A DNA stretch of 64,000 bases from Rufibacter hautae (GTDB taxonomy: Bacteria; Bacteroidota; Bacteroidia; Cytophagales; Hymenobacteraceae). The translations under genes and the position numbers were made by a program. Numbering within the stretch: position 1 is the first letter of the stretch; every line of letters begins with the position of its first letter. Shown here piece after piece: positions 1 to 64,000 of this stretch. The DNA is taken from the NCBI RefSeq assembly GCF_008271695.1, contig NZ_VKKY01000001.1, positions 248,001 to 312,000 on the forward strand, given 5' to 3'. The notes under the pieces were generated by a model, which saw only the letters and a program-made list of their open reading frames with translations, searched no databases and was not told the DNA's origin.

Positions 1-76
1 AGTAAAGCCTTGGTCACCCGGAAGATTGAATGGCATATGAGTTATGAATCAAGTTAATTCATATGGCTTGCAATTT

Positions 77-107
77 GGGCCTGTTTTCTAAAAACTAGCC
101 TTAAAAC
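77..107 (+). repeat. Dispersed palindromic element, copy 1
   Basis: Degenerate member of the family with inner arm GTTTT..AAAAC followed by GCCTTAAAAC. It lies in the gap left of porD. The outer stem is weak. Confidence 0.55.
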
Positions 108-202
108 CAAAGAAGAAGTTTATACCCCAGGAAGAACCTTTGCCATGCTTATATCTTCCGCAACTGAACCTCACTGACAAGACTTTCATTTGCCCTAAAA
201 CG

Positions 203-257
203 AAAATGAGCGCTCCCTTTTATGCCAGTTTAAGGCAGAAAGGGGAGCGCTCATTTT
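203..257. terminator. Hairpin terminator after porD
   Basis: Arms AAAATGAGCGCTCCC and GGGAGCGCTCATTTT (one offset) flank a loop of about 25 bases. It lies downstream of the porD stop on the minus strand. The A-rich and T-rich ends would let it work in both directions. Confidence 0.7.
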
Positions 258-262
258 AAATG

Positions 263-291
263 TGTTTTCCTGAAAACAGGCCTTGAACGGA
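263..291 (+). repeat. Dispersed palindromic element, copy 2
   Basis: The core GTTTTCCTGAAAAC plus AGGCCTTGAAC sits between the porD stop and the 203-257 hairpin. This is the commonest form of the core in the window. Confidence 0.6.
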
Positions 292-294
292 AAC

Positions 295-1209
295 TTAGCG
301 TTTGGTCAAAGACTCGTACCGGGCGCGGTTAGTAGGATCAACCTGGGTGAGCAACTCGTAGGCCTGCTGCTTCTGGGCCGGTGTGGCCGAGGCGAAGGCG
401 TTGCTCAACTCGGTGGCCTTGGCCTCAAAGAAAGAACGCAGTGCCGCGCTACCAGACCGGATACGGGCTACTTGCTGAATGTTCTTCAAGGCTTCCAGAA
501 TGTTCTGCCGGGCTTTCTCCGGGTCCTGCGACATCAGGTCCAGTCCCTGGCGATGGTATAGGTAAAGGGCCGAGCGTAGCGGCTCAAACTGCGGGTCCTG
601 CAGGTTGTTGATGAGCCAGTAACGGTTGCGGGTATCGGCGGTAGCGCTCCATCCGCCGCTGGCGGCTCCCGCGGAGGTTACCAGGTTCAGGATGTTGCTG
701 GCCTCCGCTAAGGCATTGGCCCCGCCCAGACGCGAGAAACTGTCGTTGTCCATGCCAATGATGGTGTAGGCGTAGAATGACAGGATGGCGGTCAGGTTGG
801 AAGTGTAGGTATTGGGCGCGTACTGCAGGGGCTGCGCCGGATTGTACTCAAACTCAAACTTGGTATCCACGAAGGATAGGACGGTAGTCTCGTAGCCAGT
901 GCCGTAGGTTGGGCGGCTGGAGATGATCTGCGTGTTGGCTTCATAGACGCCAATCTGCGGCATGGCCCGCAAGGTAATGAACATCTTGCACCGGATGCGC
1001 TCCTCGTTCTGGTAAACATCGCTGGTCCAGCGGGTGTTGTTCATGATCTCGGAGATGGCATTCTGCATCTGCTGGAATACCTGCCGGTCGGTGGCCTGTA
1101 CCTGGTCGCTGTTCACGGTTACCTCGCAGCGTAGTTCCTGGGCCATAGCGCCCATCGGAAACAGGAGACACAGCAATACCCACCCTATTTTTTTTGCAAA
1201 CATGCCCAT
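295..1209 (-). CDS. porD: Type IX secretion protein PorD (DUF4835 family)
   Basis: A 304-residue exported protein. Residues 1-23 form a signal peptide (MFAKKIGWVLLCLLFPMGAM) cut before QELRCEV. The following text (VTVNSDQVQATDRQVFQQM, then NNTRWTSDVYQNEERIRC) is typical of DUF4835. The family matches PorD of the type IX secretion system, which is needed for secretion but lacks a known enzymatic activity. Either M1 or M3 could be the start. The gene begins 25 bases inside the end of coaB, so translation is probably coupled. The order bamD-rpoZ-coaBC-porD is a conserved Bacteroidota arrangement as I recall it. A hairpin terminator lies downstream. The family call is confident, and the secretion role rests on knowledge of the family. 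Confidence 0.85.
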   Translation of the reverse strand: MGMFAKKIGWVLLCLLFPMGAMAQELRCEVTVNSDQVQATDRQVFQQMQNAISEIMNNTRWTSDVYQNEERIRCKMFITLRAMPQIGVYEANTQIISSRPTYGTGYETTVLSFVDTKFEFEYNPAQPLQYAPNTYTSNLTAILSFYAYTIIGMDNDSFSRLGGANALAEASNILNLVTSAGAASGGWSATADTRNRYWLINNLQDPQFEPLRSALYLYHRQGLDLMSQDPEKARQNILEALKNIQQVARIRSGSAALRSFFEAKATELSNAFASATPAQKQQAYELLTQVDPTNRARYESLTKR

Positions 1210-1847
1210 TCAACTTTAATGGATTCCAGAATATCTTGTGCTACCTCGTCTTTGGCTTTCAGGTTGTACCCCTCCACCGTGTTTGCCTTCACGATGGTGA
1301 TTTTGTTCGTGTCGTGCTTGAAGCCGGCGCCGGGGTCACGGAGCGAGTTAAGCACCACCATGTCCAGGTTCTTCTTATGGAGTTTGCCGCGGGCATTCTC
1401 CAGTTCCTGATCGGTTTCCAGGGCAAAGCCAACGGCGAACTGATCGGTGCGTTTTTCCTTGCCCAAGTTAGCTGCTATATCAACGTTCTTCACCAACTCA
1501 ATGGTAAAAGATGCATCGGTTTTTTTTATTTTAGAAGTAGCGGTGTCCTTGGGTTTGTAATCGGCCACGGCGGCCGCGAAGATCCAGAGGTCCGTTTCCG
1601 GTGCTTTCTGGGCACAGGCAGCGTACATCTCATCGGCGGTCATCACGTGGGTGAGGTGTACCAAGGGGTGCTTCAATGTAAGCGCCGTAGGGCCGGCCAC
1701 CAAGTACACCTCGGCGCCTTCTTCTGCCAATTTGCGAGCCAGGGCAAACCCCATTTTACCGGTGGAATGGTTACCAATGAACCGTACCGGGTCCAGGGGC
1801 TCGTAGGTGGGCCCGGCCGTAATCAGGACTTTCTTGCCGCTAAACAA
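1185..1847 (-). CDS. coaB: Phosphopantothenate-cysteine ligase half of CoaBC
   Basis: A 220-residue CoaB domain that joins 4'-phosphopantothenate to cysteine in coenzyme A synthesis. It opens with the Rossmann-like FSGKKVLITAGPTYEPLDP and contains FIGNHSTGKMG, FAAAVADYKPKD and KIKK, as expected for the CTP-dependent ligase. In most bacteria this is the C-terminal half of one CoaBC chain. Here it is in a different frame from coaC, overlaps it by 8 bases, and its only nearby start is TTG at 1847 with no Shine-Dalgarno sequence. Reading the coaB frame further upstream gives no ATG before the coaC text. Either this is a natural split with coupled re-initiation, or a one-base indel or sequencing error has broken a fused gene. 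The porD start lies inside its 3' end. Confidence 0.85.
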   Translation of the reverse strand: MFSGKKVLITAGPTYEPLDPVRFIGNHSTGKMGFALARKLAEEGAEVYLVAGPTALTLKHPLVHLTHVMTADEMYAACAQKAPETDLWIFAAAVADYKPKDTATSKIKKTDASFTIELVKNVDIAANLGKEKRTDQFAVGFALETDQELENARGKLHKKNLDMVVLNSLRDPGAGFKHDTNKITIVKANTVEGYNLKAKDEVAQDILESIKVEWACLQKK

Positions 1848-2400
1848 TGTTCTGAGAAATGAAATGCTGTTCTAAAACCTGGATGATTTCTTCGGGCTCT
1901 GCCAGGCGCCCCTGCCCTACCAACCCACTGGCCAGTTCGCCGTGCCCTGCCTCAATCACGTGGTTCCCGTAGGAGCGCAACAACCGGAAGTTCTCCTGCA
2001 CGGCCGGATGCTGGTACATGTCAAGGTCCATGGCTGGGGCCACAAACACCGGGCACCGCGCAGAAAGGTACGTGGCCGACAGAAGGTTATCACAGAGACC
2101 ACGCGCGAATTTGCCTACCGTGTTCGCGCTGGCGGGCGCAACTACCAGGGCATCGGCCCAGAGGCCCAGTTCCACGTGGTTGTGCCACAGTCCCGACTGG
2201 TCATCGCGCACGAACTGGGTTAGAACCGGTTTTTTGGAAAGCGTGGCTAAGGTGACAGGGGTTATAAAAGCAGAAGCAGAAGTGGTCAGGATCACCTGCA
2301 CTTCTGCTTCTGCCTTGATGAGGAGCCGCACCAGCAACGCCGCTTTGTACGCCGCTATGCTTCCGCAGACCCCCAGGATTATTTTCTTATGCCGAAGCAT
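1840..2400 (-). CDS. coaC: Phosphopantothenoylcysteine decarboxylase half of CoaBC
   Basis: A 186-residue flavoprotein domain that decarboxylates phosphopantothenoylcysteine to 4'-phosphopantetheine. It has KKIILGVCGSIAAYKA at the N-terminus (FMN binding), the PASANTVGKFARGLCDNL motif, the PAMDLDMYQHP loop and a substrate flap near GELASGLVGQG. The text after EQHF (ISQNIV, then stop) looks like the linker of a fused CoaBC read out of frame. Together the two pieces total about 406 residues, the normal length of a fused CoaBC. The gene follows rpoZ by 14 bases and is probably in the same transcript. Confidence 0.87.
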   Translation of the reverse strand: MLRHKKIILGVCGSIAAYKAALLVRLLIKAEAEVQVILTTSASAFITPVTLATLSKKPVLTQFVRDDQSGLWHNHVELGLWADALVVAPASANTVGKFARGLCDNLLSATYLSARCPVFVAPAMDLDMYQHPAVQENFRLLRSYGNHVIEAGHGELASGLVGQGRLAEPEEIIQVLEQHFISQNIV

Positions 2401-2414
2401 TCAGAAACGTGAAA

Positions 2415-2744
2415 TTAAAACGCGGAAGAGGTTTGCTCTTCGTCATCAGCGTTGCGGAAATATACTTTTCCTTCAATGAACTCCTCAATGGCCATGTTGG
2501 TAGGCTTAGGAAGACGCTCATAGTATTTAGAGATCTCAATCTGCTCGCGGTTCTCAAACACCTCCTCCAAGTTGTCTACGGTGGTGGCAAACTCGGCCAG
2601 TTTAGAGTTCAATTCCTCTTTCACCTTCACGGCAATCTGGTTCGCGCGCTTAGAGATGATGGAGATAGACTCATATACGTTACCGGTCTCAACCGCCAGG
2701 TCAGAAATGTTACGCGTTACGATGGATGCTGGTACTTGGGCCAT
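2415..2744 (-). CDS. rpoZ: RNA polymerase omega subunit (Rpb6-like)
   Basis: A 109-residue omega subunit of the Bacteroidota type, which helps assemble and stabilise RNA polymerase. It contains the TGNVYESISIISKRANQIA helix typical of the Rpb6/omega fold, followed by an acidic region (VDNLEEVFENREQIEISKYYERLPKP) and a C-terminal tail. It lies 32 bases after bamD and 14 bases before coaC on the same strand. An rpoZ-coaBC neighbourhood is common and supports the call. Confidence 0.9.
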   Translation of the reverse strand: MAQVPASIVTRNISDLAVETGNVYESISIISKRANQIAVKVKEELNSKLAEFATTVDNLEEVFENREQIEISKYYERLPKPTNMAIEEFIEGKVYFRNADDEEQTSSAF

Positions 2745-2776
2745 ATGTCTAGTGAATTGGGTTTTACAAAAATTGA

Positions 2777-3637
2777 TTACTTGGTTGCCGTGGCCGCCGC
2801 AGGGGCTGCGGCCGGGGTCTTGCTCAGTTTCTCCAGCGCTTGGCGGCTGGCGTCATAGAGGTTCTCGGCGTTACGCAAAAACTTACTCTGCGGATAGGCA
2901 TCCACAAAGGTCTGGTACATGGTGATCACCTCGGCGTAGCGGTCGCGCTGCTTGGACTCAATACTTTCCTTCGCGTAGTTGTATTGGGCGTCAATACGCA
3001 GGTAAGCAGCCTCTTCATTGTATACCGAGGATGGATAGTTCTTTCTGAAGTTCTCCAGAGACACCACCGCCGCTTTGTAGTACTGCGGATCGTAGTTGGT
3101 GAGCTTGTAGTACTGTCTGGCACTCTCAAAGGCCTTGATCTCAATCTTGCGCGAAAGCTCGTCGTAGATTTTGTTCGCATCGGGCATGTACTTGCTCTGC
3201 GGATAGCGGCGCATGAATTCCTGCAAGGCTGCCATAGCCTGCACGGTGCTTTGCTGGTCCAGGTTCACCGACGGCGACTCATTCGTAAGCGAGCGGGCGT
3301 TCATGAAGGCGGCCTCCTCTGCGTACTGGCTGCGCGGAAACGTCTGGGTGAAAGAGATAAAGTGGAAAGAGCTTTCCAGGTACAGACCCTGGTGGTATTT
3401 GGTGTAGGCGTAGAGGAAGTTGGCTTTCTCGTACTCGCTGCGGCCTTTGAGCAAAGGCATGAGGTCTTCCAGCAAGGCACCGGCTTTCTCGTACTCCTCT
3501 TTTTCGTAGTAAGAGAGCGCCGCGGCGTATTTCTTGTCTACGTCGTCGCTTTTCAGGATTTTATTGTATTGCCCGCAAGCGCCCAATAGAAAGACTATGA
3601 GCAGGATGGGCAAATAAGAAAGAATGCGTTTGGTCAT
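2777..3637 (-). CDS. bamD: Outer membrane assembly lipoprotein BamD
   Basis: A 286-residue lipoprotein of the BamD/YfiO family, part of the complex that inserts beta-barrel proteins into the outer membrane. The N-terminus MTKRILSYLPILLIVFLLGAC is a lipoprotein signal with lipobox LGAC. Residues 30-260 form tetratricopeptide-like repeats (AALSYYEKEEYEKAGALLEDL, YTKYHQGLYLESSFHFISF, LENFRKNYPSSVYNEEAAYL). The end is rich in Ala, Thr and Lys. It follows the ostA-like gene by 74 bases, so two envelope biogenesis genes are together. Confidence 0.9.
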   Translation of the reverse strand: MTKRILSYLPILLIVFLLGACGQYNKILKSDDVDKKYAAALSYYEKEEYEKAGALLEDLMPLLKGRSEYEKANFLYAYTKYHQGLYLESSFHFISFTQTFPRSQYAEEAAFMNARSLTNESPSVNLDQQSTVQAMAALQEFMRRYPQSKYMPDANKIYDELSRKIEIKAFESARQYYKLTNYDPQYYKAAVVSLENFRKNYPSSVYNEEAAYLRIDAQYNYAKESIESKQRDRYAEVITMYQTFVDAYPQSKFLRNAENLYDASRQALEKLSKTPAAAPAAATATK

Positions 3638-3711
3638 AAGCGCGCAAAAATAACACTTTTTTTTATATGTAACAGAACGGATGGTCTTTCCATTCAGTAT
3701 AGGGCTTCAAA

Positions 3712-5397
3712 TTAATTACCAGTCTCCACTTTTGCCAAAGGTTTTTTAAGCACTTTGTTCTGTTTAGGGGCTGGTTTCGCCTTTTTATCGGCTTTCTGAT
3801 CTTTCTTAGACTTTGCCGGGCTGGCGGCAGGTTTGGCCGGGGTGGTCTTTTTCTTAGGACCTCTTTTCGCCAGCACGTGGGCGCGGGTGGGCTTTTCATC
3901 GCTGCGCCACACAAATCCCTTCAGACGCTTGTCCGGGTCTTTGAGCTCGTGCGGCGGAATGAGTTTGGCGTCTGGCTGCTCCAGGAACGTGATGTACTGC
4001 ACCTTGCCTTCGTCAAACATCATGCGCATGTCACTGCTCACGGCGCGGTTCATGCCCATAGTAGTGGAATCGCCCTGCAGCGCGAAATACAAGCTTTCGG
4101 CGTTGCCGTTCACGTCAATGCGCCTAATTTTGCCGTTCGCAAACCGCGCGATCATGCTCCGCCCCTTAACCTGGTTGTAGTTCTCCAGCGTATCAATAGA
4201 GATGGCGAAAGAGTTGCCAAACATGCGCATCTGGTCAATGGTGTTGTTGCGCAGCATCAGAATCACGCTATCGGCGGTCATCTGGTTTTTGTTTGCCCAA
4301 AGCCGCGGGTTCCGGCTCATGTAGATGGTGGAATCCTGCTGGTCAAAGGTTAAGGAATCGCACAGGCCCTGCAGGTCAGACTTGAAGATGCGTACATCGT
4401 TATAAGCGAAGAGTTTACCCTTCTTGGTTTTGTCTTTCACGTTCTCCACCGAGACCAGCGTATCTGCAGAGAGGTACATGGTGTCGCGCTTTTCAATGGT
4501 GCGCATGACTGGTGATCCGTAGACCTTGGCCCGTCCCCTCGCCCGCCAGTACAGCGCCGTCTGCCCGGTGATGATGGTGGTATCCTTAATTGAGGTCATG
4601 GACACGTTACGGGAGGCGGTGTAGTACTCTTTCGTTTTATCGTAGGTCAGCACCTCGCCTTTGATGAGGTAATCCGGGGTTTTGATGCTGGCGTTGCCCC
4701 TGAAGTTAGACTCGCGGGTAACGGTGTTGTAGGTGCCGCGGTTGGCGTACAGCGTTCCGTCTGGTGATTTGATGGTCGTAGGTCCGAAGAACTCCACCAC
4801 TTTGGTCACCGTGTTGTACGACATGGTATCGCTCACCACCTCGGCGTTCTGTCCCAGGTACTTGATGTTCTTCTTGAAAGTAAGCACCTTGTCATCGGAG
4901 GTATAGGTCCCCAGTTGGCTTTGGATGGTATAATCCGGACCCACGATATTGCCTGCCATGGTGTAGTAGGCGCGTTTGGCGTTCAGGTCGTAATCCAAGG
5001 AGGGGGTGGTCAGGGTCATCTGCTCGTCGCGTAGGGTCACGCCGCCGCGCATGTTGGCAATGCGGCGGGTACCGTCATAGCTGGCGGTGGCGCTGGTGGC
5101 GTCCATGCCGGGCTGGGTGATGTGCACGTTCCCGAAAACCTCCAGCTTGTTGCGGTCGCTGGCATACTGGTAGGCTGAGTCTGAGGTCAACGTGGTCTGG
5201 CCCTGGCGCATGACTACGTTGCCCAGCAGGCGGCGCACCTCCTCCCCGTTGTAGCGCCCTGACTGTAGCGTGTTCGCCGATACCTCTACCGGCTGTCCGT
5301 TTCCTTGCGGCGCCGGGGCCGGCGTACCCTGGCCCAAAGCCAAATTAACCCAGAACAGGGAGAAAAGAGATACTAAACCTATCTTTGTGAACTTCAT
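3712..5397 (-). CDS. OstA-like/LptA-domain envelope protein
   Basis: A 561-residue exported protein. I chose the ATG at 5397 (MKFTKIGLVSLFSLFWVN, a signal peptide) rather than an upstream TTG. The body is a long beta-jellyroll of OstA/LptA-type repeats, for example LLGNVVMRQGQTTLTSDSA, KLEVFGNVHITQPG and TASYDGTRRIANMRGGVTL, like LptA and the periplasmic part of LptD. No C-terminal beta-barrel is present. The last 60 residues are Lys/Pro/Ala-rich low complexity. A role in lipopolysaccharide transport across the periplasm is inferred from the domain only. It is divergent from tilS, with a -7 box at 5416-5423. Confidence 0.8.
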   Translation of the reverse strand: MKFTKIGLVSLFSLFWVNLALGQGTPAPAPQGNGQPVEVSANTLQSGRYNGEEVRRLLGNVVMRQGQTTLTSDSAYQYASDRNKLEVFGNVHITQPGMDATSATASYDGTRRIANMRGGVTLRDEQMTLTTPSLDYDLNAKRAYYTMAGNIVGPDYTIQSQLGTYTSDDKVLTFKKNIKYLGQNAEVVSDTMSYNTVTKVVEFFGPTTIKSPDGTLYANRGTYNTVTRESNFRGNASIKTPDYLIKGEVLTYDKTKEYYTASRNVSMTSIKDTTIITGQTALYWRARGRAKVYGSPVMRTIEKRDTMYLSADTLVSVENVKDKTKKGKLFAYNDVRIFKSDLQGLCDSLTFDQQDSTIYMSRNPRLWANKNQMTADSVILMLRNNTIDQMRMFGNSFAISIDTLENYNQVKGRSMIARFANGKIRRIDVNGNAESLYFALQGDSTTMGMNRAVSSDMRMMFDEGKVQYITFLEQPDAKLIPPHELKDPDKRLKGFVWRSDEKPTRAHVLAKRGPKKKTTPAKPAASPAKSKKDQKADKKAKPAPKQNKVLKKPLAKVETGN

Positions 5398-5415
5398 CAA
5401 TGCCAATAAGAGAAA

Positions 5416-5423
5416 CAAAATTA
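5416..5423 (-). promoter_or_regulatory. Bacteroidota -7 box for the ostA-like gene
   Basis: Read on the minus strand, TAATTTTG matches TAnnTTTG and lies 18 bases upstream of the ATG at 5397. No clear -33 TTTG was found. Confidence 0.45.
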
Positions 5424-5446
5424 CTAAAAATACCCTTCCTTTACCG

Positions 5447-6775
5447 ATGCTCGAGAAAGTTTTACACTATATAAACACCCACCAACTCGCCTCCCCTGAA
5501 ACCCGCATTCTGGCCGCCGTGAGCGGAGGCCTGGATTCCGTGGTCTTAGCCGATGTCCTGCACCGCCTCAAGTTCCCCTTCGCGGTGCTGCACTGCAACT
5601 TCGGACTGCGGGGCGAGGAGTCTGAGGCCGATGAGCTGTTCGTGCGCAAGATGGCCAAACACTACGATGTGCCTTTCTACAGCGAGCAGTTCCAGACCCA
5701 GGCCTTCGCCGAGCAGGAAGGCATTTCCATCCAGATGGCGGCCCGCACGCTGCGCTACCAATGGTTTGAGCAGATGCGCGAGCAGTTAGGCTACGACCTC
5801 ATCGCCACGGCCCACCACCAATCCGATGCCCTGGAAACCGTACTCCTGAACCTGGTGCGCGGCACCGGTTTGGCCGGACTTCACGGAATCCTGCCCAAAA
5901 ACGGGAACCTCATCCGTCCGCTCCTGGGCCTCACCAAAAACGATCTGTACGACTGGCTAGTAGCCAAACGCCTGGCCTGGCGCGAAGATTCCAGCAACGA
6001 GAGCCGCAAGTACAACCGCAACCTGGTGCGCCACGAGGTTATTCCGGTGCTCAAGAAACTAAACCCCAACCTGGATGAGACGTTCACCTCCACCCTGGAA
6101 AGGCTGCAAGGCGCCGAGGCCGTGTTTCAGGCCTATTTCCTGGAAATGAAGGGTAAAACGCAACGCCAGGAGAACGGAGCTACTTACCTTTCTATTGCCC
6201 CGTTGCAAGCCAGTCCCGCGCCCGTGGTCCTGCTGCATGAGCTGCTGAAGCCGTTCAACTTCTCCTACAGCCAATCGCAGGAGATTGCCGCGGCCTGGGA
6301 AGCCCAGTCCGGAAAGACGTTCTCCTCTCCCACCCACGTGCTGGTAAAAGACCGCCAGGACCTGGTCATCACCCCCAAACCGCTGGAGAAATTCGGGAGT
6401 ATCACCGTACCGGAGGAAACCACCGAACTGCGTTTCGGGCCTTATTTGGCAAAATTCACCCGAAAACCCGCCGAGGGCTACAAGGTGCCGCGCTCCAAAG
6501 ACATAGCCGCCCTGGACGCTGATCTGGTGAAGTTCCCGCTCAAGCTACGCCCCTGGAAAGAAGGCGACTGGTTTATCCCGCTGGGCATGAACGGCAAGAA
6601 AAAAGTAAGTGACCTGCTCATCGACCGCAAAGTCCCGGCCAACCTTAAACCCGATGTCTGGGTATTAGTATCGGACGCGTCATTGACGTGGGTTCTGGGC
6701 CAGCAACTGGACAACCGGTTCAAAGTCACCGAGAACACCCAGCAGGTGCTGGAAATCACCGTTACCCGAATTTGA
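5447..6775 (+). CDS. tilS: tRNA(Ile)-lysidine synthase
   Basis: A 442-residue enzyme that attaches lysine to C34 of the minor tRNA-Ile, letting it read AUA. The N-terminal PP-loop ATPase motif AAVSGGLDSVVLADVL is at residues 25-40, followed by HCNFGLRGEESEADELFVR, HHQSDALETVLLNLVRGTG and REDSSNESRKYNRN. The C-terminal TilS domain has LRPWKEGDWFIPLGMNGKKK. The reading frame is open far upstream, but that stretch is antisense to ostA. The ATG at 5447 (MLEKVLHYINTH) matches the family's usual start. It is transcribed away from ostA across a 49-base gap. Confidence 0.93.
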   Translation: MLEKVLHYINTHQLASPETRILAAVSGGLDSVVLADVLHRLKFPFAVLHCNFGLRGEESEADELFVRKMAKHYDVPFYSEQFQTQAFAEQEGISIQMAARTLRYQWFEQMREQLGYDLIATAHHQSDALETVLLNLVRGTGLAGLHGILPKNGNLIRPLLGLTKNDLYDWLVAKRLAWREDSSNESRKYNRNLVRHEVIPVLKKLNPNLDETFTSTLERLQGAEAVFQAYFLEMKGKTQRQENGATYLSIAPLQASPAPVVLLHELLKPFNFSYSQSQEIAAAWEAQSGKTFSSPTHVLVKDRQDLVITPKPLEKFGSITVPEETTELRFGPYLAKFTRKPAEGYKVPRSKDIAALDADLVKFPLKLRPWKEGDWFIPLGMNGKKKVSDLLIDRKVPANLKPDVWVLVSDASLTWVLGQQLDNRFKVTENTQQVLEITVTRI

Positions 6776-6865
6776 TTGATTGATGGTTTATTGTTGATTG
6801 CTGATAGTTCTTGACCGGCAAATCACTTCAGCCAAATTGTTGGTAAATGGAAAAGGACCTGACTT

Positions 6866-6903
6866 GCGTTTAGAAGCTATTTTCAAGAAAACAGGCCTAA
6901 AAC
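6866..6903 (+). repeat. Dispersed palindromic element, copy 3
   Basis: Arms GTTTAGAAGC and GCCTAAAAC surround the core ATTTTCAAGAAAAC. It sits between tilS and mdh. Short ATTGTTGATTG-type low-complexity text flanks it on both sides in opposite orientation (6787-6800 and 6904-6933). Confidence 0.6.
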
Positions 6904-7020
6904 AACAATCAGCAATTGACAATCAACAATTAAAAACACGGGTAGAATTTTCAGGTGACGGCCTTTTTCCTAATTTCACCGCGTAGTCTAAGTATATCAA
7001 CCTAACCAAACCTAAATAGA

Positions 7021-7959
7021 ATGAAAGTAACCGTAGTTGGAGCCGGAAACGTAGGGGCCACCTGTGCCGACGTTTTGGCGTACCGCGAGATTGCCAATGA
7101 AGTAGTGTTAGTGGATATCAAAGAAGGCTTCGCCGAAGGCAAGGCATTGGATATCTGGCAGAAATCGCCGATTAACCTGTATGACACCCGCACCGTGGGC
7201 GTTACCAATGATTATACCCGTACCGCCAACTCAGACGTGGTGGTGATTACTTCCGGTTTGCCCCGCAAGCCCGGCATGACCCGCGATGACCTTATCAGCA
7301 CCAACGCCGGTATCGTTCGTTCCGTGACCGAGAACGTGATCAAGCATTCTCCAGAGGCCATCATCATTGTGGTTTCCAACCCGCTGGACGTGATGACCTA
7401 CGCCGCGCACGTAACTTCTAAACTGCCCCGCACCAAAGTGATGGGCATGGCCGGTATCCTGGACACCGCCCGCTACCGCGCTTTCTTAGCCGAGGAGCTG
7501 AACGTGTCCCCTAAAGACATCCAGGCGGTCTTGATGGGTGGCCACGGCGACACCATGGTTCCGCTTCCGCGCTACACTACCGTAGGTGGTATTCCAGTAA
7601 CCGAGCTGATTGATTCTGCCAAACTAGACGCCATTGTTGACCGCACTAAAAACGGTGGTGGTGAACTGGTGAAACTGATGGGTACCTCAGCCTGGTATGC
7701 GCCGGGTTCCGCGGCCGCCCAGATGGTGGAAGCTATTGTGCGGGACCAGAAACGCGTGTTCCCAGTTTGTATCAAGCTGGAAGGCGAGTACGGCATCAAC
7801 GGCACCTACCTGGGTGTACCGGTGGTGTTAGGTAAAAACGGTATTGAGAAAGTAATTGAGCTGCAACTGAACGAGGACGAAATGGCCTTGCTCAAAGCCT
7901 CTGAGAAAGCCGTGCGCGAAGTGATGGACGTGCTGGACAACATGCCCGCCAACGCCTAA
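7021..7959 (+). CDS. mdh: Malate dehydrogenase (LDH-like type)
   Basis: A 312-residue NAD-dependent malate dehydrogenase that oxidises malate to oxaloacetate in the citric acid cycle. The Rossmann motif GAGNVGATCADVLA is at residues 7-20 and the NAD-ribose binding acid is in VVLVDIKEG. Substrate-binding Arg residues are in GLPRKPGMTRDDL, and the catalytic His is in MGGHGDTMVPLPRY. The text is of the lactate dehydrogenase-like class found in Bacteroidota rather than the E. coli class. It is followed by a perfect hairpin terminator at 7979-8022, so it is probably monocistronic. Confidence 0.95.
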   Translation: MKVTVVGAGNVGATCADVLAYREIANEVVLVDIKEGFAEGKALDIWQKSPINLYDTRTVGVTNDYTRTANSDVVVITSGLPRKPGMTRDDLISTNAGIVRSVTENVIKHSPEAIIIVVSNPLDVMTYAAHVTSKLPRTKVMGMAGILDTARYRAFLAEELNVSPKDIQAVLMGGHGDTMVPLPRYTTVGGIPVTELIDSAKLDAIVDRTKNGGGELVKLMGTSAWYAPGSAAAQMVEAIVRDQKRVFPVCIKLEGEYGINGTYLGVPVVLGKNGIEKVIELQLNEDEMALLKASEKAVREVMDVLDNMPANA

Positions 7960-7978
7960 GCGCTAGCTATAAACAACC

Positions 7979-8022
7979 AAAAACAGGAGAGCCCGGCCAA
8001 TTGGCCGGGCTCTCCTGTTTTT
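7979..8022 (+). terminator. Hairpin terminator of mdh
   Basis: A perfect palindrome with arms AACAGGAGAGCCCGGCCAAT and its complement, flanked by A and T runs. It is 20 bases after the mdh stop and could also stop leftward transcription. Confidence 0.9.
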
Positions 8023-8115
8023 GCCCTGTTCTGTAATAAACGGCAGGGAAACGGTTTTACTGCTTGCATCATTTATGGCGCGGATTTACCTCTGTCACCT
8101 GTCATTATTGTTCAA

Positions 8116-8188
8116 GTAGGGGCAATCCCTTGTGGTTGCCCTTTACGGTTTCACCCGCATTAGGGCAACCACAAGGGATTGCCCCTAC
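8116..8188. repeat. Inverted repeat, 27-base perfect arms (family GTAGGGGCAATCCC)
   Basis: Arms 8116-8142 and 8162-8188 are perfect reverse complements around a 19-base loop. A third identical 27-base arm occurs alone at 11553-11579. This is a dispersed repeat family and not a terminator in form, since there is no T run. Confidence 0.9.
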
Positions 8189-8266
8189 ACTTCCCCTGAC
8201 TCTACAATACCATTTAGTTTGAAAGGCACGAAAGTTAATATGCTAGCATAGTTCCTTCCTCCCACA

Positions 8267-8358
8267 CTGTCATCCTGAAAGGATCTTGTGAGCGAATTAG
8301 AAAAGCATTAACTAAGACGCTGTTACAATTTGCCCACAAGATCCTTTCAGGATGACAG
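8267..8358. repeat. Inverted repeat, 24-base perfect arms (family CTGTCATCCTGAAAGG)
   Basis: Arms 8267-8290 and 8335-8358 are perfect reverse complements around a 44-base spacer. A diverged left arm with part of the spacer (TGAGCGAnnTAGAAA) recurs near 63478-63514. Confidence 0.88.
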
Positions 8359-8389
8359 AAAAAATGAGCAATGGGTATGGGTAAATAAT

Positions 8390-9679
8390 CTACTGCTTAT
8401 ACACCACTCCATCCTTCATCACAAAACTCACCTGTTGCAAAAGCTTGATATCCTGCAGCGGATTCCCGCTCACGGCCACGAAATCGGCGAACTTGCCTTT
8501 TTCTATGGTGCCCAGTTTGGCGGACATGCCCAGCAGATCAGCGGCGCGGACGGTGGCGGCTTTGATGGCTTCCATGGCAGGCATGCCAGCCTCCACCATG
8601 TACTCAAACTCCTTCGCGTTCTTGCCATGCATGAACACCCCGGCATCGGTCCCGAAGGCGATCTTCACGCCTTTCTTGTACGCTTTGGCAAAAGTGCCCT
8701 GTAACTGCGGCCCAATGGCCAGGGCTTTGGGCGTGACCAATGCCGGATAATACCCCTTGATCTTGGCAGAATCAGCCACGGATTTACCGGCAGTGAGCGT
8801 GGGCACGTACCAGGTGCCGTTTTTCTTCATGAGGTTCATGGTTTCCTCGTCCATCAGCGTGCCATGTTCCACCGAAGTCACCCCGGCCCGCACGGCGCGT
8901 TTCATCCCCTCGGCTCCGTGGGCATGCACCGCCACTTTCAACCCCAGGTCATTCGCCGTTTGCACAATGGCACGGATTTCCTCCTCGGTGAACTGCGGCG
9001 CCGAGCCGTCTTTGGCCACGCTCAGCACTCCGCCCGTAGACGCTATTTTGATCAGATCGGCGCCGTTCTTGTATTGGTAGCGCACCGCTTTCCGGCATTC
9101 ATCTGGGCCGTTGGCCACGCCCTGGGCCGGGCCCGGATCGCCCTGCAGATCGGCGCGGTAGCCGTTAGTGGGGTCCATGTGGCCGCCCGTGGCCGAAATG
9201 GCTTTGCCCACTACAAACATCCGTGGGCCTTTCACCAGCCCCTGGTTAATGGCGTTGCGCAGTTGCACGTTTACGCCGCTGCCGCCCAGATCACGCACGG
9301 TGGTAAACCCGGCCATCAGGGTTTTCTCGGCGTAGCCGATAGACCGGAACGCGATAGTGCCCTGGTTTAGGGAAAGCGCCTCAGTATAGGCGGTGGGGCT
9401 GGTTTCGCTTTCAAAGTGCACGTGCATGTCCATAAAACCTGGCATCACGGTTCGGTTTTTCAGGTCAATAACTTTGGCGCCGGCAGCCGGTGAAGTGTAG
9501 CCTTTCTCTACAGATACAATCTGGTTTCCGTCAATGATCACTGTCATCTCGGCTTGGGGTTGGTCTTTGAGACCGTCAATGAGTTGTCCGCAATGCAGGT
9601 AAGTTCTTTGTGCCAAGGCCGCCGAACCAGAGAAAGCCACCAACGCCGCGGTAGCCAAAGAGTAAAAGTAGTTCTTCAT
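8390..9679 (-). CDS. Secreted amidohydrolase-family protein (imidazolonepropionase/prolidase-like)
   Basis: A 429-residue metal-dependent hydrolase with an N-terminal signal peptide (MKNYFYSLATAALVAFSGSA, cut near ALAQ). Metal-binding motifs of the amidohydrolase superfamily are visible: DMHVHFE (residues 85-91), a Lys in GADLIKIASTGG, His in VAVHAHGAEG, His in VEHGTLMDEE and Asp in FGTDAGVFMHG. The substrate cannot be read from the sequence. Exported relatives are often annotated as Xaa-Pro dipeptidases or amidohydrolases. It stands alone, with repeats on its 3' side and a palindromic element on its 5' side. Confidence 0.85.
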   Translation of the reverse strand: MKNYFYSLATAALVAFSGSAALAQRTYLHCGQLIDGLKDQPQAEMTVIIDGNQIVSVEKGYTSPAAGAKVIDLKNRTVMPGFMDMHVHFESETSPTAYTEALSLNQGTIAFRSIGYAEKTLMAGFTTVRDLGGSGVNVQLRNAINQGLVKGPRMFVVGKAISATGGHMDPTNGYRADLQGDPGPAQGVANGPDECRKAVRYQYKNGADLIKIASTGGVLSVAKDGSAPQFTEEEIRAIVQTANDLGLKVAVHAHGAEGMKRAVRAGVTSVEHGTLMDEETMNLMKKNGTWYVPTLTAGKSVADSAKIKGYYPALVTPKALAIGPQLQGTFAKAYKKGVKIAFGTDAGVFMHGKNAKEFEYMVEAGMPAMEAIKAATVRAADLLGMSAKLGTIEKGKFADFVAVSGNPLQDIKLLQQVSFVMKDGVVYKQ

Positions 9680-9757
9680 AAAAGATGGGTTGAGCTAGGT
9701 GGTTTGGTTTCCTAAAGTAGCAAAAATCTACTGATCCAGTTGGTTAAACCTTCAACC

Positions 9758-9795
9758 TGTTTCAGGGCTGTTTTCCTGAAATCAGCAATAAAACA
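9758..9795. repeat. Dispersed palindromic element, copy 4
   Basis: TGTTTCAGGGCTGTTTTCCT is followed by GAAATCAGCAATAAAACA. It lies between two divergent genes (amidohydrolase and nfeD), so it is not only a 3'-end feature. Confidence 0.5.
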
Positions 9796-9896
9796 ATTCA
9801 GCTATCCTGTTATATTTTGTAATGCCCAACGACTAATGGTTAAAACAGCATTTGTCCTTATAAATGAGTAAATTAAGGCTGTAAAAGAGAAAAGAA

Positions 9897-10328
9897 ATGG
9901 ACGTAGAATTGTGGTGGTTTTGGCTTACGGCTGGTATCCTGCTGCTGGTGGCAGAGATGCTCACGGGTACGTTCTACCTGCTTTGGTTGGGTCTGGCTTC
10001 CCTGGTGGCCGCCGGGCTTGCCTACCTTTTCCCCGAGAACCTGTGGCTTCCGCCGCTGGCTGCGAGCATTACCGGCCTGCTCCTGACGCTGCTCTCCAAA
10101 CCGCTTACTGCCCGGGCGCGCTTGGCCCGAGGTTTCCAGGACCCGGTCCATGATTTGGTGAACAAGAAGGGCGAGGTGATAGAAGCGCTGGTTCCCGGTA
10201 AATTGGGCATCGTGCGGGTGGGCAACGAGGTGTGGTCGGCGAAGGCGCCGGAAGAACTCCCCCCCGGCCAGCGGATACTGGTGGTGAACCAGAGCAGCAC
10301 GGTTCTCCAGGTGGTGCCTATCAAATAG
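9897..10328 (+). CDS. NfeD-family membrane protein
   Basis: A 143-residue short NfeD protein. Residues 5-75 are hydrophobic with two to three membrane segments (WWFWLTAGILLLVAEMLTG, FYLLWLGLASLVAAGLAYLF, PPLAASITGLLLTLL). Residues 90-143 match the soluble OB-fold domain (GEVIEALVPGKLGIVRVGNEVWSAKAP ends in RILVV). NfeD proteins pair with SPFH/stomatin proteins in membrane quality control, and the next gene, 67 bases downstream, is such a partner. Confidence 0.85.
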   Translation: MDVELWWFWLTAGILLLVAEMLTGTFYLLWLGLASLVAAGLAYLFPENLWLPPLAASITGLLLTLLSKPLTARARLARGFQDPVHDLVNKKGEVIEALVPGKLGIVRVGNEVWSAKAPEELPPGQRILVVNQSSTVLQVVPIK

Positions 10329-10395
10329 GCCCGCAGAATTTGTCTTGGCATGAACAGAAGTCTACAAAATCGTCACTCCTTCACTCTCAACTGAT

Positions 10396-11346
10396 ATGAC
10401 TACATCCCTCATTATCCTTGCCTCCGTGATTGTGCTCATCGCCCTCTCCGTCCGGATCATCCAACAGCAGCGGGTGGCCGTGGTAGAGCGCCTGGGCAAG
10501 TTCCAACGGATCATGCAGCCCGGCCTGAACCTGTTCATTCCCATCGTAGACCGGGTACGGGTGTACCACGATCTGCGCATCCAGCAGACCAACGTACCGC
10601 CTCAGTCCGTCATCACCCGCGACAACGTGCAGGTGCTTATTGACACCATCGTGTTCTACCAAGTGGTGGGCCCCGAGCAGGCCACCTACGGCATCTTTGA
10701 CTATGTGCTGGGTGTGCGCAACATCACCACCGCCACCATGCGGCAAATCATAGGCAACCTGGAACTGGACGAGACCCTATCGGGCCGCGAGCGGATTTCC
10801 GCCGAGATCAGGACGGCGCTGGACGAGGCCACCGAGAAATGGGGCGTGCGCATTGAACGCGTAGAGGTCATCGACATTAAACCGCCCATGGACATTCAGG
10901 AAGCCATGGACAAGCAGATGAAAGCCGAGCGGAACCGCCGCGCCATCATTCTGGAGGCCGAGGCTGCCAAACAAGACATGATCCTCCGCGCCGAGGGGGA
11001 CCGGGCCAGTAAGATCCTACGAGCCGAGGGTGAGCGCGCTGCCCGGGAACTGGATGCCCTAGGCCAGGCCAAAGCCATCAAAGACATCGCGGAGGCCGAG
11101 AAATCCCGCATCCAATTGCTGCAGGAAGCCGGCCTTGATGAACGGGTCCTCACCTATCGCTCCTTCGAAGCCTTGGAGAAGCTGTCCATGGGCCCGGCCA
11201 ACAAGATTTTCCTGCCCACCAACGCCGTGGAAACTCTGGGCAACATCGGCGCCATTGCTGACATGCTTAAGGGCAGCCGAGACAAAGTAGATTCTACCCT
11301 CCTTTCCAGAAAACCGGCCCAAAACGGAGACAAAGTAGCTCACTAG
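10396..11346 (+). CDS. SPFH/Band 7 (stomatin-like, QmcA type) protein
   Basis: A 316-residue protein with an N-terminal membrane segment (SLIILASVIVLIALSVRII), then a Band 7/SPFH domain (residues 20-190) with VVERLGKFQRIMQPGLNLFI and VITRDNVQVLIDTIVFY. A long helical coiled region follows (EAEAAKQDMILRAEGDRASK, repeated with variation near 190-240). It resembles QmcA/YbbK-type stomatins that form oligomeric membrane rings. It probably works with the upstream NfeD protein. The terminator at 11368-11412 ends the two-gene unit. Confidence 0.9.
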   Translation: MTTSLIILASVIVLIALSVRIIQQQRVAVVERLGKFQRIMQPGLNLFIPIVDRVRVYHDLRIQQTNVPPQSVITRDNVQVLIDTIVFYQVVGPEQATYGIFDYVLGVRNITTATMRQIIGNLELDETLSGRERISAEIRTALDEATEKWGVRIERVEVIDIKPPMDIQEAMDKQMKAERNRRAIILEAEAAKQDMILRAEGDRASKILRAEGERAARELDALGQAKAIKDIAEAEKSRIQLLQEAGLDERVLTYRSFEALEKLSMGPANKIFLPTNAVETLGNIGAIADMLKGSRDKVDSTLLSRKPAQNGDKVAH

Positions 11347-11367
11347 AAAGCAACGTGTTTACTATTT

Positions 11368-11412
11368 AAAGAGAAGGCCTCGCAGTTAATTTCTGCGAGG
11401 CCTTCTCTTTTT
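11368..11412 (+). terminator. Hairpin terminator after the SPFH gene
   Basis: Arms AAAGAGAAGGCCTCGCAG and CTGCGAGGCCTTCTCTTT with a 6-7 base loop and a T tail. It starts 22 bases after the stop. Confidence 0.92.
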
Positions 11413-11475
11413 GCGTCTCGGAGTAGCATTAATCAGGAATGTCCAAGATTCCTGATTGATTAAGAATTCGCACTA

Positions 11476-11649
11476 CGCATTCCGTCCCCCTTTGAAGGGG
11501 GTAGGGGGATGACAAGGCCGTGGCAAGAACCTTTAGACTTCCGCTGAAAGCTAGGGCAACCACAAGGGATTGCCCCTACAAAAGCGAAAATGTGTAAGTC
11601 AGCACGCGTAAATTATCCCCCTACCCCCTTCCAAGGGGGACGGAATGCG
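11476..11649. repeat. Inverted repeat, 35-base arms, enclosing another repeat
   Basis: Arms 11476-11510 and 11615-11649 match at 34 of 35 positions as reverse complements. Each arm itself folds (CCCCCTTTGAAGGGGG). The interior holds one 27-base arm of the 8116 family at 11553-11579. The overall shape resembles a MITE-type element. A half-element of similar sequence is at 42133-42166. Confidence 0.85.
11553..11579. repeat. Single arm of the 27-base GTAGGGGCAATCCC family
   Basis: Identical to the arm at 8162-8188. It lies inside the 11476-11649 inverted repeat. Confidence 0.9.
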
Positions 11650-11702
11650 TGGTCTGTGATAAAAGGAGTGTTGGTGTTACTAGCGGTTGCTTCAAAAAAA
11701 TT

Positions 11703-11754
11703 AGCCCTTCGGTTTAGCCTTTGTTTCTTAAAACGAGGGCTAAAACGAAGGGCT
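11703..11754. repeat. Dispersed palindromic element, extended hairpin
   Basis: The outer arms AGCCCTTCGGTTTAGCC and GGCTAAAACGAAGGGCT pair almost fully around a TTTGTTTCTTAAAACGAG core. It is 24 bases past the rhomboid gene stop at 11778 (minus strand), so it probably serves as its terminator. Confidence 0.7.
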
Positions 11755-11777
11755 CTTAACTGAAATCAACTACCGAT

Positions 11778-12695
11778 TTACTTCTGGCTGGCTTTGAAAA
11801 GTTTCTGTTTCTCCTCTTTGGTGAGGCTCTCGTAGCCGGAGACGGAGATCTTGTCCAGAATCTGGTCTATTTCCAGTTGTGAGGGGTTGCCGGGGATGTT
11901 GGAGGTGCCGGTCATAGAAGACGAGGCAGAGCTGGTGTAGGGCCGGTTCGGATTTTTATAGGCTACCTTTAAGGGTGACCGGCGCTGGAAAATGCCTCTG
12001 AAGAAACCCAGAACCGCCTGCAGAGGCCGGCCCCAGTCTGAGCCGCGCTGCAGTTGGCGCACGTACAGAAAACCCAAAATGGCACCACCTAAGTGCGCGA
12101 TATTCCCGCCTGCGTTTCCGCCGGTGGCCCCTGAGATAGATAGCAGCACCATGACCAAGGCAATGTACTTGATCCGGATAGGTCCGATGAGGATGAGGTT
12201 GAAGGTGTAGTTGGGCAACAGCGTGGCGGCAGCTACCATAATGGCGATCACACTACCAGAGGCTCCCATCATGAAAGACCCCTCGGCGCGGAGTTGCAGG
12301 TACGGGATGGTGTTGTAGCTGACAAGGTAAATCAGGCCACCAGCCAGTCCGCCCAGCACGTAGAGGTTCACCAACCGTTTATCGCCCAGGTACTCTCTTA
12401 TCAGCATACCAAACCAGTACAGGTTGAGCATGTTGAACAGGATATGGAAGAACTCCAAATGCGTGAAGAAGTAGGTGATGATAGTCCAGAACCGGAACGC
12501 GAAGAGCTGTAGGTTGGAAGGCATGCTCAGGAAGGTCATCAGGTAGGCAAACATGCCGCCCGAGCCGCTCAGCGTCATAACCGTGCGCAGAATAATGAGA
12601 ACCGCAAACACCACCACATTGATGAAAATGAGCTGGTGCAGGGCATTGTTCCCCTTGCTGAACGCCGATCTTATATCGTCAAAAATACTGGTCAT
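11778..12695 (-). CDS. Rhomboid-family intramembrane serine protease (downstream copy)
   Basis: A 305-residue polytopic protein. The catalytic Ser is in GASGSVIAIM and the catalytic His in IAHLGGAILGFLY. Other rhomboid text is HILFNMLNLYWFGMLIREYLG and GLAGGLIYLVSY. About six membrane segments span residues 25-215. Residues 220-305 are a soluble tail rich in Ser, Pro and Asn with SGYESLTKEEKQKLF at the end, a motif common at rhomboid C-termini in this phylum. It starts 3 bases after the upstream rhomboid gene ends, so the pair is co-translated. Substrates are unknown. Confidence 0.88.
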   Translation of the reverse strand: MTSIFDDIRSAFSKGNNALHQLIFINVVVFAVLIILRTVMTLSGSGGMFAYLMTFLSMPSNLQLFAFRFWTIITYFFTHLEFFHILFNMLNLYWFGMLIREYLGDKRLVNLYVLGGLAGGLIYLVSYNTIPYLQLRAEGSFMMGASGSVIAIMVAAATLLPNYTFNLILIGPIRIKYIALVMVLLSISGATGGNAGGNIAHLGGAILGFLYVRQLQRGSDWGRPLQAVLGFFRGIFQRRSPLKVAYKNPNRPYTSSASSSMTGTSNIPGNPSQLEIDQILDKISVSGYESLTKEEKQKLFKASQK

Positions 12696-12698
12696 AGT

Positions 12699-13478
12699 TT
12701 AGTAAAAATTGTTGCGTTGCCGTTCCCAAAGTTTCAGTAAGATATACGCAAAAAGCATCCCCCCCAAATGCGCGTAGTGCGCCACGTTATCGCCGGGAGT
12801 TCTATTTAATCCCGAATATAATTCAAAAGCGCCGTACATAAGTACAAAGTACTTGGCTTTGATGGGCACCGGGAAAAACAGCAGCATCAGCTCGGTATTG
12901 GGGAACAGCATCCCGAAGGCCATCAGAATCCCGAAAACCGCGCCAGAAGCGCCCAGCATGGGGCTGTCTACCACCACCTCGGTCATACGGGAGGCGAATG
13001 ATTTGGCTTGCATGATTAATTGGGCATCTTTAGGGTTGCGGTTGAAATCAATGAGGAATGCCTCCATGCCGCGCACATTAATGCCGCCTTTCTCCAGCAA
13101 GTTCTTGAAGTCTATAGGATCTGGGTTCTGCATAAAGGCCGCCGCACCGTCCAGCACCTGAGTGATCTCATAATGGTGCACCAGAGAATACAGCAGACTG
13201 GCGCCAAGGCCCGTGATCAGGTAAAACGAAAGAAACCGCAGCTCGCCCCAGTACCGCTCCAGCATGGGCCCGAAGATAAACAAGCTGAACATGTTGCTGA
13301 ACAGGTGGCCCAGGTTCCCGTGCATAAACATGTGGGTCACAAATTGGTACGGCCGGAAAGCATCTGAGCGGATATCGTGCAAGGCAAACATTTCCGTTGG
13401 AAACAACCTGTCGCTTAAGAAGAACATCAGCACGTTCAGAATAAGCAGGTTACGCACCATGGGCGTGATGGGTGGCAT
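12699..13478 (-). CDS. Rhomboid-family intramembrane serine protease (upstream copy)
   Basis: A 259-residue rhomboid with MPPITPMVRNLLILNVLMFF at the start, HMFMHGNLGHLFSNMFSLFIFG, the catalytic Ser in LGASGAVFGILMAFG and His in AHYAHLGGMLFAY. It has a longer loop (about residues 95-165) between membrane segments than its neighbour. It differs clearly in sequence from the downstream copy, so this is an old or independent pair rather than a recent duplication. The gap to mutL (13479-13677) shows nothing certain. Confidence 0.88.
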   Translation of the reverse strand: MPPITPMVRNLLILNVLMFFLSDRLFPTEMFALHDIRSDAFRPYQFVTHMFMHGNLGHLFSNMFSLFIFGPMLERYWGELRFLSFYLITGLGASLLYSLVHHYEITQVLDGAAAFMQNPDPIDFKNLLEKGGINVRGMEAFLIDFNRNPKDAQLIMQAKSFASRMTEVVVDSPMLGASGAVFGILMAFGMLFPNTELMLLFFPVPIKAKYFVLMYGAFELYSGLNRTPGDNVAHYAHLGGMLFAYILLKLWERQRNNFY

Positions 13479-13677
13479 AGAAGGACGTTAAGTATGTATA
13501 GTTTAAAGGAAACGAAAAAGCCGGGCAAAACCATGCGGTCCCAACCTTTTCTCCTTTAGGTAACCGGTTTTGAAAGTAATGGTTCTGCTTACAACAGTAC
13601 GACGGAATGCCCCTTAATGGTACCCAGACCCGCTTAAAAAATCAGCTATCTCCTTCTTTCCACCTTCGCGCGCAAGG

Positions 13678-15531
13678 TTACCCCCGCAGAAACAGGTCCT
13701 GGAGTTGCTCGGTCTGCAGAATCACCAGCGTTTTCTGCCCGCTGGGCGTGTAGTTGGGCACCTGGCACCCAAACAACCTGTCTACCAGCGCGTTCATCTC
13801 CTGGTCACTCAGCCGGCCCGTGAGGCGCGAGGCCACGCGCTTGGCCATGGCCCGGGCCAGGTTTTCCTGCCGATCCACCTTCAAGGCCGATAGGTTGTTC
13901 TTGTACTGCTCCAGCAGCCCTTCAATGAGTTCTTTCTCATCGCGCAGCGGAATCTCCGCCGGAATCCCGTTCACCACCAGCGTATTGTTCCCGAAATCAT
14001 TGAACACGAAGCCCAGCGCCGTGAACTCCTCAGACAACTCCATCACCAGAGAGAAATCGGCGGGCGAGAGCTGCAGGGTCTGCGGAAAGAGCAGTTGCTG
14101 GGAGGCGCCGGTGCGTTTACCCAAAGCCTGGCTGTATTTCTCGTACAAGATTCGCTCCTGGGCTGCCTGCTGGTCCACTACCATCAACCCCGATTTTACC
14201 TGCACCATGAGGTATTTCTGGTGCACCTGCAAGGTTTTGGAGCCGCCCGTCATGCTGTTTTTTGATGGTGTGAGAGAATCCTCCTCCTCTTCTGGGAAAA
14301 GGTTGGTGTCAGGTGATGAAGTGGCCCGCGACACCTCGCGGGTGGGGGCGAAATCTGAATAGCTGTCGTCTCTATCGCCACCGCCCGAGGCCCGGGAAGT
14401 GAACGTGGTAGGCTGACTTGCTCTCGCCGAGGCCCGGGGCGCCAGCGCGGGCGCGGTCTCAAAGTCCATAGAGGCCGGGAATTTCATGGGCTGCAGCGGA
14501 ATGTAGTTCACATCGGCCCCAAAATCCAGCGACGGGGCGATGTTGTGCAGTCCCAGGCTCTGCTTTACGGCCGCCCGCACAATGGCGTACACGGTTTTCT
14601 CGTCCTCAAACTTGATTTCGGTCTTGGTGGGATGCACGTTGATGTCAATCGTTTCCGGCGCGATTTCCAGAAAAAGCACGTAAAACGGAAAACTGTCTTT
14701 GGGCAGCAGGCCCTCAAAGGCGGTAAGCACCGCGTGGTTCAGGTACTGGCTCTTGATGTAGCGGTTGTTCACGAAGAAAAACTGCTCGCCGCGGCTCTTC
14801 TTGGCAAACTCGGGTTTCCCGATGTAGCCTTTGACCGTGAGGAACGGTGTGGTCTCCTCGCAGGCCGCCATCTGTTCTTTGTACTCTTTCCCGAAAATGC
14901 TCACAATCCGCTGGCTCAGCTTCCCGGCGGGCAGATTCATCACCTCCACCTCGTTCTGGTACAAAGCAAAGGCAATCTCTGGGTTGGCCAGGGCCACGCG
15001 CTGAAACTCGTCCAGGATGTGGCGCATCTCCACGGGGTTGGTCTTGAGGAAATTGCGGCGGGCGGGCACGTTGAAAAACAGATTCTTCACGCTCACCACC
15101 GTTCCCTCGGCCATGGCCACCGGCTCCTGCTTGATGACTTCGTTGCCTTCAATGGTGAGGCAAGAACCCAGTTCTGCCCCGCGAGCGCGGGTCTTCAGTT
15201 CCACCTGGGCTACCGCCGCAATAGAGGCCATGGCCTCACCGCGGAAACCCATGGTCCGGATGCGGAAAAGGTCTTCAGTGGTCTTTATTTTGGACGTGGC
15301 GTGCCGCTCAAAGCACATGCGGGCGTCGGTCTCGGTCATGCCTACCCCATCGTCCACCACCTGAATGAGCTGCTTGCCCGCGTCTTTGATGATTAAGGTT
15401 ACGCTGCTGCTGCGCGCGTCTACGCTATTCTCCAACAACTCCTTTACCACTGAGGCCGGGCGCTGCACCACTTCGCCGGCGGCGATCTGGTTGGCCAGGT
15501 ACTCGGGTAACAATCGGATGATATCTGCCAT
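13678..15531 (-). CDS. mutL: DNA mismatch repair protein MutL
   Basis: A 617-residue MutL. The GHKL ATPase domain (residues 1-330) has IAAGEVVQRPASVVKELLEN, DDGVGM, ATSKI and GFRGEAMASIAA. A variable Ser/Thr/Ala-rich linker covers about 345-430. The C-terminal dimerisation domain (about 430-617) includes VVDQQAAQERILYEKY and ends with FGCQVPNYTPSGQKTLVIL. The endonuclease metal motif of MutL is normally DQHA-x2-E-x4-E. Here the His is Gln and the spacing is kept. It lies opposite the GH3 fusion gene across a 377-base gap. Confidence 0.93.
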   Translation of the reverse strand: MADIIRLLPEYLANQIAAGEVVQRPASVVKELLENSVDARSSSVTLIIKDAGKQLIQVVDDGVGMTETDARMCFERHATSKIKTTEDLFRIRTMGFRGEAMASIAAVAQVELKTRARGAELGSCLTIEGNEVIKQEPVAMAEGTVVSVKNLFFNVPARRNFLKTNPVEMRHILDEFQRVALANPEIAFALYQNEVEVMNLPAGKLSQRIVSIFGKEYKEQMAACEETTPFLTVKGYIGKPEFAKKSRGEQFFFVNNRYIKSQYLNHAVLTAFEGLLPKDSFPFYVLFLEIAPETIDINVHPTKTEIKFEDEKTVYAIVRAAVKQSLGLHNIAPSLDFGADVNYIPLQPMKFPASMDFETAPALAPRASARASQPTTFTSRASGGGDRDDSYSDFAPTREVSRATSSPDTNLFPEEEEDSLTPSKNSMTGGSKTLQVHQKYLMVQVKSGLMVVDQQAAQERILYEKYSQALGKRTGASQQLLFPQTLQLSPADFSLVMELSEEFTALGFVFNDFGNNTLVVNGIPAEIPLRDEKELIEGLLEQYKNNLSALKVDRQENLARAMAKRVASRLTGRLSDQEMNALVDRLFGCQVPNYTPSGQKTLVILQTEQLQDLFLRG

Positions 15532-15908
15532 ACAAACTTCCCTGCGTAGTTTTTATTTTCCTCTTCGGGGGCGGCCTTTCCGGCGGTGAAACCAAGGGGT
15601 TTCGCCAACTTTTCAGACACCGAAGCAAATTTTTGAGTAATATTACCAGCTTAAACGGCGGCCTTACCTCCCTAGCCTTCTGGCTTTTCGCTCTTTTTCC
15701 GCACTTTTTCCCGCTCCAAAAGGACAGGGATTGACTGGAAACGGGGTTGGAGCCAAAATGGGGAGGAGTCGCTCTGAACAAATCCTGTTTTATGCCGTTT
15801 TTTCAAATTCCGGCCCAAAACGCTTCAGAGCCACTCAGCCGCGGCTAGTTTTCCTCTGCGAAATTAGCCCTATGAAACAGTTATTCAAATTAAATTACGC
15901 GTTGCGAA
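15532..15908. other. Gap mutL/GH3 fusion gene
   Basis: A short hairpin is at 15582-15606 (GGCGGTGAAACC paired with GGGTTTCGCC). A palindromic-family copy is at 15787-15824. A 17-codon open frame starts at 15872 and overlaps the downstream gene. No other gene-like sequence is seen. Confidence 0.6.
15787..15824 (+). repeat. Dispersed palindromic element
   Basis: GCCGTTTTTTCAAATTCCGG followed by CCCAAAACGCTTC gives the family order GTTTT, loop, GGCC, AAAACG. It is a weak copy. Confidence 0.45.
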
Positions 15909-15925
15909 ATGCTAAAGCGATATAG
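15872..15925 (+). CDS. Possible 17-residue leader peptide
   Basis: ATG at 15872 opens MKQLFKLNYALRNAKAI and stops at 15925, 17 bases inside the downstream gene, which starts at 15909 in another frame. The start lacks a clear ribosome-binding site. It could couple translation or mark an altered 5' end of the larger gene. No homology is claimed. Confidence 0.25.
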   Translation: MKQLFKLNYALRNAKAI

Positions 15926-18863
15926 CCTGTGGCTACTGACCGTAGTAATGGGCGCCTGGATGGCTTTATCGGGGTTCGGCCCTAAAGGCCGGGGCAACAT
16001 TTCTGAACAAGAGCAACATTGGGTAGACAGTGTCTATCAATCTCTTACCCCTGACCAGCGCCTTGGTCAGCTCTTCATGGTGGCCGCGTACTCCAACAAA
16101 CCGCAGAGCCACATCCGGGAAATCGAAAACCTGATCACCCAGTACGGCATTGGCGGCGTCATGTTCATGCAGGGCGGCCCCGTGCGCCAGGCCAAACTCA
16201 CCAACCGGTACCAAAGCTTGGCTAAAGTTCCCTTGCTGGTGGCCACCGACGCCGAGTGGGGCCTGGACATGCGCCTGGACAGCAGCATGCATTTCGCGAA
16301 GCAGATGACTCTGGGTGCCCTGCAAGACGACCGCTACGTGTACCTCATGGGCCGCGAAATTGCCTTGAAACTCAAACGTCTGGGCATTCACGTGAATTTC
16401 TCGCCGGTGGTGGACGTGAACAGCAATCCCAACAACCCGGTCATCGGGAACCGTTCTTTTGGCGAGAGCAAAGAGCAGGTGACCGCCCGCAGCATCGCCT
16501 ACATCAAAGGGTTGCAGGACCACGGCATCATTGCGGTAGCCAAGCATTTTCCCGGCCACGGCGACACTGATGCTGATTCGCATTTCTCCCTGCCCGTACT
16601 CTCCCATGACATGGCCCGCCTCACCGAGGTGGAGCTGTACCCCTTCAAACGTTCTTTTGATGCCGGTGTGATGGGCGTGATGGTGGCGCATTTGCACGTG
16701 CCTAAGCTGGATTCCATCGCTAACCGCGCCGCTACTTTGTCGCCCTACCTGGTGAATGACTTATTGAAAGGGCAGATGCAGTATGAGGGCTTGGTTTTCA
16801 CCGATGCCCTGAACATGAAAGGCGTGACCCGCTACCATGAACCCGGCGAAGTGGATGCCCTGGCCCTGAAAGCCGGCAACGATGTGCTCTTGTTTTCTGA
16901 AAACGTGCCCAAAGCGTTCGCCAGCATCAAAAAAGCCCTGGCCGACAGCACCATCTCTGAGCGGGACATTGAGATCAGGGTGCGAAAGATGCTGCACGCC
17001 AAGTATTGGGCCGGCCTGAACCAGTACACGCCTGTGAACCTGGAGAACCTTTCGCAGGACCTGAGCCGCCCAGTAAGCCAGGTCTTGCAGCAGCAATTGT
17101 ATGAGCAGGCGGTAACGGTGGTTGCTAATAAGAACGACCTGCTGCCTTTCCGGGTGCTGGATACCACGGAGTTCGCCTCGGTATCTGTGGGGGCCGGCAT
17201 CAACAACGTGCTTACCCAGACGCTGGACAAATACGCCTCCTTCAAAAAGTTCGCGGTGACCAGCCGGGTAACCCCGGACAGCGTGTACGCGGGCATTCGG
17301 CGCGATCTGGCCGGCACAGACGTGGTAGTGGTTTCCTTGCACAATCTCAACAACAACCCGGGCAACAACTACAACTTATCGGGCAACGCCCTGGGCTTTA
17401 TCAGGGAACTGCAGCGCGACCCAACCAAAAAAGTGGTAGTAGTGGTGATGGGCAACGCCTACAGCCTCAGGAATTTTGAAGGCAGCGATTGGCTCGTGTG
17501 CGGTTACGAAGACAACGAGGTCACCCGCAAGGTGATTCCGCAGGTGTTGTTTGGGGCACTTCCGGCCAACGGCCGACTGCCGGTGACCGCTTCGCCTAAG
17601 TTCAAGGCCGGATTCGGCATTTCTACGCCTTCTCTCAACCGCCTCAAATACTCCATCCCCGAAAGCGTGGGCATGAACTCGGGAATCCTGAATCAGATAG
17701 ACAACATCGCGCTGGAGGCCATCGCCTACGCCGCCACGCCGGGTTGCCAGGTGCTGGTGGTGAAAGACGGTACGGTGGTGATGGAGAAAGGCTACGGCTA
17801 TTACACCTATGACCGCACCCAACCGGTAACCGAGAAAACCATCTATGACCTGGCCTCTATCACCAAAGTAGCGGCCACCTTACAGGCCGTGATGTTCCTC
17901 AAAGACCAGGGCCGCCTGAACTTGGACGCCAGATTGGTGACTTACCTACCCGAACTGAAAGGCTCTAACAAAGCCAACCTCACCGTGCGCGACGTGCTTT
18001 TGCACCAAGCGGGTTTGGTGGCCTACATTCCTTTTTGGACCAAGACCCTGAAAGACGGTAAGCTGAACCCCATTTACTATGACAGCCTTCCTTCTGAGTC
18101 CTACCCTAACCTGGTGGTACCCGGCGTGTACAGCAACAAACGGCTGGAAGACTCGGTATGGAAGTGGGTGGTGAAGTCTGAACTGGCAGGAAAGCGCCTG
18201 CCCAACGGAAAGTTTGAGTACCGCTACTCAGACCTGGGCCTACACATCATGAAACGGATTGCCGAGCGCCTCCTTAACCAACCCCTTCCCGATTTTCTGG
18301 AGCAGAACTTCTATGCGCCGCTGGGGGCCGCCACGTTGACCTTCAACCCGCTGAACAAATTTCTGAAAGAGCAGATTGCGCCAACGGCGCCCGGTTCCCA
18401 GTTCAAACCCGGGGTGCCGCTGCAAGGCACGGTGCATGACGGCAACGCAGCCCTATTGGGCGGCAAGGCCGGGCACGCGGGTCTTTTCTCCAACGCCAAT
18501 GACCTGGCCATTCTCATGCAGATGGATTTGCAGAACGGGAAGTACGGCGGGCAGCAGTATTTCAAAACCCCAGTTGTGACCGAGTTTTCAGAAAACGGCA
18601 GCAAAAATAGCCGCCGCGGCATTGGCTGGGACAAAGCCGATCCTGACGGGAACGGCCCGACCTCTACCTTGGCGCCGCTGAGCACCTTCGGGCACACGGG
18701 CTTCACGGGCACCGGGGCCTGGGTAGACCCTGAGAACAACATTATTTACATTTTCCTTTCTAACCGCGTCTATCCAGACTCTGAGAACGATAAACTACTC
18801 AAATACAACATCCGCACCCGGATTCATGACGTAGTATATCAATCGTTAGAGCCGAAACCGTAA
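15909..18863 (+). CDS. GH3 beta-N-acetylglucosaminidase fused to a serine beta-lactamase-fold domain
   Basis: A 984-residue exported protein with N-terminal signal MLKRYSLWLLTVVMGAWMA. Residues 35-370 are a family 3 glycoside hydrolase of NagZ type: GQLFMVAAYSNK, GGVMFMQGGP, VATDAEWGLDMRL, and the diagnostic KHFPGHGDTDADSH, whose His/Asp act in acid-base catalysis. Residues 390-580 match the second GH3 domain. Residues 590-980 are a beta-lactamase/penicillin-binding fold with SxxK in YDLASITKVAAT, YSDLG in the Y-x-N position and HTGFTG near the end. The combination occurs in Bacteroidota and is probably used in peptidoglycan turnover. A role in cell-wall recycling is inferred. Confidence 0.9.
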   Translation: MLKRYSLWLLTVVMGAWMALSGFGPKGRGNISEQEQHWVDSVYQSLTPDQRLGQLFMVAAYSNKPQSHIREIENLITQYGIGGVMFMQGGPVRQAKLTNRYQSLAKVPLLVATDAEWGLDMRLDSSMHFAKQMTLGALQDDRYVYLMGREIALKLKRLGIHVNFSPVVDVNSNPNNPVIGNRSFGESKEQVTARSIAYIKGLQDHGIIAVAKHFPGHGDTDADSHFSLPVLSHDMARLTEVELYPFKRSFDAGVMGVMVAHLHVPKLDSIANRAATLSPYLVNDLLKGQMQYEGLVFTDALNMKGVTRYHEPGEVDALALKAGNDVLLFSENVPKAFASIKKALADSTISERDIEIRVRKMLHAKYWAGLNQYTPVNLENLSQDLSRPVSQVLQQQLYEQAVTVVANKNDLLPFRVLDTTEFASVSVGAGINNVLTQTLDKYASFKKFAVTSRVTPDSVYAGIRRDLAGTDVVVVSLHNLNNNPGNNYNLSGNALGFIRELQRDPTKKVVVVVMGNAYSLRNFEGSDWLVCGYEDNEVTRKVIPQVLFGALPANGRLPVTASPKFKAGFGISTPSLNRLKYSIPESVGMNSGILNQIDNIALEAIAYAATPGCQVLVVKDGTVVMEKGYGYYTYDRTQPVTEKTIYDLASITKVAATLQAVMFLKDQGRLNLDARLVTYLPELKGSNKANLTVRDVLLHQAGLVAYIPFWTKTLKDGKLNPIYYDSLPSESYPNLVVPGVYSNKRLEDSVWKWVVKSELAGKRLPNGKFEYRYSDLGLHIMKRIAERLLNQPLPDFLEQNFYAPLGAATLTFNPLNKFLKEQIAPTAPGSQFKPGVPLQGTVHDGNAALLGGKAGHAGLFSNANDLAILMQMDLQNGKYGGQQYFKTPVVTEFSENGSKNSRRGIGWDKADPDGNGPTSTLAPLSTFGHTGFTGTGAWVDPENNIIYIFLSNRVYPDSENDKLLKYNIRTRIHDVVYQSLEPKP

Positions 18864-18886
18864 CTTCGCGGCAAACACATACGCGC

Positions 18887-20023
18887 ATGAAGATTGGAAT
18901 TGTATGCTACCCTACCTTTGGCGGTAGCGGAGTGGTGGCCACAGAGTTGGGTAAAGCCTTGGCGCAGAAAGGGCATAAGGTGCATTTTATCACCTACAGC
19001 CAACCGGCCCGCCTGGACCACTTCAACGAGAACCTGTTTTACCACGAAGTAAATATCCCCAATTACCCGCTGTTCCAGTATCCGCCGTATGAACTGGCCC
19101 TGGCCAGCAAGATGGTAGACATTGTGCAGTATGAAAAACTAGACGTCCTGCACGTGCACTACGCCATTCCGCACGCCTCGGCGGCATACATGGCCAAGCA
19201 GATCCTGCTCACCAAAGGCATCCAGATACCGGTCATCACCACGCTGCACGGCACCGATATCACCCTGGTGGGCAAAGACGCTTCCTATGAACCGGTAGTG
19301 ACGTTCAGCATCAACCAGTCAGACGCGGTGACCTCGGTGTCTGAGGACCTGAAGCGCGAGACGTATGAGCACTTTCCTATTGAGAAGGAGATTGTGGTCA
19401 TCCCCAACTTCATCAACCTGGAGCGTTTCCAGAAACAGCGCAAAGAACACTTTAAATCAGCCATCGCGCCGTTTGGCGAGAAACTGCTGGTGCACACCTC
19501 CAACTTCAGGGCGGTGAAGCGCATTGGCGATGTCATCAAGATTTTCTCCAAGGTACGGGAGCAGATGCCCAGCAAACTGTTGCTGGTGGGCGACGGTCCG
19601 GAGCGGCCTAAGATGGAAAACCTTTGCCGCAAGTTGGGCATCTGCGCTGATGTGCGGTTCCTGGGCAAACTGGAAGCCGTGGAAGAACTACTTTCCATTG
19701 CCGATGTCTTCCTGATGCCCTCCGAGAAAGAAAGTTTCGGGTTGGCGGCGCTGGAAGCCATGGCCTGCGAGGTGCCCGTGATCTCGTCCAATGCCGGGGG
19801 CTTGCCCGAGCTGAACGTGCACGGCGTAACCGGGTTCGTAAGCAACGTGGGCGACGTGAAAGACATGGTCAAAAACACGCTCTTCCTTTTGCAGGACGAC
19901 CAACTGCCAACCTTCAAAGCCAACGCCCTGGCCCGCGCCAAGGAATTTGAGATTGGTAAGATCGTGCCGATGTACGAAGAGGTCTACCAACAGGCCGCCG
20001 AGGCGGTACGCACCCACGTTTAA
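18887..20023 (+). CDS. bshA: N-acetyl-alpha-D-glucosaminyl L-malate synthase
   Basis: A 378-residue GT4 glycosyltransferase that joins UDP-GlcNAc to L-malate, the first step of bacillithiol synthesis. The N-terminus MKIGIVCYPTFGGSGVVATE is characteristic of BshA, followed by HVHYAIPHASAAYMAK, TTLHGTDITLVGKD and a C-terminal nucleotide-sugar motif SEKESFGLAALEAMACEVPVI containing the E-x7-E pair. It starts 23 bases after the GH3 fusion gene ends. bshB and bshC are not in the window. A weak TAnnTTCG -7 box precedes it. Confidence 0.92.
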   Translation: MKIGIVCYPTFGGSGVVATELGKALAQKGHKVHFITYSQPARLDHFNENLFYHEVNIPNYPLFQYPPYELALASKMVDIVQYEKLDVLHVHYAIPHASAAYMAKQILLTKGIQIPVITTLHGTDITLVGKDASYEPVVTFSINQSDAVTSVSEDLKRETYEHFPIEKEIVVIPNFINLERFQKQRKEHFKSAIAPFGEKLLVHTSNFRAVKRIGDVIKIFSKVREQMPSKLLLVGDGPERPKMENLCRKLGICADVRFLGKLEAVEELLSIADVFLMPSEKESFGLAALEAMACEVPVISSNAGGLPELNVHGVTGFVSNVGDVKDMVKNTLFLLQDDQLPTFKANALARAKEFEIGKIVPMYEEVYQQAAEAVRTHV

Positions 20024-20058
20024 ATCAGCTTTCCTTTATACATAAGATATTCATGAGG

Positions 20059-20101
20059 CCGCTTAGGGGCTGTTTTTAAGAAAACGGCTCCTAAACAGCG
20101 G
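20059..20101. repeat. Dispersed palindromic element, hairpin between bshA and Nudix gene
   Basis: CCGCTTAGGGGCTGTTTTTA pairs with AAAACGGCTCCTAAACAGCG around a short loop. It lies 36 bases after the bshA stop and could act as a terminator. Confidence 0.7.
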
Positions 20102-20130
20102 TAACACTCCGGCCCTAAACGCAAGACAAC

Positions 20131-20709
20131 ATGCACTTTGAAAAACCACACCACTCAGAAGAGAACCCCTGGAAAACCTTAGACTCTAAACCTATCTACG
20201 AGAACCCCTGGATCAGCGTGCGCGAGGAGCAGGTGATCAACCCGGGGGGTGGCCAGGGCATCTACGGCGTGGTTTCCATGAAGAACAAAGCCATCGGGAT
20301 TATTCCTATTGACGAGGAAGGCAACACCTGGCTGGTTGGGCAGTACCGCTACACCGTGAATGAGTACTCTTGGGAAATCCCCATGGGCGGCGGCCCGATC
20401 GGGATTGATCCGCTGGAATCCGCGAAGCGCGAGCTGAAAGAGGAGACCGGCTTCACCGCCGCCGAGTGGACGAACATCGGCAGAATCCATACCTCCAACT
20501 CCGTGACCGATGAGGAAGGCTTCATTTTCCTGGCCGAGGAACTGACCGCCGGCGAGACCGAGTTTGAGGAAACCGAAGACCTCAAAATCTGGAAGTTACC
20601 TTTGCACGAGGCCGTGCGCATGGCCATGGACAGCGAGATCACCGATGCCATCAGTATTGCCGGTTTGCTCAAGGCCGAGAAAATCCTGCTCACCCGCCGA
20701 CCTAAATAA
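20131..20709 (+). CDS. NUDIX hydrolase (ADP-ribose pyrophosphatase-like)
   Basis: A 192-residue Nudix enzyme that hydrolyses a nucleoside diphosphate linked to another moiety. The Nudix box is visible around residues 90-113: GG-x-IGIDPLESAKRELKEETGF with REL-x-EE-x-G intact. The upstream strand WLVGQYRYTVNEYSWEIPMG and the IHTSNSVTDEEGFIFLAEEL segment resemble ADP-sugar pyrophosphatases. The true substrate is unknown. It sits alone between two palindromic elements. Confidence 0.87.
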   Translation: MHFEKPHHSEENPWKTLDSKPIYENPWISVREEQVINPGGGQGIYGVVSMKNKAIGIIPIDEEGNTWLVGQYRYTVNEYSWEIPMGGGPIGIDPLESAKRELKEETGFTAAEWTNIGRIHTSNSVTDEEGFIFLAEELTAGETEFEETEDLKIWKLPLHEAVRMAMDSEITDAISIAGLLKAEKILLTRRPK

Positions 20710-20734
20710 ACAGCCCGGTTTGGCACTAACTAGC

Positions 20735-20801
20735 CCCGCGGCGCGTTTGCCGTTTTGAAGCCGATTTACTGAAAACAGGCCAAAATCGGCTTTGCCGCGG
20801 G
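20735..20801. repeat. Dispersed palindromic element with long outer stem
   Basis: CCCGCGGC at 20735 pairs with GCCGCGGG ending at 20801, and inner arms AGCCGATTT and AAATCGGCTTT enclose ACTGAAAACAGGCC. It ends the Nudix gene region. Confidence 0.75.
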
Positions 20802-20830
20802 CACATGTGGTGCTTTTCTTATTAATTAAC

Positions 20831-20838
20831 TAATTTTG
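20831..20838 (+). promoter_or_regulatory. -7 box just upstream of plsC-type gene
   Basis: TAATTTTG matches TAnnTTTG. It lies only 6 bases before the ATG at 20845, so the mRNA would have almost no leader. No clear -33 box was found. Confidence 0.4.
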
Positions 20839-20844
20839 GGAAAG

Positions 20845-21639
20845 ATGAACAGGTTAAAAGGAATCGGCAAGAAGGTTTACTCCGTGTGGTGCACCGCCTG
20901 GTTTGTATTACCATTTCTCACCTCGTATCCCCTGTTCCGGGTGCTGATTGCCAGGCCTAACCGGCTGAGACACGCGCACCACCTCAATCGCCTCTGGTCT
21001 AAGTTCCAGTTGCGCATGTACCTGATGCCGGTGACGGTGAAAGGCATGGAGCAACTGAACCCCAACCAGAAATACGTGTTCGCGCCAAACCACAGCTCCT
21101 ACATTGACATTCCCATGATTCTGGCGGCCATCCCTGGTTTCCTCAATTTCGTGGGGAAGAAATCCTTGACCAAGGTGCCGTTGTGGGGCAAGATCTATGA
21201 CGCGCTGTACATCTCGGTGGACCGTGACAGCCCCATCAGCAGTGCCAAAGCGTATATTGCCAGCAAGCAGAGCCTGGAGGCGGGCCGCAGCATCGTGATT
21301 TTCCCCGAAGGGAAAATTTCGCCGGAGTCTGGCAGCAAGCTGTTGCCGTTCAAAGACGGTCCGTTCAAGCTGGCCATTGAGAAACAGGTTCCCCTTGTGC
21401 CCATCACCATGCCGTACAACCACCTGTTTCTGCCCGATGTGAAGGGCAAACTCATCATCCGGTACCATCCGCTGGAGATGATCATTCACCGGCCCATCCC
21501 TACCCAGGGGTTGACCATGCAGGACCTGGAGTTCCTGAAAAACCAAACGCACTCCATCATTCAAGAGACTTTAGATCAGAAAAACCATGAGCACCAACAT
21601 AGAAACCCTACGCCAGCTGGCGCACTTAGCCCGGCTTGA
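20845..21639 (+). CDS. PlsC-type 1-acyl-sn-glycerol-3-phosphate acyltransferase
   Basis: A 264-residue membrane acyltransferase that probably acylates lysophosphatidic acid to phosphatidic acid. The catalytic H-x4-D motif is in NHSSYIDIPMIL (residues 75-86). FPEGKISPESGS is the third conserved block and VPLVPITMPYNHL the fourth. A hydrophobic segment (VWCTAWFVLPFLTSYPLF) precedes the domain. I chose the ATG at 20845 over an in-frame TTG at 20836. Its last 53 bases overlap gatC, so the two are co-translated. Confidence 0.85.
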   Translation: MNRLKGIGKKVYSVWCTAWFVLPFLTSYPLFRVLIARPNRLRHAHHLNRLWSKFQLRMYLMPVTVKGMEQLNPNQKYVFAPNHSSYIDIPMILAAIPGFLNFVGKKSLTKVPLWGKIYDALYISVDRDSPISSAKAYIASKQSLEAGRSIVIFPEGKISPESGSKLLPFKDGPFKLAIEKQVPLVPITMPYNHLFLPDVKGKLIIRYHPLEMIIHRPIPTQGLTMQDLEFLKNQTHSIIQETLDQKNHEHQHRNPTPAGALSPA

Positions 21640-21874
21640 GTTTGACGAGACCAAAGAGCAGGAAATGCTCAAAGACCTGAACAACATCTTGGACTGGGTA
21701 GACCAACTGCGCCAGCTGGACACCCAGAACGTAGAACCTTTGATCCATATCTCGGAGGAGCTGAACGTGATGCGCGAGGATACCGCCCAGAACACCGTGC
21801 GCCACGAAGATGCCTTGAAACTGGCTCCGCGCAAAGACTCAGATTATTTCAGGGTTCCTAAAGTACTGGAGTAG
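21587..21874 (+). CDS. gatC: Aspartyl/glutamyl-tRNA amidotransferase subunit C
   Basis: A 95-residue GatC, the small subunit that stabilises the GatCAB enzyme converting Glu-tRNA(Gln) or Asp-tRNA(Asn) to the amidated forms. The text ETLRQLAHLARLEFDETKEQ at the start, then LNNILDWVDQLRQLDT, VEPLIHI and LREDTAQNTV-like segments, fits the family. gatA and gatB are not adjacent. It overlaps the 3' end of the acyltransferase gene and ends 6 bases before the next gene. Confidence 0.92.
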   Translation: MSTNIETLRQLAHLARLEFDETKEQEMLKDLNNILDWVDQLRQLDTQNVEPLIHISEELNVMREDTAQNTVRHEDALKLAPRKDSDYFRVPKVLE

Positions 21875-21880
21875 GCCTGA

Positions 21881-24800
21881 ATGAAGCTTTTTTCGTTCTG
21901 GCCCCAGGTGGAGCCTGGCCGCCGCTTTCTGTATTCTCTCTTGGCCCTGCTGGTGCTGGGCACCATTGGGTTAGGTTTTTACGGGTACCTTAACGGGCAG
22001 GAACTGGTATTTCCGCTGGAGAAGCAGGCGGAACTGTTCCCCGCCGAGGCCCACTTAGACCCTTCCTCTTCCCTGCTCACGCCCATGCGCGTAGAAGTGA
22101 ACGCCTACCTGGTGACGGAACGCTACGCCATGGGCGATATGCAGCTTCCACTCTGGGCTACCTGGGTTTATTTCGCGGGACTGGCGGTGGCCCTTACCTT
22201 CTTCTGGACGCTGGCCAGTACCCTCAAGCGCATTCCCTATTACGCCGCCGTGACGCTGGGCATGCTCTGGCTCTCAACGTTCAACCTGGATTTACTGGGC
22301 GTTTTCTCAGAAACCAGCCGAATCCTGCTGCTGATTGCCCTAGCCGTTTTGGGGCTGGGCAGTTTTGTATTTCAGGCATTCTGGACGCGGGTGTCTTTCC
22401 TGGGCCGGTTCCTGTTCTTCGGGGTGGTCATTCTGCTTTTGAGCCTGGCCTTGTTCCGTTTCTCTTCTCTGCCCGCTCCGCTGACCGCCTTGCACGTGGT
22501 CAATTACAGCACCCTGGCTAGCTTTGTGGCATCGGTGCTGTTCATGATTCTGGTGGCCTATGAGAACCTGCACGGCCTGCTGTGGTTCAACACGCAGGCA
22601 CAGCAACCGCAGCGCCGTTTTGGCTTGGTGCAGTTTGTGCTCATCAGTCTGCTGTACCTGGGAAATTTGTTGCTGCTGTACCTGCGCCAAACCGGCATGA
22701 TCCAGTTTGAGTTCGCCGGGCTGGATGCTTTGGTGGTGTTCCTCTGCTCGGCGCTGGTGGGTCTTTGGGGCTTGAAGCAACGGCAACTCCATTACACCCG
22801 CTTTTTCCGATTTGAGACCGAGGCCGCGCCGCTGTACCTGGTGCTTGCCCTGCTCACCTTTCTGAACCTGGCCTACGCGTTCCTGCTGGCCAATGACCCG
22901 TTGGTAAATGCCTATCGCAGTGCCATCATTGTGACACACTTAGCGTACGGTGTGGCGTTCTTTATCTACGTGCTGGTGAATTTCGGGCCGCTGATCAAGC
23001 AGAAACTACGGGTTTTCAAGGTGGTCTATGACCCGCGGCAGTTGCCTTATTTTACCGTGTACCTCATGGGCACCGTGTTGTTGGTCGTGATGGTGCTGCG
23101 CAGCAATTACGCGCTCTATTTCCAGCACCAGGCTGGTTATTACAATTACCTGGGCGATGTGTACCGCCAGACCGAGGAAACGCCCTTACTAGCGGAGCAG
23201 TTCTACAACGAGGCCAGCGTGCAGTCACGCAACAACCAACGTTCCAGCTTCTCCCTAGCCGATATGTACCACCAAGGCGGCATGCGCTCACTAGAGATGA
23301 ACCGTCTGCAGGAAGCGCTGGAAAGAAAGCCCACGCCGGAAGGTTATCTGCGGTTGGCCAGTCTGTTCACTTCCTCCTCAGACCTGTTTGACCATCTCAA
23401 GGTGCTGCAGGAAGCCGTGAAAACGTTCCCAGACCACGCACCGCTCCTGAACAACTTGGGAATCCTCTACGGCACCACCGCCTTCTCTGACTCGGCGGGG
23501 CTCTACCTGGATGCCGCGCTGGCCCAAAGCAAAGAGCCCGAGGTCATCCAAGCAAACCAATTGGCGTTCCTGGCCAGCCATAAGTTTCCCCAACAAGCCA
23601 AAGAGTTCGCCAACCGTTACGCCGCCGGCACCTACGGTCCGCTGCTCACCAACCGAGTGGCCATTGCCCTGGTTTTGGGAGGGGCTAAACCCCAGAACTT
23701 GCCGGCTTTGCCTCAGGACAGCGCGTTGTCTACCCAGACCTTCGCCCATTTCTATAATCGACAGCTATTTCCTGGCAATGCCAAAGACAGCACGGCTACT
23801 TTCACGCGGTTGAACATGCTGCTGCGGCAGGAACAAAACCAGGCTTTCTTGGATGACCTTACGCTGATTAAGTCGTTGCTGCTCCGGCAAGGCACTGCTT
23901 CCAAACCACAACCTACCCTGGCCAAAGTCACCCTGGAGAACCTGGCGGCGAACAGTGGCAGCACGGGCGGCTACTACTATGACATTCTGGGCCAATGGAT
24001 GCTGCAGGGCAAACTGTACCCGCTGGCCGCCGAGTATTTCCACAAAGCCCGGCAAACCGGCTACCGCGACGCCCACCTGCATGCCGTGGTGGCCTATGCG
24101 TTAGCAGGAAATTTCGGCCAAGCCACCGAGATTGCTCTAGGCGCCTCCCCTTTCCCGGACGTAGCCCAACGGACCGCCGCCACGCAGATCGCGATTGCCA
24201 CACAGTTGACACCAGAGCAGGCCGTCACCGCCCCAGATTCTCTTAAAGTACGCTTCCTGCAGCTCAAGGCGGCTTCTCTGCCGTTGGCCCAGATGGAGAG
24301 TGTGGCCAACGGCATCACCACGCAGGCTTTAGCGCCGGTGGCAGCCTTACCGCTGGTGGCCCGGTACCTTCAGGAGAACAACTTCAACACGGCCCAGAAT
24401 CTGCTAAGCATCCATTTTCCGGCTGGTTTTGCCAAAAACGGCCTAAAATCAGAGGCGAATACCTTACAAGCCGAGCTTTGGTGGAGAAGCCAGAAATGGG
24501 ACCAATTGCGCACCGAACTGCCCAACCTCTATTTTACGCCGCAGGATGCGGGCACCAGACTTTATTACCAAGCTTTGCTGGCCCAGCGTAATAATAACGG
24601 CAAAGCCGCGACTAATCTATTCAACCAGTTATTACAACGGGCTCCGTGGTCTGAGGCCGGGCAGTTGGCTGCCGCCGATTTCTTTGTGCAGCAGAAACAA
24701 CCCATGCGGGCCTATGACCTGCTGCTGGAGGGCATCGGGTATAACCCAACCTCGGTGGCGCTGCGGAAAGCCTACGTGAAAGTGGCCCTGACCCAAGGCC

Positions 24801-24931
24801 TGCGCGACTATGCGTTGCAGGGCTTGGAGCAACTGGAGCTTTTGGTAAGTCCTCAGGAATACCTTACTTTTAGACAAGAAATAGCGCCCCAATTGCAGGC
24901 CAGCGAAGCGCTCCAGCAAGAATGGCAATAA
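21881..24931 (+). CDS. Large membrane protein with TPR-rich C-terminal region
   Basis: A 1016-residue protein of no precise known function. The N-terminal 400 residues contain about ten to eleven hydrophobic segments, for example [36 protein letters not shown] and [17 protein letters not shown]. From about residue 420 to the end it is a helical tetratricopeptide-like region ([55 protein letters not shown]), probably periplasmic or cytosolic. It is the first of a run with the ABC ATPase and cobalamin adenosyltransferase. A palindromic-family core runs through its coding sequence at 24421-24452. Confidence 0.75.
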
Positions 24932-24941
24932 GCGAAGCCGT

Positions 24942-25676
24942 ATGAGCACCATCATTAAAACCGAGAGTATCTCCAAGATGTACCAGATGGGGAATGAAAC
25001 CATTCATGCCCTGCGGTCTATCTCCATTGAGATAAAGAGAGGAGAGTATGTGGCGTTCATGGGGCCATCTGGCTCTGGTAAATCCACGCTTATGAACATT
25101 GTGGGCTGCCTGGACACCCCTACCTCGGGCACGTACATCCTCAACGGCAACGATGTCAGCAACATGGTGGACAATGAACTGGCCACCGTCCGCAACAAGG
25201 AAATCGGGTTCGTGTTCCAGACGTTCAACCTGCTGCCCCGCTCCTCTTCCCTGGACAACGTGGCCTTGCCGCTCATCTACGCAGGCTACGGCCGGGCGGA
25301 GCGCGAGGAACGCGCCATGGCGGCCCTGGACAGCGTAGGGCTGGGCTCCCGGGCCAAACACAAACCCAACGAACTCTCGGGCGGGCAGCGCCAGCGGGTG
25401 GCCATTGCCCGGGCGCTGGTAAATGACCCTAGCATTATCCTGGCCGATGAGCCAACAGGTAACCTGGACACCAAGACCTCCTATGAGATCATGGGCTTGT
25501 TTGAGGCCCTGCACGCCAAAGGCAACACCATCATCATGGTGACCCACGAAGATGACATCGCCCATTACGCCCACCGCATTGTGCGCCTGCGCGACGGACT
25601 GGTAGAGTCTGATGAAATGAACCTCAACATCACGGTTCCTGCTTTGAAAGCGGCCGCTCTGAATACCACTGAATGA
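24942..25676 (+). CDS. ABC transporter ATP-binding protein (MacB/LolD type)
   Basis: A 244-residue ATPase. Walker A is GPSGSGKST (about residues 40-48), the Q-loop is [13 protein letters not shown], the signature is [15 protein letters not shown] and Walker B plus D-loop is [12 protein letters not shown]. The H-loop is VTHEDD. This arrangement is that of the MacB/LolD group, which works with permeases of the FtsX type in lipoprotein or peptide export. No permease gene is adjacent. It overlaps the next gene by 4 bases (ATGA), a sign of translational coupling. Confidence 0.9.
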
Positions 25677-26224
25677 AAATATACACCAAAACCGGTGACA
25701 AAGGCGAAACTTCCCTTATTGGCGGAACCCGCGTAAAGAAATCACACCTGCGTATTGAGGCCTACGGCACCGTAGACGAACTGAACTCTTTTCTGGGCGT
25801 AGTCCGTGACCAGGAAGTAAACCAGAAGCGGCAGCACCTCTTCTCCGAGATCCAGGACCGGCTCTTCACCATCGGGTCTACCCTGGCCACCGATCCGGTG
25901 AAAGAAGGCAAGGTCCAGACCCCGGATCTGCACCTCACAGATATCCAGTTTCTGGAAGTGCAGATGGACCTGCTGGACGAGCAGTTGCCGCCCCTGCGTA
26001 ATTTCATTTTGCCCGGCGGCCATCAGGCAGTTTCTTTCTGCCACGTGGCCCGCACCGTTTGCCGCCGCGCCGAGCGCCTGGCCATTGCCCTGCAGGAAGA
26101 GTCCCACGTAGATGATCTGGTGGTGCAGTACCTTAACCGTTTGTCTGACTTTCTCTTTGTTTTGAGCCGCGCCATGGCCCTGGAACTGAACGTAAAAGAA
26201 ATCACCTGGAAGCCTCGGATGTGA
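25673..26224 (+). CDS. Cob(I)alamin adenosyltransferase (PduO type)
   Basis: A 183-residue enzyme that transfers the adenosyl group of ATP to cob(I)alamin, making adenosylcobalamin. The ATP-binding N-terminus [20 protein letters not shown] and the [20 protein letters not shown] helix are family signatures, and [18 protein letters not shown] lies near the end. Its product is the cofactor of methylmalonyl-CoA mutase, encoded at the right end of this window. A hairpin with a T run overlaps its stop codon. Confidence 0.92.
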
Positions 26225-26234
26225 GGCTTTTTTT
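26211..26234 (+). terminator. Terminator overlapping the adenosyltransferase stop
   Basis: AGCCTC and GAGGCT form a short stem around GGATGT, followed by a run of T. The stop TGA at 26222 is inside the stem. Confidence 0.7.
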
Positions 26235-26283
26235 ATTCAGAATCACCAGAATTGCGTATACTTATTACCTATACATCTAACCT

Positions 26284-27354
26284 ATGCAAACAGAATCCAT
26301 TTCTATCCATACCACGGTTACCTCGGCGAGCCAATTAGCCGATCTTGACCTGGAAAACCTGCAGTTCGGGAAAGTTTTCGCGGACCATATGCTGGAGGTA
26401 GACTACAAAGACGGCGCCTGGCAACAACCGCGCATCCTGCCGTACGGCCCTATTGAACTGAGTCCGGCCACGGCTGCCCTGCACTACGGCCAGGCTATGT
26501 TTGAGGGGATGAAGGCTTACAAAACCCAGGATGGCAAAGTGGTGCTGTTCCGTCCGTTAGACAACTGGGCCCGGATGAACAAATCGGCGGTACGCTTGTG
26601 CATGCCCGAGATTCCGGAGGATATTTTTATGGATGGCCTGAAACAACTGGTGGCCCTGGATGCTGACTGGGTTCCGCAGCGCCCTGGTTATTCATTGTAT
26701 ATCCGTCCGTTCATGTTCGGGTCAGAAGGCCTCCTGGGCGTGCGTCCCTCCACAGAATATAAATTCATGATTTTCTGCAGCCCTGCCAGCGGCTACTATG
26801 CTGAGCCGGTGCGCGTGAAAATTGAGGAACACTACACCCGCGCCGTAGAAGGAGGATTCGGGTTTGCCAAGGCAGCCGGGAACTACGGCGGCTCGCTTCT
26901 GCCGGCCAAACTGGCCCACGAAGAAGGCTATCACCAGATCATCTGGACCGATGGCCGCGAGCACAACTACATTGAGGAATCCGGCACCATGAACGTGATG
27001 TTTGTGATTGACGGCAAACTGATTACCCCTGCGCTGAGCACTTCCATTCTGGCCGGCATCACCCGCGACAGCGTACTGCAACTGGCCCGCGACTGGGGCG
27101 TGGAAGTAGAAGAAAGACGCATCAAAGTGCAGGAGATTGTGGATGCCTACCAGGCTGGCAAACTGGAAGACGCTTTCGGGACCGGTACTGCAGCCACCAT
27201 CGCGCACATCAAGTCCATTACCTTCAGAGGCGAGGAAATGGTGTTGCCAGCCCTGGCTGACCGGACGCTCTCCAACAAGATTTCTACGGAGTTAGACAAC
27301 ATCCGCTACGGCCTGGCCCCTGATCCGCATGGATGGGTGGTGCCGGTAGTGTAA
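26284..27354 (+). CDS. ilvE: Branched-chain amino acid aminotransferase
   Basis: A 356-residue PLP enzyme of fold type IV (class IV) that moves the amino group between branched-chain amino acids and their keto acids. The PLP-binding Lys is probably in GFAKAAGNYGGSLLPAKLAH, and ESGTMNVMFVIDG, ALSTSILAGITRDSVLQLA and FGTGTAATIAHI are characteristic of the family. The length is close to the Bacteroidota and eukaryotic-type enzymes rather than the 309-residue E. coli IlvE. A perfect hairpin at 27367-27428 ends it. Confidence 0.93.
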   Translation: MQTESISIHTTVTSASQLADLDLENLQFGKVFADHMLEVDYKDGAWQQPRILPYGPIELSPATAALHYGQAMFEGMKAYKTQDGKVVLFRPLDNWARMNKSAVRLCMPEIPEDIFMDGLKQLVALDADWVPQRPGYSLYIRPFMFGSEGLLGVRPSTEYKFMIFCSPASGYYAEPVRVKIEEHYTRAVEGGFGFAKAAGNYGGSLLPAKLAHEEGYHQIIWTDGREHNYIEESGTMNVMFVIDGKLITPALSTSILAGITRDSVLQLARDWGVEVEERRIKVQEIVDAYQAGKLEDAFGTGTAATIAHIKSITFRGEEMVLPALADRTLSNKISTELDNIRYGLAPDPHGWVVPVV

Positions 27355-27366
27355 GCCAACCTGATG

Positions 27367-27428
27367 AAATGAGAAAGCCGTTTCTGGGCTGTTTTACCTA
27401 AAACAGCCCAGAAACGGCTTTCTCATTT
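27367..27428. terminator. Perfect hairpin terminator, member of the palindromic family
   Basis: Arms of about 28 bases (AAATGAGAAAGCCGTTTCTG, then GGCTGTTTTA) pair fully with the downstream half. It starts 12 bases after the ilvE stop and lies 73 bases from the stop of the convergent gene, so it can serve both. The centre is the usual GTTTT..AAAAC core. Confidence 0.9.
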
Positions 27429-27501
27429 ACGCCACTGTGATTTCCTCAGATGGAGGACCGAAGGTAAGAAACACGCCGATTCACCTAGAAAACTCTGTTC
27501 T

Positions 27502-28260
27502 TTATTCTTCTTCCTGCGGCGCAGTTTGGGGCGTCAGCTTATTTTCCACGGTTACTTTGGTTGCACCGGCCCTGGAGACAATTACTTCCTTGCCTACCTC
27601 GGTCAGTCCTTTGCTCTCATAGATTTTCATGGCCGTGGAGATATCTATGGCCTGGCGGGTTTGCTCGTCCAGGTCAAACGTCAGGGTGATGAAGTTCAGG
27701 TGCACGCCCAGCGGCTCTAGTACTTTGTTTGACTCCACCAGAAGCTGGCTTTCTAACTCTGCCTGGTCTAGTTCCACAATATCTTCTTTCAGAAAGAGCG
27801 CTTTGCTCACGTCTCTGATTCTTTTGTCTATGACCATGTTCTCGGCGCCCTCAAATGCGGTCGGCTCCAAGGCTTCGCCACTATCGGCATGGGCATTGGC
27901 TTTCCCCAGAAACTTGGCTTGCTTGATGAACGCCAGGGGCTCTGTGATGGAATAGTCGTAATCAATATGGATGGAGGCCCTTACCCTATCCTTCAGGTTG
28001 GAGATAAACCGGCTATCGCCTTGCATGGGGAAATTAGGAATCACCACCTTCATGAAGCAAGGATTCCCCATTCCTTTAGGCACCGCGTCTCCGGCCTGTA
28101 TTTTCTTCCAGTTCATGCCGCAGTCATCTGAGGTCACCACCTGCTGGTTAGACTTGGCATAGTTACATGACTGCAAGGCTACAACAGAGGCTAAAAAAGC
28201 GAATCTGCTGACGTTGCGTTTGAATACCGGAAAGGAAACATATTGGTAAAATTTACGCAT
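27502..28260 (-). CDS. Exported lipoprotein with an SPFH/prohibitin-like body
   Basis: A 252-residue protein. The N-terminus has a hydrophobic segment ending FLASVVALQSCNY with a lipobox-like LQSC, preceded by basic residues, so a lipid-anchored product is likely. The middle reads like a Band 7/prohibitin domain: KDRVRASIHIDYDYSITEP, DKRIRDVSKALFLKEDIV, LEPLGVHLNFITLTFDLDEQ. The tail AMKIYESKGLTEVGKEVIV then a Glu-rich end. I am unsure of the exact family. It is transcribed toward ilvE and away from prfB. Confidence 0.6.
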   Translation of the reverse strand: MRKFYQYVSFPVFKRNVSRFAFLASVVALQSCNYAKSNQQVVTSDDCGMNWKKIQAGDAVPKGMGNPCFMKVVIPNFPMQGDSRFISNLKDRVRASIHIDYDYSITEPLAFIKQAKFLGKANAHADSGEALEPTAFEGAENMVIDKRIRDVSKALFLKEDIVELDQAELESQLLVESNKVLEPLGVHLNFITLTFDLDEQTRQAIDISTAMKIYESKGLTEVGKEVIVSRAGATKVTVENKLTPQTAPQEEE

Positions 28261-28590
28261 TCTATGAAGGGTTATTTGTAAGTAAAGTTGACTACTGTGG
28301 TATCGGCCCTGATTATAGCCTTTGCATCATTAGTAGTCCCCTTTTCCCTAATATTACAGCGCCTTGCTCAAGTTTATGCAAAGGCTTTCAAGCAGTTGAT
28401 ATAAGTAGAAAGTCAGCCGTGTAAGAATCCAAAAATCCCTTTCCCTGCTGTTTTGAGCCTACTTTTCTATAAATACGCTTATTCTACCTGGCCCAAGACC
28501 GGACTACAACCTTTTCCGGCTTCTTTCCTTATAACTAGTATCTTTGCAAAAACGGCTAATTCCCCTGTTTACAATTAGCACACTCCTGTT
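28261..28590. other. Gap between the SPFH-like lipoprotein and prfB
   Basis: Divergent upstream regions. An inverted repeat pairs GCCTTTGCAT at 28318-28327 with ATGCAAAGGC at 28376-28385. The prfB -7 box is at 28539-28546. No gene is seen. Confidence 0.6.
28539..28546 (+). promoter_or_regulatory. -7 box of prfB
   Basis: TATCTTTG matches TAnnTTTG, 44 bases before the ATG. No clear TTTG is seen about 19 bases upstream. Confidence 0.55.
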
Positions 28591-29668
28591 ATGACCCAAG
28601 AACAAGTAAAAGAATTGAAAGGCCGCGTAGAGGCGTTGAGGAGGTATCTTTGACTACGATGCCAAGAAAGAACAAGTAACCGCCATTGAGGCCAAATCCG
28701 CTGCCCCTGATTTCTGGGACGATCCTAAAAAAGCCGAAACGGTCCTGAAAGAGGCCAAGACTCTGAAGACCTGGACCGATGATTTCGAGAACACCTCCAA
28801 AGCCGTGGATGACGTGGAAGTGCTCTATGATTTCTACAAAGAAGGTGATGTTTCAGAAGAAGACATCTCGGCTGAGTTTAAAGCTGCAGAGGAAACCGTA
28901 GAAGGCCTGGAATTCAAGCGGATGCTCAGCAACGAGGAAGACCAGTTGGGCGCGGTGCTGGAAGTAAACTCCGGCGCCGGCGGGACCGAAAGCCAGGACT
29001 GGGCCGAGATGCTCTACCGCATGTACCTCATGTGGGGCGAGCGCAAAGGCTACTCGGTGAAGCAAGTCGATTTCCAACCGGGCGAGGGCGCGGGCATTAA
29101 ATCGGCCACGCTGCAGTTTGACGGTGATTTCGCCTACGGGTACCTGAAAGCCGAAATTGGCGTGCACCGTCTGGTGCGCATCTCCCCGTTTGACTCGGGC
29201 GGAAGGCGCCATACCTCCTTTGCCTCGGTGTTCGTGTACCCGGTGGTGGATGAAACCATTGAGATCAACGTGAACCCCGGCGACATTGAGTGGGACACGT
29301 ACCGGGCCGGTGGCGCGGGTGGCCAAAATGTGAACAAGGTGGAGACCGCGGTGCGTCTGAAACACAAACCAACCGGTATCACCATTGCGGTGCAGATTGA
29401 GCGCTCGCAGCTCATGAACAAAGAACACGCCATCCGGATGTTGAAATCACAGCTCTACCAGATTGAGATCAACAAACGCAACGAGGAGCGCGACAAGGTG
29501 GAAAGCACCAAAAAACGCATCGACTTCGGGTCGCAGATCCGGAACTACGTGTTGCACCCATACAAACTCATCAAAGACATCAGAACCGGCGTAGAACGCA
29601 CCGATGTGCAGAACGTGCTGGACGGTGACCTGGATGAGTACATCAAAGCCTTCCTAATGCAGGCTTAA
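28591..29668 (+). CDS. prfB: Peptide chain release factor 2, with +1 programmed frameshift
   Basis: RF2 (358 residues after the shift) ends translation at UGA and UAA. Frame 0 starts at the ATG 28591 and encodes 20 residues ([20 protein letters not shown]), then meets an in-frame TGA at 28651. The slippery CTT-TGA is preceded by AGGAGG at 28639-28644 with a 3-base gap, the classic arrangement. After the +1 shift, reading resumes GAC TAC GAT from 28652 to the stop at 29668. The body shows the SPF recognition motif (ISPFDSGG) and the catalytic GGQ ([18 protein letters not shown]). The count of RF2 therefore controls its own synthesis. A hairpin terminator follows. Confidence 0.95.
28639..28653 (+). 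promoter_or_regulatory. Programmed +1 frameshift site in prfB
   Basis: AGGAGG (28639-28644), TAT, CTT and TGA: an internal Shine-Dalgarno sequence close to a slippery leucine codon and an RF2-dependent stop. Confidence 0.95.
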
Positions 29669-29685
29669 TCCCCATTGGTGATTAT

Positions 29686-29735
29686 AAAAACGAGAGCGCC
29701 TTTCTACATTGCTGCGGAAAGGCGCTCTCGTTTTT
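29686..29735 (+). terminator. Hairpin terminator of prfB
   Basis: Arms AAAAACGAGAGCGCCTTTC and its complement around a 12-base loop, with T run. It lies 18 bases after the stop. Confidence 0.93.
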
Positions 29736-29810
29736 AGGGCCGTTTTTTTTTAATCAAGCCAGAAACCAACTAGTCACACGCCCCAGCAGGCATCTCTCCC
29801 AAGATGCAGT

Positions 29811-30197
29811 CTACTCACCTCCCTGGGCAGGAACTTCTGGCTCAGTGGGTAAGGGCAGCACCTTGTAGCGCTTCTTCAGTAGATGGTACTTTGTCGCGGA
29901 TTCATCTGCTTTATGGTTGGGGATGTCTTCCCGCTTATTGGTGTATTTTGCCATGGGCATGTTGCTGTAGATGGGCGTCTCCTCTTCCTTTGCCTCCCCA
30001 TATTTCTTCAAGATTTCCGGGGAATTCTGGTTTGGTAGCCTAAACTTGAAGGCGGAGTCACCTGGTTTGTTCTTGAGCTTCAGGCGGGGACCCAACTCCA
30101 GCTTTTCCTCTGTTTTGCTACTATCCGCGGGTGTCTGGGCAAAGGTGGTACTAGCCGCAAAAAGCAATACCAGTACCGCTAAGATTCTCTTTTCCAT
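29811..30197 (-). CDS. Small exported protein of unknown function
   Basis: A 128-residue protein with a clear signal peptide (MEKRILAVLVLLFAASTTFA, cut before QTPADSS). I chose the ATG at 30197 because AGGAG lies about 7 bases upstream, although the frame is open another 41 codons. The mature chain is charged and lacks recognisable motifs (EEKLELGPRLKLKNKPGDSA, MAKYTNKREDIPNHK). It is probably periplasmic or secreted. No family is assigned. Confidence 0.6.
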   Translation of the reverse strand: MEKRILAVLVLLFAASTTFAQTPADSSKTEEKLELGPRLKLKNKPGDSAFKFRLPNQNSPEILKKYGEAKEEETPIYSNMPMAKYTNKREDIPNHKADESATKYHLLKKRYKVLPLPTEPEVPAQGGE

Positions 30198-30329
30198 ATC
30201 TGTTACTCCTTTCAGGTGATCGTCAACAATCAAAATCCAGCCAACTACACTATCCCTAGTCAAGATATCCTTTTCAGCCGAGGCTGTCAAGGTAAAAATC
30301 TCGCCTGGGCTGATGCTCATCAGCAGAAC

Positions 30330-30373
30330 GCTTTCCGGCCTCTTTTCTAAAAATCCGCCTTAAAACGGAAAGC
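30330..30373. repeat. Dispersed palindromic element with 8-base outer stem
   Basis: GCTTTCCG and CGGAAAGC enclose GCCTCTTTTCTAAAAATCCG then CCTTAAAA. It lies in the gap between divergent genes. Confidence 0.65.
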
Positions 30374-30558
30374 AGTTGTCAGCCCTTCTGCTCTTCTTAA
30401 ACGAAAAAGGAAGCGGGAATGGCATTGAACCCATCGGTTTAACACCATGTTAACCAAACAGAGCCTCCTGTCTTATCAAGGGGCAGACCTTCAAAGCTTT
30501 AGAAATGAACGAGTCATCTTTTGCTTCCCTCTGTAAGCGAGGGATAAATATAATATCT

Positions 30559-31665
30559 ATGCGCCATCGGGTTTCCATTCTGGCCATGGTTCTGCTGCTG
30601 CCCTTGCTGGTAGCTCTGGGCGGTGCGGGTCAGCCGGTGAAAAAGCAGGAGCCGCTGGTACTCAAATCGGAGCAACTGCCTTTCCAGACGAAGGAGTTCT
30701 ACGTAGCCGAGGTGATGGACGAGCGCCCCAATACCAAGGCGGTGGCCATGCTGGTCCCTGCCGCTACGCCTACCGGGGCACCGCAGCCCGTGGATTTCCA
30801 GGGAGGCAGCATCACAGCCATTAAGAAGTACATCAAGGAAAGCTTCGGGCATAACCCCAAGGCGCGGCCCATCATCATGCGCCTGAAAGAGTACCAGGTG
30901 GTGGAGAAACCAGCGGCGGGCGGCAGAGCCGAGGGACAAATCCAGATCTCGGCGGCGTTTGAGGTCCAGCGCGAGGGCAAGCGCCTGCATCTTTTCAACT
31001 ACAAGAGCGGTGCCCGTTACGCGCGTCCGGTGAACAGCATCACGGTAGTGGAGCCTACCCTCCGGAAAACCCTGTCGGAATCTTTGCGCTATCTCACCGG
31101 CTGGATTGACAAAGAAGCGGCCCACAACGAGAAACTGGCCCGGGAGATAAAGGTAGATTTTGAGGACCACCGGGTGCACCTGGACGATGACACTCTGTTC
31201 TATGACCCTAACCGGCCGCTGCGGTGGAGCGATTTCCAGGGCGGGTCCAGGTTGTCGCAGAACTTCGCGGCCTCCGTTTTCCCCGGCCTTTCCAATGACA
31301 TACAGTCAACGGTGGAGAATGGGGTGATCCACATCAAAGTAAATACCAAACCGTACATCCTGCGCAGCCTCTCCAAAGTTTTGCCCGATGCCCGAAACGA
31401 GTACGCCCTCAACCACGAGCAGCGTCACTTTGATATCCTGAAACTGGTGTCTGAGCATTACAAGCAGCGCCTGCGGCCCGAGAAACTTACCCTGGAAGAC
31501 TACGAGAGCATCATCAAATACCAGTACCTGGAGGCCTTGTGGGAAATGGACCGTCTGCAGAAGGCGTACGACGGGGAAACGAACCACGGCCTTAATCGGG
31601 CGGCCCAGGAAAAGTGGAACCAGAAAATAGACCAGGAACTGCGTGACCTGAAGGTAAAACAGTAA
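30559..31665 (+). CDS. Exported protein with DUF922-like metalloprotease signature
   Basis: A 368-residue exported protein. The ATG at 30559 gives a signal peptide (MRHRVSILAMVLLLPLLVAL). Residues 195-370 contain a two-helix block with NHEQRHFDILKLVSEHY, matching the H-E-x-x-H-F-D motif of the DUF922 family of predicted zinc proteases. WSDFQG-type text precedes it, as in that family. The N-terminal half (residues 40-180) is a separate domain (EVMDERPNTKAVAMLVPAA, QISAAFEVQREGKRLHLFNY) I cannot name. A terminator follows at 31681-31719. Confidence 0.65.
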   Translation: MRHRVSILAMVLLLPLLVALGGAGQPVKKQEPLVLKSEQLPFQTKEFYVAEVMDERPNTKAVAMLVPAATPTGAPQPVDFQGGSITAIKKYIKESFGHNPKARPIIMRLKEYQVVEKPAAGGRAEGQIQISAAFEVQREGKRLHLFNYKSGARYARPVNSITVVEPTLRKTLSESLRYLTGWIDKEAAHNEKLAREIKVDFEDHRVHLDDDTLFYDPNRPLRWSDFQGGSRLSQNFAASVFPGLSNDIQSTVENGVIHIKVNTKPYILRSLSKVLPDARNEYALNHEQRHFDILKLVSEHYKQRLRPEKLTLEDYESIIKYQYLEALWEMDRLQKAYDGETNHGLNRAAQEKWNQKIDQELRDLKVKQ

Positions 31666-31680
31666 CCTATCTACGTAAAT

Positions 31681-31719
31681 AAAAAGGCGGATACCCTTGG
31701 GAGAGTATCCGCCTTTTTT
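31681..31719 (+). terminator. Hairpin terminator of the DUF922-like gene
   Basis: AAAAAGGCGGATAC pairs with GTATCCGCCTTTTT and is followed by T. It starts 16 bases after the stop. Confidence 0.9.
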
Positions 31720-31721
31720 GT

Positions 31722-31750
31722 GGCCGTTTTGTAAAAATTGGGCCTAAAAC
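31722..31750. repeat. Dispersed palindromic element
   Basis: GGCCGTTTTGTAAAAATTGG followed by GCCTAAAAC, between two convergent genes and next to the terminator. Confidence 0.55.
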
Positions 31751-31761
31751 AAGGTTGGTGA

Positions 31762-32553
31762 CTACCCGAAGATTTCGTTCAACACACCGGCCAGGCGCAC
31801 GCCGCCTTTCAGGAGTTGTTGGTTGAGGGTGTCTACGTGGTCAAAGTTGTAGCGGTAGCTCAGTTTCTCCTCGGGCTTAGTGATGCCTTTGTACAACTGC
31901 TGCGCTATCTGGTAAGACTCAAAAAACCAGGCCGGCGCCAACTGCTTCTGCCAAGTCTTCACCTGGTCTTTAGAGGCGAAGTTGATGGCGGCGGCGTACT
32001 CGGTGTAGCTCAACTGCTGGTACTCAATCAGCTGGGAATCCCAGACACGGTGCAGGTTGGTGGGCTGATTGAACCACTCCAAACGCACCCGGTTTCCGCC
32101 CAAATCCTCCGGACGGCCCACGTGCATGGGTTGGTGCACATCGCCTATGATGTGGATGAGCAGGCGCAGGTTCATTTGTTTCTTGTCCTGGGCCAGGTCC
32201 TTTTTCTTCAGCTCAGCGATCAAGTAGTTCAGGCGGGTATAGGCATCGGTGGCGGTATCGGCGTGCAGGTGCTTCTCCACCTGCTCAAAGCTCAGGCCTT
32301 CCTTCAGGTTCACATAGTGCCAAGTGTCCAGGTAGTTGTAGTTGGGGTCTGACTTGATGAAATCGGGCCAGTTGCTGGCCATGGCCAAGGACTCGTTGCC
32401 CAGTATCTTTCTGATGTTCTTTCTGGCTTTGGCGGAGATGTGGCGGTCGGCGATCTCGCCCACCACGCGGTGGCCAATCATGCCCCATCCCATGGACTGG
32501 AACGGCAGGTACAGAAAGAGGCAGAATACAATCAGTTTTTTGAAAACGCTCAT
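31762..32553 (-). CDS. S1/P1-type zinc nuclease
   Basis: A 263-residue exported nuclease that probably degrades single-stranded nucleic acid. After a signal peptide (MSVFKKLIVFCLFLYLPFQS) the mature chain begins WGMIGHRVVGEIADRH, whose N-terminal Trp is a zinc ligand. Other ligands are in NWPDFIK, DTWHYVN and LIHIIGDVHQPMHVGR. A length near 270 residues fits the family. The ATG at 32553 gives the best signal, though the frame is open 11 codons further. It ends close to a palindromic element. Confidence 0.9.
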   Translation of the reverse strand: MSVFKKLIVFCLFLYLPFQSMGWGMIGHRVVGEIADRHISAKARKNIRKILGNESLAMASNWPDFIKSDPNYNYLDTWHYVNLKEGLSFEQVEKHLHADTATDAYTRLNYLIAELKKKDLAQDKKQMNLRLLIHIIGDVHQPMHVGRPEDLGGNRVRLEWFNQPTNLHRVWDSQLIEYQQLSYTEYAAAINFASKDQVKTWQKQLAPAWFFESYQIAQQLYKGITKPEEKLSYRYNFDHVDTLNQQLLKGGVRLAGVLNEIFG

Positions 32554-32625
32554 GCTGGATTTGATGGTTTGAAAACGGAATCGCAAAAGTAGGGCAAAAA
32601 TTCGGGCTGCCCCACTCCCCTTTCC

Positions 32626-32662
32626 GTTTCTCGGCCGTTTTGCAGAAATGAAGACTAAAACG
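32626..32662. repeat. Dispersed palindromic element
   Basis: GTTTCTCGGCCGTTTTGCAG then AAATGAAGACTAAAACG. It lies directly after the stop of the SDR gene (minus strand). Confidence 0.5.
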
Positions 32663-32665
32663 CGC

Positions 32666-33394
32666 CTAGAAGTCCCGCACCGAGCACACCACGCCCCGGG
32701 CCAGATTGGGTTCTTCCATTAACCGGATGATTTTTTGGGACACTTCCTTCGGCGAGACCAGCGCACCTGTCTCTTTGTAGTCCCTGAACTGCTGCACGCT
32801 GCTGAACTGGTCGGCATCGGCTTCCCTGATCTGCTCCTGCATCTCGGTATCAATTAATCCGGGAGTGAGCGAGAATACCCGTACGCCAGTGCCCAGTTGC
32901 TCCTGCTCCAGTTGCGCCGTCTGCGAGAGCATGTCCAGCGCGGCTTTGGAGGCGCAGTAGGCCGCCCAACCATCTATAGGCCGTTGTCCGGCTCCGGAGC
33001 TGATGTTCACCACCATTTTATCTACGGCTTGCCGGTGCTGGTAGCTTTGCAGGAACATGTTCATGAGCATGGCCGGCACAATCACGTTCACGTCAAACAC
33101 GAACTCAAAATGCTCGCTCTTGCTTTGCCCCATGTAGCCAATCTCGCCTATCACCCCGGCGTTGTTCACCAGCACCAGTTTCTGGGCGTTGTCAAAAGGC
33201 GTGAACACCTTGTGCAGGTTGTGCTCCACCCCGGCAATGTCTGAGAAGTCCAGAGGCTGGTGCCGATACCGCGGATGGTTGATGGTGTTGTTGCGGGAAA
33301 CGCCCACCACGCAGTTGTTCTCGTCTTCTAACAAGGCCTCGGCGAGGGCTTTCCCCAAACCGCGACTGGCTCCGGTGATGATGTAGTGGTTCAT
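32666..33394 (-). CDS. SDR-family oxidoreductase
   Basis: A 242-residue short-chain dehydrogenase/reductase. The nucleotide-binding motif TGASRGLGKALAEALL is at residues 7-22, NNAGVIGEIG is the stability loop, the catalytic Ser is in VNISSGAG and the Y-x3-K is in AAYCASKAALDML. The sequence resembles sepiapterin- or benzoin-type reductases (a (S)-benzoin-forming benzil reductase has this layout), but the substrate cannot be fixed. It is transcribed alone. Confidence 0.85.
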   Translation of the reverse strand: MNHYIITGASRGLGKALAEALLEDENNCVVGVSRNNTINHPRYRHQPLDFSDIAGVEHNLHKVFTPFDNAQKLVLVNNAGVIGEIGYMGQSKSEHFEFVFDVNVIVPAMLMNMFLQSYQHRQAVDKMVVNISSGAGQRPIDGWAAYCASKAALDMLSQTAQLEQEQLGTGVRVFSLTPGLIDTEMQEQIREADADQFSSVQQFRDYKETGALVSPKEVSQKIIRLMEEPNLARGVVCSVRDF

Positions 33395-33513
33395 AGTGTA
33401 TATTTAGGATTTAGGAATGGACACTCTTCAGTTCATACGCAAAATGTATTCACATAAGTTAGCTTTAGAGGCTGTCCTTCCGCCCTTTATGGTATAGTTT
33501 TCCTCTACCCCAT

Positions 33514-34254
33514 TCAGACACCATCCCTAAAAAGCTGCCGCTTCAGGTTTACAAACCCTCTCCAATCGCAGCTTCTATCTGTAGCCTTACTTATTTCATT
33601 TTTATATAGAATTTGGTAAGTATCCATGGTGGTACATCCTCCTCCACCAATTAGGGTAGTTTGATATTCAAACTGCCTAACCGCTTCCACCTGCTTATCT
33701 GATAGATAGACCAAGTTTGATTTATTACGCGCTATAAACTCCCCGTTCCTATTGGTAATGGTAAGTGAGTCTCTATAAAAATGGCTGCATCCCATGGAAG
33801 CATAACGGATGGTGAAGTACTCTCCTTCTTTCAAACGGTCAATCTTGGCGCGGCAAACCACATCTGTGTAGTCTGCTTTATCAACATAAAGCAATACCGT
33901 ATCAATAGAAGCCCCAGTGGCTTTCACGATTTGGCTCACAGTTTGGTCAAAGATATTACGGTAAGATATTTTGTAGGTGCCTTTCTCAAACTTGCCTAGC
34001 CATAGATAATAGGATGGATACTTTGGTGCATCAGTCTTTAAGGTATCACCGTTTTTGAACAAGGTGACAGAAGACAGAGATACTATGTCCGATGAATCTC
34101 GACTATCCCTTGCGTTGATGAAAAGCCCACTTTCTTTGCCCTCTCTGATCTTTTGGGAGTTTTCTGTTTTACAAGCTGAGGGTACAATCATCATGATTAC
34201 TGCCAATGCAAGAAATGAATTCTTTAGTATGTGTTTGTAGTCCATACAATTCAT
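33514..34254 (-). CDS. AT-rich lipoprotein of unknown function
   Basis: A 246-residue protein with a lipoprotein signal (ILKNSFLALAVIMMIVPSAC, lipobox PSAC). The body contains beta-rich text (SSVTLFKNGDTLKTDAP, YYLWLGKFEKGTYKISYRN) and cysteines in ASMGCSHFYRD, GGGGCTTMDTYQ and RSCDWRG. No family is recognised. Its base composition and codon use are visibly more AT-rich than its neighbours, which fits transfer or an accessory gene. Confidence 0.6.
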   Translation of the reverse strand: MNCMDYKHILKNSFLALAVIMMIVPSACKTENSQKIREGKESGLFINARDSRDSSDIVSLSSVTLFKNGDTLKTDAPKYPSYYLWLGKFEKGTYKISYRNIFDQTVSQIVKATGASIDTVLLYVDKADYTDVVCRAKIDRLKEGEYFTIRYASMGCSHFYRDSLTITNRNGEFIARNKSNLVYLSDKQVEAVRQFEYQTTLIGGGGCTTMDTYQILYKNEISKATDRSCDWRGFVNLKRQLFRDGV

Positions 34255-34317
34255 GTTATTAAGGTTTTCAAACTAAAGTTATGATGCTGATTCTGCCTTC
34301 TTTTCCATAAAACAGGC

Positions 34318-34359
34318 AAAAAAAGAGCCACTACCTTTTGGGTAGCGGCTCTTTTTTTT
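34318..34359. terminator. Hairpin terminator between hslU and the AT-rich lipoprotein
   Basis: AAAAAGAGCCACTACC pairs with GGTAGCGGCTCTTTTT (one mismatch) around TTTTG, with T run. It lies 17 bases past the hslU stop (minus). Just before it is a palindromic-family core (34290-34320). Confidence 0.88.
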
Positions 34360-34375
34360 AATTCTACAGTCCTAA

Positions 34376-35782
34376 TTAAAGAATATACTGGCTCAGGTCA
34401 CGGTTCTTAACCATGTCGCGGAGGCGTTCTTCTACCAGTTCTGGCGTGATCATGAGGTGTGCGTTGGGCGGAATGGTATCTGGAACCTCAAACAGGATGT
34501 CGTTGAGCAGGCGACTCATGACAGTCTGCAGGCGGCGAGCCCCGATGTTCTCCACCTCGGCGTTCACCTCGAAGGAGATTTCCGCGAGTTTTTGCAGAGA
34601 CTCATCTGTGAAGCTGAGTTCCACGCCTTCGGCCCGGAGGAGTTCTTCGTACTGCTTCGTCAACGCGTTTTTAGGGTACTTCAGGATCTGGTAGAAATCA
34701 TCGGTGCTCAGGCTCTGCAGTTCCACTCTGATGGGGAAACGGCCCTGTAACTCGGGGATCAGATCCGATGGCTTGGCCACGTGAAACGCGCCGGCTGCGA
34801 TGAACAGGATGTGGTCGGTTTTGATGACGCCGTATTTGGTGTTCACGGTGCTGCCTTCCACAATGGGGAGCAGGTCACGCTGTACGCCTTCGCGGCTCAC
34901 ATCTGGGCCGCTGCCGCCTTTGCCGCTGCCGCTGGCCACTTTGTCAATCTCGTCAATGAAGATGATTCCGGCGTTCTCGGCTTTATGGATGGCTTCCTCC
35001 TTCACCTCGTCCATGTCAATGAGCTTGGCGGCTTCTTCCTCCAGCAGCAGTTTGCGGGCCTCCGCGATGGTCACCTTACGCTTCTTGGTTTTCTTGGGCA
35101 TCATGTTCCCGATCATCTCCTGGATGTTCATCATCGACATTTCGTCCATGCCCGGGCTCACCACGCCCACTCCCGAGGAAGGATGCTGCGATATCTTGAT
35201 CTCGATCTTACGGTCTTCCAACTCACCGTTCCGAATTTTCTCCCGGAACCGCTCGCGGGTGCGCTCGTTCAATTCCTGGTCGCTGTCGGGCATATCGGTG
35301 GAGGAATGGTTATTGCCCCCGAAGCCCACCATGTCGCGGCTGCCCGGTTGGTTGATGGGCGGGATCAAGGCATCCAGAATGACTTCTTCCACCACCAAAG
35401 CGGCCTGCTGCTTCACGTCTTCCTTCTTGCGGGTTTTCACCATGTTCACGGCCTGCTCCACCAGTTCACGGACCATGCTTTCCACGTCCCGGCCCACGTA
35501 GCCCACCTCGGTGAACTTAGAGGCCTCCACCTTGGTAAACGGCGCATCGGCGATGCTAGCCAACCGGCGCGCGATCTCGGTCTTGCCCACCCCTGTGGCC
35601 CCAATCATGAGAATGTTATTGGGTACAATCTCTTTCTGCATGGCTGGATCTGCGTGCATGCGGCGCCACCGGTTGCGCAAGGCAATGGCTACGTTGCGCT
35701 TGGCGTCATGCTGCCCAATGATATATTTGTCCAACTCGGCTACAATCTGGCTGGGAGTTAAATACTTGGTTGAATCTAACAT
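34376..35782 (-). CDS. hslU: ATP-dependent protease ATPase subunit HslU (ClpY)
   Basis: A 468-residue AAA+ unfoldase that feeds substrates to the HslV peptidase. The N-terminus LTPSQIVAELDKYIIGQHDA, Walker A GATGVGKTEIARR (about residues 56-68), the I-domain (about 110-240, Met/Lys-rich), Walker B IIFIDEIDKVA and the end VKNRDLSQYIL, which inserts in HslV, are all present. hslV is not adjacent, so it lies elsewhere. Its upstream leader holds an 8-base tandem repeat at 35791-35822. Confidence 0.94.
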   Translation of the reverse strand: MLDSTKYLTPSQIVAELDKYIIGQHDAKRNVAIALRNRWRRMHADPAMQKEIVPNNILMIGATGVGKTEIARRLASIADAPFTKVEASKFTEVGYVGRDVESMVRELVEQAVNMVKTRKKEDVKQQAALVVEEVILDALIPPINQPGSRDMVGFGGNNHSSTDMPDSDQELNERTRERFREKIRNGELEDRKIEIKISQHPSSGVGVVSPGMDEMSMMNIQEMIGNMMPKKTKKRKVTIAEARKLLLEEEAAKLIDMDEVKEEAIHKAENAGIIFIDEIDKVASGSGKGGSGPDVSREGVQRDLLPIVEGSTVNTKYGVIKTDHILFIAAGAFHVAKPSDLIPELQGRFPIRVELQSLSTDDFYQILKYPKNALTKQYEELLRAEGVELSFTDESLQKLAEISFEVNAEVENIGARRLQTVMSRLLNDILFEVPDTIPPNAHLMITPELVEERLRDMVKNRDLSQYIL

Positions 35783-35790
35783 TTTCTAAT

Positions 35791-35822
35791 GAGTGTTTGA
35801 GTGAATGAGTGCTTGACTGACT
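35791..35822. repeat. Octamer tandem repeat in the hslU leader
   Basis: Four units of 8 bases: GAGTGTTT, GAGTGAAT, GAGTGCTT and GACTGACT. They start 9 bases upstream of the hslU ATG. Confidence 0.7.
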
Positions 35823-35986
35823 CTAAGCTGCTCCTCCTTTAAACTGAATTATCTTTCTTTAAAGCGGTGAAACACCGATTTATTTATCAAATATTCTCTT
35901 GTCTCGCGCTCTTCTGCCTTAACGGCTCAGGTTAAAAGTTGTTGGTCACCCTCCGGTTCGAGGGCGCCTTATCAGAAAAACAAACC

Positions 35987-36023
35987 CGATTTAGATCCGT
36001 TTTGCAGAAATCGGCCTTAAAAC
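35987..36023. repeat. Dispersed palindromic element
   Basis: GATCCGTTTTGCAGAAATCG followed by GCCTTAAAACAG, with CCGATTT just upstream matching AAATCGG inside. Confidence 0.6.
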
Positions 36024-36118
36024 AGTAGCATTACATGTCTTCCAGTTCCTGCCGCTTGGGAGAATTATCCGCACACCTTCACATCTCCAAATTTCCACAT
36101 CTTCAAATCTCCACATTA

Positions 36119-37165
36119 TCAATCCAGCTTCTTTTTCAAAAACCGGTTCAAATCTGTGTTGAGGGTGAGGTAATTGCTGGCACCTGCTACGTGGTAGTTG
36201 GCGTAGGTGTACTCAAACCGGAACGCGTGCACTTTGACGGAGGCCCCGAAGGAAAATCCGGCCATGCCTCCTACGTTCTCCACTACCAGTTCTTTCCGCC
36301 GCAGGTGATTATAGCCGCCCCGCAACTGAAAACCAGGTCCCAGGATGAACTCGCCGCCAACCACAAAGTGCCGGGCCAGCTTATCGCCGAAAGTCTTTTT
36401 CTCTTTCACCTCTTCGTTGTTCTCGTCCAGGGTGCCGGGTTTGTCAGGGTCCAGGTAGACGATGTCAAAGCGCTGCAGCTGGTGCGCCGTGACGGACAGC
36501 CGAAAGGGAGCGTGCTCTGGTTTGTAGCTGGCGCCCACCTGTATGTCCAAGGGCATGTCTTCGCGTTCGCCGTTGTCATAGGGTTTCAGCATGACGCCCA
36601 GGTTCCGGATGGCCAAACCTACCACAAAGTCGCGCTCGGGGTGTTTGAACGTTCCGCCAATGTCTATCAACGTGGCCACCGCTTGATCGCCGGCAATGCT
36701 GGAGATGGCTACTTTGGCCGTGGCGCCCAGGGTGAAATGCTCAATAGTGGCCGCGTGCGACAAAGAAACCGCGTAATCCCGCACTTTGAACGTGCCCTCC
36801 TCAACCCCGGCATCGTCCGTCTGGGTGAAAGTACCATAATCCAGGTACTGGATCCCGATGGCGTTTCGGCCCCAGCGGCTGCTCTTAAAAGTGTAGCTGA
36901 GGTTGTTCTGGCTTACATCTGAAAGGTAGTTGAGGTACGTCAGGCCCAGGTGGTTATCCGTCTTGCCGTGCATGAGCCCTGGGTTGGCCGAGAACGCATT
37001 CACATCTTCCAAGCCGGAGGACACGTTCACGCCGCCCAATGCCGCCTGCCGGGCATGCGTGGGCACATCCAGGAATCGGAAAACAGAACGCCCTCCCATT
37101 TGGGCAGCCGCCAGTTGCACGAAGGCAAAAGACAAAAGACCCAAAAGGAAAAGGCGTTTCTGCAT
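36119..37165 (-). CDS. porQ: Type IX secretion system protein PorQ
   Basis: A 348-residue outer membrane barrel protein of the PorV/PorQ family. The ATG at 37165 gives a signal peptide (MQKRLFLLGLLSFAFVQLAAA). Family text includes FRFLDVPTHARQAALGGVNV, NPGLMHGKTDNHLGLTYLNY, YDYGTF-type strands and repeated beta-strands ending in a polar C-terminus (LTLNTDLNRFLKKKLD). PorQ works with PorU and PorZ in the attachment complex that processes secreted proteins at the cell surface. A start at a TTG in the same frame (37186) is less likely. Confidence 0.87.
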   Translation of the reverse strand: MQKRLFLLGLLSFAFVQLAAAQMGGRSVFRFLDVPTHARQAALGGVNVSSGLEDVNAFSANPGLMHGKTDNHLGLTYLNYLSDVSQNNLSYTFKSSRWGRNAIGIQYLDYGTFTQTDDAGVEEGTFKVRDYAVSLSHAATIEHFTLGATAKVAISSIAGDQAVATLIDIGGTFKHPERDFVVGLAIRNLGVMLKPYDNGEREDMPLDIQVGASYKPEHAPFRLSVTAHQLQRFDIVYLDPDKPGTLDENNEEVKEKKTFGDKLARHFVVGGEFILGPGFQLRGGYNHLRRKELVVENVGGMAGFSFGASVKVHAFRFEYTYANYHVAGASNYLTLNTDLNRFLKKKLD

Positions 37166-37189
37166 GGTTTTTCTATAAATAGGCAAAAA

Positions 37190-39712
37190 TCAGCTTTCGG
37201 CTGGGGCCGGCACGGCTTCCTCCCGCACCCGAAGGTCCAGTGGTTTCTTCACTTTCTCCGGCAGCAGGGCAAAGTCCAGCACCTCGTCCACGTAATCCAC
37301 ATAGTGGATGTTGAGGCCCTCAATGTAGTGCGCCGAGATCTCGTTCACGTCCTTGCGGTTCTTGTAGCACAAAATCACGTCTTTGATACCCGCGCGCTTG
37401 GCCGCCAAAATCTTCTCCTTGATTCCGCCCACCGGCAACACCTTGCCGCGCAGCGTGATTTCGCCGGTCATGGCCAAATGCGACCGCACCTTGCGCTGCG
37501 TGAACACCGATGCGATGGACGTAAAGATAGCGATACCGGCGCTAGGTCCATCTTTCGGCACAGCCCCTTCGGGGAAGTGGATGTGCAGGTCGTATTGGTC
37601 GAAAATCCGGTAATCAATGCCAAGCTCCTCGGCATGGGCGCGCAGGTAAGAAACCGCCGTGATAGCGGATTCCTTCATCACATCGCCCAACTGCCCCGAT
37701 AAGGTCAGCTTCCCTTTGCCGCGGCTTAGCAACGATTCAATAAACAGGATATCGCCGCCCACGGAGGTCCAGGCCAAGCCCGTCACCACACCCGCGGTCT
37801 CGTTGTCCTGGTACAGCTCTTTGTCGAAGATTTCCGGTCCCAGGATGCGCAGTACGTCTTTGGGCTCCAGTTTGGCCGGCCACTCCTCTTCCATGGCTTT
37901 GGATTTGGCAATGTTCCGGATGACCGCCCCCAGCTTGCGCTCCAGGTTCCTAACGCCCGACTCGCGGGAGTAGTCCTCAATCACCTTCTGGATGGCCGCC
38001 GTGGAAAAGGTCACGTCCTTGGGCTGTAATCCGTGATCTTCCTTCAGTTTAGGGATAAGGTGGCGCTTCGCGATTTCGGTTTTCTCCTCCACCGTGTAGC
38101 CGGTCACCTCAATGATCTCCATCCGGTCTCTCAAGGCCGGGTGAATGGTCTCCAGCGAGTTAGCCGTGGCAATAAACAGGACTTTGGACAGGTCATACTC
38201 CACCTCCAGGTAATTGTCCACGAAGGTATGGTTCTGCTCAGGGTCTAATACCTCCAGCAACGCTGATGATGGATCGCCCCGGAAATCAGAAGTCAGTTTG
38301 TCTACCTCGTCCAGGATCATCACCGGGTTAGAGGAAGACACTTTTTTGATCTGGCTGATGATCCGGCCCGGCATGGCGCCTACGTAGGTTTTGCGGTGTC
38401 CTCTGATCTCGGCTTCATCCCGCACGCCGCCTAGGGCGATGCGTACGTATTTGCGGCCCAAGGCTTTGGCTACAGAACGACCCAGCGAGGTTTTCCCCAC
38501 GCCCGGAGGTCCGTACAAGCAAAGGATAGGCGCCTTCATGTCATTCTTCAACTTAAGGACCGCCAAGTACTCCAGAATGCGCTCCTTCACCTTCTCCAGA
38601 CCGTAGTGGTCGGCGTCCAGGATCTTTTTGGTTCGCTTCAGGTTGAAGTTATCCTTGGTATAGTCGCTCCAGGGTAAATCAAGGAGGAATTCGCAGTAGT
38701 TCAGGGAAATGGGGTACTCAGCGGCCTGAGGGTTGAGGCGGCTCAGTTTGTCCAGCTCCTTGCTGAAGTGCTTGGCAACGGTCTCGGGCCATTTCTTTTT
38801 GGCCGCGGTGGCGCGCATTTTCTCCACTTCCTGCTCAGGGCCGTCCATGCCCAACTCATCCTGTAACACCTTGATCTGCTGGCGCAGGAAATAGTCGCGC
38901 TGCTGCTCGTCAATATCGGTGTGTACTTTGGAGTGGATTTCCTGCTTGATCTCCAGCATCTGGATCTCGCGCATCATGAGTTGCAGCAAAGTAGTGCCGC
39001 GCTCCACACCGTCGTTGATCTCCAGCAGCTTCTGTTTCTGCGCCACTTCCACATTGATGTTGGAAGACAGAAAATGGGTCAGAAACGAAGGACTGTCAAT
39101 GTTGTCCAGCGCCACCTGGGCCTCCTGCGGAATCTCGGGGTTCAGCTTCAGGATCTTGGCGGCCGCCTCCTGCAGCGACTCCACCAGGGCTTTCACCTCT
39201 TTGCTTTTCTGGTTCGGGAAGGTCTCAGGGCAATGAGACACCTTGGCCACCATGTACGGTTCTTCCTGGGTTACTTCCTCTATTTTGAAACGGCTCTGGC
39301 CCTGGATGATGATAGTTGTATTCCCATCGGGCAGCACCAGCATCTTCAGGATCTTGGCCATGGTGCCCACCTGGAACAGATCGTCCGGGGTAGGCTCCTC
39401 GGCGGACATGTTCTTCTGGGCCACCACGCCCACGGTTTTATCGCCGCGGTAGGCTTTGCGCACCAGGCGCACAGATTTCTTCCGGCTTACCGTGATAGGA
39501 ATCACCACCCCTGGGAAGAGGACAGTATTTCTAACCGGCAGAAGCGGCAATGTTTCGGGGGTATTTTTTTCAGCGCCCTCGGCGTCGTCCAGTTCTGAGG
39601 TGATGATGGAGATGATGTCTCCGTTGCCATCGTCAGATAAATCGGACAACATGAGTTGCTGGATCAGGTTCTCTTGGGTATAATTCATACGTCGTGTCTC
39701 TGAGGATGCCAT
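37190..39712 (-). CDS. lon: ATP-dependent protease Lon
   Basis: An 840-residue Lon. The N-terminal LAN domain (about residues 50-250) includes [17 protein letters not shown] and [19 protein letters not shown] coiled linker follows, then AAA+ with Walker [20 protein letters not shown] and Walker [11 protein letters not shown]. The protease domain has the catalytic Ser in [12 protein letters not shown] and Lys in [13 protein letters not shown]. The start is the ATG 39712 (MASSETRR), with a second ATG 8 codons on. It ends 24 bases before the porQ start, so the two may share a transcript. Confidence 0.94.
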
Positions 39713-39832
39713 TATGGCAGCAATCCTCCCGTCGGTTCTGTTGTTTGTCTATAAGATATATACTTGTCAAGTCCTGTGCCAATATATCACCGAATTTCTA
39801 TAGAATAGGGATAATTTCACCTCAGAAAGAAC

Positions 39833-39840
39833 TACATTTG
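39833..39840 (+). promoter_or_regulatory. -7 box for the porE-like gene
   Basis: TACATTTG matches TAnnTTTG, 43 bases upstream of the ATG. No clear -33 TTTG was found. Confidence 0.45.
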
Positions 39841-39883
39841 GTACCGCATATTGAAATAATGCTTTTCAGGTGCCCTTTCCTTT

Positions 39884-41875
39884 ATGTTGCGTACTGGCTC
39901 TCTACTTATTTTCCTGCTCTCCTTTTTCCTGGGGTTTTCAACCCTGGGACAGAACAAACCTGCCCTGCGGCTGAAGCAAAAACCCGTGACTGATTCGCTC
40001 CGGAAAAAAGCCCCGGAAGCCGAGGTTGTGCTGCAGTTCCCCAATATCAACAAGGCTCCCTATTACCACCACAAAGCCAAGTACGCCACCATCCTGAAAC
40101 TGGAGAAGAAAAAGGCCTGGGCCAAGGTCCTGCCGCTGCTGGAGGAGTACGTGGGCAACTTCGGGATTGACAATTTCTATAAAGATACGAAACTTCTCTG
40201 GCGTTTAGGGCAGCTTTATGAACGTTTAGGGCAGCGGGAGAAAGCCGTGGCCTACTACCGCCTGGTCCTCAAACACCACCGCACCGACATCAGGCAGGTA
40301 CAGCAGTACTATGACTCGCTGGAACAGAAGAAAAAGGACCTGTATGTGCCCCTGCAGTATTATTATGAACTGGTGGAGTACCGCAAATCGGTGGCCACGT
40401 TCAAGCCGCCGCGCGGGGTGTACACCAACATGGGCGATGCCATCAATTCCAAAGCCGAGGATTATGGCCCGGCCGTGCGCTCAGACGAGGAACTCTTCAT
40501 TTACACCTCTCGCCGCAAGGGCGTGAAAGCCACCGGCACCGACGAGGACCTCTATTTCTCCCGCTTTGAAAATGGGTTCTGGCACGAGGGCGAGTCTTTT
40601 GGCAAACCCATCAACAGCATCTACAACGAGGGCTCCGCCTGCCTCAGCCGCGACGGAAAGACCCTTTTCTTCGCTCGCTGCGAAAGCCCCGATGGGTTAG
40701 GAAACTGCGACCTGTACACGGCAACCCGCCTAGCCGATGGTTCCTGGGGCCAGCTCAAAAACCTGGGCGCCAACGTAAACAGCAAGGCCTGGGACTCCCA
40801 GCCCACCTTATCGCCGCAGGAAGATACCCTCTATTTCGCCTCTGACCGCCTGGGCGGCTTTGGCATGAGCGACATCTATTTTACCCACAAAGGCAAAAAC
40901 GGCCAATGGGCGCCGGCGCAGAACCTAGGTCCCATCATCAACACCCGCGAGAGTGAGGTGAGCCCCTATTTCCACCCGCTGTACCAGGTCCTGTATTTCA
41001 GCTCGCGGGGGCAGTTGCTCAATTTCGGGGATTTCGATATCTACAAGGCCTACCGCATCAAGGGCAACTGGCAGGAGCCGCGCAACATCGGGCCGCTGGT
41101 GAACGGCAAAGGCAGCGAATACTACTTCACCATCAACGCCAACTCCACCAACCTGTACTACGCCCGCTCAGAGCCCTCAGATCTCAAGAACCTGGACCTG
41201 TACTCCTTCCCGTTGCCCATGGAGGCGCATCCGCTGGCGGTGACCAAGCTCACCGGCGTTTTGATGGATTCTACCACCAACAAGCCCCTAAACGGCATCA
41301 TTTCCATCATTGACCTGGACAACGGCATTGAAGTAGCCTCCAAATACCTGCGCGAGGACGGTTCCTTTGACTTTGACCTCATTGACAACAGCCGCTACAT
41401 GATGCTCATCCAGAGCTCAGATTTCTTCTCCATTGAAAAGGAAATCAACCTGAAGGAAGATACCGTGATGAAGATCATGACCAGCCTCATTGACTACAGC
41501 ATTCCGCTCATTTTCAAGAACCTGGAGTTTGACGAGGGCAAGGCCGAGATCAAAGACGCCATGAAACCCACCCTGGACCGCATCGTTCTGTTCCTGGTAG
41601 ACCACCCGAAGGTACGCCTCAGCATTGAGGGCCACACCGACGGCAGCGGCGACCCCGATGCCAACCTGGAACTCTCCCAATGGCGGGCCGTCTCCATCCA
41701 GAAGTACCTGGAAAGCAAAGGCAACCTGGACGCCGGCCGCATAGACGCCATAGGCAAAGGCAGCTCAGAGCCCATCAAGCCCGAACTCACCATTGAGGAC
41801 CGTGCCGTAAACCGCCGCGTAGAATTCAAGCTGATCAAACCCAAAGAAGGCGCCACCGGTGGCGGCGATTGGTAA
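39884..41875 (+). CDS. PorE-like type IX secretion protein (TPR, beta-propeller, OmpA domains)
   Basis: A 663-residue exported protein. The signal peptide is MLRTGSLLIFLLSFFLGFST. Residues 60-160 form tetratricopeptide-like helices (LPLLEEYVGNFGIDNFYKD, YERLGQREKAVAYYRLVLKH). Residues 170-440 form a WD40/PD40-type beta-propeller with repeated AW/YFASDR-style blades (CLSRDGKTLFFARCESPDG, TLYFASDRLGGFGMSDIYF). A carboxypeptidase regulatory-like domain covers about 450-530. The C-terminal OmpA peptidoglycan-binding domain reads SIEGHTDGSGDPDANLELS and AVNRRVEFKL. The order and length match PorE, which anchors the type IX machine to peptidoglycan, but general OmpA/PD40 proteins also share this plan. 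Confidence 0.8.
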   Translation: MLRTGSLLIFLLSFFLGFSTLGQNKPALRLKQKPVTDSLRKKAPEAEVVLQFPNINKAPYYHHKAKYATILKLEKKKAWAKVLPLLEEYVGNFGIDNFYKDTKLLWRLGQLYERLGQREKAVAYYRLVLKHHRTDIRQVQQYYDSLEQKKKDLYVPLQYYYELVEYRKSVATFKPPRGVYTNMGDAINSKAEDYGPAVRSDEELFIYTSRRKGVKATGTDEDLYFSRFENGFWHEGESFGKPINSIYNEGSACLSRDGKTLFFARCESPDGLGNCDLYTATRLADGSWGQLKNLGANVNSKAWDSQPTLSPQEDTLYFASDRLGGFGMSDIYFTHKGKNGQWAPAQNLGPIINTRESEVSPYFHPLYQVLYFSSRGQLLNFGDFDIYKAYRIKGNWQEPRNIGPLVNGKGSEYYFTINANSTNLYYARSEPSDLKNLDLYSFPLPMEAHPLAVTKLTGVLMDSTTNKPLNGIISIIDLDNGIEVASKYLREDGSFDFDLIDNSRYMMLIQSSDFFSIEKEINLKEDTVMKIMTSLIDYSIPLIFKNLEFDEGKAEIKDAMKPTLDRIVLFLVDHPKVRLSIEGHTDGSGDPDANLELSQWRAVSIQKYLESKGNLDAGRIDAIGKGSSEPIKPELTIEDRAVNRRVEFKLIKPKEGATGGGDW

Positions 41876-41896
41876 CCATTCTATAAGGTTTCATTT

Positions 41897-41943
41897 AAAA
41901 GCGTTTGGGGGCTGATTTTATAAAACAGCCCCCAAACGCTTTT
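41897..41943. terminator. Perfect hairpin terminator of the porE-like gene, palindromic family
   Basis: AAAAGCGTTTGGGGGCTG and CAGCCCCCAAACGCTTTT enclose ATTTTATAAAA. It lies 22 bases after the stop. Confidence 0.9.
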
Positions 41944-42132
41944 GCCTTTCCAAGCGAAGTCCATTAACAGTTCCACCGCTATAAATAGTCCAGTTTCACC
42001 GTGATTTACCAAAATAAGTCTTAAAATAGGACTATCTGAAACAGCCCTGATCTTGTTCCTTCTGAGAAGCACATGGCATGGGGTGTTTCTGTAAGATGCG
42101 TGACAAGATTGGTAATAGTCTTCTGCACATGA

Positions 42133-42166
42133 ACCCACCCCTACCCCTCCTAGGAGGGGAATTCCG
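42133..42166. repeat. Half-element related to the 11476 inverted repeat
   Basis: CCCACCCCTACCCCTCCTAG then GAGGGGAATTCCGC resembles one arm of the 11476-11649 element, diverged. Confidence 0.45.
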
Positions 42167-42344
42167 CAAAGCGTTAGAAAGTAGTTGTGCTACAATTATA
42201 ATTGTTGGTGATAACACTAGCGACGGCGTGACGTCATGGAAACATGTAAGCGCAGAAGTAAGATTAAAACAGCTAGATTACTCCACCCCGTTCGTCAGGA
42301 CGATGAAGGATTGCAGCGGCTCTATGGCAGGGCTGTTACATGCA

Positions 42345-42389
42345 GCTCGTCGGAGGTTGGGCGCATGCGTAACCCAACCTCCGACGAGC
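42345..42389. repeat. Strong hairpin, 17-base perfect arms
   Basis: GCTCGTCGGAGGTTGGG pairs fully with CCCAACCTCCGACGAGC around an 11-base loop. It lies about 45 bases before multi-stem element A and may be its 5' part. There is no T run, so it is not a standard terminator. Confidence 0.8.
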
Positions 42390-42434
42390 GCAGGCAGTGG
42401 CTCCTCTAGCAGCAGTGGCGTAGGTTCACCATGC

Positions 42435-42690
42435 AACAGAGGACGCTTGCGGGGTGCCACAAAGAATGAAGAAAAGACTGTCTGAGCGTCAGCGAGTTTC
42501 TTTTCTTCTTGATTCTTTTGGTTACTTTTCTCATCAAGGAGAAAAGTGACAAACGCGGGCAGACCGCGGCTGCAGCCATAAAAAGTAGGACAGATATAGG
42601 AAGTAAGTACCTAGAAAGTAGTTTTTGAGGCTGACGCCTCACTGCAGTTGCAAACTGCAAACCATGGTAGGTCCAAGTCACAGACTTGAA
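42435..42690 (+). repeat. Multi-stem repeat element, copy A (structured RNA or DNA)
   Basis: A row of stems: GAAGAAAAGACT paired with AGTTTCTTTTCTTC (42468-42508) around a conserved loop, GTTACTTTTCTC with GAGAAAAGTGAC (42521-42550), CGCGG with CCGCG (42554-42568), TGAGGCTGACGCCTCA (42626), TGCAGTTGCAAACTGCA (42643) and AAGTCACAGACTT (42675). Copy B at 53722 keeps the loops but has different stem letters for the first and third. The strand is arbitrary. It encodes no credible protein. Confidence 0.75.
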
Positions 42691-42743
42691 CCAGGAAGTG
42701 AGGAGAAGAGAATAGACAACCCCTGTTTCAAGCAATCATAAAA

Positions 42744-42785
42744 AGTGTTTCAAGGCTCCTTTAAAGAAAACAGCCCTGAAACACT
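42744..42785. repeat. Dispersed palindromic element, hairpin after barrel lipoprotein
   Basis: AGTGTTTCAAGGCTCC pairs with the downstream AACAGCCCTGAAACACT. It lies 19 bases past the stop at 42804 (minus) and may terminate that gene. Confidence 0.75.
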
Positions 42786-42803
42786 CCTATGCGAATACAG
42801 CTT

Positions 42804-43634
42804 TTACAACTTAATAGTATTGCCTTTCTTATTCCATTTAGGCAGCGGCGGAATAGCCGGAGTTCTGTCTTCTGGCTTTGGGGCATCCTGCTTTAGCTTC
42901 TTGCCGCCCACGTTCACGATAAACCCGATGCTGAAAACCGAGTTACCGGCCGTCATAAAGTCACGGTTCTTCAACCCGAAGTTGCTGCCGCTGGTGTACT
43001 GCAATTGAATGGAAGGCGTCAACGACATGCGGGTGTAGAAGATGGGCTCAAAGAAGATGTTGTCCTCGGTGGGCTGCTTGATATCGTTCCGGACGAACTC
43101 GCTCATGTTGAGGTAGCTCAGGCGCAGGGCGGTGCCGTAGTTTAGGAAATGCTCATTCCCGAACAGTTTTAGCATCCGCTTTTTCTTGGAGGAATAGTTT
43201 ACCTGTAAAAAGACCTTGTTGAACGTTGTTTCCTGGCGGTCATAGGTGGTGAGGCCTTCGGAGGTCTTGTCTTTGAAGGTGCGGTCGCTGCTGCCATGCC
43301 CCAGCCCCGCGTACACCTCCAGCACCCGGTTTTGGTTGGGCCCGAAGGTGGTGAAATAGCCGCCGCCGGCCTCTAACAAATTATGGCGGAAGTCTTTCTT
43401 CTTGTTGTTATTGTTCATCATGGACCCGCTCAGCAAAACGCCCACGTGGTCGGTGACGGCATACGCCGAGTTGAAACTGGCGTTGCCTTTTAAGGTGATG
43501 TGTCCGCTGGTGCTTAGTTCTCCTTTAGACGTTAACATGGGTGTGTTCGGCACATTGGGCATGTACACAGAAGAGCAACTTGTAGCCCCCAATCCCACCA
43601 TCAAACCCATTACACGTAGAAAGCTTTTTCTCAT
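42804..43634 (-). CDS. Outer membrane beta-barrel lipoprotein of unknown function
   Basis: A 276-residue protein with a lipoprotein signal (MRKSFLRVMGLMVGLGATSC, lipobox ATSC). The rest is rich in alternating beta-strand patterns (GNASFNSAYAVTDHVGVLLSG, LEVYAGLGHGSSDRTFKD, TPSIQLQYTSGSNFGLKNR) ending SIGFIVNVGG, so an eight- to twelve-stranded barrel is likely. No named family is recognised. It lies alone on the minus strand. Confidence 0.65.
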   Translation of the reverse strand: MRKSFLRVMGLMVGLGATSCSSVYMPNVPNTPMLTSKGELSTSGHITLKGNASFNSAYAVTDHVGVLLSGSMMNNNNKKKDFRHNLLEAGGGYFTTFGPNQNRVLEVYAGLGHGSSDRTFKDKTSEGLTTYDRQETTFNKVFLQVNYSSKKKRMLKLFGNEHFLNYGTALRLSYLNMSEFVRNDIKQPTEDNIFFEPIFYTRMSLTPSIQLQYTSGSNFGLKNRDFMTAGNSVFSIGFIVNVGGKKLKQDAPKPEDRTPAIPPLPKWNKKGNTIKL

Positions 43635-43929
43635 AAAGTGTTGTAAAAATTTTCCTTAACCTGCCTCTTCGCTCTTCTTCTTAACCACCCGCCACTGCGA
43701 GGCAAAACATCATCATCAACATAATTCTCCCCGGCAAGAAGTACCTCAGGTACGTTTAGTTTCTCCTTCTGGCGGGCAGTCTGCCAAGTTCCTATTTATC
43801 AGGGGGCACTCCCCAGGTCTTTCTGTTTCTAAGCCGATTTTGCAAAAACCAGCCGTTTGCAAGTATCTCTAAAAGGATGGAGAAACCTAACCTCACCCCT
43901 ACGGCGGGCAAAGGTAAATCTCAGGAAAT

Positions 43930-44439
43930 CTAAAGCGAAACCGTTTGCTGGGTTTCTCCGGCCCGGCAGAGCACCGAGCGCTTCTTTCCGGCCACCTCCA
44001 GGTTCAGGATGTTGGTCTGGTCATCAAACACCTCCATTAGAAGCGCATTCTGGACCCACAGTTGCCCGGCAGGGGCTTTTCCGGCCGGGATTTCCACGTA
44101 CACCCAAATGGCATCGGCCTCTTCCTGGGCTCCAATAAACTTCTGGGTAGCGCGGGTACCTTTCACCGTGGAGATGGCCAGGTGCGTTTGCAGGTACTCG
44201 GCCAGAAGTCTGTTCACCCGCTCAGAACGGTCCAGCCTCACGGTGGCCTTGTGGCGGCGGGTCAGGGCCTCCTCTACGTCATCGGCGAACAGCCGCACCG
44301 CTAGCTCGTAGGTCTGGTTCTTGGGGTTGTATTTGGCATCGGTGATGCTGGTGTGGAACTCATGCGCCCAGGCCACCAGTGGTGACCAGAAGCCCAGCAC
44401 CAGGGTCAGCCAAAAGGCTCCAACTGCTCTTTTCATCAT
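43930..44439 (-). CDS. DUF6702 family exported protein
   Basis: A 169-residue exported protein. The signal peptide (MMKRAVGAFWLTLVLGFWSP, cut near AWA) is followed by HEFHTSITDAKYNPKNQTYE, LAVRLFADDVEEALTR and QKFIGAQEEADAIWVYVEIP. HEFHTS-x-T-x-x-x-YN is the recognisable start of the DUF6702 family of Bacteroidota, whose function is unknown. It is upstream of nothing on its strand, and a short stem (44467-44495) separates it from rseP. Confidence 0.75.
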   Translation of the reverse strand: MMKRAVGAFWLTLVLGFWSPLVAWAHEFHTSITDAKYNPKNQTYELAVRLFADDVEEALTRRHKATVRLDRSERVNRLLAEYLQTHLAISTVKGTRATQKFIGAQEEADAIWVYVEIPAGKAPAGQLWVQNALLMEVFDDQTNILNLEVAGKKRSVLCRAGETQQTVSL

Positions 44440-44466
44440 TAGAGTAAACTTCTATCCCTGTAAACA

Positions 44467-44495
44467 GAGAAAGACGCAGTTATCTTGCGTCTTCT
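44467..44495. terminator. Weak hairpin between rseP and DUF6702 gene
   Basis: AGAAAGACGCA pairs with TGCGTCTTCT. There is no strong T run. It lies 41 bases past the rseP stop (minus). Confidence 0.4.
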
Positions 44496-44536
44496 CCGGC
44501 AATTTTTTATCAACAGTGCCCCGTTACGGGCGCTAA

Positions 44537-45850
44537 CTATTTGAACAGCAACTTAAAGAAGTCGTTAAAGATAGCAAACCCCATCAAGCCCAGCAACAAG
44601 ACCATGCCTACTTTTTGGGCATTCTCCAGGAACTTGTCTGATGGTTTGCGGCCCGATATGATTTCATAGGTCAAAAACATCACGTGTCCGCCGTCCAGCG
44701 CCGGAATGGGTAGGAAGTTCATGAACGCCAATACCATGGAAAGCATGGCCGTGATGGCCCAGAATTTTATCCAGGTGAAGGTTCCCCCAAAGATTCGGGC
44801 AATCCCGATAGGACCGCTCAAGGCCTTGGAAGCCGATACCTCCCGGCGGAAAATCTTCGCGAAGCCTTTGATGTTGGTGGTGATCACGGCGAATGCCTTT
44901 TCAGCGCCTTTCGGGATGGAGGCTAACAGGCTGTATTCCCGCGTAACATGAGGCAACAGAGAGGCCGGCCTAAACCCAATGGTACCATCTTCCTGAATGG
45001 TGGCATTTACAGCAAGCGGTTTGCCGGCGCGTTCTACCTGTAAAACCACTTTCTTGCCTTTCTTGGCAGCGAGCACCTGCTGCAGCTCGTGGAAGAACTG
45101 TACAGGTTGGTCATCTACTTTCAAGATTCGGTCGCCCTTCTGGAGACCTGCATTTGCCGCAGGGCTGTCTGGTACTATCTCGTCTACTTCAAACGGCTCT
45201 CTGGGCCCAATGAACACGGTTTTCTCATCGTCAGAAAGTTTGTCTATGAGATTGGCTGGGATTGCCACCTGAACCAGTTGGCCTCCCCGGTCAACGGTAT
45301 AAGACCCACTTTTGCCTAGCAGAACCTCAGGGCTCACAATGTCATTAAACTCCACAATTGGTTTGCCGTTCGCAGCCACAATCTTGTCGCCGTCGCGCAG
45401 GCCCATCTGCTTGCCAATCTCGTTCGTGACAATGCCGTATTTTGCGTCTTTGGCCAGCAGGTAGCTCTCGCCGTACAGATAGGTAAGGGTCGCGAAGATG
45501 ATGATGCCGGTGATCACGTTGAAGATAATGCCGCCCATCATCACAATGAGGCGCTGCCAGGCTGGTTTAGCCCTAAATTCCCACGGCTCCGGTTCCTGGT
45601 TGAGGGTAGCCGTGTCCAGAGACTCATCAATCATGCCCGAGATCTTCACGAAACCGCCCAGCGGGATCATGCCAATCATATACTCGGTCTCTCCTACCTG
45701 TTTGCTTACTAGTTTGGGCGGAAACCCGATGGCGTATTTCTCTACGCGCATCCCAAACCATTTGGCCGTAAGCATGTGGCCCAATTCATGTATTCCTACT
45801 AAGATGGTCAGGCCCAGGATTAACTGGCCGGCCATTACTAATGCTTCCAT
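44537..45850 (-). CDS. rseP: Site-2 protease RseP
   Basis: A 437-residue intramembrane zinc metalloprotease that cuts within the membrane, for example anti-sigma factors in envelope stress. The active-site HELGH is in LVGIHELGHMLTAKWFG, and the third ligand region is in MVLAFMNFLPIPALDGGHVM. Residues about 115-330 carry two PDZ domains (KQMGLRDGDKIVAANGKPI, NAGLQKGDRILKVDDQPV). Four membrane segments are visible. It follows dxr by 80 bases, the usual dxr-rseP pairing in bacteria. Confidence 0.92.
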   Translation of the reverse strand: MEALVMAGQLILGLTILVGIHELGHMLTAKWFGMRVEKYAIGFPPKLVSKQVGETEYMIGMIPLGGFVKISGMIDESLDTATLNQEPEPWEFRAKPAWQRLIVMMGGIIFNVITGIIIFATLTYLYGESYLLAKDAKYGIVTNEIGKQMGLRDGDKIVAANGKPIVEFNDIVSPEVLLGKSGSYTVDRGGQLVQVAIPANLIDKLSDDEKTVFIGPREPFEVDEIVPDSPAANAGLQKGDRILKVDDQPVQFFHELQQVLAAKKGKKVVLQVERAGKPLAVNATIQEDGTIGFRPASLLPHVTREYSLLASIPKGAEKAFAVITTNIKGFAKIFRREVSASKALSGPIGIARIFGGTFTWIKFWAITAMLSMVLAFMNFLPIPALDGGHVMFLTYEIISGRKPSDKFLENAQKVGMVLLLGLMGFAIFNDFFKLLFK

Positions 45851-45930
45851 CTACGCTGTTTATAAGGTCTATACAGAGGCCAAAGCAAGTTTGCCCCCGT
45901 AGTTTGTAAGTCGATTGTTTTGGAAAAAGA

Positions 45931-47085
45931 TTACGCCTGCATGAGGCTTAAAGCCAATTGGCGCGCCTCGCGGTCGGTTTGCACAAAGTCATCCAAAGAA
46001 GGCTCGGCAATATACGCAACTTTAGCGAGACAGTCAGAGATGAGGTCAGACATCTCCAAAAAGCCCACCTCTTCGCGCAGGAAGGCCGCCACCGCCACCT
46101 CATTGGCCGCATTGAGGATACAAGGCGCGTTTCCGCCTCTTTCCATCGCTTCAAAGGCCAGCCCCAGGTTGCGGAAGGTCTCCAGGTCCGGTTTCTCAAA
46201 GGTGAGTTGCGGATAATCCAGGAAATTGAACCTCGGGTAGTTGGTTTTCAGGCGATCCGGGTAGCTCAGGGCATATTGGATAGGCAACTTCATATCTGGC
46301 AGCCCCATCTGGGCCTTAAGCGAGCCGTCCTGAAACTGAACGAGCGAATGCACAATAGATTGCGGATGCACCACCACTTCTATCTGGTCGTTCTGCAACC
46401 CGAAGAGCCATTTGGCTTCAATCACCTCCAGCCCCTTGTTCATGAGCGAGGCCGAGTCAATGGTGATTTTGGCGCCCATCTCCCAGTTGGGGTGCTTCAA
46501 AGCTTGCGCCCTGGTCACCGTCTGCAGATACTCCCAGCTCCGGCCCCGGAAAGGTCCGCCTGAAGCAGTCAATACGATTTTCTCAATAGGATTGTGGAAC
46601 TCGCCGGCGAGGCACTGGAAAATGGCGCTGTGCTCTGAGTCTACCGGATAGATGTTCACGCCTTTTTCGCGCGCCAATTGCGTAATCAACTGCCCGGCCA
46701 CCACCAGGGTCTCTTTGTTCGCCAGGGCGATGGTTTTACCCGCCTCAATGGCTTTGATGGTGGGCTGCAGGCCAGCGTAACCCACCATGGCGGTGAGCAC
46801 AATGTCCACCGTGTCCATCTGCACCACGCCGTTCACCGCGTTCATGCCCGCATATACTTTAATGGGGTGAGTTTCCAGTGCATCGCGTACCTGCTCATAC
46901 AGATTCTCCTGCGTGATCACCACCGCGTTGGGCTGAAAAGCAATGGCCTGGGCTATCAGCAGGTCCGCGTTGGAATGGGCTGTGAGCACCTCCACCTCAA
47001 ACGCCTCCGTCTGGGTCTGGATCACCTCCAGCGCCTGCGTCCCGATGGACCCCGTAGAGCCAAGTATGGCTACTCTTTTCTTCAT
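45931..47085 (-). CDS. dxr: 1-deoxy-D-xylulose 5-phosphate reductoisomerase
   Basis: A 384-residue enzyme of the MEP isoprenoid pathway, converting DXP to MEP with NADPH. It begins KKRVAILGSTGSIGTQALEV (NADPH-binding). It also has TIALANKETLVVAGQ, YPVDSEHSAIFQCL, LTASGGPFRG (metal and substrate), KITIDSASLMNKGLEVIEA and CILNAANEVAVAAFL. The presence of dxr indicates use of the MEP pathway. It precedes rseP on the same strand. Confidence 0.95.
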   Translation of the reverse strand: MKKRVAILGSTGSIGTQALEVIQTQTEAFEVEVLTAHSNADLLIAQAIAFQPNAVVITQENLYEQVRDALETHPIKVYAGMNAVNGVVQMDTVDIVLTAMVGYAGLQPTIKAIEAGKTIALANKETLVVAGQLITQLAREKGVNIYPVDSEHSAIFQCLAGEFHNPIEKIVLTASGGPFRGRSWEYLQTVTRAQALKHPNWEMGAKITIDSASLMNKGLEVIEAKWLFGLQNDQIEVVVHPQSIVHSLVQFQDGSLKAQMGLPDMKLPIQYALSYPDRLKTNYPRFNFLDYPQLTFEKPDLETFRNLGLAFEAMERGGNAPCILNAANEVAVAAFLREEVGFLEMSDLISDCLAKVAYIAEPSLDDFVQTDREARQLALSLMQA

Positions 47086-47099
47086 GTAATCTCTTTAAC

Positions 47100-47137
47100 G
47101 CCGTTTTGGGGCTATTATACAAAATTAGGTTAAAAAC
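47100..47137. repeat. Dispersed palindromic element
   Basis: CGTTTTGGGGCTATTATACA then AAATTAGGTTAAAAAC. It is a diverged copy next to the dxr start. Confidence 0.4.
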
Positions 47138-47197
47138 AGGAGTGTCTTTCTTTTCTTATGCAAATCGTTTCAGATAGATTGCTGTAAATCCGCAATT

Positions 47198-47635
47198 CTA
47201 TAGTTCAATTAAAAATACGAAGTAGAAGGCTGCAGCAAATGCTCCACACACAACCACACTAATAGAATTTTTCAGTCTGGTTACCGTCTTCTTTTCTACA
47301 GTTGCAGTTCTTGTAAAAGAAAAAATTAACATACACCCACTACAAAGAATAAAGGCAATTACTGAAAGTAGCAAGATTACATCCTTTTTTAACTGGTTAT
47401 GGATTCCCCAAGCATATACTCTGACTAGCCAATCATTAAAAAGTATGATTACATAACCATACATCACAGTAAGAAGGAAGTTTATTTTATAAAGCTTTGT
47501 ATTTAAAATGCCTACAATAATAAAAGGCAACACAGCCGTTGCCATAAGAGAAAATGACGGTTTATAGTGACCAATAATATTACTCACAATAATTAGAATG
47601 AAGCCTAATAAGAAAGGGGAAGCAAATTTCATCAT
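47198..47635 (-). CDS. Small AT-rich integral membrane protein
   Basis: A 145-residue protein with about four membrane segments (SPFLLGFILIIVSNIIGHY, LMATAVLPFIIVGILNTKL, ILLLSVIAFILCSGCMLIF, SISVVVCGAFAAAFYFVF). No family is recognised. Codon use is AT-rich compared with dxr and the S41 gene beside it, which suggests an accessory or acquired gene. The start could also be the second Met. Confidence 0.5.
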   Translation of the reverse strand: MMKFASPFLLGFILIIVSNIIGHYKPSFSLMATAVLPFIIVGILNTKLYKINFLLTVMYGYVIILFNDWLVRVYAWGIHNQLKKDVILLLSVIAFILCSGCMLIFSFTRTATVEKKTVTRLKNSISVVVCGAFAAAFYFVFLIEL

Positions 47636-47669
47636 AAAAGATCCTAAGGCTTTAATTCTGAACCGAATC

Positions 47670-47709
47670 CTGTTTATGGCCTATTTTTCGGGAAACAGGC
47701 CATAAACAG
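47670..47709. repeat. Dispersed palindromic element, hairpin after S41 gene
   Basis: CTGTTTATGGCCT pairs with GGCCATAAACAG around ATTTTTCGGGAAACA. It lies directly after the S41 gene stop (47711, minus), so it probably terminates it. Confidence 0.75.
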
Positions 47710-47710
47710 T

Positions 47711-48991
47711 TTACTTCTTCTTTGAGTTTAGGTGAACAATTGCCTTCTCCAGCACCACGTCAGTTTTTGCAGCCGCCACTTCCTTGGTGAAATCCACCAG
47801 GATGGCAGGCGTGTAGGTTTCCCGGGGAGAGCCGTTTACGTGGAAGAGTTTCTCCACCGGGAAAGAGAACCCGATGTTGGTATGGGGCATTTGGTAAGAA
47901 TAGATGGCGCCGTTGAGCCCGGCCATTCTGGTCCCCACGGTGGTAGCCCGCTGCAAACCGTCAAACGCGATGGTGATGCCTTCTCCCACGCTGCCGGTCC
48001 AATGCCCCACCAGAACGGCCATCGGTTTTTCATAGGCTTTTCCCCTGGGTGAGACTACCTCTACCCAACTGCGCTTTACTCCGTACTGCCGCTCCTCGGC
48101 GGTGAGTTCATGTTTCTGGTAGAACTGGTCTTTGGTGATGAACCTTCCCAAGATGGCCCGAGCCACGGTGGTGTTGCCACCGCTGGGCGTTTCCCGCAGG
48201 TCCAGCACCAGGGCTTTGGTTTCTTCCAAAGAATTGAGTACGCTGTCAAAAGCCGGAATGAGCTTATTGTCAAACAGGCAGTTGTTGATCTTGATATACC
48301 CAATGCCGTTGATAATCCGGCTCTCTACTTTGGCGGGGTACCGGATGTCCTCCAAAAGCATTTTAGGGGCATCAGAGTAAAAGGTGCGGCGCTTGCCTTT
48401 GTCCTGCACGGTGATTTTCCGGGTTTGCACGTGGTTTCCGGCCAGGAGCATGCGCAGGGCAAAGTTTTGCGCTTCGGGGTCCACGGTTTTGAGCGATTTT
48501 CCTAAAAACGGCCTCAAAGCGTCCTGTACTGGCACATCGTTCACGGAGACAACCTCCATCCCAGCGCGCAGTCCTACCTTCTCGGCGCCAAGTCCCCTTC
48601 TTACCTCCAGGATCATCGGCTTGCCGTTCACAAACTCAGCCCAGACATCGGTGCCGGAGGGCACCATGCGCGGAGATTGCGGGGAGTTGGTGTTCAGCGA
48701 GGCGTGGTGGTCATACAGTTCAGTGAAGACGCGCTCCAGCAAGGAAACAAACTGCCGGTTGTCCGTCACAGAGTCCAGTTGGAATTGGTAAAGGGCGGGT
48801 ACCTTTGGCCAATCGGTCTGCTTCTTATCAAAGTAGCAGTAGTCTTCCCCTATTGCTTTCCAGAAGTAGGTAAAATCGGTCTGGTACTGCTCTTTGGTGA
48901 GTTTTTTGGTTTGGCCCAACAGCAGCGCGGACTGGACCATAATTATGGCAACCATGACACCTATTTTAATGGCTCCAGATCTACCTAACAT
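47711..48991 (-). CDS. Exported S41-family (tail-specific type) peptidase
   Basis: A 426-residue exported peptidase. It starts at the ATG 48991 (MLGRSGAIKIGVMVAIIMVQ, signal segment), although a GTG two codons upstream is open. The PDZ-like part reads VGLRAGMEVVSVNDVPVQ. The S41 core includes IKINNCLFDNKLIPAF and LDLRETPSGGNTTVARAIL. The likely catalytic Ser is in LVGHWTGSVGEGITIAFDGL. Substrate and function are unknown. It overlaps the upstream lipoprotein gene by 7 bases. Confidence 0.8.
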   Translation of the reverse strand: MLGRSGAIKIGVMVAIIMVQSALLLGQTKKLTKEQYQTDFTYFWKAIGEDYCYFDKKQTDWPKVPALYQFQLDSVTDNRQFVSLLERVFTELYDHHASLNTNSPQSPRMVPSGTDVWAEFVNGKPMILEVRRGLGAEKVGLRAGMEVVSVNDVPVQDALRPFLGKSLKTVDPEAQNFALRMLLAGNHVQTRKITVQDKGKRRTFYSDAPKMLLEDIRYPAKVESRIINGIGYIKINNCLFDNKLIPAFDSVLNSLEETKALVLDLRETPSGGNTTVARAILGRFITKDQFYQKHELTAEERQYGVKRSWVEVVSPRGKAYEKPMAVLVGHWTGSVGEGITIAFDGLQRATTVGTRMAGLNGAIYSYQMPHTNIGFSFPVEKLFHVNGSPRETYTPAILVDFTKEVAAAKTDVVLEKAIVHLNSKKK

Positions 48992-49509
48992 CCGCACTCA
49001 CCTACAAAAGGAATTTCTGAAGAAGCACCCGTTTTCAGGTCTTTCACCAACAACAAACCTTCGGTCCTGAAAACTTCTTCTCCACTGGGGGAAGACTTCT
49101 TCACGATGGCCCTAAGTTCATATTTGCCGCTGGCGTCCCGGTAAGGAGCATCGGTTTTGACACTGTCACTTTTGTCTATGCACTCAAGTCTCACTTGCTG
49201 GCCTCCAATAGAGACAAACGCCAGGTTTGCATAATTATTCATGTAAATGTATTTGCCTGCCTTAAACTCTTCCTTGCTCCGGGAGAAATAGCAGGAACAG
49301 CCCTCTACCTCGTCCGGGAATTCAGAATAGGAATCCAGCACAATGGCCTTTGGCTGGAAGGTGGCGGGCTCCGGTGGCTGTTCTACCGGTGGTTGTTCTA
49401 GCGGAGCGGAGGCCAGTGTGGGTTTATTTTCTTCTGCTGGGGCAGGTTTCTGAGTACAAGCAACAAACAGCCAACAGAGCAAGAGCAACTCGTAATACGT
49501 TTCCTTCAT
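48985..49509 (-). CDS. Lipoprotein of unknown function
   Basis: A 174-residue protein. The N-terminus MKETYYELLLLCWLFVAC is a lipoprotein signal with lipobox FVAC. A Pro/Glu-rich spacer follows (KPAPAEENKPTLASAPLEQP). The C-terminal part (residues 65-174) is compact, with paired cysteines in EVEGCSCYFSRSKEEF and a final GECGC. No family is recognised. It overlaps the S41 gene and follows the GH3-type gene by 6 bases, so the three are probably one transcript. Confidence 0.6.
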   Translation of the reverse strand: MKETYYELLLLCWLFVACTQKPAPAEENKPTLASAPLEQPPVEQPPEPATFQPKAIVLDSYSEFPDEVEGCSCYFSRSKEEFKAGKYIYMNNYANLAFVSIGGQQVRLECIDKSDSVKTDAPYRDASGKYELRAIVKKSSPSGEEVFRTEGLLLVKDLKTGASSEIPFVGECGC

Positions 49510-49515
49510 GTGAGG

Positions 49516-51021
49516 CTACAGTGAGAGGTTAAGCGTTTCTAACAGCCCCTCGGCCAAGGTGCGGTCATTGCTCAGGCGCGGCACTTTGTTCTGGCCACCC
49601 AGTTTGCCCTGGCGCTTCATGTATTGTTGGAAAGCATCGGGCGGAAGGGCGGTCACTTTGAGGTTGGCCAGGATGTTGCCCGAGATCAGGTCGTCATAAT
49701 AGCTGTTGCGGCGGCGCAGGTGCCAGTTCAGGGCCTTGGCGAACCGCTCGGGGTCATGGGGCGGCGTGTCATAGGCGATGAACCACTCGTGGTAAGAAGC
49801 GCCCTCGCCCTGGCTCACGTACGGGGCCACGGTAAACTCGGTCACGGCCACCTCGGGGAACTCCTGCATGGCTTCATGCAAAGCGCCCTCTACTTCCTCC
49901 CCTATCACGTGCTCCCCAAACGCCGAGATAAAATGCTTCAACCGGCCGCTCACCACCAGCTTGTGCGGGAACAGCGAGGTAAACTTGACGGTGTCACCAA
50001 TGGAATAGCCCCAGAGTCCGGCGTTGTTGTTGATGATGAGCGCGTAATTGACCCCGGTTTTCACCTCGCCTAACGTGAGGCGGCGCGGATTGGGCTGGTG
50101 GAACTCCTCGGCGGGGATGAACTCAAAGAAGATGCCGCTGTCGGCGAGGAGCAGCAGACCGGGATCCTCCTGCACGTTCTGAAAGGCGATAAAGCCCTCG
50201 GAAGCCGGGAACGTCTCAATGGAATCAATCTTCCGCCCGATGCTCTCCATCAGTTTGGTCCGATACGGCGCGAAATTCACCCCGCCGTAGACAAATAAAT
50301 TAAAGCCCGGGAACACGTCTTTGATCTGCTTGCCGGTGCGGGCCATAATTTTGTCAAAGTACATCTGCACCCACGGCGGTATGCCCGAGATAAGCGTCAT
50401 GCGCTGGTCTATGGTCTCGTTCACAATCGCCTCCAGCTTCGTTTCCCAGTCCTCAATGCAGTTGGTCTCGTAGCTGGGCAGTTGGTTCGTGCGCAGGTAG
50501 CCCGGCACGTGGTGGTTCACAATACCCGACAACCGGCCGGTGTTGATGCCCGCCACCTGTTCCAGCACCGGACTCCCGCTCAGGAAAATCAGTTTGCCGT
50601 CTAAAAACTGGGCGCGGCCGGTCTCATGGATGTAGTTGAGCAGCGCGTTCTTGGCACCGTTGATATGGTTGGGGATGGAATCCTGGGTGATGGGGATGTA
50701 TTTGGTGCCCGAGGTGGTGCCGGAGGTCTTTGCGAAATAAAGCGGCAAACCCGGCCAAAGCACGTTCTGCTCGCCCTGCTTCAGGCGGTCAAAGTACGGG
50801 CGCAAGGCCTCGTAATCGCGTGCGGGCACGGCCTGGGCAAAATCCTGTGGGGTCTGAATGTCCTTGAAATAATGGTCTTTCCCGAAAGCGGTGTTGGCGG
50901 CTTTGCGGATGATAGACGTAAAAACCTGCTGCTGGGCCTGGGCCGGATGCTCCATCCAGCTTTTCTGCCGGGCCACGGTCAAGGCGGCTAAAGGTTTACT
51001 CAAGAACGCTTTTACTCCCAT
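49516..51021 (-). CDS. GH3-type acyl-acid amido synthetase family protein
   Basis: A 501-residue member of the GH3 (auxin-responsive promoter) family of adenylate-forming enzymes. The ATP-binding block is LYFAKTSGTTSGTKYIPIT, followed by LSGSPVLEQVAGINTGRLSG, the A8-like GYSIGDTVKF and SGRLKHFISAFGEHV. In plants relatives join amino acids to hormones, whereas bacterial members have unknown acceptors. It stands at the head of the three-gene run. Confidence 0.85.
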   Translation of the reverse strand: MGVKAFLSKPLAALTVARQKSWMEHPAQAQQQVFTSIIRKAANTAFGKDHYFKDIQTPQDFAQAVPARDYEALRPYFDRLKQGEQNVLWPGLPLYFAKTSGTTSGTKYIPITQDSIPNHINGAKNALLNYIHETGRAQFLDGKLIFLSGSPVLEQVAGINTGRLSGIVNHHVPGYLRTNQLPSYETNCIEDWETKLEAIVNETIDQRMTLISGIPPWVQMYFDKIMARTGKQIKDVFPGFNLFVYGGVNFAPYRTKLMESIGRKIDSIETFPASEGFIAFQNVQEDPGLLLLADSGIFFEFIPAEEFHQPNPRRLTLGEVKTGVNYALIINNNAGLWGYSIGDTVKFTSLFPHKLVVSGRLKHFISAFGEHVIGEEVEGALHEAMQEFPEVAVTEFTVAPYVSQGEGASYHEWFIAYDTPPHDPERFAKALNWHLRRRNSYYDDLISGNILANLKVTALPPDAFQQYMKRQGKLGGQNKVPRLSNDRTLAEGLLETLNLSL

Positions 51022-51156
51022 GTAGACATTTTGCTAGTGATTGAACAAGCGGGGAAAACCTTTCCATTGAGGGAAAACCCGCTCAGATTTCCTCTATGAA
51101 AGGTGGTAAAGATAGTAATCTTCCTGAAGTTCTTTTCAGCCTCCCGGGTACGCCAT

Positions 51157-51195
51157 CGTTTACGGTCCTTTTTCCCAAAACTGGCCTCAAAACGG
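51157..51195. repeat. Dispersed palindromic element
   Basis: CGTTTACGGTCCTTTTTCCC then AAAACTGGCCTCAAAACGG. The outer CGTTT pairs with AAACG. Confidence 0.55.
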
Positions 51196-51263
51196 AAAAC
51201 ATCTGTACAGTGGTCCTTACCCCTTCTTTCCGTTACCTTTTTCCTTAGAAAGACTACCATTCT

Positions 51264-51301
51264 GCTTTAAGGTTGCCTTGTGAAAACCGGCCTTAAAACG
51301 G
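51264..51301. repeat. Dispersed palindromic element
   Basis: GCTTTAAGGTTGCCTTGTGA then AAACCGGCCTTAAAACGG, about 70 bases from the previous copy in the same gap. Confidence 0.55.
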
Positions 51302-51610
51302 TTTTGTTTCTTCTGAAAGGCATAGGCCATTCTTCCTCCAGAGCTAGTCTGCATCAGTCTGAGCTTTACCTTCATCAATGCAATTGAAAAATCGAAAGGA
51401 AACGCTCCTGTCAGGACATAGAACCCAAGTCCTTCGAAGAAACTACAAACTTCCTTACTTTATGACTGGCTTCGGAGTGGCGCCCCTACCGTGTACTCAA
51501 AACCTGGTTAGTGGACTAGTTGCACCTAGGATAGAACCCAGAGCGGCAAAACCAATTAGCTTATTTTTTAGTACCTTAACGCATATCTAACCAACTATAC
51601 ACTTAAAACT

Positions 51611-52045
51611 ATGGCAAATAACACAGGTACAGGCGTCTGGGAAGGTGGCCTGAAAGACGGTAAAGGAACCGTTTCTACCCAAAGCGGCACCTTGGATGCG
51701 CGTTACTCCTTCGGCACCCGTTTTGAGGAGGATGTGACCGGCACAAACCCCGAGGAACTGGTGGGCGCGGCGCACGCGGGCTGTTTCTCTATGTTCTTGG
51801 GCAGTCTGCTGGAAAACGCCGGCAAGAAAGCTACGTCGGTAAGAACCCAGGCTAAAGTACATCTAGGCCAGGAAAACGGCCCCTTTATCCGCAGAATTGA
51901 CCTGACCACCGAGGTGGAAGCGTCTGGTCTGTCTAACAATGAGCTGCAGGAACTGGCCCAGAAAGCCAAAGAAGGCTGCCCTATCTCCAGAGCCCTGGCC
52001 TCGGTGCCCGAAATGAACCTCACCGCCACTCTGAAAGGCGCCTAA
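51611..52045 (+). CDS. OsmC-family peroxiredoxin
   Basis: A 144-residue OsmC-type protein that reduces organic hydroperoxides through two cysteines. The first is in ELVGAAHAGCFSMFLGSLLE and the second in KEGCPISRALASVPEMN. The N-terminal text GVWEGGLKDGKGTVSTQSGT is typical of the OsmC branch rather than Ohr. A 1-Cys peroxiredoxin lies nearby on the other strand, so several thiol peroxidases are clustered. Confidence 0.9.
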   Translation: MANNTGTGVWEGGLKDGKGTVSTQSGTLDARYSFGTRFEEDVTGTNPEELVGAAHAGCFSMFLGSLLENAGKKATSVRTQAKVHLGQENGPFIRRIDLTTEVEASGLSNNELQELAQKAKEGCPISRALASVPEMNLTATLKGA

Positions 52046-52084
52046 TCCCGTTAGAAGGGCTCAAAGCTGGTATTAAAAATTCAC

Positions 52085-52092
52085 TATCTTTG
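52085..52092 (+). promoter_or_regulatory. -7 box for the gene at 52110
   Basis: TATCTTTG matches TAnnTTTG, 17 bases before the ATG. It starts 39 bases after the OsmC stop. Confidence 0.5.
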
Positions 52093-52109
52093 CCCAATAC
52101 TTTTAATGC

Positions 52110-52610
52110 ATGAAATCATTGGCTAGGGTTGGGTTGCGGCCGTCACGTGACCACAAAATTTCCTTCGGGGTACAGTTGGGACTGGTTCTGCTGTGGATGG
52201 CATACGGGTTGTTCATGATTTTCACGGAACCCGATTCCTCTACCAACGACCGCCATTTCATTCACTATGTCTTCCTGATTCTGGCTTTGGGCTACCTGCT
52301 GTTCATCCTGGCGCAGAACACCTCCGTGTTCGGGCAGCAATCTTACCTGGAGATCACGCCTGCGTACGTGGTGGAGAAACGAGGCCATTTCAAGAAGAAA
52401 ATAGCCATCCACCTGCAGGACGTAACGGGCATCTCTATTAACAACAACCAGGCGCGTTTCGCCATGCGGGACGGCAGCCGTTGCCAGGTGAACCTGCGGC
52501 TGGTGAGCTCCAGAAAAAGCCAGCAGATCGCGAAAACCAAACTCTTGGAAGTAGCTGATCGCCATGCCATTCCGGTAACCGATACGTCTATCACGCCTAC
52601 CAGAAGATAA
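52110..52610 (+). CDS. Two-helix membrane protein with PH-like soluble domain
   Basis: A 166-residue protein. Membrane segments are at about 21-40 (GVQLGLVLLWMAYGLFMIF) and 50-68 (YVFLILALGYLLFILAQ). The C-terminal 90 residues (YLEITPAYVVEKRGHFKKKI, VTGISINNNQARFAMRDGS) read like a small beta-rich PH-like domain facing the cytoplasm. No named family is claimed. It shares a bidirectional terminator (52638-52697) with the convergent peroxiredoxin gene. Confidence 0.6.
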   Translation: MKSLARVGLRPSRDHKISFGVQLGLVLLWMAYGLFMIFTEPDSSTNDRHFIHYVFLILALGYLLFILAQNTSVFGQQSYLEITPAYVVEKRGHFKKKIAIHLQDVTGISINNNQARFAMRDGSRCQVNLRLVSSRKSQQIAKTKLLEVADRHAIPVTDTSITPTRR

Positions 52611-52637
52611 TTACGTTTAGGGGACCTTTTCCCAGAA

Positions 52638-52697
52638 ACAGGCATAAAACAGAAGCGGCCACCCTACATAGAGTGGCCGCTTCTGTTTTATGCCTGT
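52638..52697. terminator. Long bidirectional hairpin terminator
   Basis: Arms of about 25 bases (ACAGGCATAAAACAGAAGCG, then GCCAC) pair perfectly with the opposite half. Positions 52617-52650 also carry the palindromic-family core, so the outer arm of this terminator has been built on one family copy. It lies between the stops at 52610 and 52738. Confidence 0.9.
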
Positions 52698-52737
52698 CCC
52701 TTTTTGACCCGAAAATTAGAAAAGGAGCGGAAAACGT

Positions 52738-53376
52738 TTAGTTCAGGTTAGGTTGCGGGGTAAGGCGCAGGTAAGGCTTCACCACCACGTGGCCTTTCGG
52801 GAATTTGGCTTCCACGTCCTCCTGCTTCACCGATGGCAGAATCACGCAATCCTGGCCGTTTTCCCAGTTGGCCGGCGTGGCCACGCTGTGGTTCGCGGTC
52901 AGTTGCAGAGAATCAATCACGCGCAGGATCTCAGCGAAGTTACGGCCGGTAGAAGCCGGATAGGTAAAGATCAGCTTCACTTTCTTGTCTGGCCCGATGA
53001 TGAACACCGAGCGCACGGTGAAGGTATCGCTGGCGTTAGGGTGAATCATGTCATACAGATCAGACACTTTGCGGTCTGAGTCTGCGATGATAGGGAAATT
53101 GACCGTGGTATCCTGCGTCTCGTTGATGTCCTGAATCCAGCCGTGGTGCGAGTCAATAGGGTCTACGCTCAGGGCCGCCACTTTCACGCCGCGGCGGTCA
53201 AACTCGTCCTTGATGCGGGCCACTGCCCCCAGCTCAGTGGTACACACAGGGGTATAGTCACGCGGATGGGAAAACAATACAGCCCAGCCATCGCCAATCC
53301 ACTCATGGAAATGAATAGTGCCTTCTGAGGTTTCTGCGGTAAAGTCAGGAGCGATATCGCCTAATCGTAATGCCAT
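52738..53376 (-). CDS. 1-Cys peroxiredoxin (Prx6 type)
   Basis: A 212-residue peroxiredoxin that reduces peroxides with a single catalytic Cys in SHPRDYTPVCTTELGAVAR. The N-terminus MALRLGDIAPDFTAETSEGT fits the family. VAALSVDPIDSHHGWIQDI and VRSVFIIGPDKKVKLIFTYP are also typical, and the long C-terminal arm (DVEAKFPKGHVVVKPYLRL) marks the Prx6 group. The frame is open a further 112 codons upstream, but that text is not protein-like, so I chose the ATG at 53376. Confidence 0.92.
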   Translation of the reverse strand: MALRLGDIAPDFTAETSEGTIHFHEWIGDGWAVLFSHPRDYTPVCTTELGAVARIKDEFDRRGVKVAALSVDPIDSHHGWIQDINETQDTTVNFPIIADSDRKVSDLYDMIHPNASDTFTVRSVFIIGPDKKVKLIFTYPASTGRNFAEILRVIDSLQLTANHSVATPANWENGQDCVILPSVKQEDVEAKFPKGHVVVKPYLRLTPQPNLN

Positions 53377-53721
53377 GGTCTTGTCTTTTATGATTTGCAA
53401 AAGGTATTCTGTCCTCGCTTCTTCTGTTTCATTCTTAGCAGAAAGCTTTAAAGCAGCCATACGCTTGAGAATGTCTATAGATGAAGTAGACAAATTAATA
53501 CACCAATTACTGGAAATCCAACTAAGAGAAAAGAAAATTATTAAGTTGATAAGGAATGGCAGCTTCCAAAAGGAATTTTTGCAGCCTTTAACAGAAATAA
53601 ATCTGACGAATAAAATATTATCCTGCGGCAGACCGGGGCGAAGGCCTACAGTGAGGCCGAGGCCCGGCCTGACGCACGGAGGAACTATCCGAATGGCAGT
53701 GGCCTGCGTCAACTATGGAAC

Positions 53722-54026
53722 AGAGGACAGTGGCGGGGTGGTACCTTGACTGAAGCCTCACTGTCCGAGCGTCAGCGAGTTTGAGGCTTCTTGATTCTTT
53801 TGGTTACTTTTCTCATCAAGGAGAAAAGTGACAAACCTCCAAACGGAGGATCAAGCGCTGGATTTTAGGCAAGTAAGTAGTTAGAGGTAACTGCCCAGAA
53901 GGTGGTTTTGAGGCTGACGCCTCACTGCAGTTGCAAACTGCAGACCATGGTAGGTCCAAGTCACAGACTTGAACCAGTGGAAGAGGGGAAGACCATGGTA
54001 GATCCAAGTTGAAAGCTTGAATCAGG
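53722..54026 (+). repeat. Multi-stem repeat element, copy B
   Basis: GAAGCCTCACT pairs with AGTTTGAGGCTTC (53752-53790) around the same loop as copy A. GTTACTTTTCTC with GAGAAAAGTGAC follows (53803-53832), then CCTCC with GGAGG (53836-53849), TGAGGCTGACGCCTCA (53909), CTGCAGTTGCAAACTGCAG (53925) and AAGTCACAGACTT (53958). A further diverged unit of the last stem follows at 53992-54026. The strand is arbitrary. Confidence 0.78.
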
Positions 54027-54054
54027 AAAGAGGGGAAAATACTTTAAACAAAAA

Positions 54055-54098
54055 AGCTGTTTCAAGACTGTTTTTAGAAAAACAGGCTTAAAACAGCT
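54055..54098. repeat. Dispersed palindromic element, near-perfect hairpin
   Basis: AGCTGTTTCAAGACTGTTTT pairs with AAAACAGGCTTAAAACAGCT around a short loop. It lies 22 bases past the stop of the Rrf2 gene (54121, minus) and may be its terminator. Confidence 0.8.
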
Positions 54099-54120
54099 AT
54101 TGAAAAGTCTTATAACCTTG

Positions 54121-54570
54121 TTAAATCTGATTAGCCTCTTCCTCCACCACCAAAGCAGTCACTTTAGAAAAATCAGCGAGGTAAGTAGTATCCAGAATGT
54201 CGCAGGTGGCATCACGGACGCGTTTCATGAGCAGGCGGATCTCGCAGGTAGCCTCATCCACGCACTCCTCGCACTTGCGGTAATACAGGTGGCTTACACA
54301 GTGCACCGGGGCCAACGGGCCGTCTACCATTCTAATGACATTGCCTACGGAAAGCTGGGTTGGGTCTTTCACCAGCGTGTAGCCGCCGTTCTTGCCGCGG
54401 GTGCTCTGCACAATCTGCTGCACCTTCAAATCCACCAGAATGGCTTCCAGGAACTTGCGCGGAATCCGCTCGGCGACGGCAATCTCAGAGATCAGCACCA
54501 GACCGCGGTCATGCTGCTTGGCCAAATAAAGAAGTGCTTTAAGGGCGTACTTGGCTTTTTTTGATATCAT
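54121..54570 (-). CDS. Rrf2-family transcription regulator with a Cys cluster
   Basis: A 149-residue regulator. The winged-helix DNA-binding part covers residues 1-80: ISKKAKYALKALLYLAKQ, IPRKFLEAILVDLKVQQIV and GKNGGYTLVKDPTQLSVGNV. Residues 90-112 have several cysteines (HCVSHLYYRKCEECVDEATC). Iron-sulfur Rrf2 regulators such as IscR and NsrR bind a cluster through three cysteines, so this could sense iron or oxidative state, but cluster binding is inferred. It stands 23 bases downstream of the dnaA stop on the same strand. Confidence 0.85.
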   Translation of the reverse strand: MISKKAKYALKALLYLAKQHDRGLVLISEIAVAERIPRKFLEAILVDLKVQQIVQSTRGKNGGYTLVKDPTQLSVGNVIRMVDGPLAPVHCVSHLYYRKCEECVDEATCEIRLLMKRVRDATCDILDTTYLADFSKVTALVVEEEANQI

Positions 54571-54593
54571 AGGGGGTAAGAGAAAACGCGTTA

Positions 54594-56024
54594 TTAAACC
54601 GCCTTCACCTTGAACTTCTTCTGCAGCTCCTGGATAGAAGCCTTGAATTTCTTGTCGGTGTCAATGAGGTCAGAAACCGTCTGCACCGAGTGGATCACCG
54701 TGGAATGGTCTCTGCCGCCGAAATGGTACCCGATGGATTTGAGCGAGTGGCTGGTGTATTCCTTCGCGAAATACATGGCCACCTGGCGCGCCGTCACAAT
54801 CTCTTTCTTGCGGGTTTTGGCTTTGAGCGAGTCAAGGCTTACCTGAAAGTACTCGGCCACGGTTTTCTGGATGAAGTCCAGGTTTACCTCGGTCTCCACA
54901 TCTTCAATGATGTGTTTCAGGGCCGCTTTGGCCAATTCCAGGTCAATCTCTTTGCGGTTCAAGGAGGACTGTGCTATTAACGAAATCAGCACACCTTCCA
55001 GTTCCCGCACGTTGGTATCCACGCTGTAGGCCAGGTACTCAATCACGTTATCGGGGATATGGATCCCGTCTGACTGCATCTTTTTGTAGATGATGGCCAT
55101 ACGCGTCTCAAAATCCGGGCTCTGCAAATCGGCCGTGAGGCCCCACTTGAAACGGGACAACAGACGCTCTTCCAGGCCTTTCAGGTCACGCGGCGGACAG
55201 TCTGAGGTCATCACAATCTGCTTGCCGCTTTGGTGCAGGTGGTTGAAGATGTGGAAGAACATCTCCTGGGTTTTCTCTTTGCCGCTCAGGAACTGCACAT
55301 CGTCAATGATGAGGATGTCTACCAACAGGTAGAAATTAGCGAAATCCTGCACGTTGTTCGTCTTCAAAGACTCAATGAACTGGTTCACGAACTTCTCAGA
55401 AGACACATACAGCACGAACTTATCTGGGTTGTTGCTCTTGATGTGGTTACCAATGGCCTGCACCAGGTGGGTCTTGCCCAACCCTACGCCGCCGTACACC
55501 ATCAAGGGGTTGAAAGATGTGGTACCAGGTTTGTTGGCCACTGCGTACCCTGCTGAGCGCGCCAGACGGTTGCAGTCGCCTTCAATATAGTTCTCAAACG
55601 TGTAGCTCTGGTTCAGCTGCGAGTTGAAGAAGTGCCGGTCAATGGCCTTGGACTCAAACGGATTCTTCAGGAAGCTGCGCTCGGGGCTGTAGGAATTGGC
55701 TACGGCCGCGGGCACCTTCTTGGTGGGGATGTTAACGGTCTGGGGCTTGCTGTGGTCGTTGCCCTGGTCTACAATGATGGAATACTCCAGGCGGCCTTCG
55801 CTGCCCAGTTCCTGGAACACCACTTTCTTGAGCAGACCCACATAGTGTTCCTCCAGCCACTCATAGAAGAATTGGCTGGGAACCTGTATTGTGAGTACGT
55901 TTCCGGCCAAAGACAAAGGCACGATGGGCTCGAACCACGTCTTGTAGCTCTGCTCGCCTATGTTGTCTTTGATAACCTGTAAACAGTTATTCCAGACGGT
56001 TGTACAGTCTTTTACCATTAACAT
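54594..56024 (-). CDS. dnaA: Chromosomal replication initiator DnaA
   Basis: A 476-residue DnaA. Domain I (VWNNCLQVIKDNIGEQSYKTW) is at the start. The AAA+ domain has Walker A GGVGLGKTHLVQAIGNH and Walker B DILIIDDVQFLSGKEKTQE. The C-terminal signature VTARQVAMYFAKEYTSHSLK then GGRDHSTVIHSVQ is the DNA-binding domain. I prefer the ATG at 56024 over an in-frame TTG at 56036. No DnaA boxes are obvious next to it. Confidence 0.95.
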   Translation of the reverse strand: MLMVKDCTTVWNNCLQVIKDNIGEQSYKTWFEPIVPLSLAGNVLTIQVPSQFFYEWLEEHYVGLLKKVVFQELGSEGRLEYSIIVDQGNDHSKPQTVNIPTKKVPAAVANSYSPERSFLKNPFESKAIDRHFFNSQLNQSYTFENYIEGDCNRLARSAGYAVANKPGTTSFNPLMVYGGVGLGKTHLVQAIGNHIKSNNPDKFVLYVSSEKFVNQFIESLKTNNVQDFANFYLLVDILIIDDVQFLSGKEKTQEMFFHIFNHLHQSGKQIVMTSDCPPRDLKGLEERLLSRFKWGLTADLQSPDFETRMAIIYKKMQSDGIHIPDNVIEYLAYSVDTNVRELEGVLISLIAQSSLNRKEIDLELAKAALKHIIEDVETEVNLDFIQKTVAEYFQVSLDSLKAKTRKKEIVTARQVAMYFAKEYTSHSLKSIGYHFGGRDHSTVIHSVQTVSDLIDTDKKFKASIQELQKKFKVKAV

Positions 56025-56114
56025 CGCTTCTTCCAATCCCGCGTTTTATTGAGTGACGAATTTCTGAGGGGGTTACAAAAATGGAAAAAAACTTGAGAGA
56101 AAAAAACTTGAAGA

Positions 56115-57050
56115 TTACGAATTTATGACACGGTCATTCAAAGGCAGCACAGAAGCCGTGGTTGCCGTTTTTGACCTGCTTTTTCTATCAAAAGAAAAAT
56201 CTATGCGGCCCAGGTTGATACCCGACCAGCCCACCTGGTTCACCAGCGTCACGTGCCCGTCTGCGTGGGTGAATTTCTCCGGCTCATCCAGGAACGTGTG
56301 GGTGTGCCCCCCAATAATGAGGTCAATACCATTCACCTGCTGGGCCAGCTTGCGGTCGCTGATTTTGTCGTACTCATAGGTGTAGCCCAGGTGCGAGAGG
56401 CAGATCACCAGGTCCACGTTCTCCTGCTCGCGCAAGGTTTTCACCATTTTCTGGGCGGTTTCCACCGGATCCAAGTATTTGGTGCCGGCAAAGTTGTTAT
56501 CGGCTACCAATCCGGCCAACTGGATTCCCAGCCCGAACACGCCCACGCGCACGCCTTCCTTCACAAACACCTTGTAAGGCTGGAAACGCCCTTTTAAGAT
56601 AGTGTCTGAGAAATCATAGTTAGCGATAATGAACGGGAAACCGGCGTTCGGCAGCTGTTTCTGCAGCCCTTCCAGGCCGTTGTCGAAGTCATGGTTGCCC
56701 AGCGTGGCGGCGTCATAACCCATCTGGGTCATGAGTTTGTACTCCAGTTCACCCCCAAAGAAGTTGAAATAAGGCGTTCCCTGCCAGATATCACCGGCAT
56801 CCAGCAGCAATACGTTGGGTTCCTGCGCCCTGATCTGCTTCACCAGCGTAGCCCGGCGGGCCATGCCGCCCATGCCGCCGTTCTTGCGGCCATCGTTGGG
56901 GAACGGGTCAATGCGGGAGTGCATGTCATTGGTGTGCAGAATAGTCAGTTTAATGGGGGCGGCCGCGGCACTACCCAGGCTTGGCAGGCCCAACAAAGCC
57001 AGACCCGCTGATCCGGCTACCGTATTCTTTATAAAATCGCGACGATTCAT
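56115..57050 (-). CDS. Metallophosphoesterase half of a divided 5'-nucleotidase
   Basis: A 311-residue exported metallophosphoesterase of the UshA/5'-nucleotidase family. The N-terminus MNRRDFIKNTVAGSAGLALL is a Tat-type signal with RRDFIK. Metal ligands are in LTILHTNDMHSRIDPF, LLDAGDIWQGTPYF, LGNHDFDNGLEGL and LIIGGHTHTFLDEP. The normal C-terminal nucleotide-binding domain is missing here. It is encoded by the next gene as a separate protein. Confidence 0.88.
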   Translation of the reverse strand: MNRRDFIKNTVAGSAGLALLGLPSLGSAAAAPIKLTILHTNDMHSRIDPFPNDGRKNGGMGGMARRATLVKQIRAQEPNVLLLDAGDIWQGTPYFNFFGGELEYKLMTQMGYDAATLGNHDFDNGLEGLQKQLPNAGFPFIIANYDFSDTILKGRFQPYKVFVKEGVRVGVFGLGIQLAGLVADNNFAGTKYLDPVETAQKMVKTLREQENVDLVICLSHLGYTYEYDKISDRKLAQQVNGIDLIIGGHTHTFLDEPEKFTHADGHVTLVNQVGWSGINLGRIDFSFDRKSRSKTATTASVLPLNDRVINS

Positions 57051-57159
57051 TGATGCAAATTTGAAGATTGGGAGATATGGAGATTTGTAAATTTGAAGAA
57101 GTGGAGATGAAAGAATCAGTTTATAATCTTCCTATCTCCACATCTTCTCATCTCCAAAT

Positions 57160-57930
57160 TTAATTCACCACTTTCACCCGGCCGTCTTTAGCGCCAGTAA
57201 CGGGTTTTCCTTGGACATTCCGTTGTTTGATCTCTTTCATGATGGCATCGCGGGCCAGCAAGCCGGTCTTCTCTGTTTTAAGGGCGTTTTTAAGAAAACC
57301 CATGTTATCTCCGCCGTTGGCCAGGTAATCTGAGATAGCCAGCGTGTAGGTCTTGTTGGGGTCAAAAGGCTTGCCCCCGATGGTGATGTCCTCGGCTTTG
57401 GCATTGCGCAGGGTGTAGCTGGCATTGGCCACGAACAGGATCTTGGTGCGGGCAGCAAAGTCAAACATCTCTTTTACGGTAGCCCCGGAGAGCGTCAGAA
57501 CCAACATCTCGTTTTCAAAGGGCATGAGCTCAAACACATCGCCTACGGTAATGGGGCCCTGGTCGATGGGATTGCGCAGGCCGCCATTGGTCATGCCGCC
57601 CATGTCAATAGGCTTGCCGTAGACGGCCATTACCTGGGTACGGCTCAGGTCTGCCACCAGGTTCCCTAGCGGCGACTCAATCTCGCCGCGGTTGATGGCT
57701 TCGGGGGCCTGGCCAATCACCTCGTTCATGGTCTGGTCTACCCGCGTGCGGTAAGGCGTGATGGTGCGCTCGGCCACGGAGTCTGGGGTGATCTGGGTAT
57801 TGACCGGGATATCGGTGGTGGGGGAAAGGCTGGCCGAGGGAACCAACGCTTTCTGGCAGCCCGCCAGGGCCAGGGCTACTCCCACACTCAGGGAAAGGTG
57901 ACGAGTACGGAAATACGAAAATAATGACAT
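57160..57930 (-). CDS. Lipoprotein with 5'-nucleotidase C-terminal domain
   Basis: A 256-residue lipoprotein. The signal is HLSLSVGVALALAGC with lipobox LAGC. Residues 80-256 match the substrate-binding domain of UshA: SPLGNLVADLSRTQVMAVYG, GGLRNPIDQGPITVGDVFEL, GKPFDPNKTYTLAISDYLA and GGDNMGFL, where the Phe and Asn contact the nucleotide base. Together with the following gene (56115) it would complete a two-protein 5'-nucleotidase. A divided arrangement is common in Bacteroidota. Confidence 0.85.
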   Translation of the reverse strand: MSLFSYFRTRHLSLSVGVALALAGCQKALVPSASLSPTTDIPVNTQITPDSVAERTITPYRTRVDQTMNEVIGQAPEAINRGEIESPLGNLVADLSRTQVMAVYGKPIDMGGMTNGGLRNPIDQGPITVGDVFELMPFENEMLVLTLSGATVKEMFDFAARTKILFVANASYTLRNAKAEDITIGGKPFDPNKTYTLAISDYLANGGDNMGFLKNALKTEKTGLLARDAIMKEIKQRNVQGKPVTGAKDGRVKVVN

Positions 57931-57949
57931 GTATTAATACTGATTTTAA

Positions 57950-57957
57950 CAAAGGTA
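57950..57957 (-). promoter_or_regulatory. -7 box of the nucleotidase lipoprotein
   Basis: On the minus strand TACCTTTG matches TAnnTTTG, about 19 bases before the ATG at 57930. Confidence 0.5.
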
Positions 57958-58068
57958 CGGCCCATGGCCTGAAAATGCCAACCGCCATTTGGTCTCCGCA
58001 AGGCCATCTAACGGCAAAAGCAGGTTCAACGGCCATCCGCCAGCCAAACCCACATCTCTTTTAACCCC

Positions 58069-58099
58069 TTGACTTTTAATTAGTTTATCTCTATACTTG
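58069..58099 (+). promoter_or_regulatory. Promoter-like site in the nucleotidase/small ORF gap
   Basis: TTG at 58069 and TATACTTG at 58092 fit the Bacteroidota -33/-7 pattern with a 20-base spacer. The same bases also match TTGACT-17-TATACT. Transcription would run toward 58547. Confidence 0.5.
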
Positions 58100-58546
58100 T
58101 TGCACTTCGGTTAAGAATTGCATGCCATAGCTTTACAAGCGCAGAGATCAATTATGGGCCAAATCATCAGGACTCTTCTTCCAGAATGCGGAAACCGGCA
58201 GCCCCAACGGTTACAGAACCTCTGTCTGGCCCACCCCCTTGAAGACAAAGCACATACGCCCCGATGGCCTGTGCCCCGAGCAATATCGCCGCTTTTAGGC
58301 GCGTTATCCCATTACGTTTCGCCCCTGGTCACGGCACGGGCACCCGGCGAAACCGATCTTTCCCTCGCCCGTACTACACTACCCTCACGGAACCCCCATT
58401 TCCTGCCTATTTTAACGTAAACGCAGGAAAACCTTAGGTTCTCCCTGATTCCCCGGACTACTCTTTTCTTTGGTTTTCGTAAGAGAAGAACGTTTGGGCT
58501 TTCAGAATATGCATCATCCATCACCCAATCAAAAACCATCACTACT

Positions 58547-58777
58547 ATGACCACATCCTATTTGCAGTACAGTAAATTCATTTTACTGAAAGTTAGTTTT
58601 GATGTAGTGTTATTTGAAAAAGAGTTCCGGAAATGCTTAAGGTTGTTGCTCACCCACGAAATAAGGGAGTTGAAGCGCTGGTGCCGGGCCACTTTCCCCA
58701 AGCGTTTCAGAGGGGTCATGGGCCGTTGCTTCCGGTATTTCTGGCGCAACAATTCTTTGGCAAGTGGGCAACAGTAA
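58547..58777 (+). CDS. Small conserved-looking protein of unknown function
   Basis: A 76-residue open frame with a basic, helical text: MTTSYLQYSKFILLKVSFD, FEKEFRKCLRLLLTHEIREL, KRWCRATFPKRF. It recalls short Cytophagales proteins that begin with a similar YLQYSK and KVSFD pattern, but I cannot name a family. Nothing else in this gap is gene-like, and a promoter-like site lies about 450 bases upstream. Confidence 0.5.
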   Translation: MTTSYLQYSKFILLKVSFDVVLFEKEFRKCLRLLLTHEIRELKRWCRATFPKRFRGVMGRCFRYFWRNNSLASGQQ

Positions 58778-58837
58778 TCAAGCCCTTCTCTTAAACAACC
58801 CTTAGTTCCATAGTAAAGCCTTCATATCCCCACCATA

Positions 58838-58875
58838 ATCCCCGTTCCTAGGCCCAAGAGCCCGGGAACGGGGAT
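58838..58875. terminator. Hairpin terminator downstream of the small ORF
   Basis: ATCCCCGTTC pairs with GAACGGGGAT around an 18-base loop, followed by a T-rich tail. It lies 61 bases after the small ORF's stop. Confidence 0.75.
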
Positions 58876-58878
58876 CTT

Positions 58879-58916
58879 CTTTTAAGGCTATTTTTGGAAA
58901 AACAGGCTTAAAAAGC
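58879..58916. repeat. Dispersed palindromic element
   Basis: CTTTTAAGGCTATTTTTGGA then AAAACAGGCTTAAAAAG. It sits directly after the 58838 hairpin. Confidence 0.65.
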
Positions 58917-59031
58917 CTTGGCTTCAAATAGTCGCCTTGGCTAAAACTTCCAAGGTACGGGCTTCTGGCCTGCTGCGTGCGCGGTTCCGGGTTTTGCCGT
59001 ATCTTGCAGAACCCAAAGATCAGGCCCCGCC

Positions 59032-59988
59032 ATGCAACAACCAGAAAACAAACTACCCTCCCACGCCAACGTACCGCTTGCCACGCAGGTACTGCTGGTG
59101 CGCCCCGCCCATTTTGGGGCAAACCCCGAGACAGCCGCCACCAACGCTTTCCAGCAGGAAGTGCCGGCGGGCGCCGATGCCCAGGTGCAGCAGAAAGCGC
59201 TGGACGAGTTCAACCAGTTCCTGCTCAAGCTCTGGGCCGCCCGCATAGACGCGGTAGTGCTGGACGATGTGGAAGACCCGGCCACCCCGGATGCCATTTT
59301 CCCTAACAACTGGATTTCCTTCCATAAAGGCGGCAAGGTGGTACTCTACCCTATGCTCTCCCCTACCAGGCGCCTGGAGCGGCACCCAGACCTGCTCACC
59401 CAACTAAAAGAAGAACACGGCCTGCCCTTCACCCAGGTCATCGACCTTACCCATTTTGAGAACGAAGGCAAGTTTTTGGAGGGTACCGGCTCCCTGGTGC
59501 TGGACCGCCAGCATAAGATCGCTTACGCCTGCCTCTCAGAGCGCACCCACCCCGAGCCGCTGCAAGCCTTCTGCGAAGCCCTGGATTTCCGCCCCATTGT
59601 GTTCCATGCGGTGGATGCCAACGGTCTGCCCATTTACCACACCAACGTGATCATGAGCATTGGCGCCGATTTCGCGCTGGTGTGCCTGGAAGCCATCCCC
59701 GATGAGGAAGAGCAGGGTCTTTTACTGGAAGCGTTGGTAGACACGGGCAAAGAGATCATTGACTTGTCTTTGGCGCAGGTAAAGAAAATGGCGGGTAACA
59801 TGCTGCAGATCCGCAACAAAGCCGGGGAACCGGTGCTAGTCATGTCAGACAAAGGCTACAAAGCCCTGCGCAAAGACCAGTTTGAAGACCTCAACAGCCG
59901 CACCAAAATCGTACGCTCAGACCTGCGCACCATTGAAGCCCACGGCGGCGGAAGCGCCCGCTGCATGCTGGCTGAGATTTTCGTTTAA
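59032..59988 (+). CDS. ctlX: CtlX-type citrulline/amidinotransferase-superfamily hydrolase
   Basis: A 318-residue protein of the guanidino-group-modifying superfamily. Motifs are FPNNWISFH, a conserved His/Glu block FENEGKFLEGTGSLVLDR, YHTNVIMSIG and the catalytic Cys in GGGSARCMLAEIF. The best-known relatives include CtlX, which hydrolyses citrulline, and arginine deiminases. The exact substrate is an inference. A -7-like TATCTTG at 59000 lies 26 bases upstream. Confidence 0.85.
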   Translation: MQQPENKLPSHANVPLATQVLLVRPAHFGANPETAATNAFQQEVPAGADAQVQQKALDEFNQFLLKLWAARIDAVVLDDVEDPATPDAIFPNNWISFHKGGKVVLYPMLSPTRRLERHPDLLTQLKEEHGLPFTQVIDLTHFENEGKFLEGTGSLVLDRQHKIAYACLSERTHPEPLQAFCEALDFRPIVFHAVDANGLPIYHTNVIMSIGADFALVCLEAIPDEEEQGLLLEALVDTGKEIIDLSLAQVKKMAGNMLQIRNKAGEPVLVMSDKGYKALRKDQFEDLNSRTKIVRSDLRTIEAHGGGSARCMLAEIFV

Positions 59989-60013
59989 TTGTTCATTGTT
60001 GATTGTTCTTTTT

Positions 60014-60076
60014 GGAAAGCAATCAGCAATCCTATTTAAGGCTCATCTTCTGAAAATCGGGCTTAAAACGCTTTCC
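60014..60076. repeat. Dispersed palindromic element with outer stem
   Basis: GGAAAGC at 60014 pairs with GCTTTCC ending at 60076. Between them are TTTAAGGCTCATCTTCTGA and AAATCGGGCTTAAAACG. Confidence 0.6.
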
Positions 60077-60105
60077 ATCCCTACAAGGCAAAACCGGCAA
60101 AAGTA

Positions 60106-60495
60106 GTGTGGCAAAAACTGAAAAGGTGGGCAAAACGCCTGAAGGCGGATGTTTGGGCGGTGGCTTTAGCCATCCAGGATCCCAGAACGCCCTGGCTGGC
60201 AAAAGCCATGGGTGCGCTCACCGTTGCCTACGCGCTCAGCCCCATTGACCTCATCCCTGATTTTATTCCGGTGCTAGGATACTTGGATGACCTGCTGCTG
60301 CTTCCGTTGGGCATCTGGCTTACCGTTAAACTGCTGCCGACTGATCTTATGGAGGAGTATCGCCAAAAAATTGCCACGAACGGAGTTCCGCGGTTCAAAC
60401 ACAGCAAATGGGCTGCCCTGGTCATCATTCTCTTGTGGGCGCTGGCGCTCTGGTGGGCCGGAAGTTGGGCCAGGCGCTGGTACCAGAACCGTTAA
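60106..60495 (+). CDS. DUF1232 (YkvA-type) membrane protein
   Basis: A 129-residue protein starting with GTG at 60106, since no ATG fits the family's length. The DUF1232 core reads AYALSPIDLIPDFIPVLGYL then DDLLLLPLGI, and a C-terminal membrane helix follows (WAALVIILLWALALWWAGSW). Function is unknown. Its last 4 bases overlap the end of the convergent DUF72 gene. Confidence 0.85.
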   Translation: MWQKLKRWAKRLKADVWAVALAIQDPRTPWLAKAMGALTVAYALSPIDLIPDFIPVLGYLDDLLLLPLGIWLTVKLLPTDLMEEYRQKIATNGVPRFKHSKWAALVIILLWALALWWAGSWARRWYQNR

Positions 60496-61241
60496 AGATT
60501 CAAGATGGCCTGCTGCAGCTTTTTCGCATCTGACGTGGCGTTGCCGCCAATGGTGTTGTTGAAAAAGCACCAAACGGTTTTCTCGTCCAGAAGCCAGTCC
60601 TGGGCCATGTAGCTGAAACGCTCCAGTTCCTCCTCGGGGTAGGCACCCCGGTACAGTTGCTCGTGGCCGTGCAGGCGCATGTAGACGGTATCAGTAGTAG
60701 CTGTGGCCAGGGCAGGCCATCTCTTTCCGGCACTGATCACGACCAATGAAATATTGAATTCCTCCAGCAGTCCCAGTACTTCCTCAGTGTGCCAGGACGC
60801 GTGTCGTACTTCCAGCGCGAAAACGGTGGTAGGGTACAGGTTGCGCAACAGCGTGAAAAAGTGCTTCGCGATGAGTTCATTGTAATGAAAAGAACCCGGC
60901 AACTGCACCAGCACGGGTCCCAGCCGCTCACCCATGAGCAGGAAACGGTCCATCCACTTGCGCAAGGGGTCCTCAATGTTCTGCAGGCGGCTCTCATGGG
61001 TGATGGAACGGTGCAATTTGGGCGCGAACTTGAAGTGGGCAGGCGTAGTTTCCAGCCATTTCAGGATGGTTTTCTCCATGGTGAAATGGTAGAAACTGCT
61101 GTTGACCTCGGTGCAGTTGAAGTGCTGGGCGTAGAAAGGCAGCATCTCCGCTGATTTGATGTCCTCGGGGTAAAAGATGCCCCGCCACGCATAACTCCAG
61201 CCCGAGGTCCCAATGTAGAGTTGATCTTGTCCAATATCCAT
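60492..61241 (-). CDS. DUF72 family protein
   Basis: A 249-residue DUF72 protein. The hallmark GTSGWSYAWRGIFYPEDIKS is at residues 10-29. FNCTEVNSSFYHF, FKFAPKLHRSITHE, GPVLVQLPGSFHYN, FALEVRHASWHTEEVL and YMRLHGHEQLYRGAY follow in family order. The fold is a TIM barrel, and the biochemical activity is not settled. It has no partner in the same transcript. Confidence 0.9.
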   Translation of the reverse strand: MDIGQDQLYIGTSGWSYAWRGIFYPEDIKSAEMLPFYAQHFNCTEVNSSFYHFTMEKTILKWLETTPAHFKFAPKLHRSITHESRLQNIEDPLRKWMDRFLLMGERLGPVLVQLPGSFHYNELIAKHFFTLLRNLYPTTVFALEVRHASWHTEEVLGLLEEFNISLVVISAGKRWPALATATTDTVYMRLHGHEQLYRGAYPEEELERFSYMAQDWLLDEKTVWCFFNNTIGGNATSDAKKLQQAILNL

Positions 61242-61582
61242 GCTGCATACAGACGCAGAAACCGGCGCGAGGTTATAGGCGCTTTTAGCCTCTTTTGAGA
61301 AGACTAGCCCAAAAACAGGAATCCTTGAACTAGAGACTAGGCAGCCTAAGCCCGTTCAGCAGCAGTTTCCTTGCATTTCAACCTGCGCTAACTAAAAACC
61401 CGGAAGGCGGAGCGATTTTCTTCTTCCTTCAAAAAGAAAACCAGGGAATTGGGAGTTGCACCTTCCGTTTCGGGCATATTTTGACTAAAACTGGTGGAAA
61501 ACGCTCATCGCAAACCAAGCGGCAGCCGTAGAACAGTTCAGGCAAAAAGCTATCTTTACCACATCATACGCCTGCCTTCTCT
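61242..61582. other. Gap DUF72/mutA
   Basis: It holds a palindromic copy and a -7-like TATCTTTA at 61551-61558, 24 bases before mutA. No gene or cobalamin riboswitch was recognised. Confidence 0.5.
61279..61317. repeat. Dispersed palindromic element
   Basis: GCGCTTTTAGCCTCTTTTGA then GAAGACTAGCCCAAAAAC. It is a diverged copy upstream of the DUF72 gene. Confidence 0.45.
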
Positions 61583-63418
61583 ATGACGAACCCTACCTCA
61601 TCTGAGGCATTATTCCCCGAGTTTGGCCCCATTACGGCCGAGCAATGGGTTGCCAAAATAAAACAAGACCTGAAAGGAGCCGACCTCGCTGACCTGCATT
61701 GGCAGAGCTACGAGGACATCACCGTTTCTCCTTTTTACACCAAAGCCAACGTGCCGCAAAGTGGCACCCTCAATACCACCCCGGGGCAGTTCCCGTACCT
61801 GCGCACCGCCAAAACCGACAAGAACAGTTGGCTCAACCTACAGCCTATCTTTTCCTCGGGCAAGGGCCGCGAAGCCATAGACAAAGCCGTGGTGGCGCTC
61901 ACCCGCGGGGCCGATGGCATCCATTTCATCATGGAGAACGGCTACGACTTTGACGTGGATTACCTCATCCAGGAAATTGATCTCACCAAAATTCCGGTTT
62001 CTTACACGGTTTCCACCGAGGCGGCCAATTTCCTGCACCACCTAACCACAGGGCTGTACCGCAAGAGAATCTCGCTGGCCACGCTCAACGGTTTCCTTAA
62101 ATGCTCGCCAATCCTTTCCTCAGAGAGCTACAAGCAGCTGGACATGGAGCATGCCATGCACTTGCTGGAACAAACCCTGGACGCACCCAACTTCTATGCG
62201 CTCACCATCAACGGGTCGCACTTCAGCAACAAGGGGGCCACGCTGGTGCAGGAATTAGGCATTTCGCTGGCTATTGCGGTATGTTATACCAACAGCCTCA
62301 CCCAAGAAGGATTGTCGGCGGAGAGCATCTTCCGGAACATGCAGTTTCACCTGACCGCCGGCACCAACTATTTTTTTGAGATCGCGAAGTTCAGGGCCCT
62401 GCGGTTGCTGTGGGCGAAAGTGGTGGAAGCCTATGAGGTGCCTACTGAGGTCGCCTCGGCGTTACGCATCCATGCGTCTACCTCGCGCTGGCACCAGACC
62501 ACCTTAGACCCGCATACCAACCTGCTGCGCCATACCACCGAGATGATGAGTGCCATCATCGGCGGCGTGAACTCGGTGGAGGTGGAACCCTTTGACTCCA
62601 CGTACCGGCAGGCCAACGACTTCAGTGAGCGTATTGCCCGAAATATTCCCATCATCCTCAAAGAGGAAGCGTACCTAGACCAGGCCATTGACCCGGCCGC
62701 CGGCTCTTACTATATAGAATACCTTACCCGCCAGATGGCGCTAAAGGCTTGGGCTTTGTTCCAGGAGATTGAGGCCCAGGGCGGTTTTATCCCCGCTTCC
62801 AACGCTGGTTTTATCCAGGAGCTGATCAAAGAAACCAGCAACCAGAAGTTCAAGGACATCGCCAGCGGCAAAGAAGTACTGGTGGGCACGAACAAGTTCC
62901 CCAACTCCAATGAGCAGCACGAGTTCGACCCGGAGCAGTTGATCCAGAGCAAACAGTTTGACAACACCCGCGCCGCGTACTCCTACGAGGTCATGCGGCT
63001 GGCCACCGAGCTGCACTTCCGGAAGAAAAAACGGCGGCCGCATGCGTTGGTGGTGCACATGGGCACGGCCATCCAAGAACACATCCATGCCACTTTTGCG
63101 CGCGAGTTCTTCACCTGTTCTGGTTTCACCACGCAGGTACTCAAGTTTGACAGTGTCACAGAGGCATTGGCAGGCGTGAAAGACCTGGATGTGCAGGTGA
63201 TTGTCATGGCGGCGCCAGAGCGCCAGTTCAACGAGTTTGCCGAGTCCTTTGCCAAAGGCATGCGTGCCCAGCAACGTCAGGGCCCGGCCTTGATTCTAGC
63301 CGATGACCCCATGCAGTTAAAAGAAGAGCTCCAGGCCAATGGCTTCGATGATTTTCTCTTCAGGGGCTGTGACACCAAGGAAATTATCACCCGCATTCAG
63401 GAGCGCTTGGGCGTGTAA
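61583..63418 (+). CDS. mutA: Methylmalonyl-CoA mutase small subunit
   Basis: A 611-residue small (beta) subunit of methylmalonyl-CoA mutase, which interconverts succinyl-CoA and methylmalonyl-CoA with adenosylcobalamin. Residues 1-450 form a TIM-barrel-type domain (EQWVAKIKQDLKGADLADLH, HASTSRWHQTTLDPHTNLLR, NDFSERIARNIPIILKEEAY, IDPAAGSYYIEYLTRQ). The C-terminal 140 residues resemble the B12-binding domain but lack the cobalt-ligand His motif DxHxxG, as is normal for this subunit. The large subunit gene mutB starts 185 bases downstream. Confidence 0.92.
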   Translation: MTNPTSSEALFPEFGPITAEQWVAKIKQDLKGADLADLHWQSYEDITVSPFYTKANVPQSGTLNTTPGQFPYLRTAKTDKNSWLNLQPIFSSGKGREAIDKAVVALTRGADGIHFIMENGYDFDVDYLIQEIDLTKIPVSYTVSTEAANFLHHLTTGLYRKRISLATLNGFLKCSPILSSESYKQLDMEHAMHLLEQTLDAPNFYALTINGSHFSNKGATLVQELGISLAIAVCYTNSLTQEGLSAESIFRNMQFHLTAGTNYFFEIAKFRALRLLWAKVVEAYEVPTEVASALRIHASTSRWHQTTLDPHTNLLRHTTEMMSAIIGGVNSVEVEPFDSTYRQANDFSERIARNIPIILKEEAYLDQAIDPAAGSYYIEYLTRQMALKAWALFQEIEAQGGFIPASNAGFIQELIKETSNQKFKDIASGKEVLVGTNKFPNSNEQHEFDPEQLIQSKQFDNTRAAYSYEVMRLATELHFRKKKRRPHALVVHMGTAIQEHIHATFAREFFTCSGFTTQVLKFDSVTEALAGVKDLDVQVIVMAAPERQFNEFAESFAKGMRAQQRQGPALILADDPMQLKEELQANGFDDFLFRGCDTKEIITRIQERLGV

Positions 63419-63435
63419 CGCGCCCGGCACGCGTC

Positions 63436-63459
63436 AGTCCTGAGTCCTGAGTCTTGAGT
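63436..63459. repeat. Heptamer tandem tract before mutB
   Basis: CCTGAGT, CCTGAGT, CTTGAGT in a row. A second loose series with GATAC spaced 7 to 16 bases is at 63570-63598. Confidence 0.55.
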
Positions 63460-63477
63460 TAGGGACTTACCTCCCTC

Positions 63478-63514
63478 TTGTCATCTTGAAAGGACCTTGT
63501 GAGCGAGCTAGAAA
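63478..63514. repeat. Half-copy of the CTGTCATCCTGAAAGG family
   Basis: TTGTCATCTTGAAAGGACCT then TGTGAGCGAGCTAGAAA resembles the left arm and spacer at 8267-8304. No right arm was found near. Confidence 0.6.
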
Positions 63515-63602
63515 GACAAGCGAGATGAATCAGCCGGAACTTCACCAATGATAATTCATGCAGGCATCTAGATACTTGATACCTGCTACATGATACGAAC
63601 AC

Positions 63603-64000
63603 ATGAAACCAGATTTCACTAAGATTCCCTTCACGTTTCAGGGCTCCATTTTGGGAAACGAACCCAAAGCGCAGCCCAAAACCTGGAAAACAGCCGAGCG
63701 CTTGCCGCTGCAAAACTTCTACACCAAAGAAGACACAGCTGCCTTTGAGCACCTGGATTTTGCCGCCGGACTACCGCCGTTCTTGCGCGGACCCTACAGC
63801 ACCATGTACGTCAAGAACCCCTGGACCATCCGGCAGTACGCCGGGTTCAGCACCGCCGAGGAATCCAACGCGTTTTACCGCCGAAATTTGGAAGCGGGGC
63901 AAAAAGGGCTTTCCGTGGCCTTTGACCTGGCCACCCACCGGGGCTACGATTCAGACCATCCGCGCGTGGTGGGTGACGTGGGAAAAGCGGGCGTAGCCAT
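63603..64000 (+). CDS. mutB: Methylmalonyl-CoA mutase large subunit, N-terminal part (cut by window edge)
   Basis: The first 132 residues only. The frame runs from the ATG 63603 to the window end with no stop. The text [20 protein letters not shown], then [57 protein letters not shown] and [19 protein letters not shown] is the conserved start of the large (alpha) subunit, whose TIM barrel holds the active site. The C-terminal B12-binding domain lies outside the window. Confidence 0.93.

Follow-up and report, generated by a model that had tools for sequence, protein, structure and literature searches.

The 64,000-nucleotide stretch of the Rufibacter hautae genome analysed here (hereafter the window) carries two copies, A and B, of a multi-stem element, and raises the question of why both sides of a stem should change together with its pairing kept. 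The first-pass annotation, which compared these two copies, had proposed selection on a fold, as in a non-coding RNA, or an element that moves and reforms its arms. Its central observation holds: stem 1 is built from GAAGAAAAGACT and AGTTTCTTTTCTTC in copy A and from GAAGCCTCACT and AGTTTGAGGCTTC in copy B (Table 1), both arms differing and the pairing being retained, its loop is identical in the two copies, which also have almost the same stem 2 and 3' stems. An unpaired dinucleotide in stem 1 is also common to both copies, as had been described, although its letters are TT and not AA. Such two-sided change is real, frequent, and spread beyond one species, and copies A and B are members of a set of 29 near full-length copies in the host genome. 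These are hairpin-forming intergenic DNA repeats, in which loops are constant and both sides of the stems vary together, and which probably represent a variant of the REP repeats linked to a domesticated transposase.

Comparison of 286 bp of copy A with the 5.84-Mb host genome detected at least 42 places, comprising the 29 near full-length copies and at least 13 partial ones that cover the 3' part only; the search scored 40 of 91 first-look candidates, so that the number of partial places is a lower bound. The pattern GAGCGTCAGCGAGTTT, searched with up to two mismatches, occurs at 30 places (28 exact, one with one mismatch, and one with two), of which the exact and one-mismatch ones are the same 29 copies, whereas the reversed pattern used as control occurs at 3 and 4 places. 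Many copies of the palindromic units are located between genes in the host, according to heuristic gene calls. A coding reading was rejected, as a 260-nt stretch is free of stops in at most 2 of the 29 copies in any frame, and Pfam gave no match at E 0.01 for three overlapping ORFs. No tRNA or tmRNA was found. A separate hairpin repeat, GAGACAAGGCATGCCTTGTCTCTAC (variant GAGACAAGGCAGTGCCT), lies upstream of many copies (L025, L028, L031, L087, and others).

The element as initially delimited left out a conserved 5' part: it starts 100-150 bp further 5', at about position 42289 in copy A and 53622 in copy B. The whole element is a composite of 350-400 bp with about six hairpins, arranged as a 5' module, a core (stem 1, the spacer TTGATTCTTTTG, and stem 2), a variable linker, and a 3' tail of three hairpins. 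Alignment of the 29 host copies revealed two alternative 5' modules, an A-form that ends in a hairpin such as CTCGTCGGAGGTTGGG-CGCATGCGTAA-CCCAACCTCCGACGAG and a B-form that consists of a hairpin such as TGCGGCAGGCCGGGG...CGGCCTGCCGCA. According to their stem 1, 10 of the host copies are A-type, 18 are B-type, and one (L018) is a hybrid. The modules are shuffled, with a B-form 5' module joined to an A-type stem 1 in L015, L025, and L034 and the reverse combination, an A-form 5' module with a B-type stem 1, in L017; the 3' tail module is also present elsewhere in the host genome without the core.

Table 1. Features of copies A and B of the element, with their positions in the window.
Copy	Feature	Position	Strand	Remark
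A	Conserved 5' leader CCGTTCGTCAGGACGATGAAGGATTGCAGCGGCTC	42289..42323	+	In A-form copies; diverged in L018
A	5' hairpin, A-form, long perfect arms, loop CGCATGCGTAA	42345..42389	+	Folding z -8.6; arms differ among copies and among species
A	Core stem 1, A-type arms, AGCG-T-CAGCG loop	42468..42508	+	
A	Conserved 12-nt spacer TTGATTCTTTTG	42509..42520	+	
A	Core stem 2 (GTTACTTTTCTC/GAGAAAAGTGAC)	42521..42550	+	
A	Stem 3 of the first-pass annotation	42554..42569	+	Pairing not maintained in the family
A	3' tail, three hairpins (GAGGC.., CTGCAGTTGCAAACTGCA, CCAAGTCACAGACTTG)	42627..42692	+	
B	5' hairpin, B-form (TGCGGCAGACCGGG...CCCGGCCTGACGCA)	53622..53680	+	Folding z -4.3
B	Core stem 1, B-type arms	53752..53790	+	
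B	Conserved spacer TTGATTCTTTTG	53791..53802	+	
B	Core stem 2	53803..53832	+	
B	Stem 3 of the first-pass annotation (CCTCC/GGAGG)	53836..53849	+	
B	3' tail module	53910..53973	+	Tail of B folded against shuffles
B	Second, degenerate tail unit (CCATGGTAGATCCAAGTTGAAAGCTTGAATCAGG)	53991..54026	+	Direct reading of the sequence

The joint variation of the two arms extends well beyond copies A and B. Stem 1 was examined in 152 core hits, of which 83 are unique over the analysed stretch, with its arms placed from the left arm alone; the cross-species sets here and below consist of fetched copies, a subset of all existing ones. Stem 1 exhibits 36 distinct arm pairs, 33 of which have 8 or 9 of their 9 positions paired, and its mean of 8.31 pairs compares with 6.06 when the right arms are re-dealt (maximum 6.83 in 2000 shuffles). 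Its wobbles are few, 7 G-T against 5 A-C in 576 cells, and the hybrid L018, which combines an A-type left arm with a B-type right arm, pairs at 5 of 9 positions only. We also built a tree-based null imitating R-scape, in which the substitutions inferred on a FastTree tree of 64 unique rows were re-dealt over columns branch by branch. In the core, three column pairs were significant (E < 0.05), all of them in stem 1, and the top four pairs were likewise those of stem 1. The covariation check suggested at the outset thus yielded significant pairs across many copies, under a null constructed here.

The 5' hairpin of copy A, situated upstream of the element as first delimited, shows even stronger covariation than stem 1, with long arms that vary around a fixed loop. 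Counted with an anchored expression (32 unique A-form hairpins, 17 positions) that fixes most of the two to three loop-adjacent pairs, also in the shuffles, 492 of the 544 positions are Watson-Crick, 11 are G-T, 6 are A-C, and 35 are other combinations; 19 of the 32 unique hairpins pair at 16 or 17 positions, and the mean of 15.38 pairs compares with 9.30 after shuffling (maximum 11.44 of 2000). A broader expression for the 5' loop, which retrieves 56 unique hairpins in their best-pairing register with B-form look-alikes mixed in, was left unused for these counts. The tree-based null applied to the 5' hairpin gave four significant pairs, all inside the hairpin, and neither there nor in the core was any significant pair found outside the stems. 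Six copies from a single relative, G010, have six different arm pairs around one kind of loop, pairing in their best register at 16, 16, 16, 15, 14, and 10 of 16 positions. The tail hairpins likewise exist with different arm pairs (CTGC/GCAG, CTGA/TCAG, CGGC/GCCG, CGGA/TCCG, and others), of which the arm types alone are used here, since the search expressions were loose, took their register from the pairing itself, and caught other matches. The folds are also better than those of dinucleotide shuffles, with z values of -4.2 for core A, -3.6 for core B, and -3.2 for the tail of B, and with both 5' hairpins folding better than their shuffles (Table 1).

The remaining two stems behave differently. 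Stem 3, which the first-pass annotation regarded as a further compensated stem, was rejected as a conserved one: all 5 pairs form in only 6 of the 29 host copies and at most 3 pairs in 18 of the 29, and its folding is no better than chance in both copies (z about -1.3). The comparison of its arms between A and B involves bases that are not homologous, copy B diverging from the other host copies after stem 2; the arms CCTCC/GGAGG of copy B are absent from the other 28 host copies and common to some copies of G014. Stem 2 contains no significantly covarying pair in the 64 unique rows of the tree-based null and is broken in some copies, with 7 hybrids of broken pairing against 7 double changes in 133 unique cores, and 3 hybrids against 6 double changes in the 64-row set. 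A T-G wobble of stem 2, which on the other strand amounts to a mismatch, is kept in 56 of the 64 rows. All the stem-2 hybrids that we listed (L048, L141, L158, L170, L177, L223, and L225) combine the GGTTGA form on the left with the AGAAAAGTGAC form on the right, and the opposite hybrid was not seen. Between the most similar 5' hairpins, single differences are one-sided in 6 cases and two-sided in 4, and between the most similar stem-1 arm types in 23 and 6 cases, respectively. Together with the hybrid copies, these one-sided differences indicate that both arms are not always changed at once.

The element is also distributed beyond the host. Of 150 genomes sampled within the family, 29 contain the core pattern with free arms, with zero control hits, and these comprise 13 of 16 congeners, 15 genomes of one other genus, and one of a third. 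The relatives identified by name are Rufibacter latericius, Rufibacter sp. SYSU D00344, and Sabulibacter ruber. At the site orthologous to that of copy A, the core is also present in G014, G010, and G004, in the last of which (L128) the element lies opposite in orientation to the window copy, and it is lacking in 11 other congeners with both flanks, L132 not being judgeable. At the site of copy B, the core is found in G014, G010, and G003 and, degraded, in G011; 11 congeners are without it, four of them with just 130-192 bp between the flanks. Several core-less A and B sites in other congeners (L127, L142, L145, L147, and L152) hold a different structured repeat of about 200 bp, of the form GAGCGCCTCGC or GAGCGCCTAGC ... 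GGCGGGGCC(T/C)CGCGGCCGTGAGCGC. Such presence and absence at orthologous sites, including the inverted copy at site A in G004, together with the occurrence in 13 of 16 congeners, would be expected from a MITE-like non-autonomous element mobilised by a transposase unrelated to the REP-associated tyrosine transposases (RAYTs). However, no terminal inverted repeats or target duplications were noticed, in sequences inspected without a dedicated search, and at the unoccupied sites that exist the flanking intergenic DNA seemed too divergent for a duplication to be recognised. The ends of the element are modular, both flanks are common to the named locus of a relative in 13 of the 29 host copies (mostly at 75-89% identity), and the AGCG-loop layout points to RAYT repeats, so that we consider a MITE-like element highly improbable.

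The orthologous sites reveal changes of arms in resident copies. In the 5' hairpin at site A, the window has the arms CTCGTCGGAGGTTGGG/CCCAACCTCCGACGAG, and G010 (L123) has CTCCTCTGCACTGGGC/GCCCAGTGCAGAGGAG; both sets pair at 16 of 16 positions. Similarly, the A-type copy L025 and the B-type copy L087 of G014 lie in an unbroken alignment of 84% identity over 2.3 kb, and the stem-1 type also differs at the same site in L009/L086, L012/L064, L013/L080, and L024/L070; the tally of A-type against B-type copies at such sites is skewed, because the pattern behind L064-L088 accepts only a four-base gap after the loop, which is mostly that of B-type right arms. Orthologous sites with differing stem-1 types imply that arms have been replaced in resident copies. 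In addition, the signature CATCCAGG is present in 16 of the 17 rows of G010 and in none of the 76 other rows, and it is also found in G010 at the orthologous site A (L123). This species signature points to exchange between copies, that is, to concerted evolution. The suggestion that the element reforms its arms therefore fits these data better than an RNA does, with arms exchanged in place at orthologous sites.

If the element were a structured non-coding RNA, it would be transcribed, and selection on its multi-stem fold would have caused the compensatory changes. The significant covariation of stem 1 and the 5' hairpin, the low folding energy, and the long residence at orthologous sites are all compatible with this reading, as are the conservation of the loops, which are never inverted (0 of 162 core linkers and 0 beside 38 standard 5' loops), and the T-G pair of stem 2, tolerable on the plus strand only. 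The 26 copies of relatives also tend in this direction, with 8 between two co-oriented and 3 between two opposed genes, but the 29 host copies do not (8 co-oriented, 7 opposed, 8 convergent, 4 divergent, and 2 unresolved), and the combined 16 co-oriented against 10 opposed constitute no significant bias, all from heuristic gene calls. Moreover, wobbles barely exceed A-C mismatches in the covarying stems, presence varies among congeners at the same site, the modules shuffle and also occur apart, and Rfam gave no match at gathering score in the window, nor at E up to 1 over 42200-42760. We consider a non-coding RNA improbable. What stands of the claim of selection on a fold is that pairing is either constrained or upheld by some process, as many copies, the shuffles, and the tree-based null support; the RNA reading that accompanied it is not favoured.

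A process of that kind could be purely mutational. Gene conversion would move whole stems and template switching would rewrite one arm from the other, and a two-sided change would be a single event in otherwise neutral repeats. In agreement with this, arms change in blocks and both types are abundant in one genome, the hybrids break within the conserved loop or stem 2 (L018, L141, and L170), a signature pervades a whole species, the arms are nearly all Watson-Crick with few wobbles, and one change of a single pair, from C-G to G-C, separates copies of the same genome. There is also a published precedent in template switching that maintains hairpins (PMC8794818), where, as here, perfect pairing persists through two-sided changes for which one event is sufficient; that work concerns RNA hairpins, whereas the present ones are dispersed bacterial repeats with signs of exchange. 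Template switching can, however, invert spacers (PMC8604942), and none of the loops is inverted; among the most similar hairpins, single differences are more often one-sided than two-sided, and the strong conservation of loops and spacers is unexpected under plain neutrality. Mutational upkeep of neutral repeats thus appears unlikely to us.

The repeats that accompany RAYTs offer a closer comparison. The host genome encodes two Y1_Tnp genes (L101 and L102) of about 182 aa each, both of which are RAYTs (NCBIfam NF047646, 96 and 94 bits, cut-off 80). By their motifs, they mostly match the published table of subclass 2.6, each departing from one motif (SHVH for NHxH in L102, YLHQNP for YIHQNP in L101). 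The units at their flanks follow one layout, in which an AGCG-N-AGCG-loop hairpin is separated by about 9-14 nt of spacer from a second hairpin, as in CCCGCAAGTTTAGCGACAGCGTAACTTGTGGG + TATCATGGC + GGAAGTTTATAAACTTCC; the arms differ from one RAYT type to the next, around a loop of the same kind. The core in the window has the same layout of AGCG-loop hairpin, spacer, and second hairpin, a feature derived in this work. Hairpins with AGCG loops are present in 18 of 60 fetched Y1_Tnp neighbourhoods, 47 of which hold an ORF with both the HuH and the WQ motif, the one in L120 being probably due to chance. A further 264 kb of sequence from 26 other loci, 25 of which had been fetched for the core, contains a single such hairpin outside cores, itself a unit of this kind.

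At the sequence level, the tail resembles the RAYT-flanking stretches of L102 (score 34, with 500 shuffles reaching at most 28) and L106 (score 33, shuffles at most 30), where tail-like units flank the RAYTs, whereas its score against three other RAYT stretches was attained by 39, 7, and 117 of 500 shuffles. The RAYT gene of L106 (in G003) seems broken after about 96 codons, and its flanking repeats persist. Direct homology between the core and the RAYT repeats was judged unconvincing, the best case being reached by 17 of 500 shuffles with targets chosen by eye. None of the 60 fetched Y1_Tnp neighbourhoods has a core abutting the RAYT, and one holds a core, about 0.9 kb from the gene (L235). 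In this G001 locus, the hairpin GGCGCGGAAGTTACTTCCGTGCC lies on both sides of the RAYT-like gene (1080-1110 and 1690-1720), and similar sequences recur in the linkers of core elements (L066, L074, and L086, for example). G006, a congener with a genome of 4.1 Mb in one contig, is exceptional in that it contains 10 cores and has no Y1_Tnp match at E 0.001; its repeats may outlive their enzyme or may need none.

With medium confidence, we favour the view that the element belongs to a composite family of intergenic DNA repeats made of REP-type hairpin units such as those found with RAYTs of group 5 (TnpA-Y1 subclass 2.6). Its loops and spacers are conserved, and its arms vary with matching sides in stem 1 as well as in the 5' hairpin and tail. 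This reading is based on the two host RAYT genes with flanks of the same layout, on the 29 intergenic copies with no shared reading frame, on the frequency of AGCG-loop hairpins near Y1_Tnp genes and their rarity elsewhere, on the similarity of the tail to the L102 and L106 flanks, and on the covariation, in-place exchange of arms, and species signature. Against it count the single core-bearing neighbourhood among 60 and the cores of G006, the unconvincing similarity of the core, the departure of each host RAYT from one motif, the broken stem-2 hybrids, as common as double changes, the strand specificity of the T-G wobble, and the lack of any match of copy B in the plasmid and phage records searched. 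Mechanistically, the hairpins would act as folded single-stranded DNA that is recognised through loop and spacer, and a RAYT-like HUH enzyme would mobilise them now or have done so in the past. Gene conversion between dispersed copies and template switching across the hairpin could both supply new arms, and the pairing would be kept because the fold matters to the element. The data are explained without a regulatory RNA.

The annotation that recognised no named family needs qualification, as the repeats of RAYT group 5 / TnpA-Y1 subclass 2.6 are a related named kind; the limited set of literature searched contains neither the core string nor Rufibacter intergenic repeats nor a Hymenobacter REP. 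As portrayed by Quentin et al. (2018; PMC6006769), this subclass is mostly from Bacteroidetes, with proteins of about 179 aa, and its genes are flanked by atypical structures, copies of which exist elsewhere in the genome and whose units lack the usual GT[AG]G foot at the hairpin base. The host corresponds to this account in being a member of the Bacteroidetes and in having RAYT genes of about 180 aa with HuH, WQ, and Y..NP motifs near the published ones and with hairpins at their flanks; this fit is why we count the family as a variant of REP-type repeats. It deviates from the same account in the size of the window element (350-400 bp, about six hairpins), in a core not found directly flanking a RAYT and persisting in G006 without a detected one, and in the one divergent motif of each host RAYT (PMC6006769). 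The window element resembles the REPINs described by Bertels and Rainey (2011; PMC3116915) in being a miniature hairpin repeat of intergenic DNA linked to RAYTs, but it differs from that description in its constant loop and spacer with varying arms, in having no symmetric pair of identical ends that we could see, in its long variable 5' arms, and in its in-place exchange at orthologous sites. It shares alternative stem and loop sequences, dimers, and groups with the GTAG and CGTC palindromic repeats, which are described as units of 20-40 bp with a tagged foot (PMC3733652).

A bolder version of the REP-type reading, which we regard as speculative and on balance doubtful, is that of a self-rewriting palindrome: the loops would be recognised, the arms would be copied from side to side by a fold-back linked to a RAYT or to replication and exchanged between copies, and resident hairpins would in this way turn over their arms and stay paired. 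Two-sided changes are usually taken as proof of a functional RNA, and the same pattern occurs here in dispersed DNA repeats, which calls for caution in RNA discovery that relies on covariation alone. The family provides a natural test of covariation arising from template switching or gene conversion against covariation arising from selection. For group-5 RAYTs, whose repeats have so far been characterised, in the published account of this group, merely as atypical (PMC6006769), it suggests a recognisable repeat grammar in which an AGCG-N-AGCG loop is followed by a spacer and then by a second hairpin.
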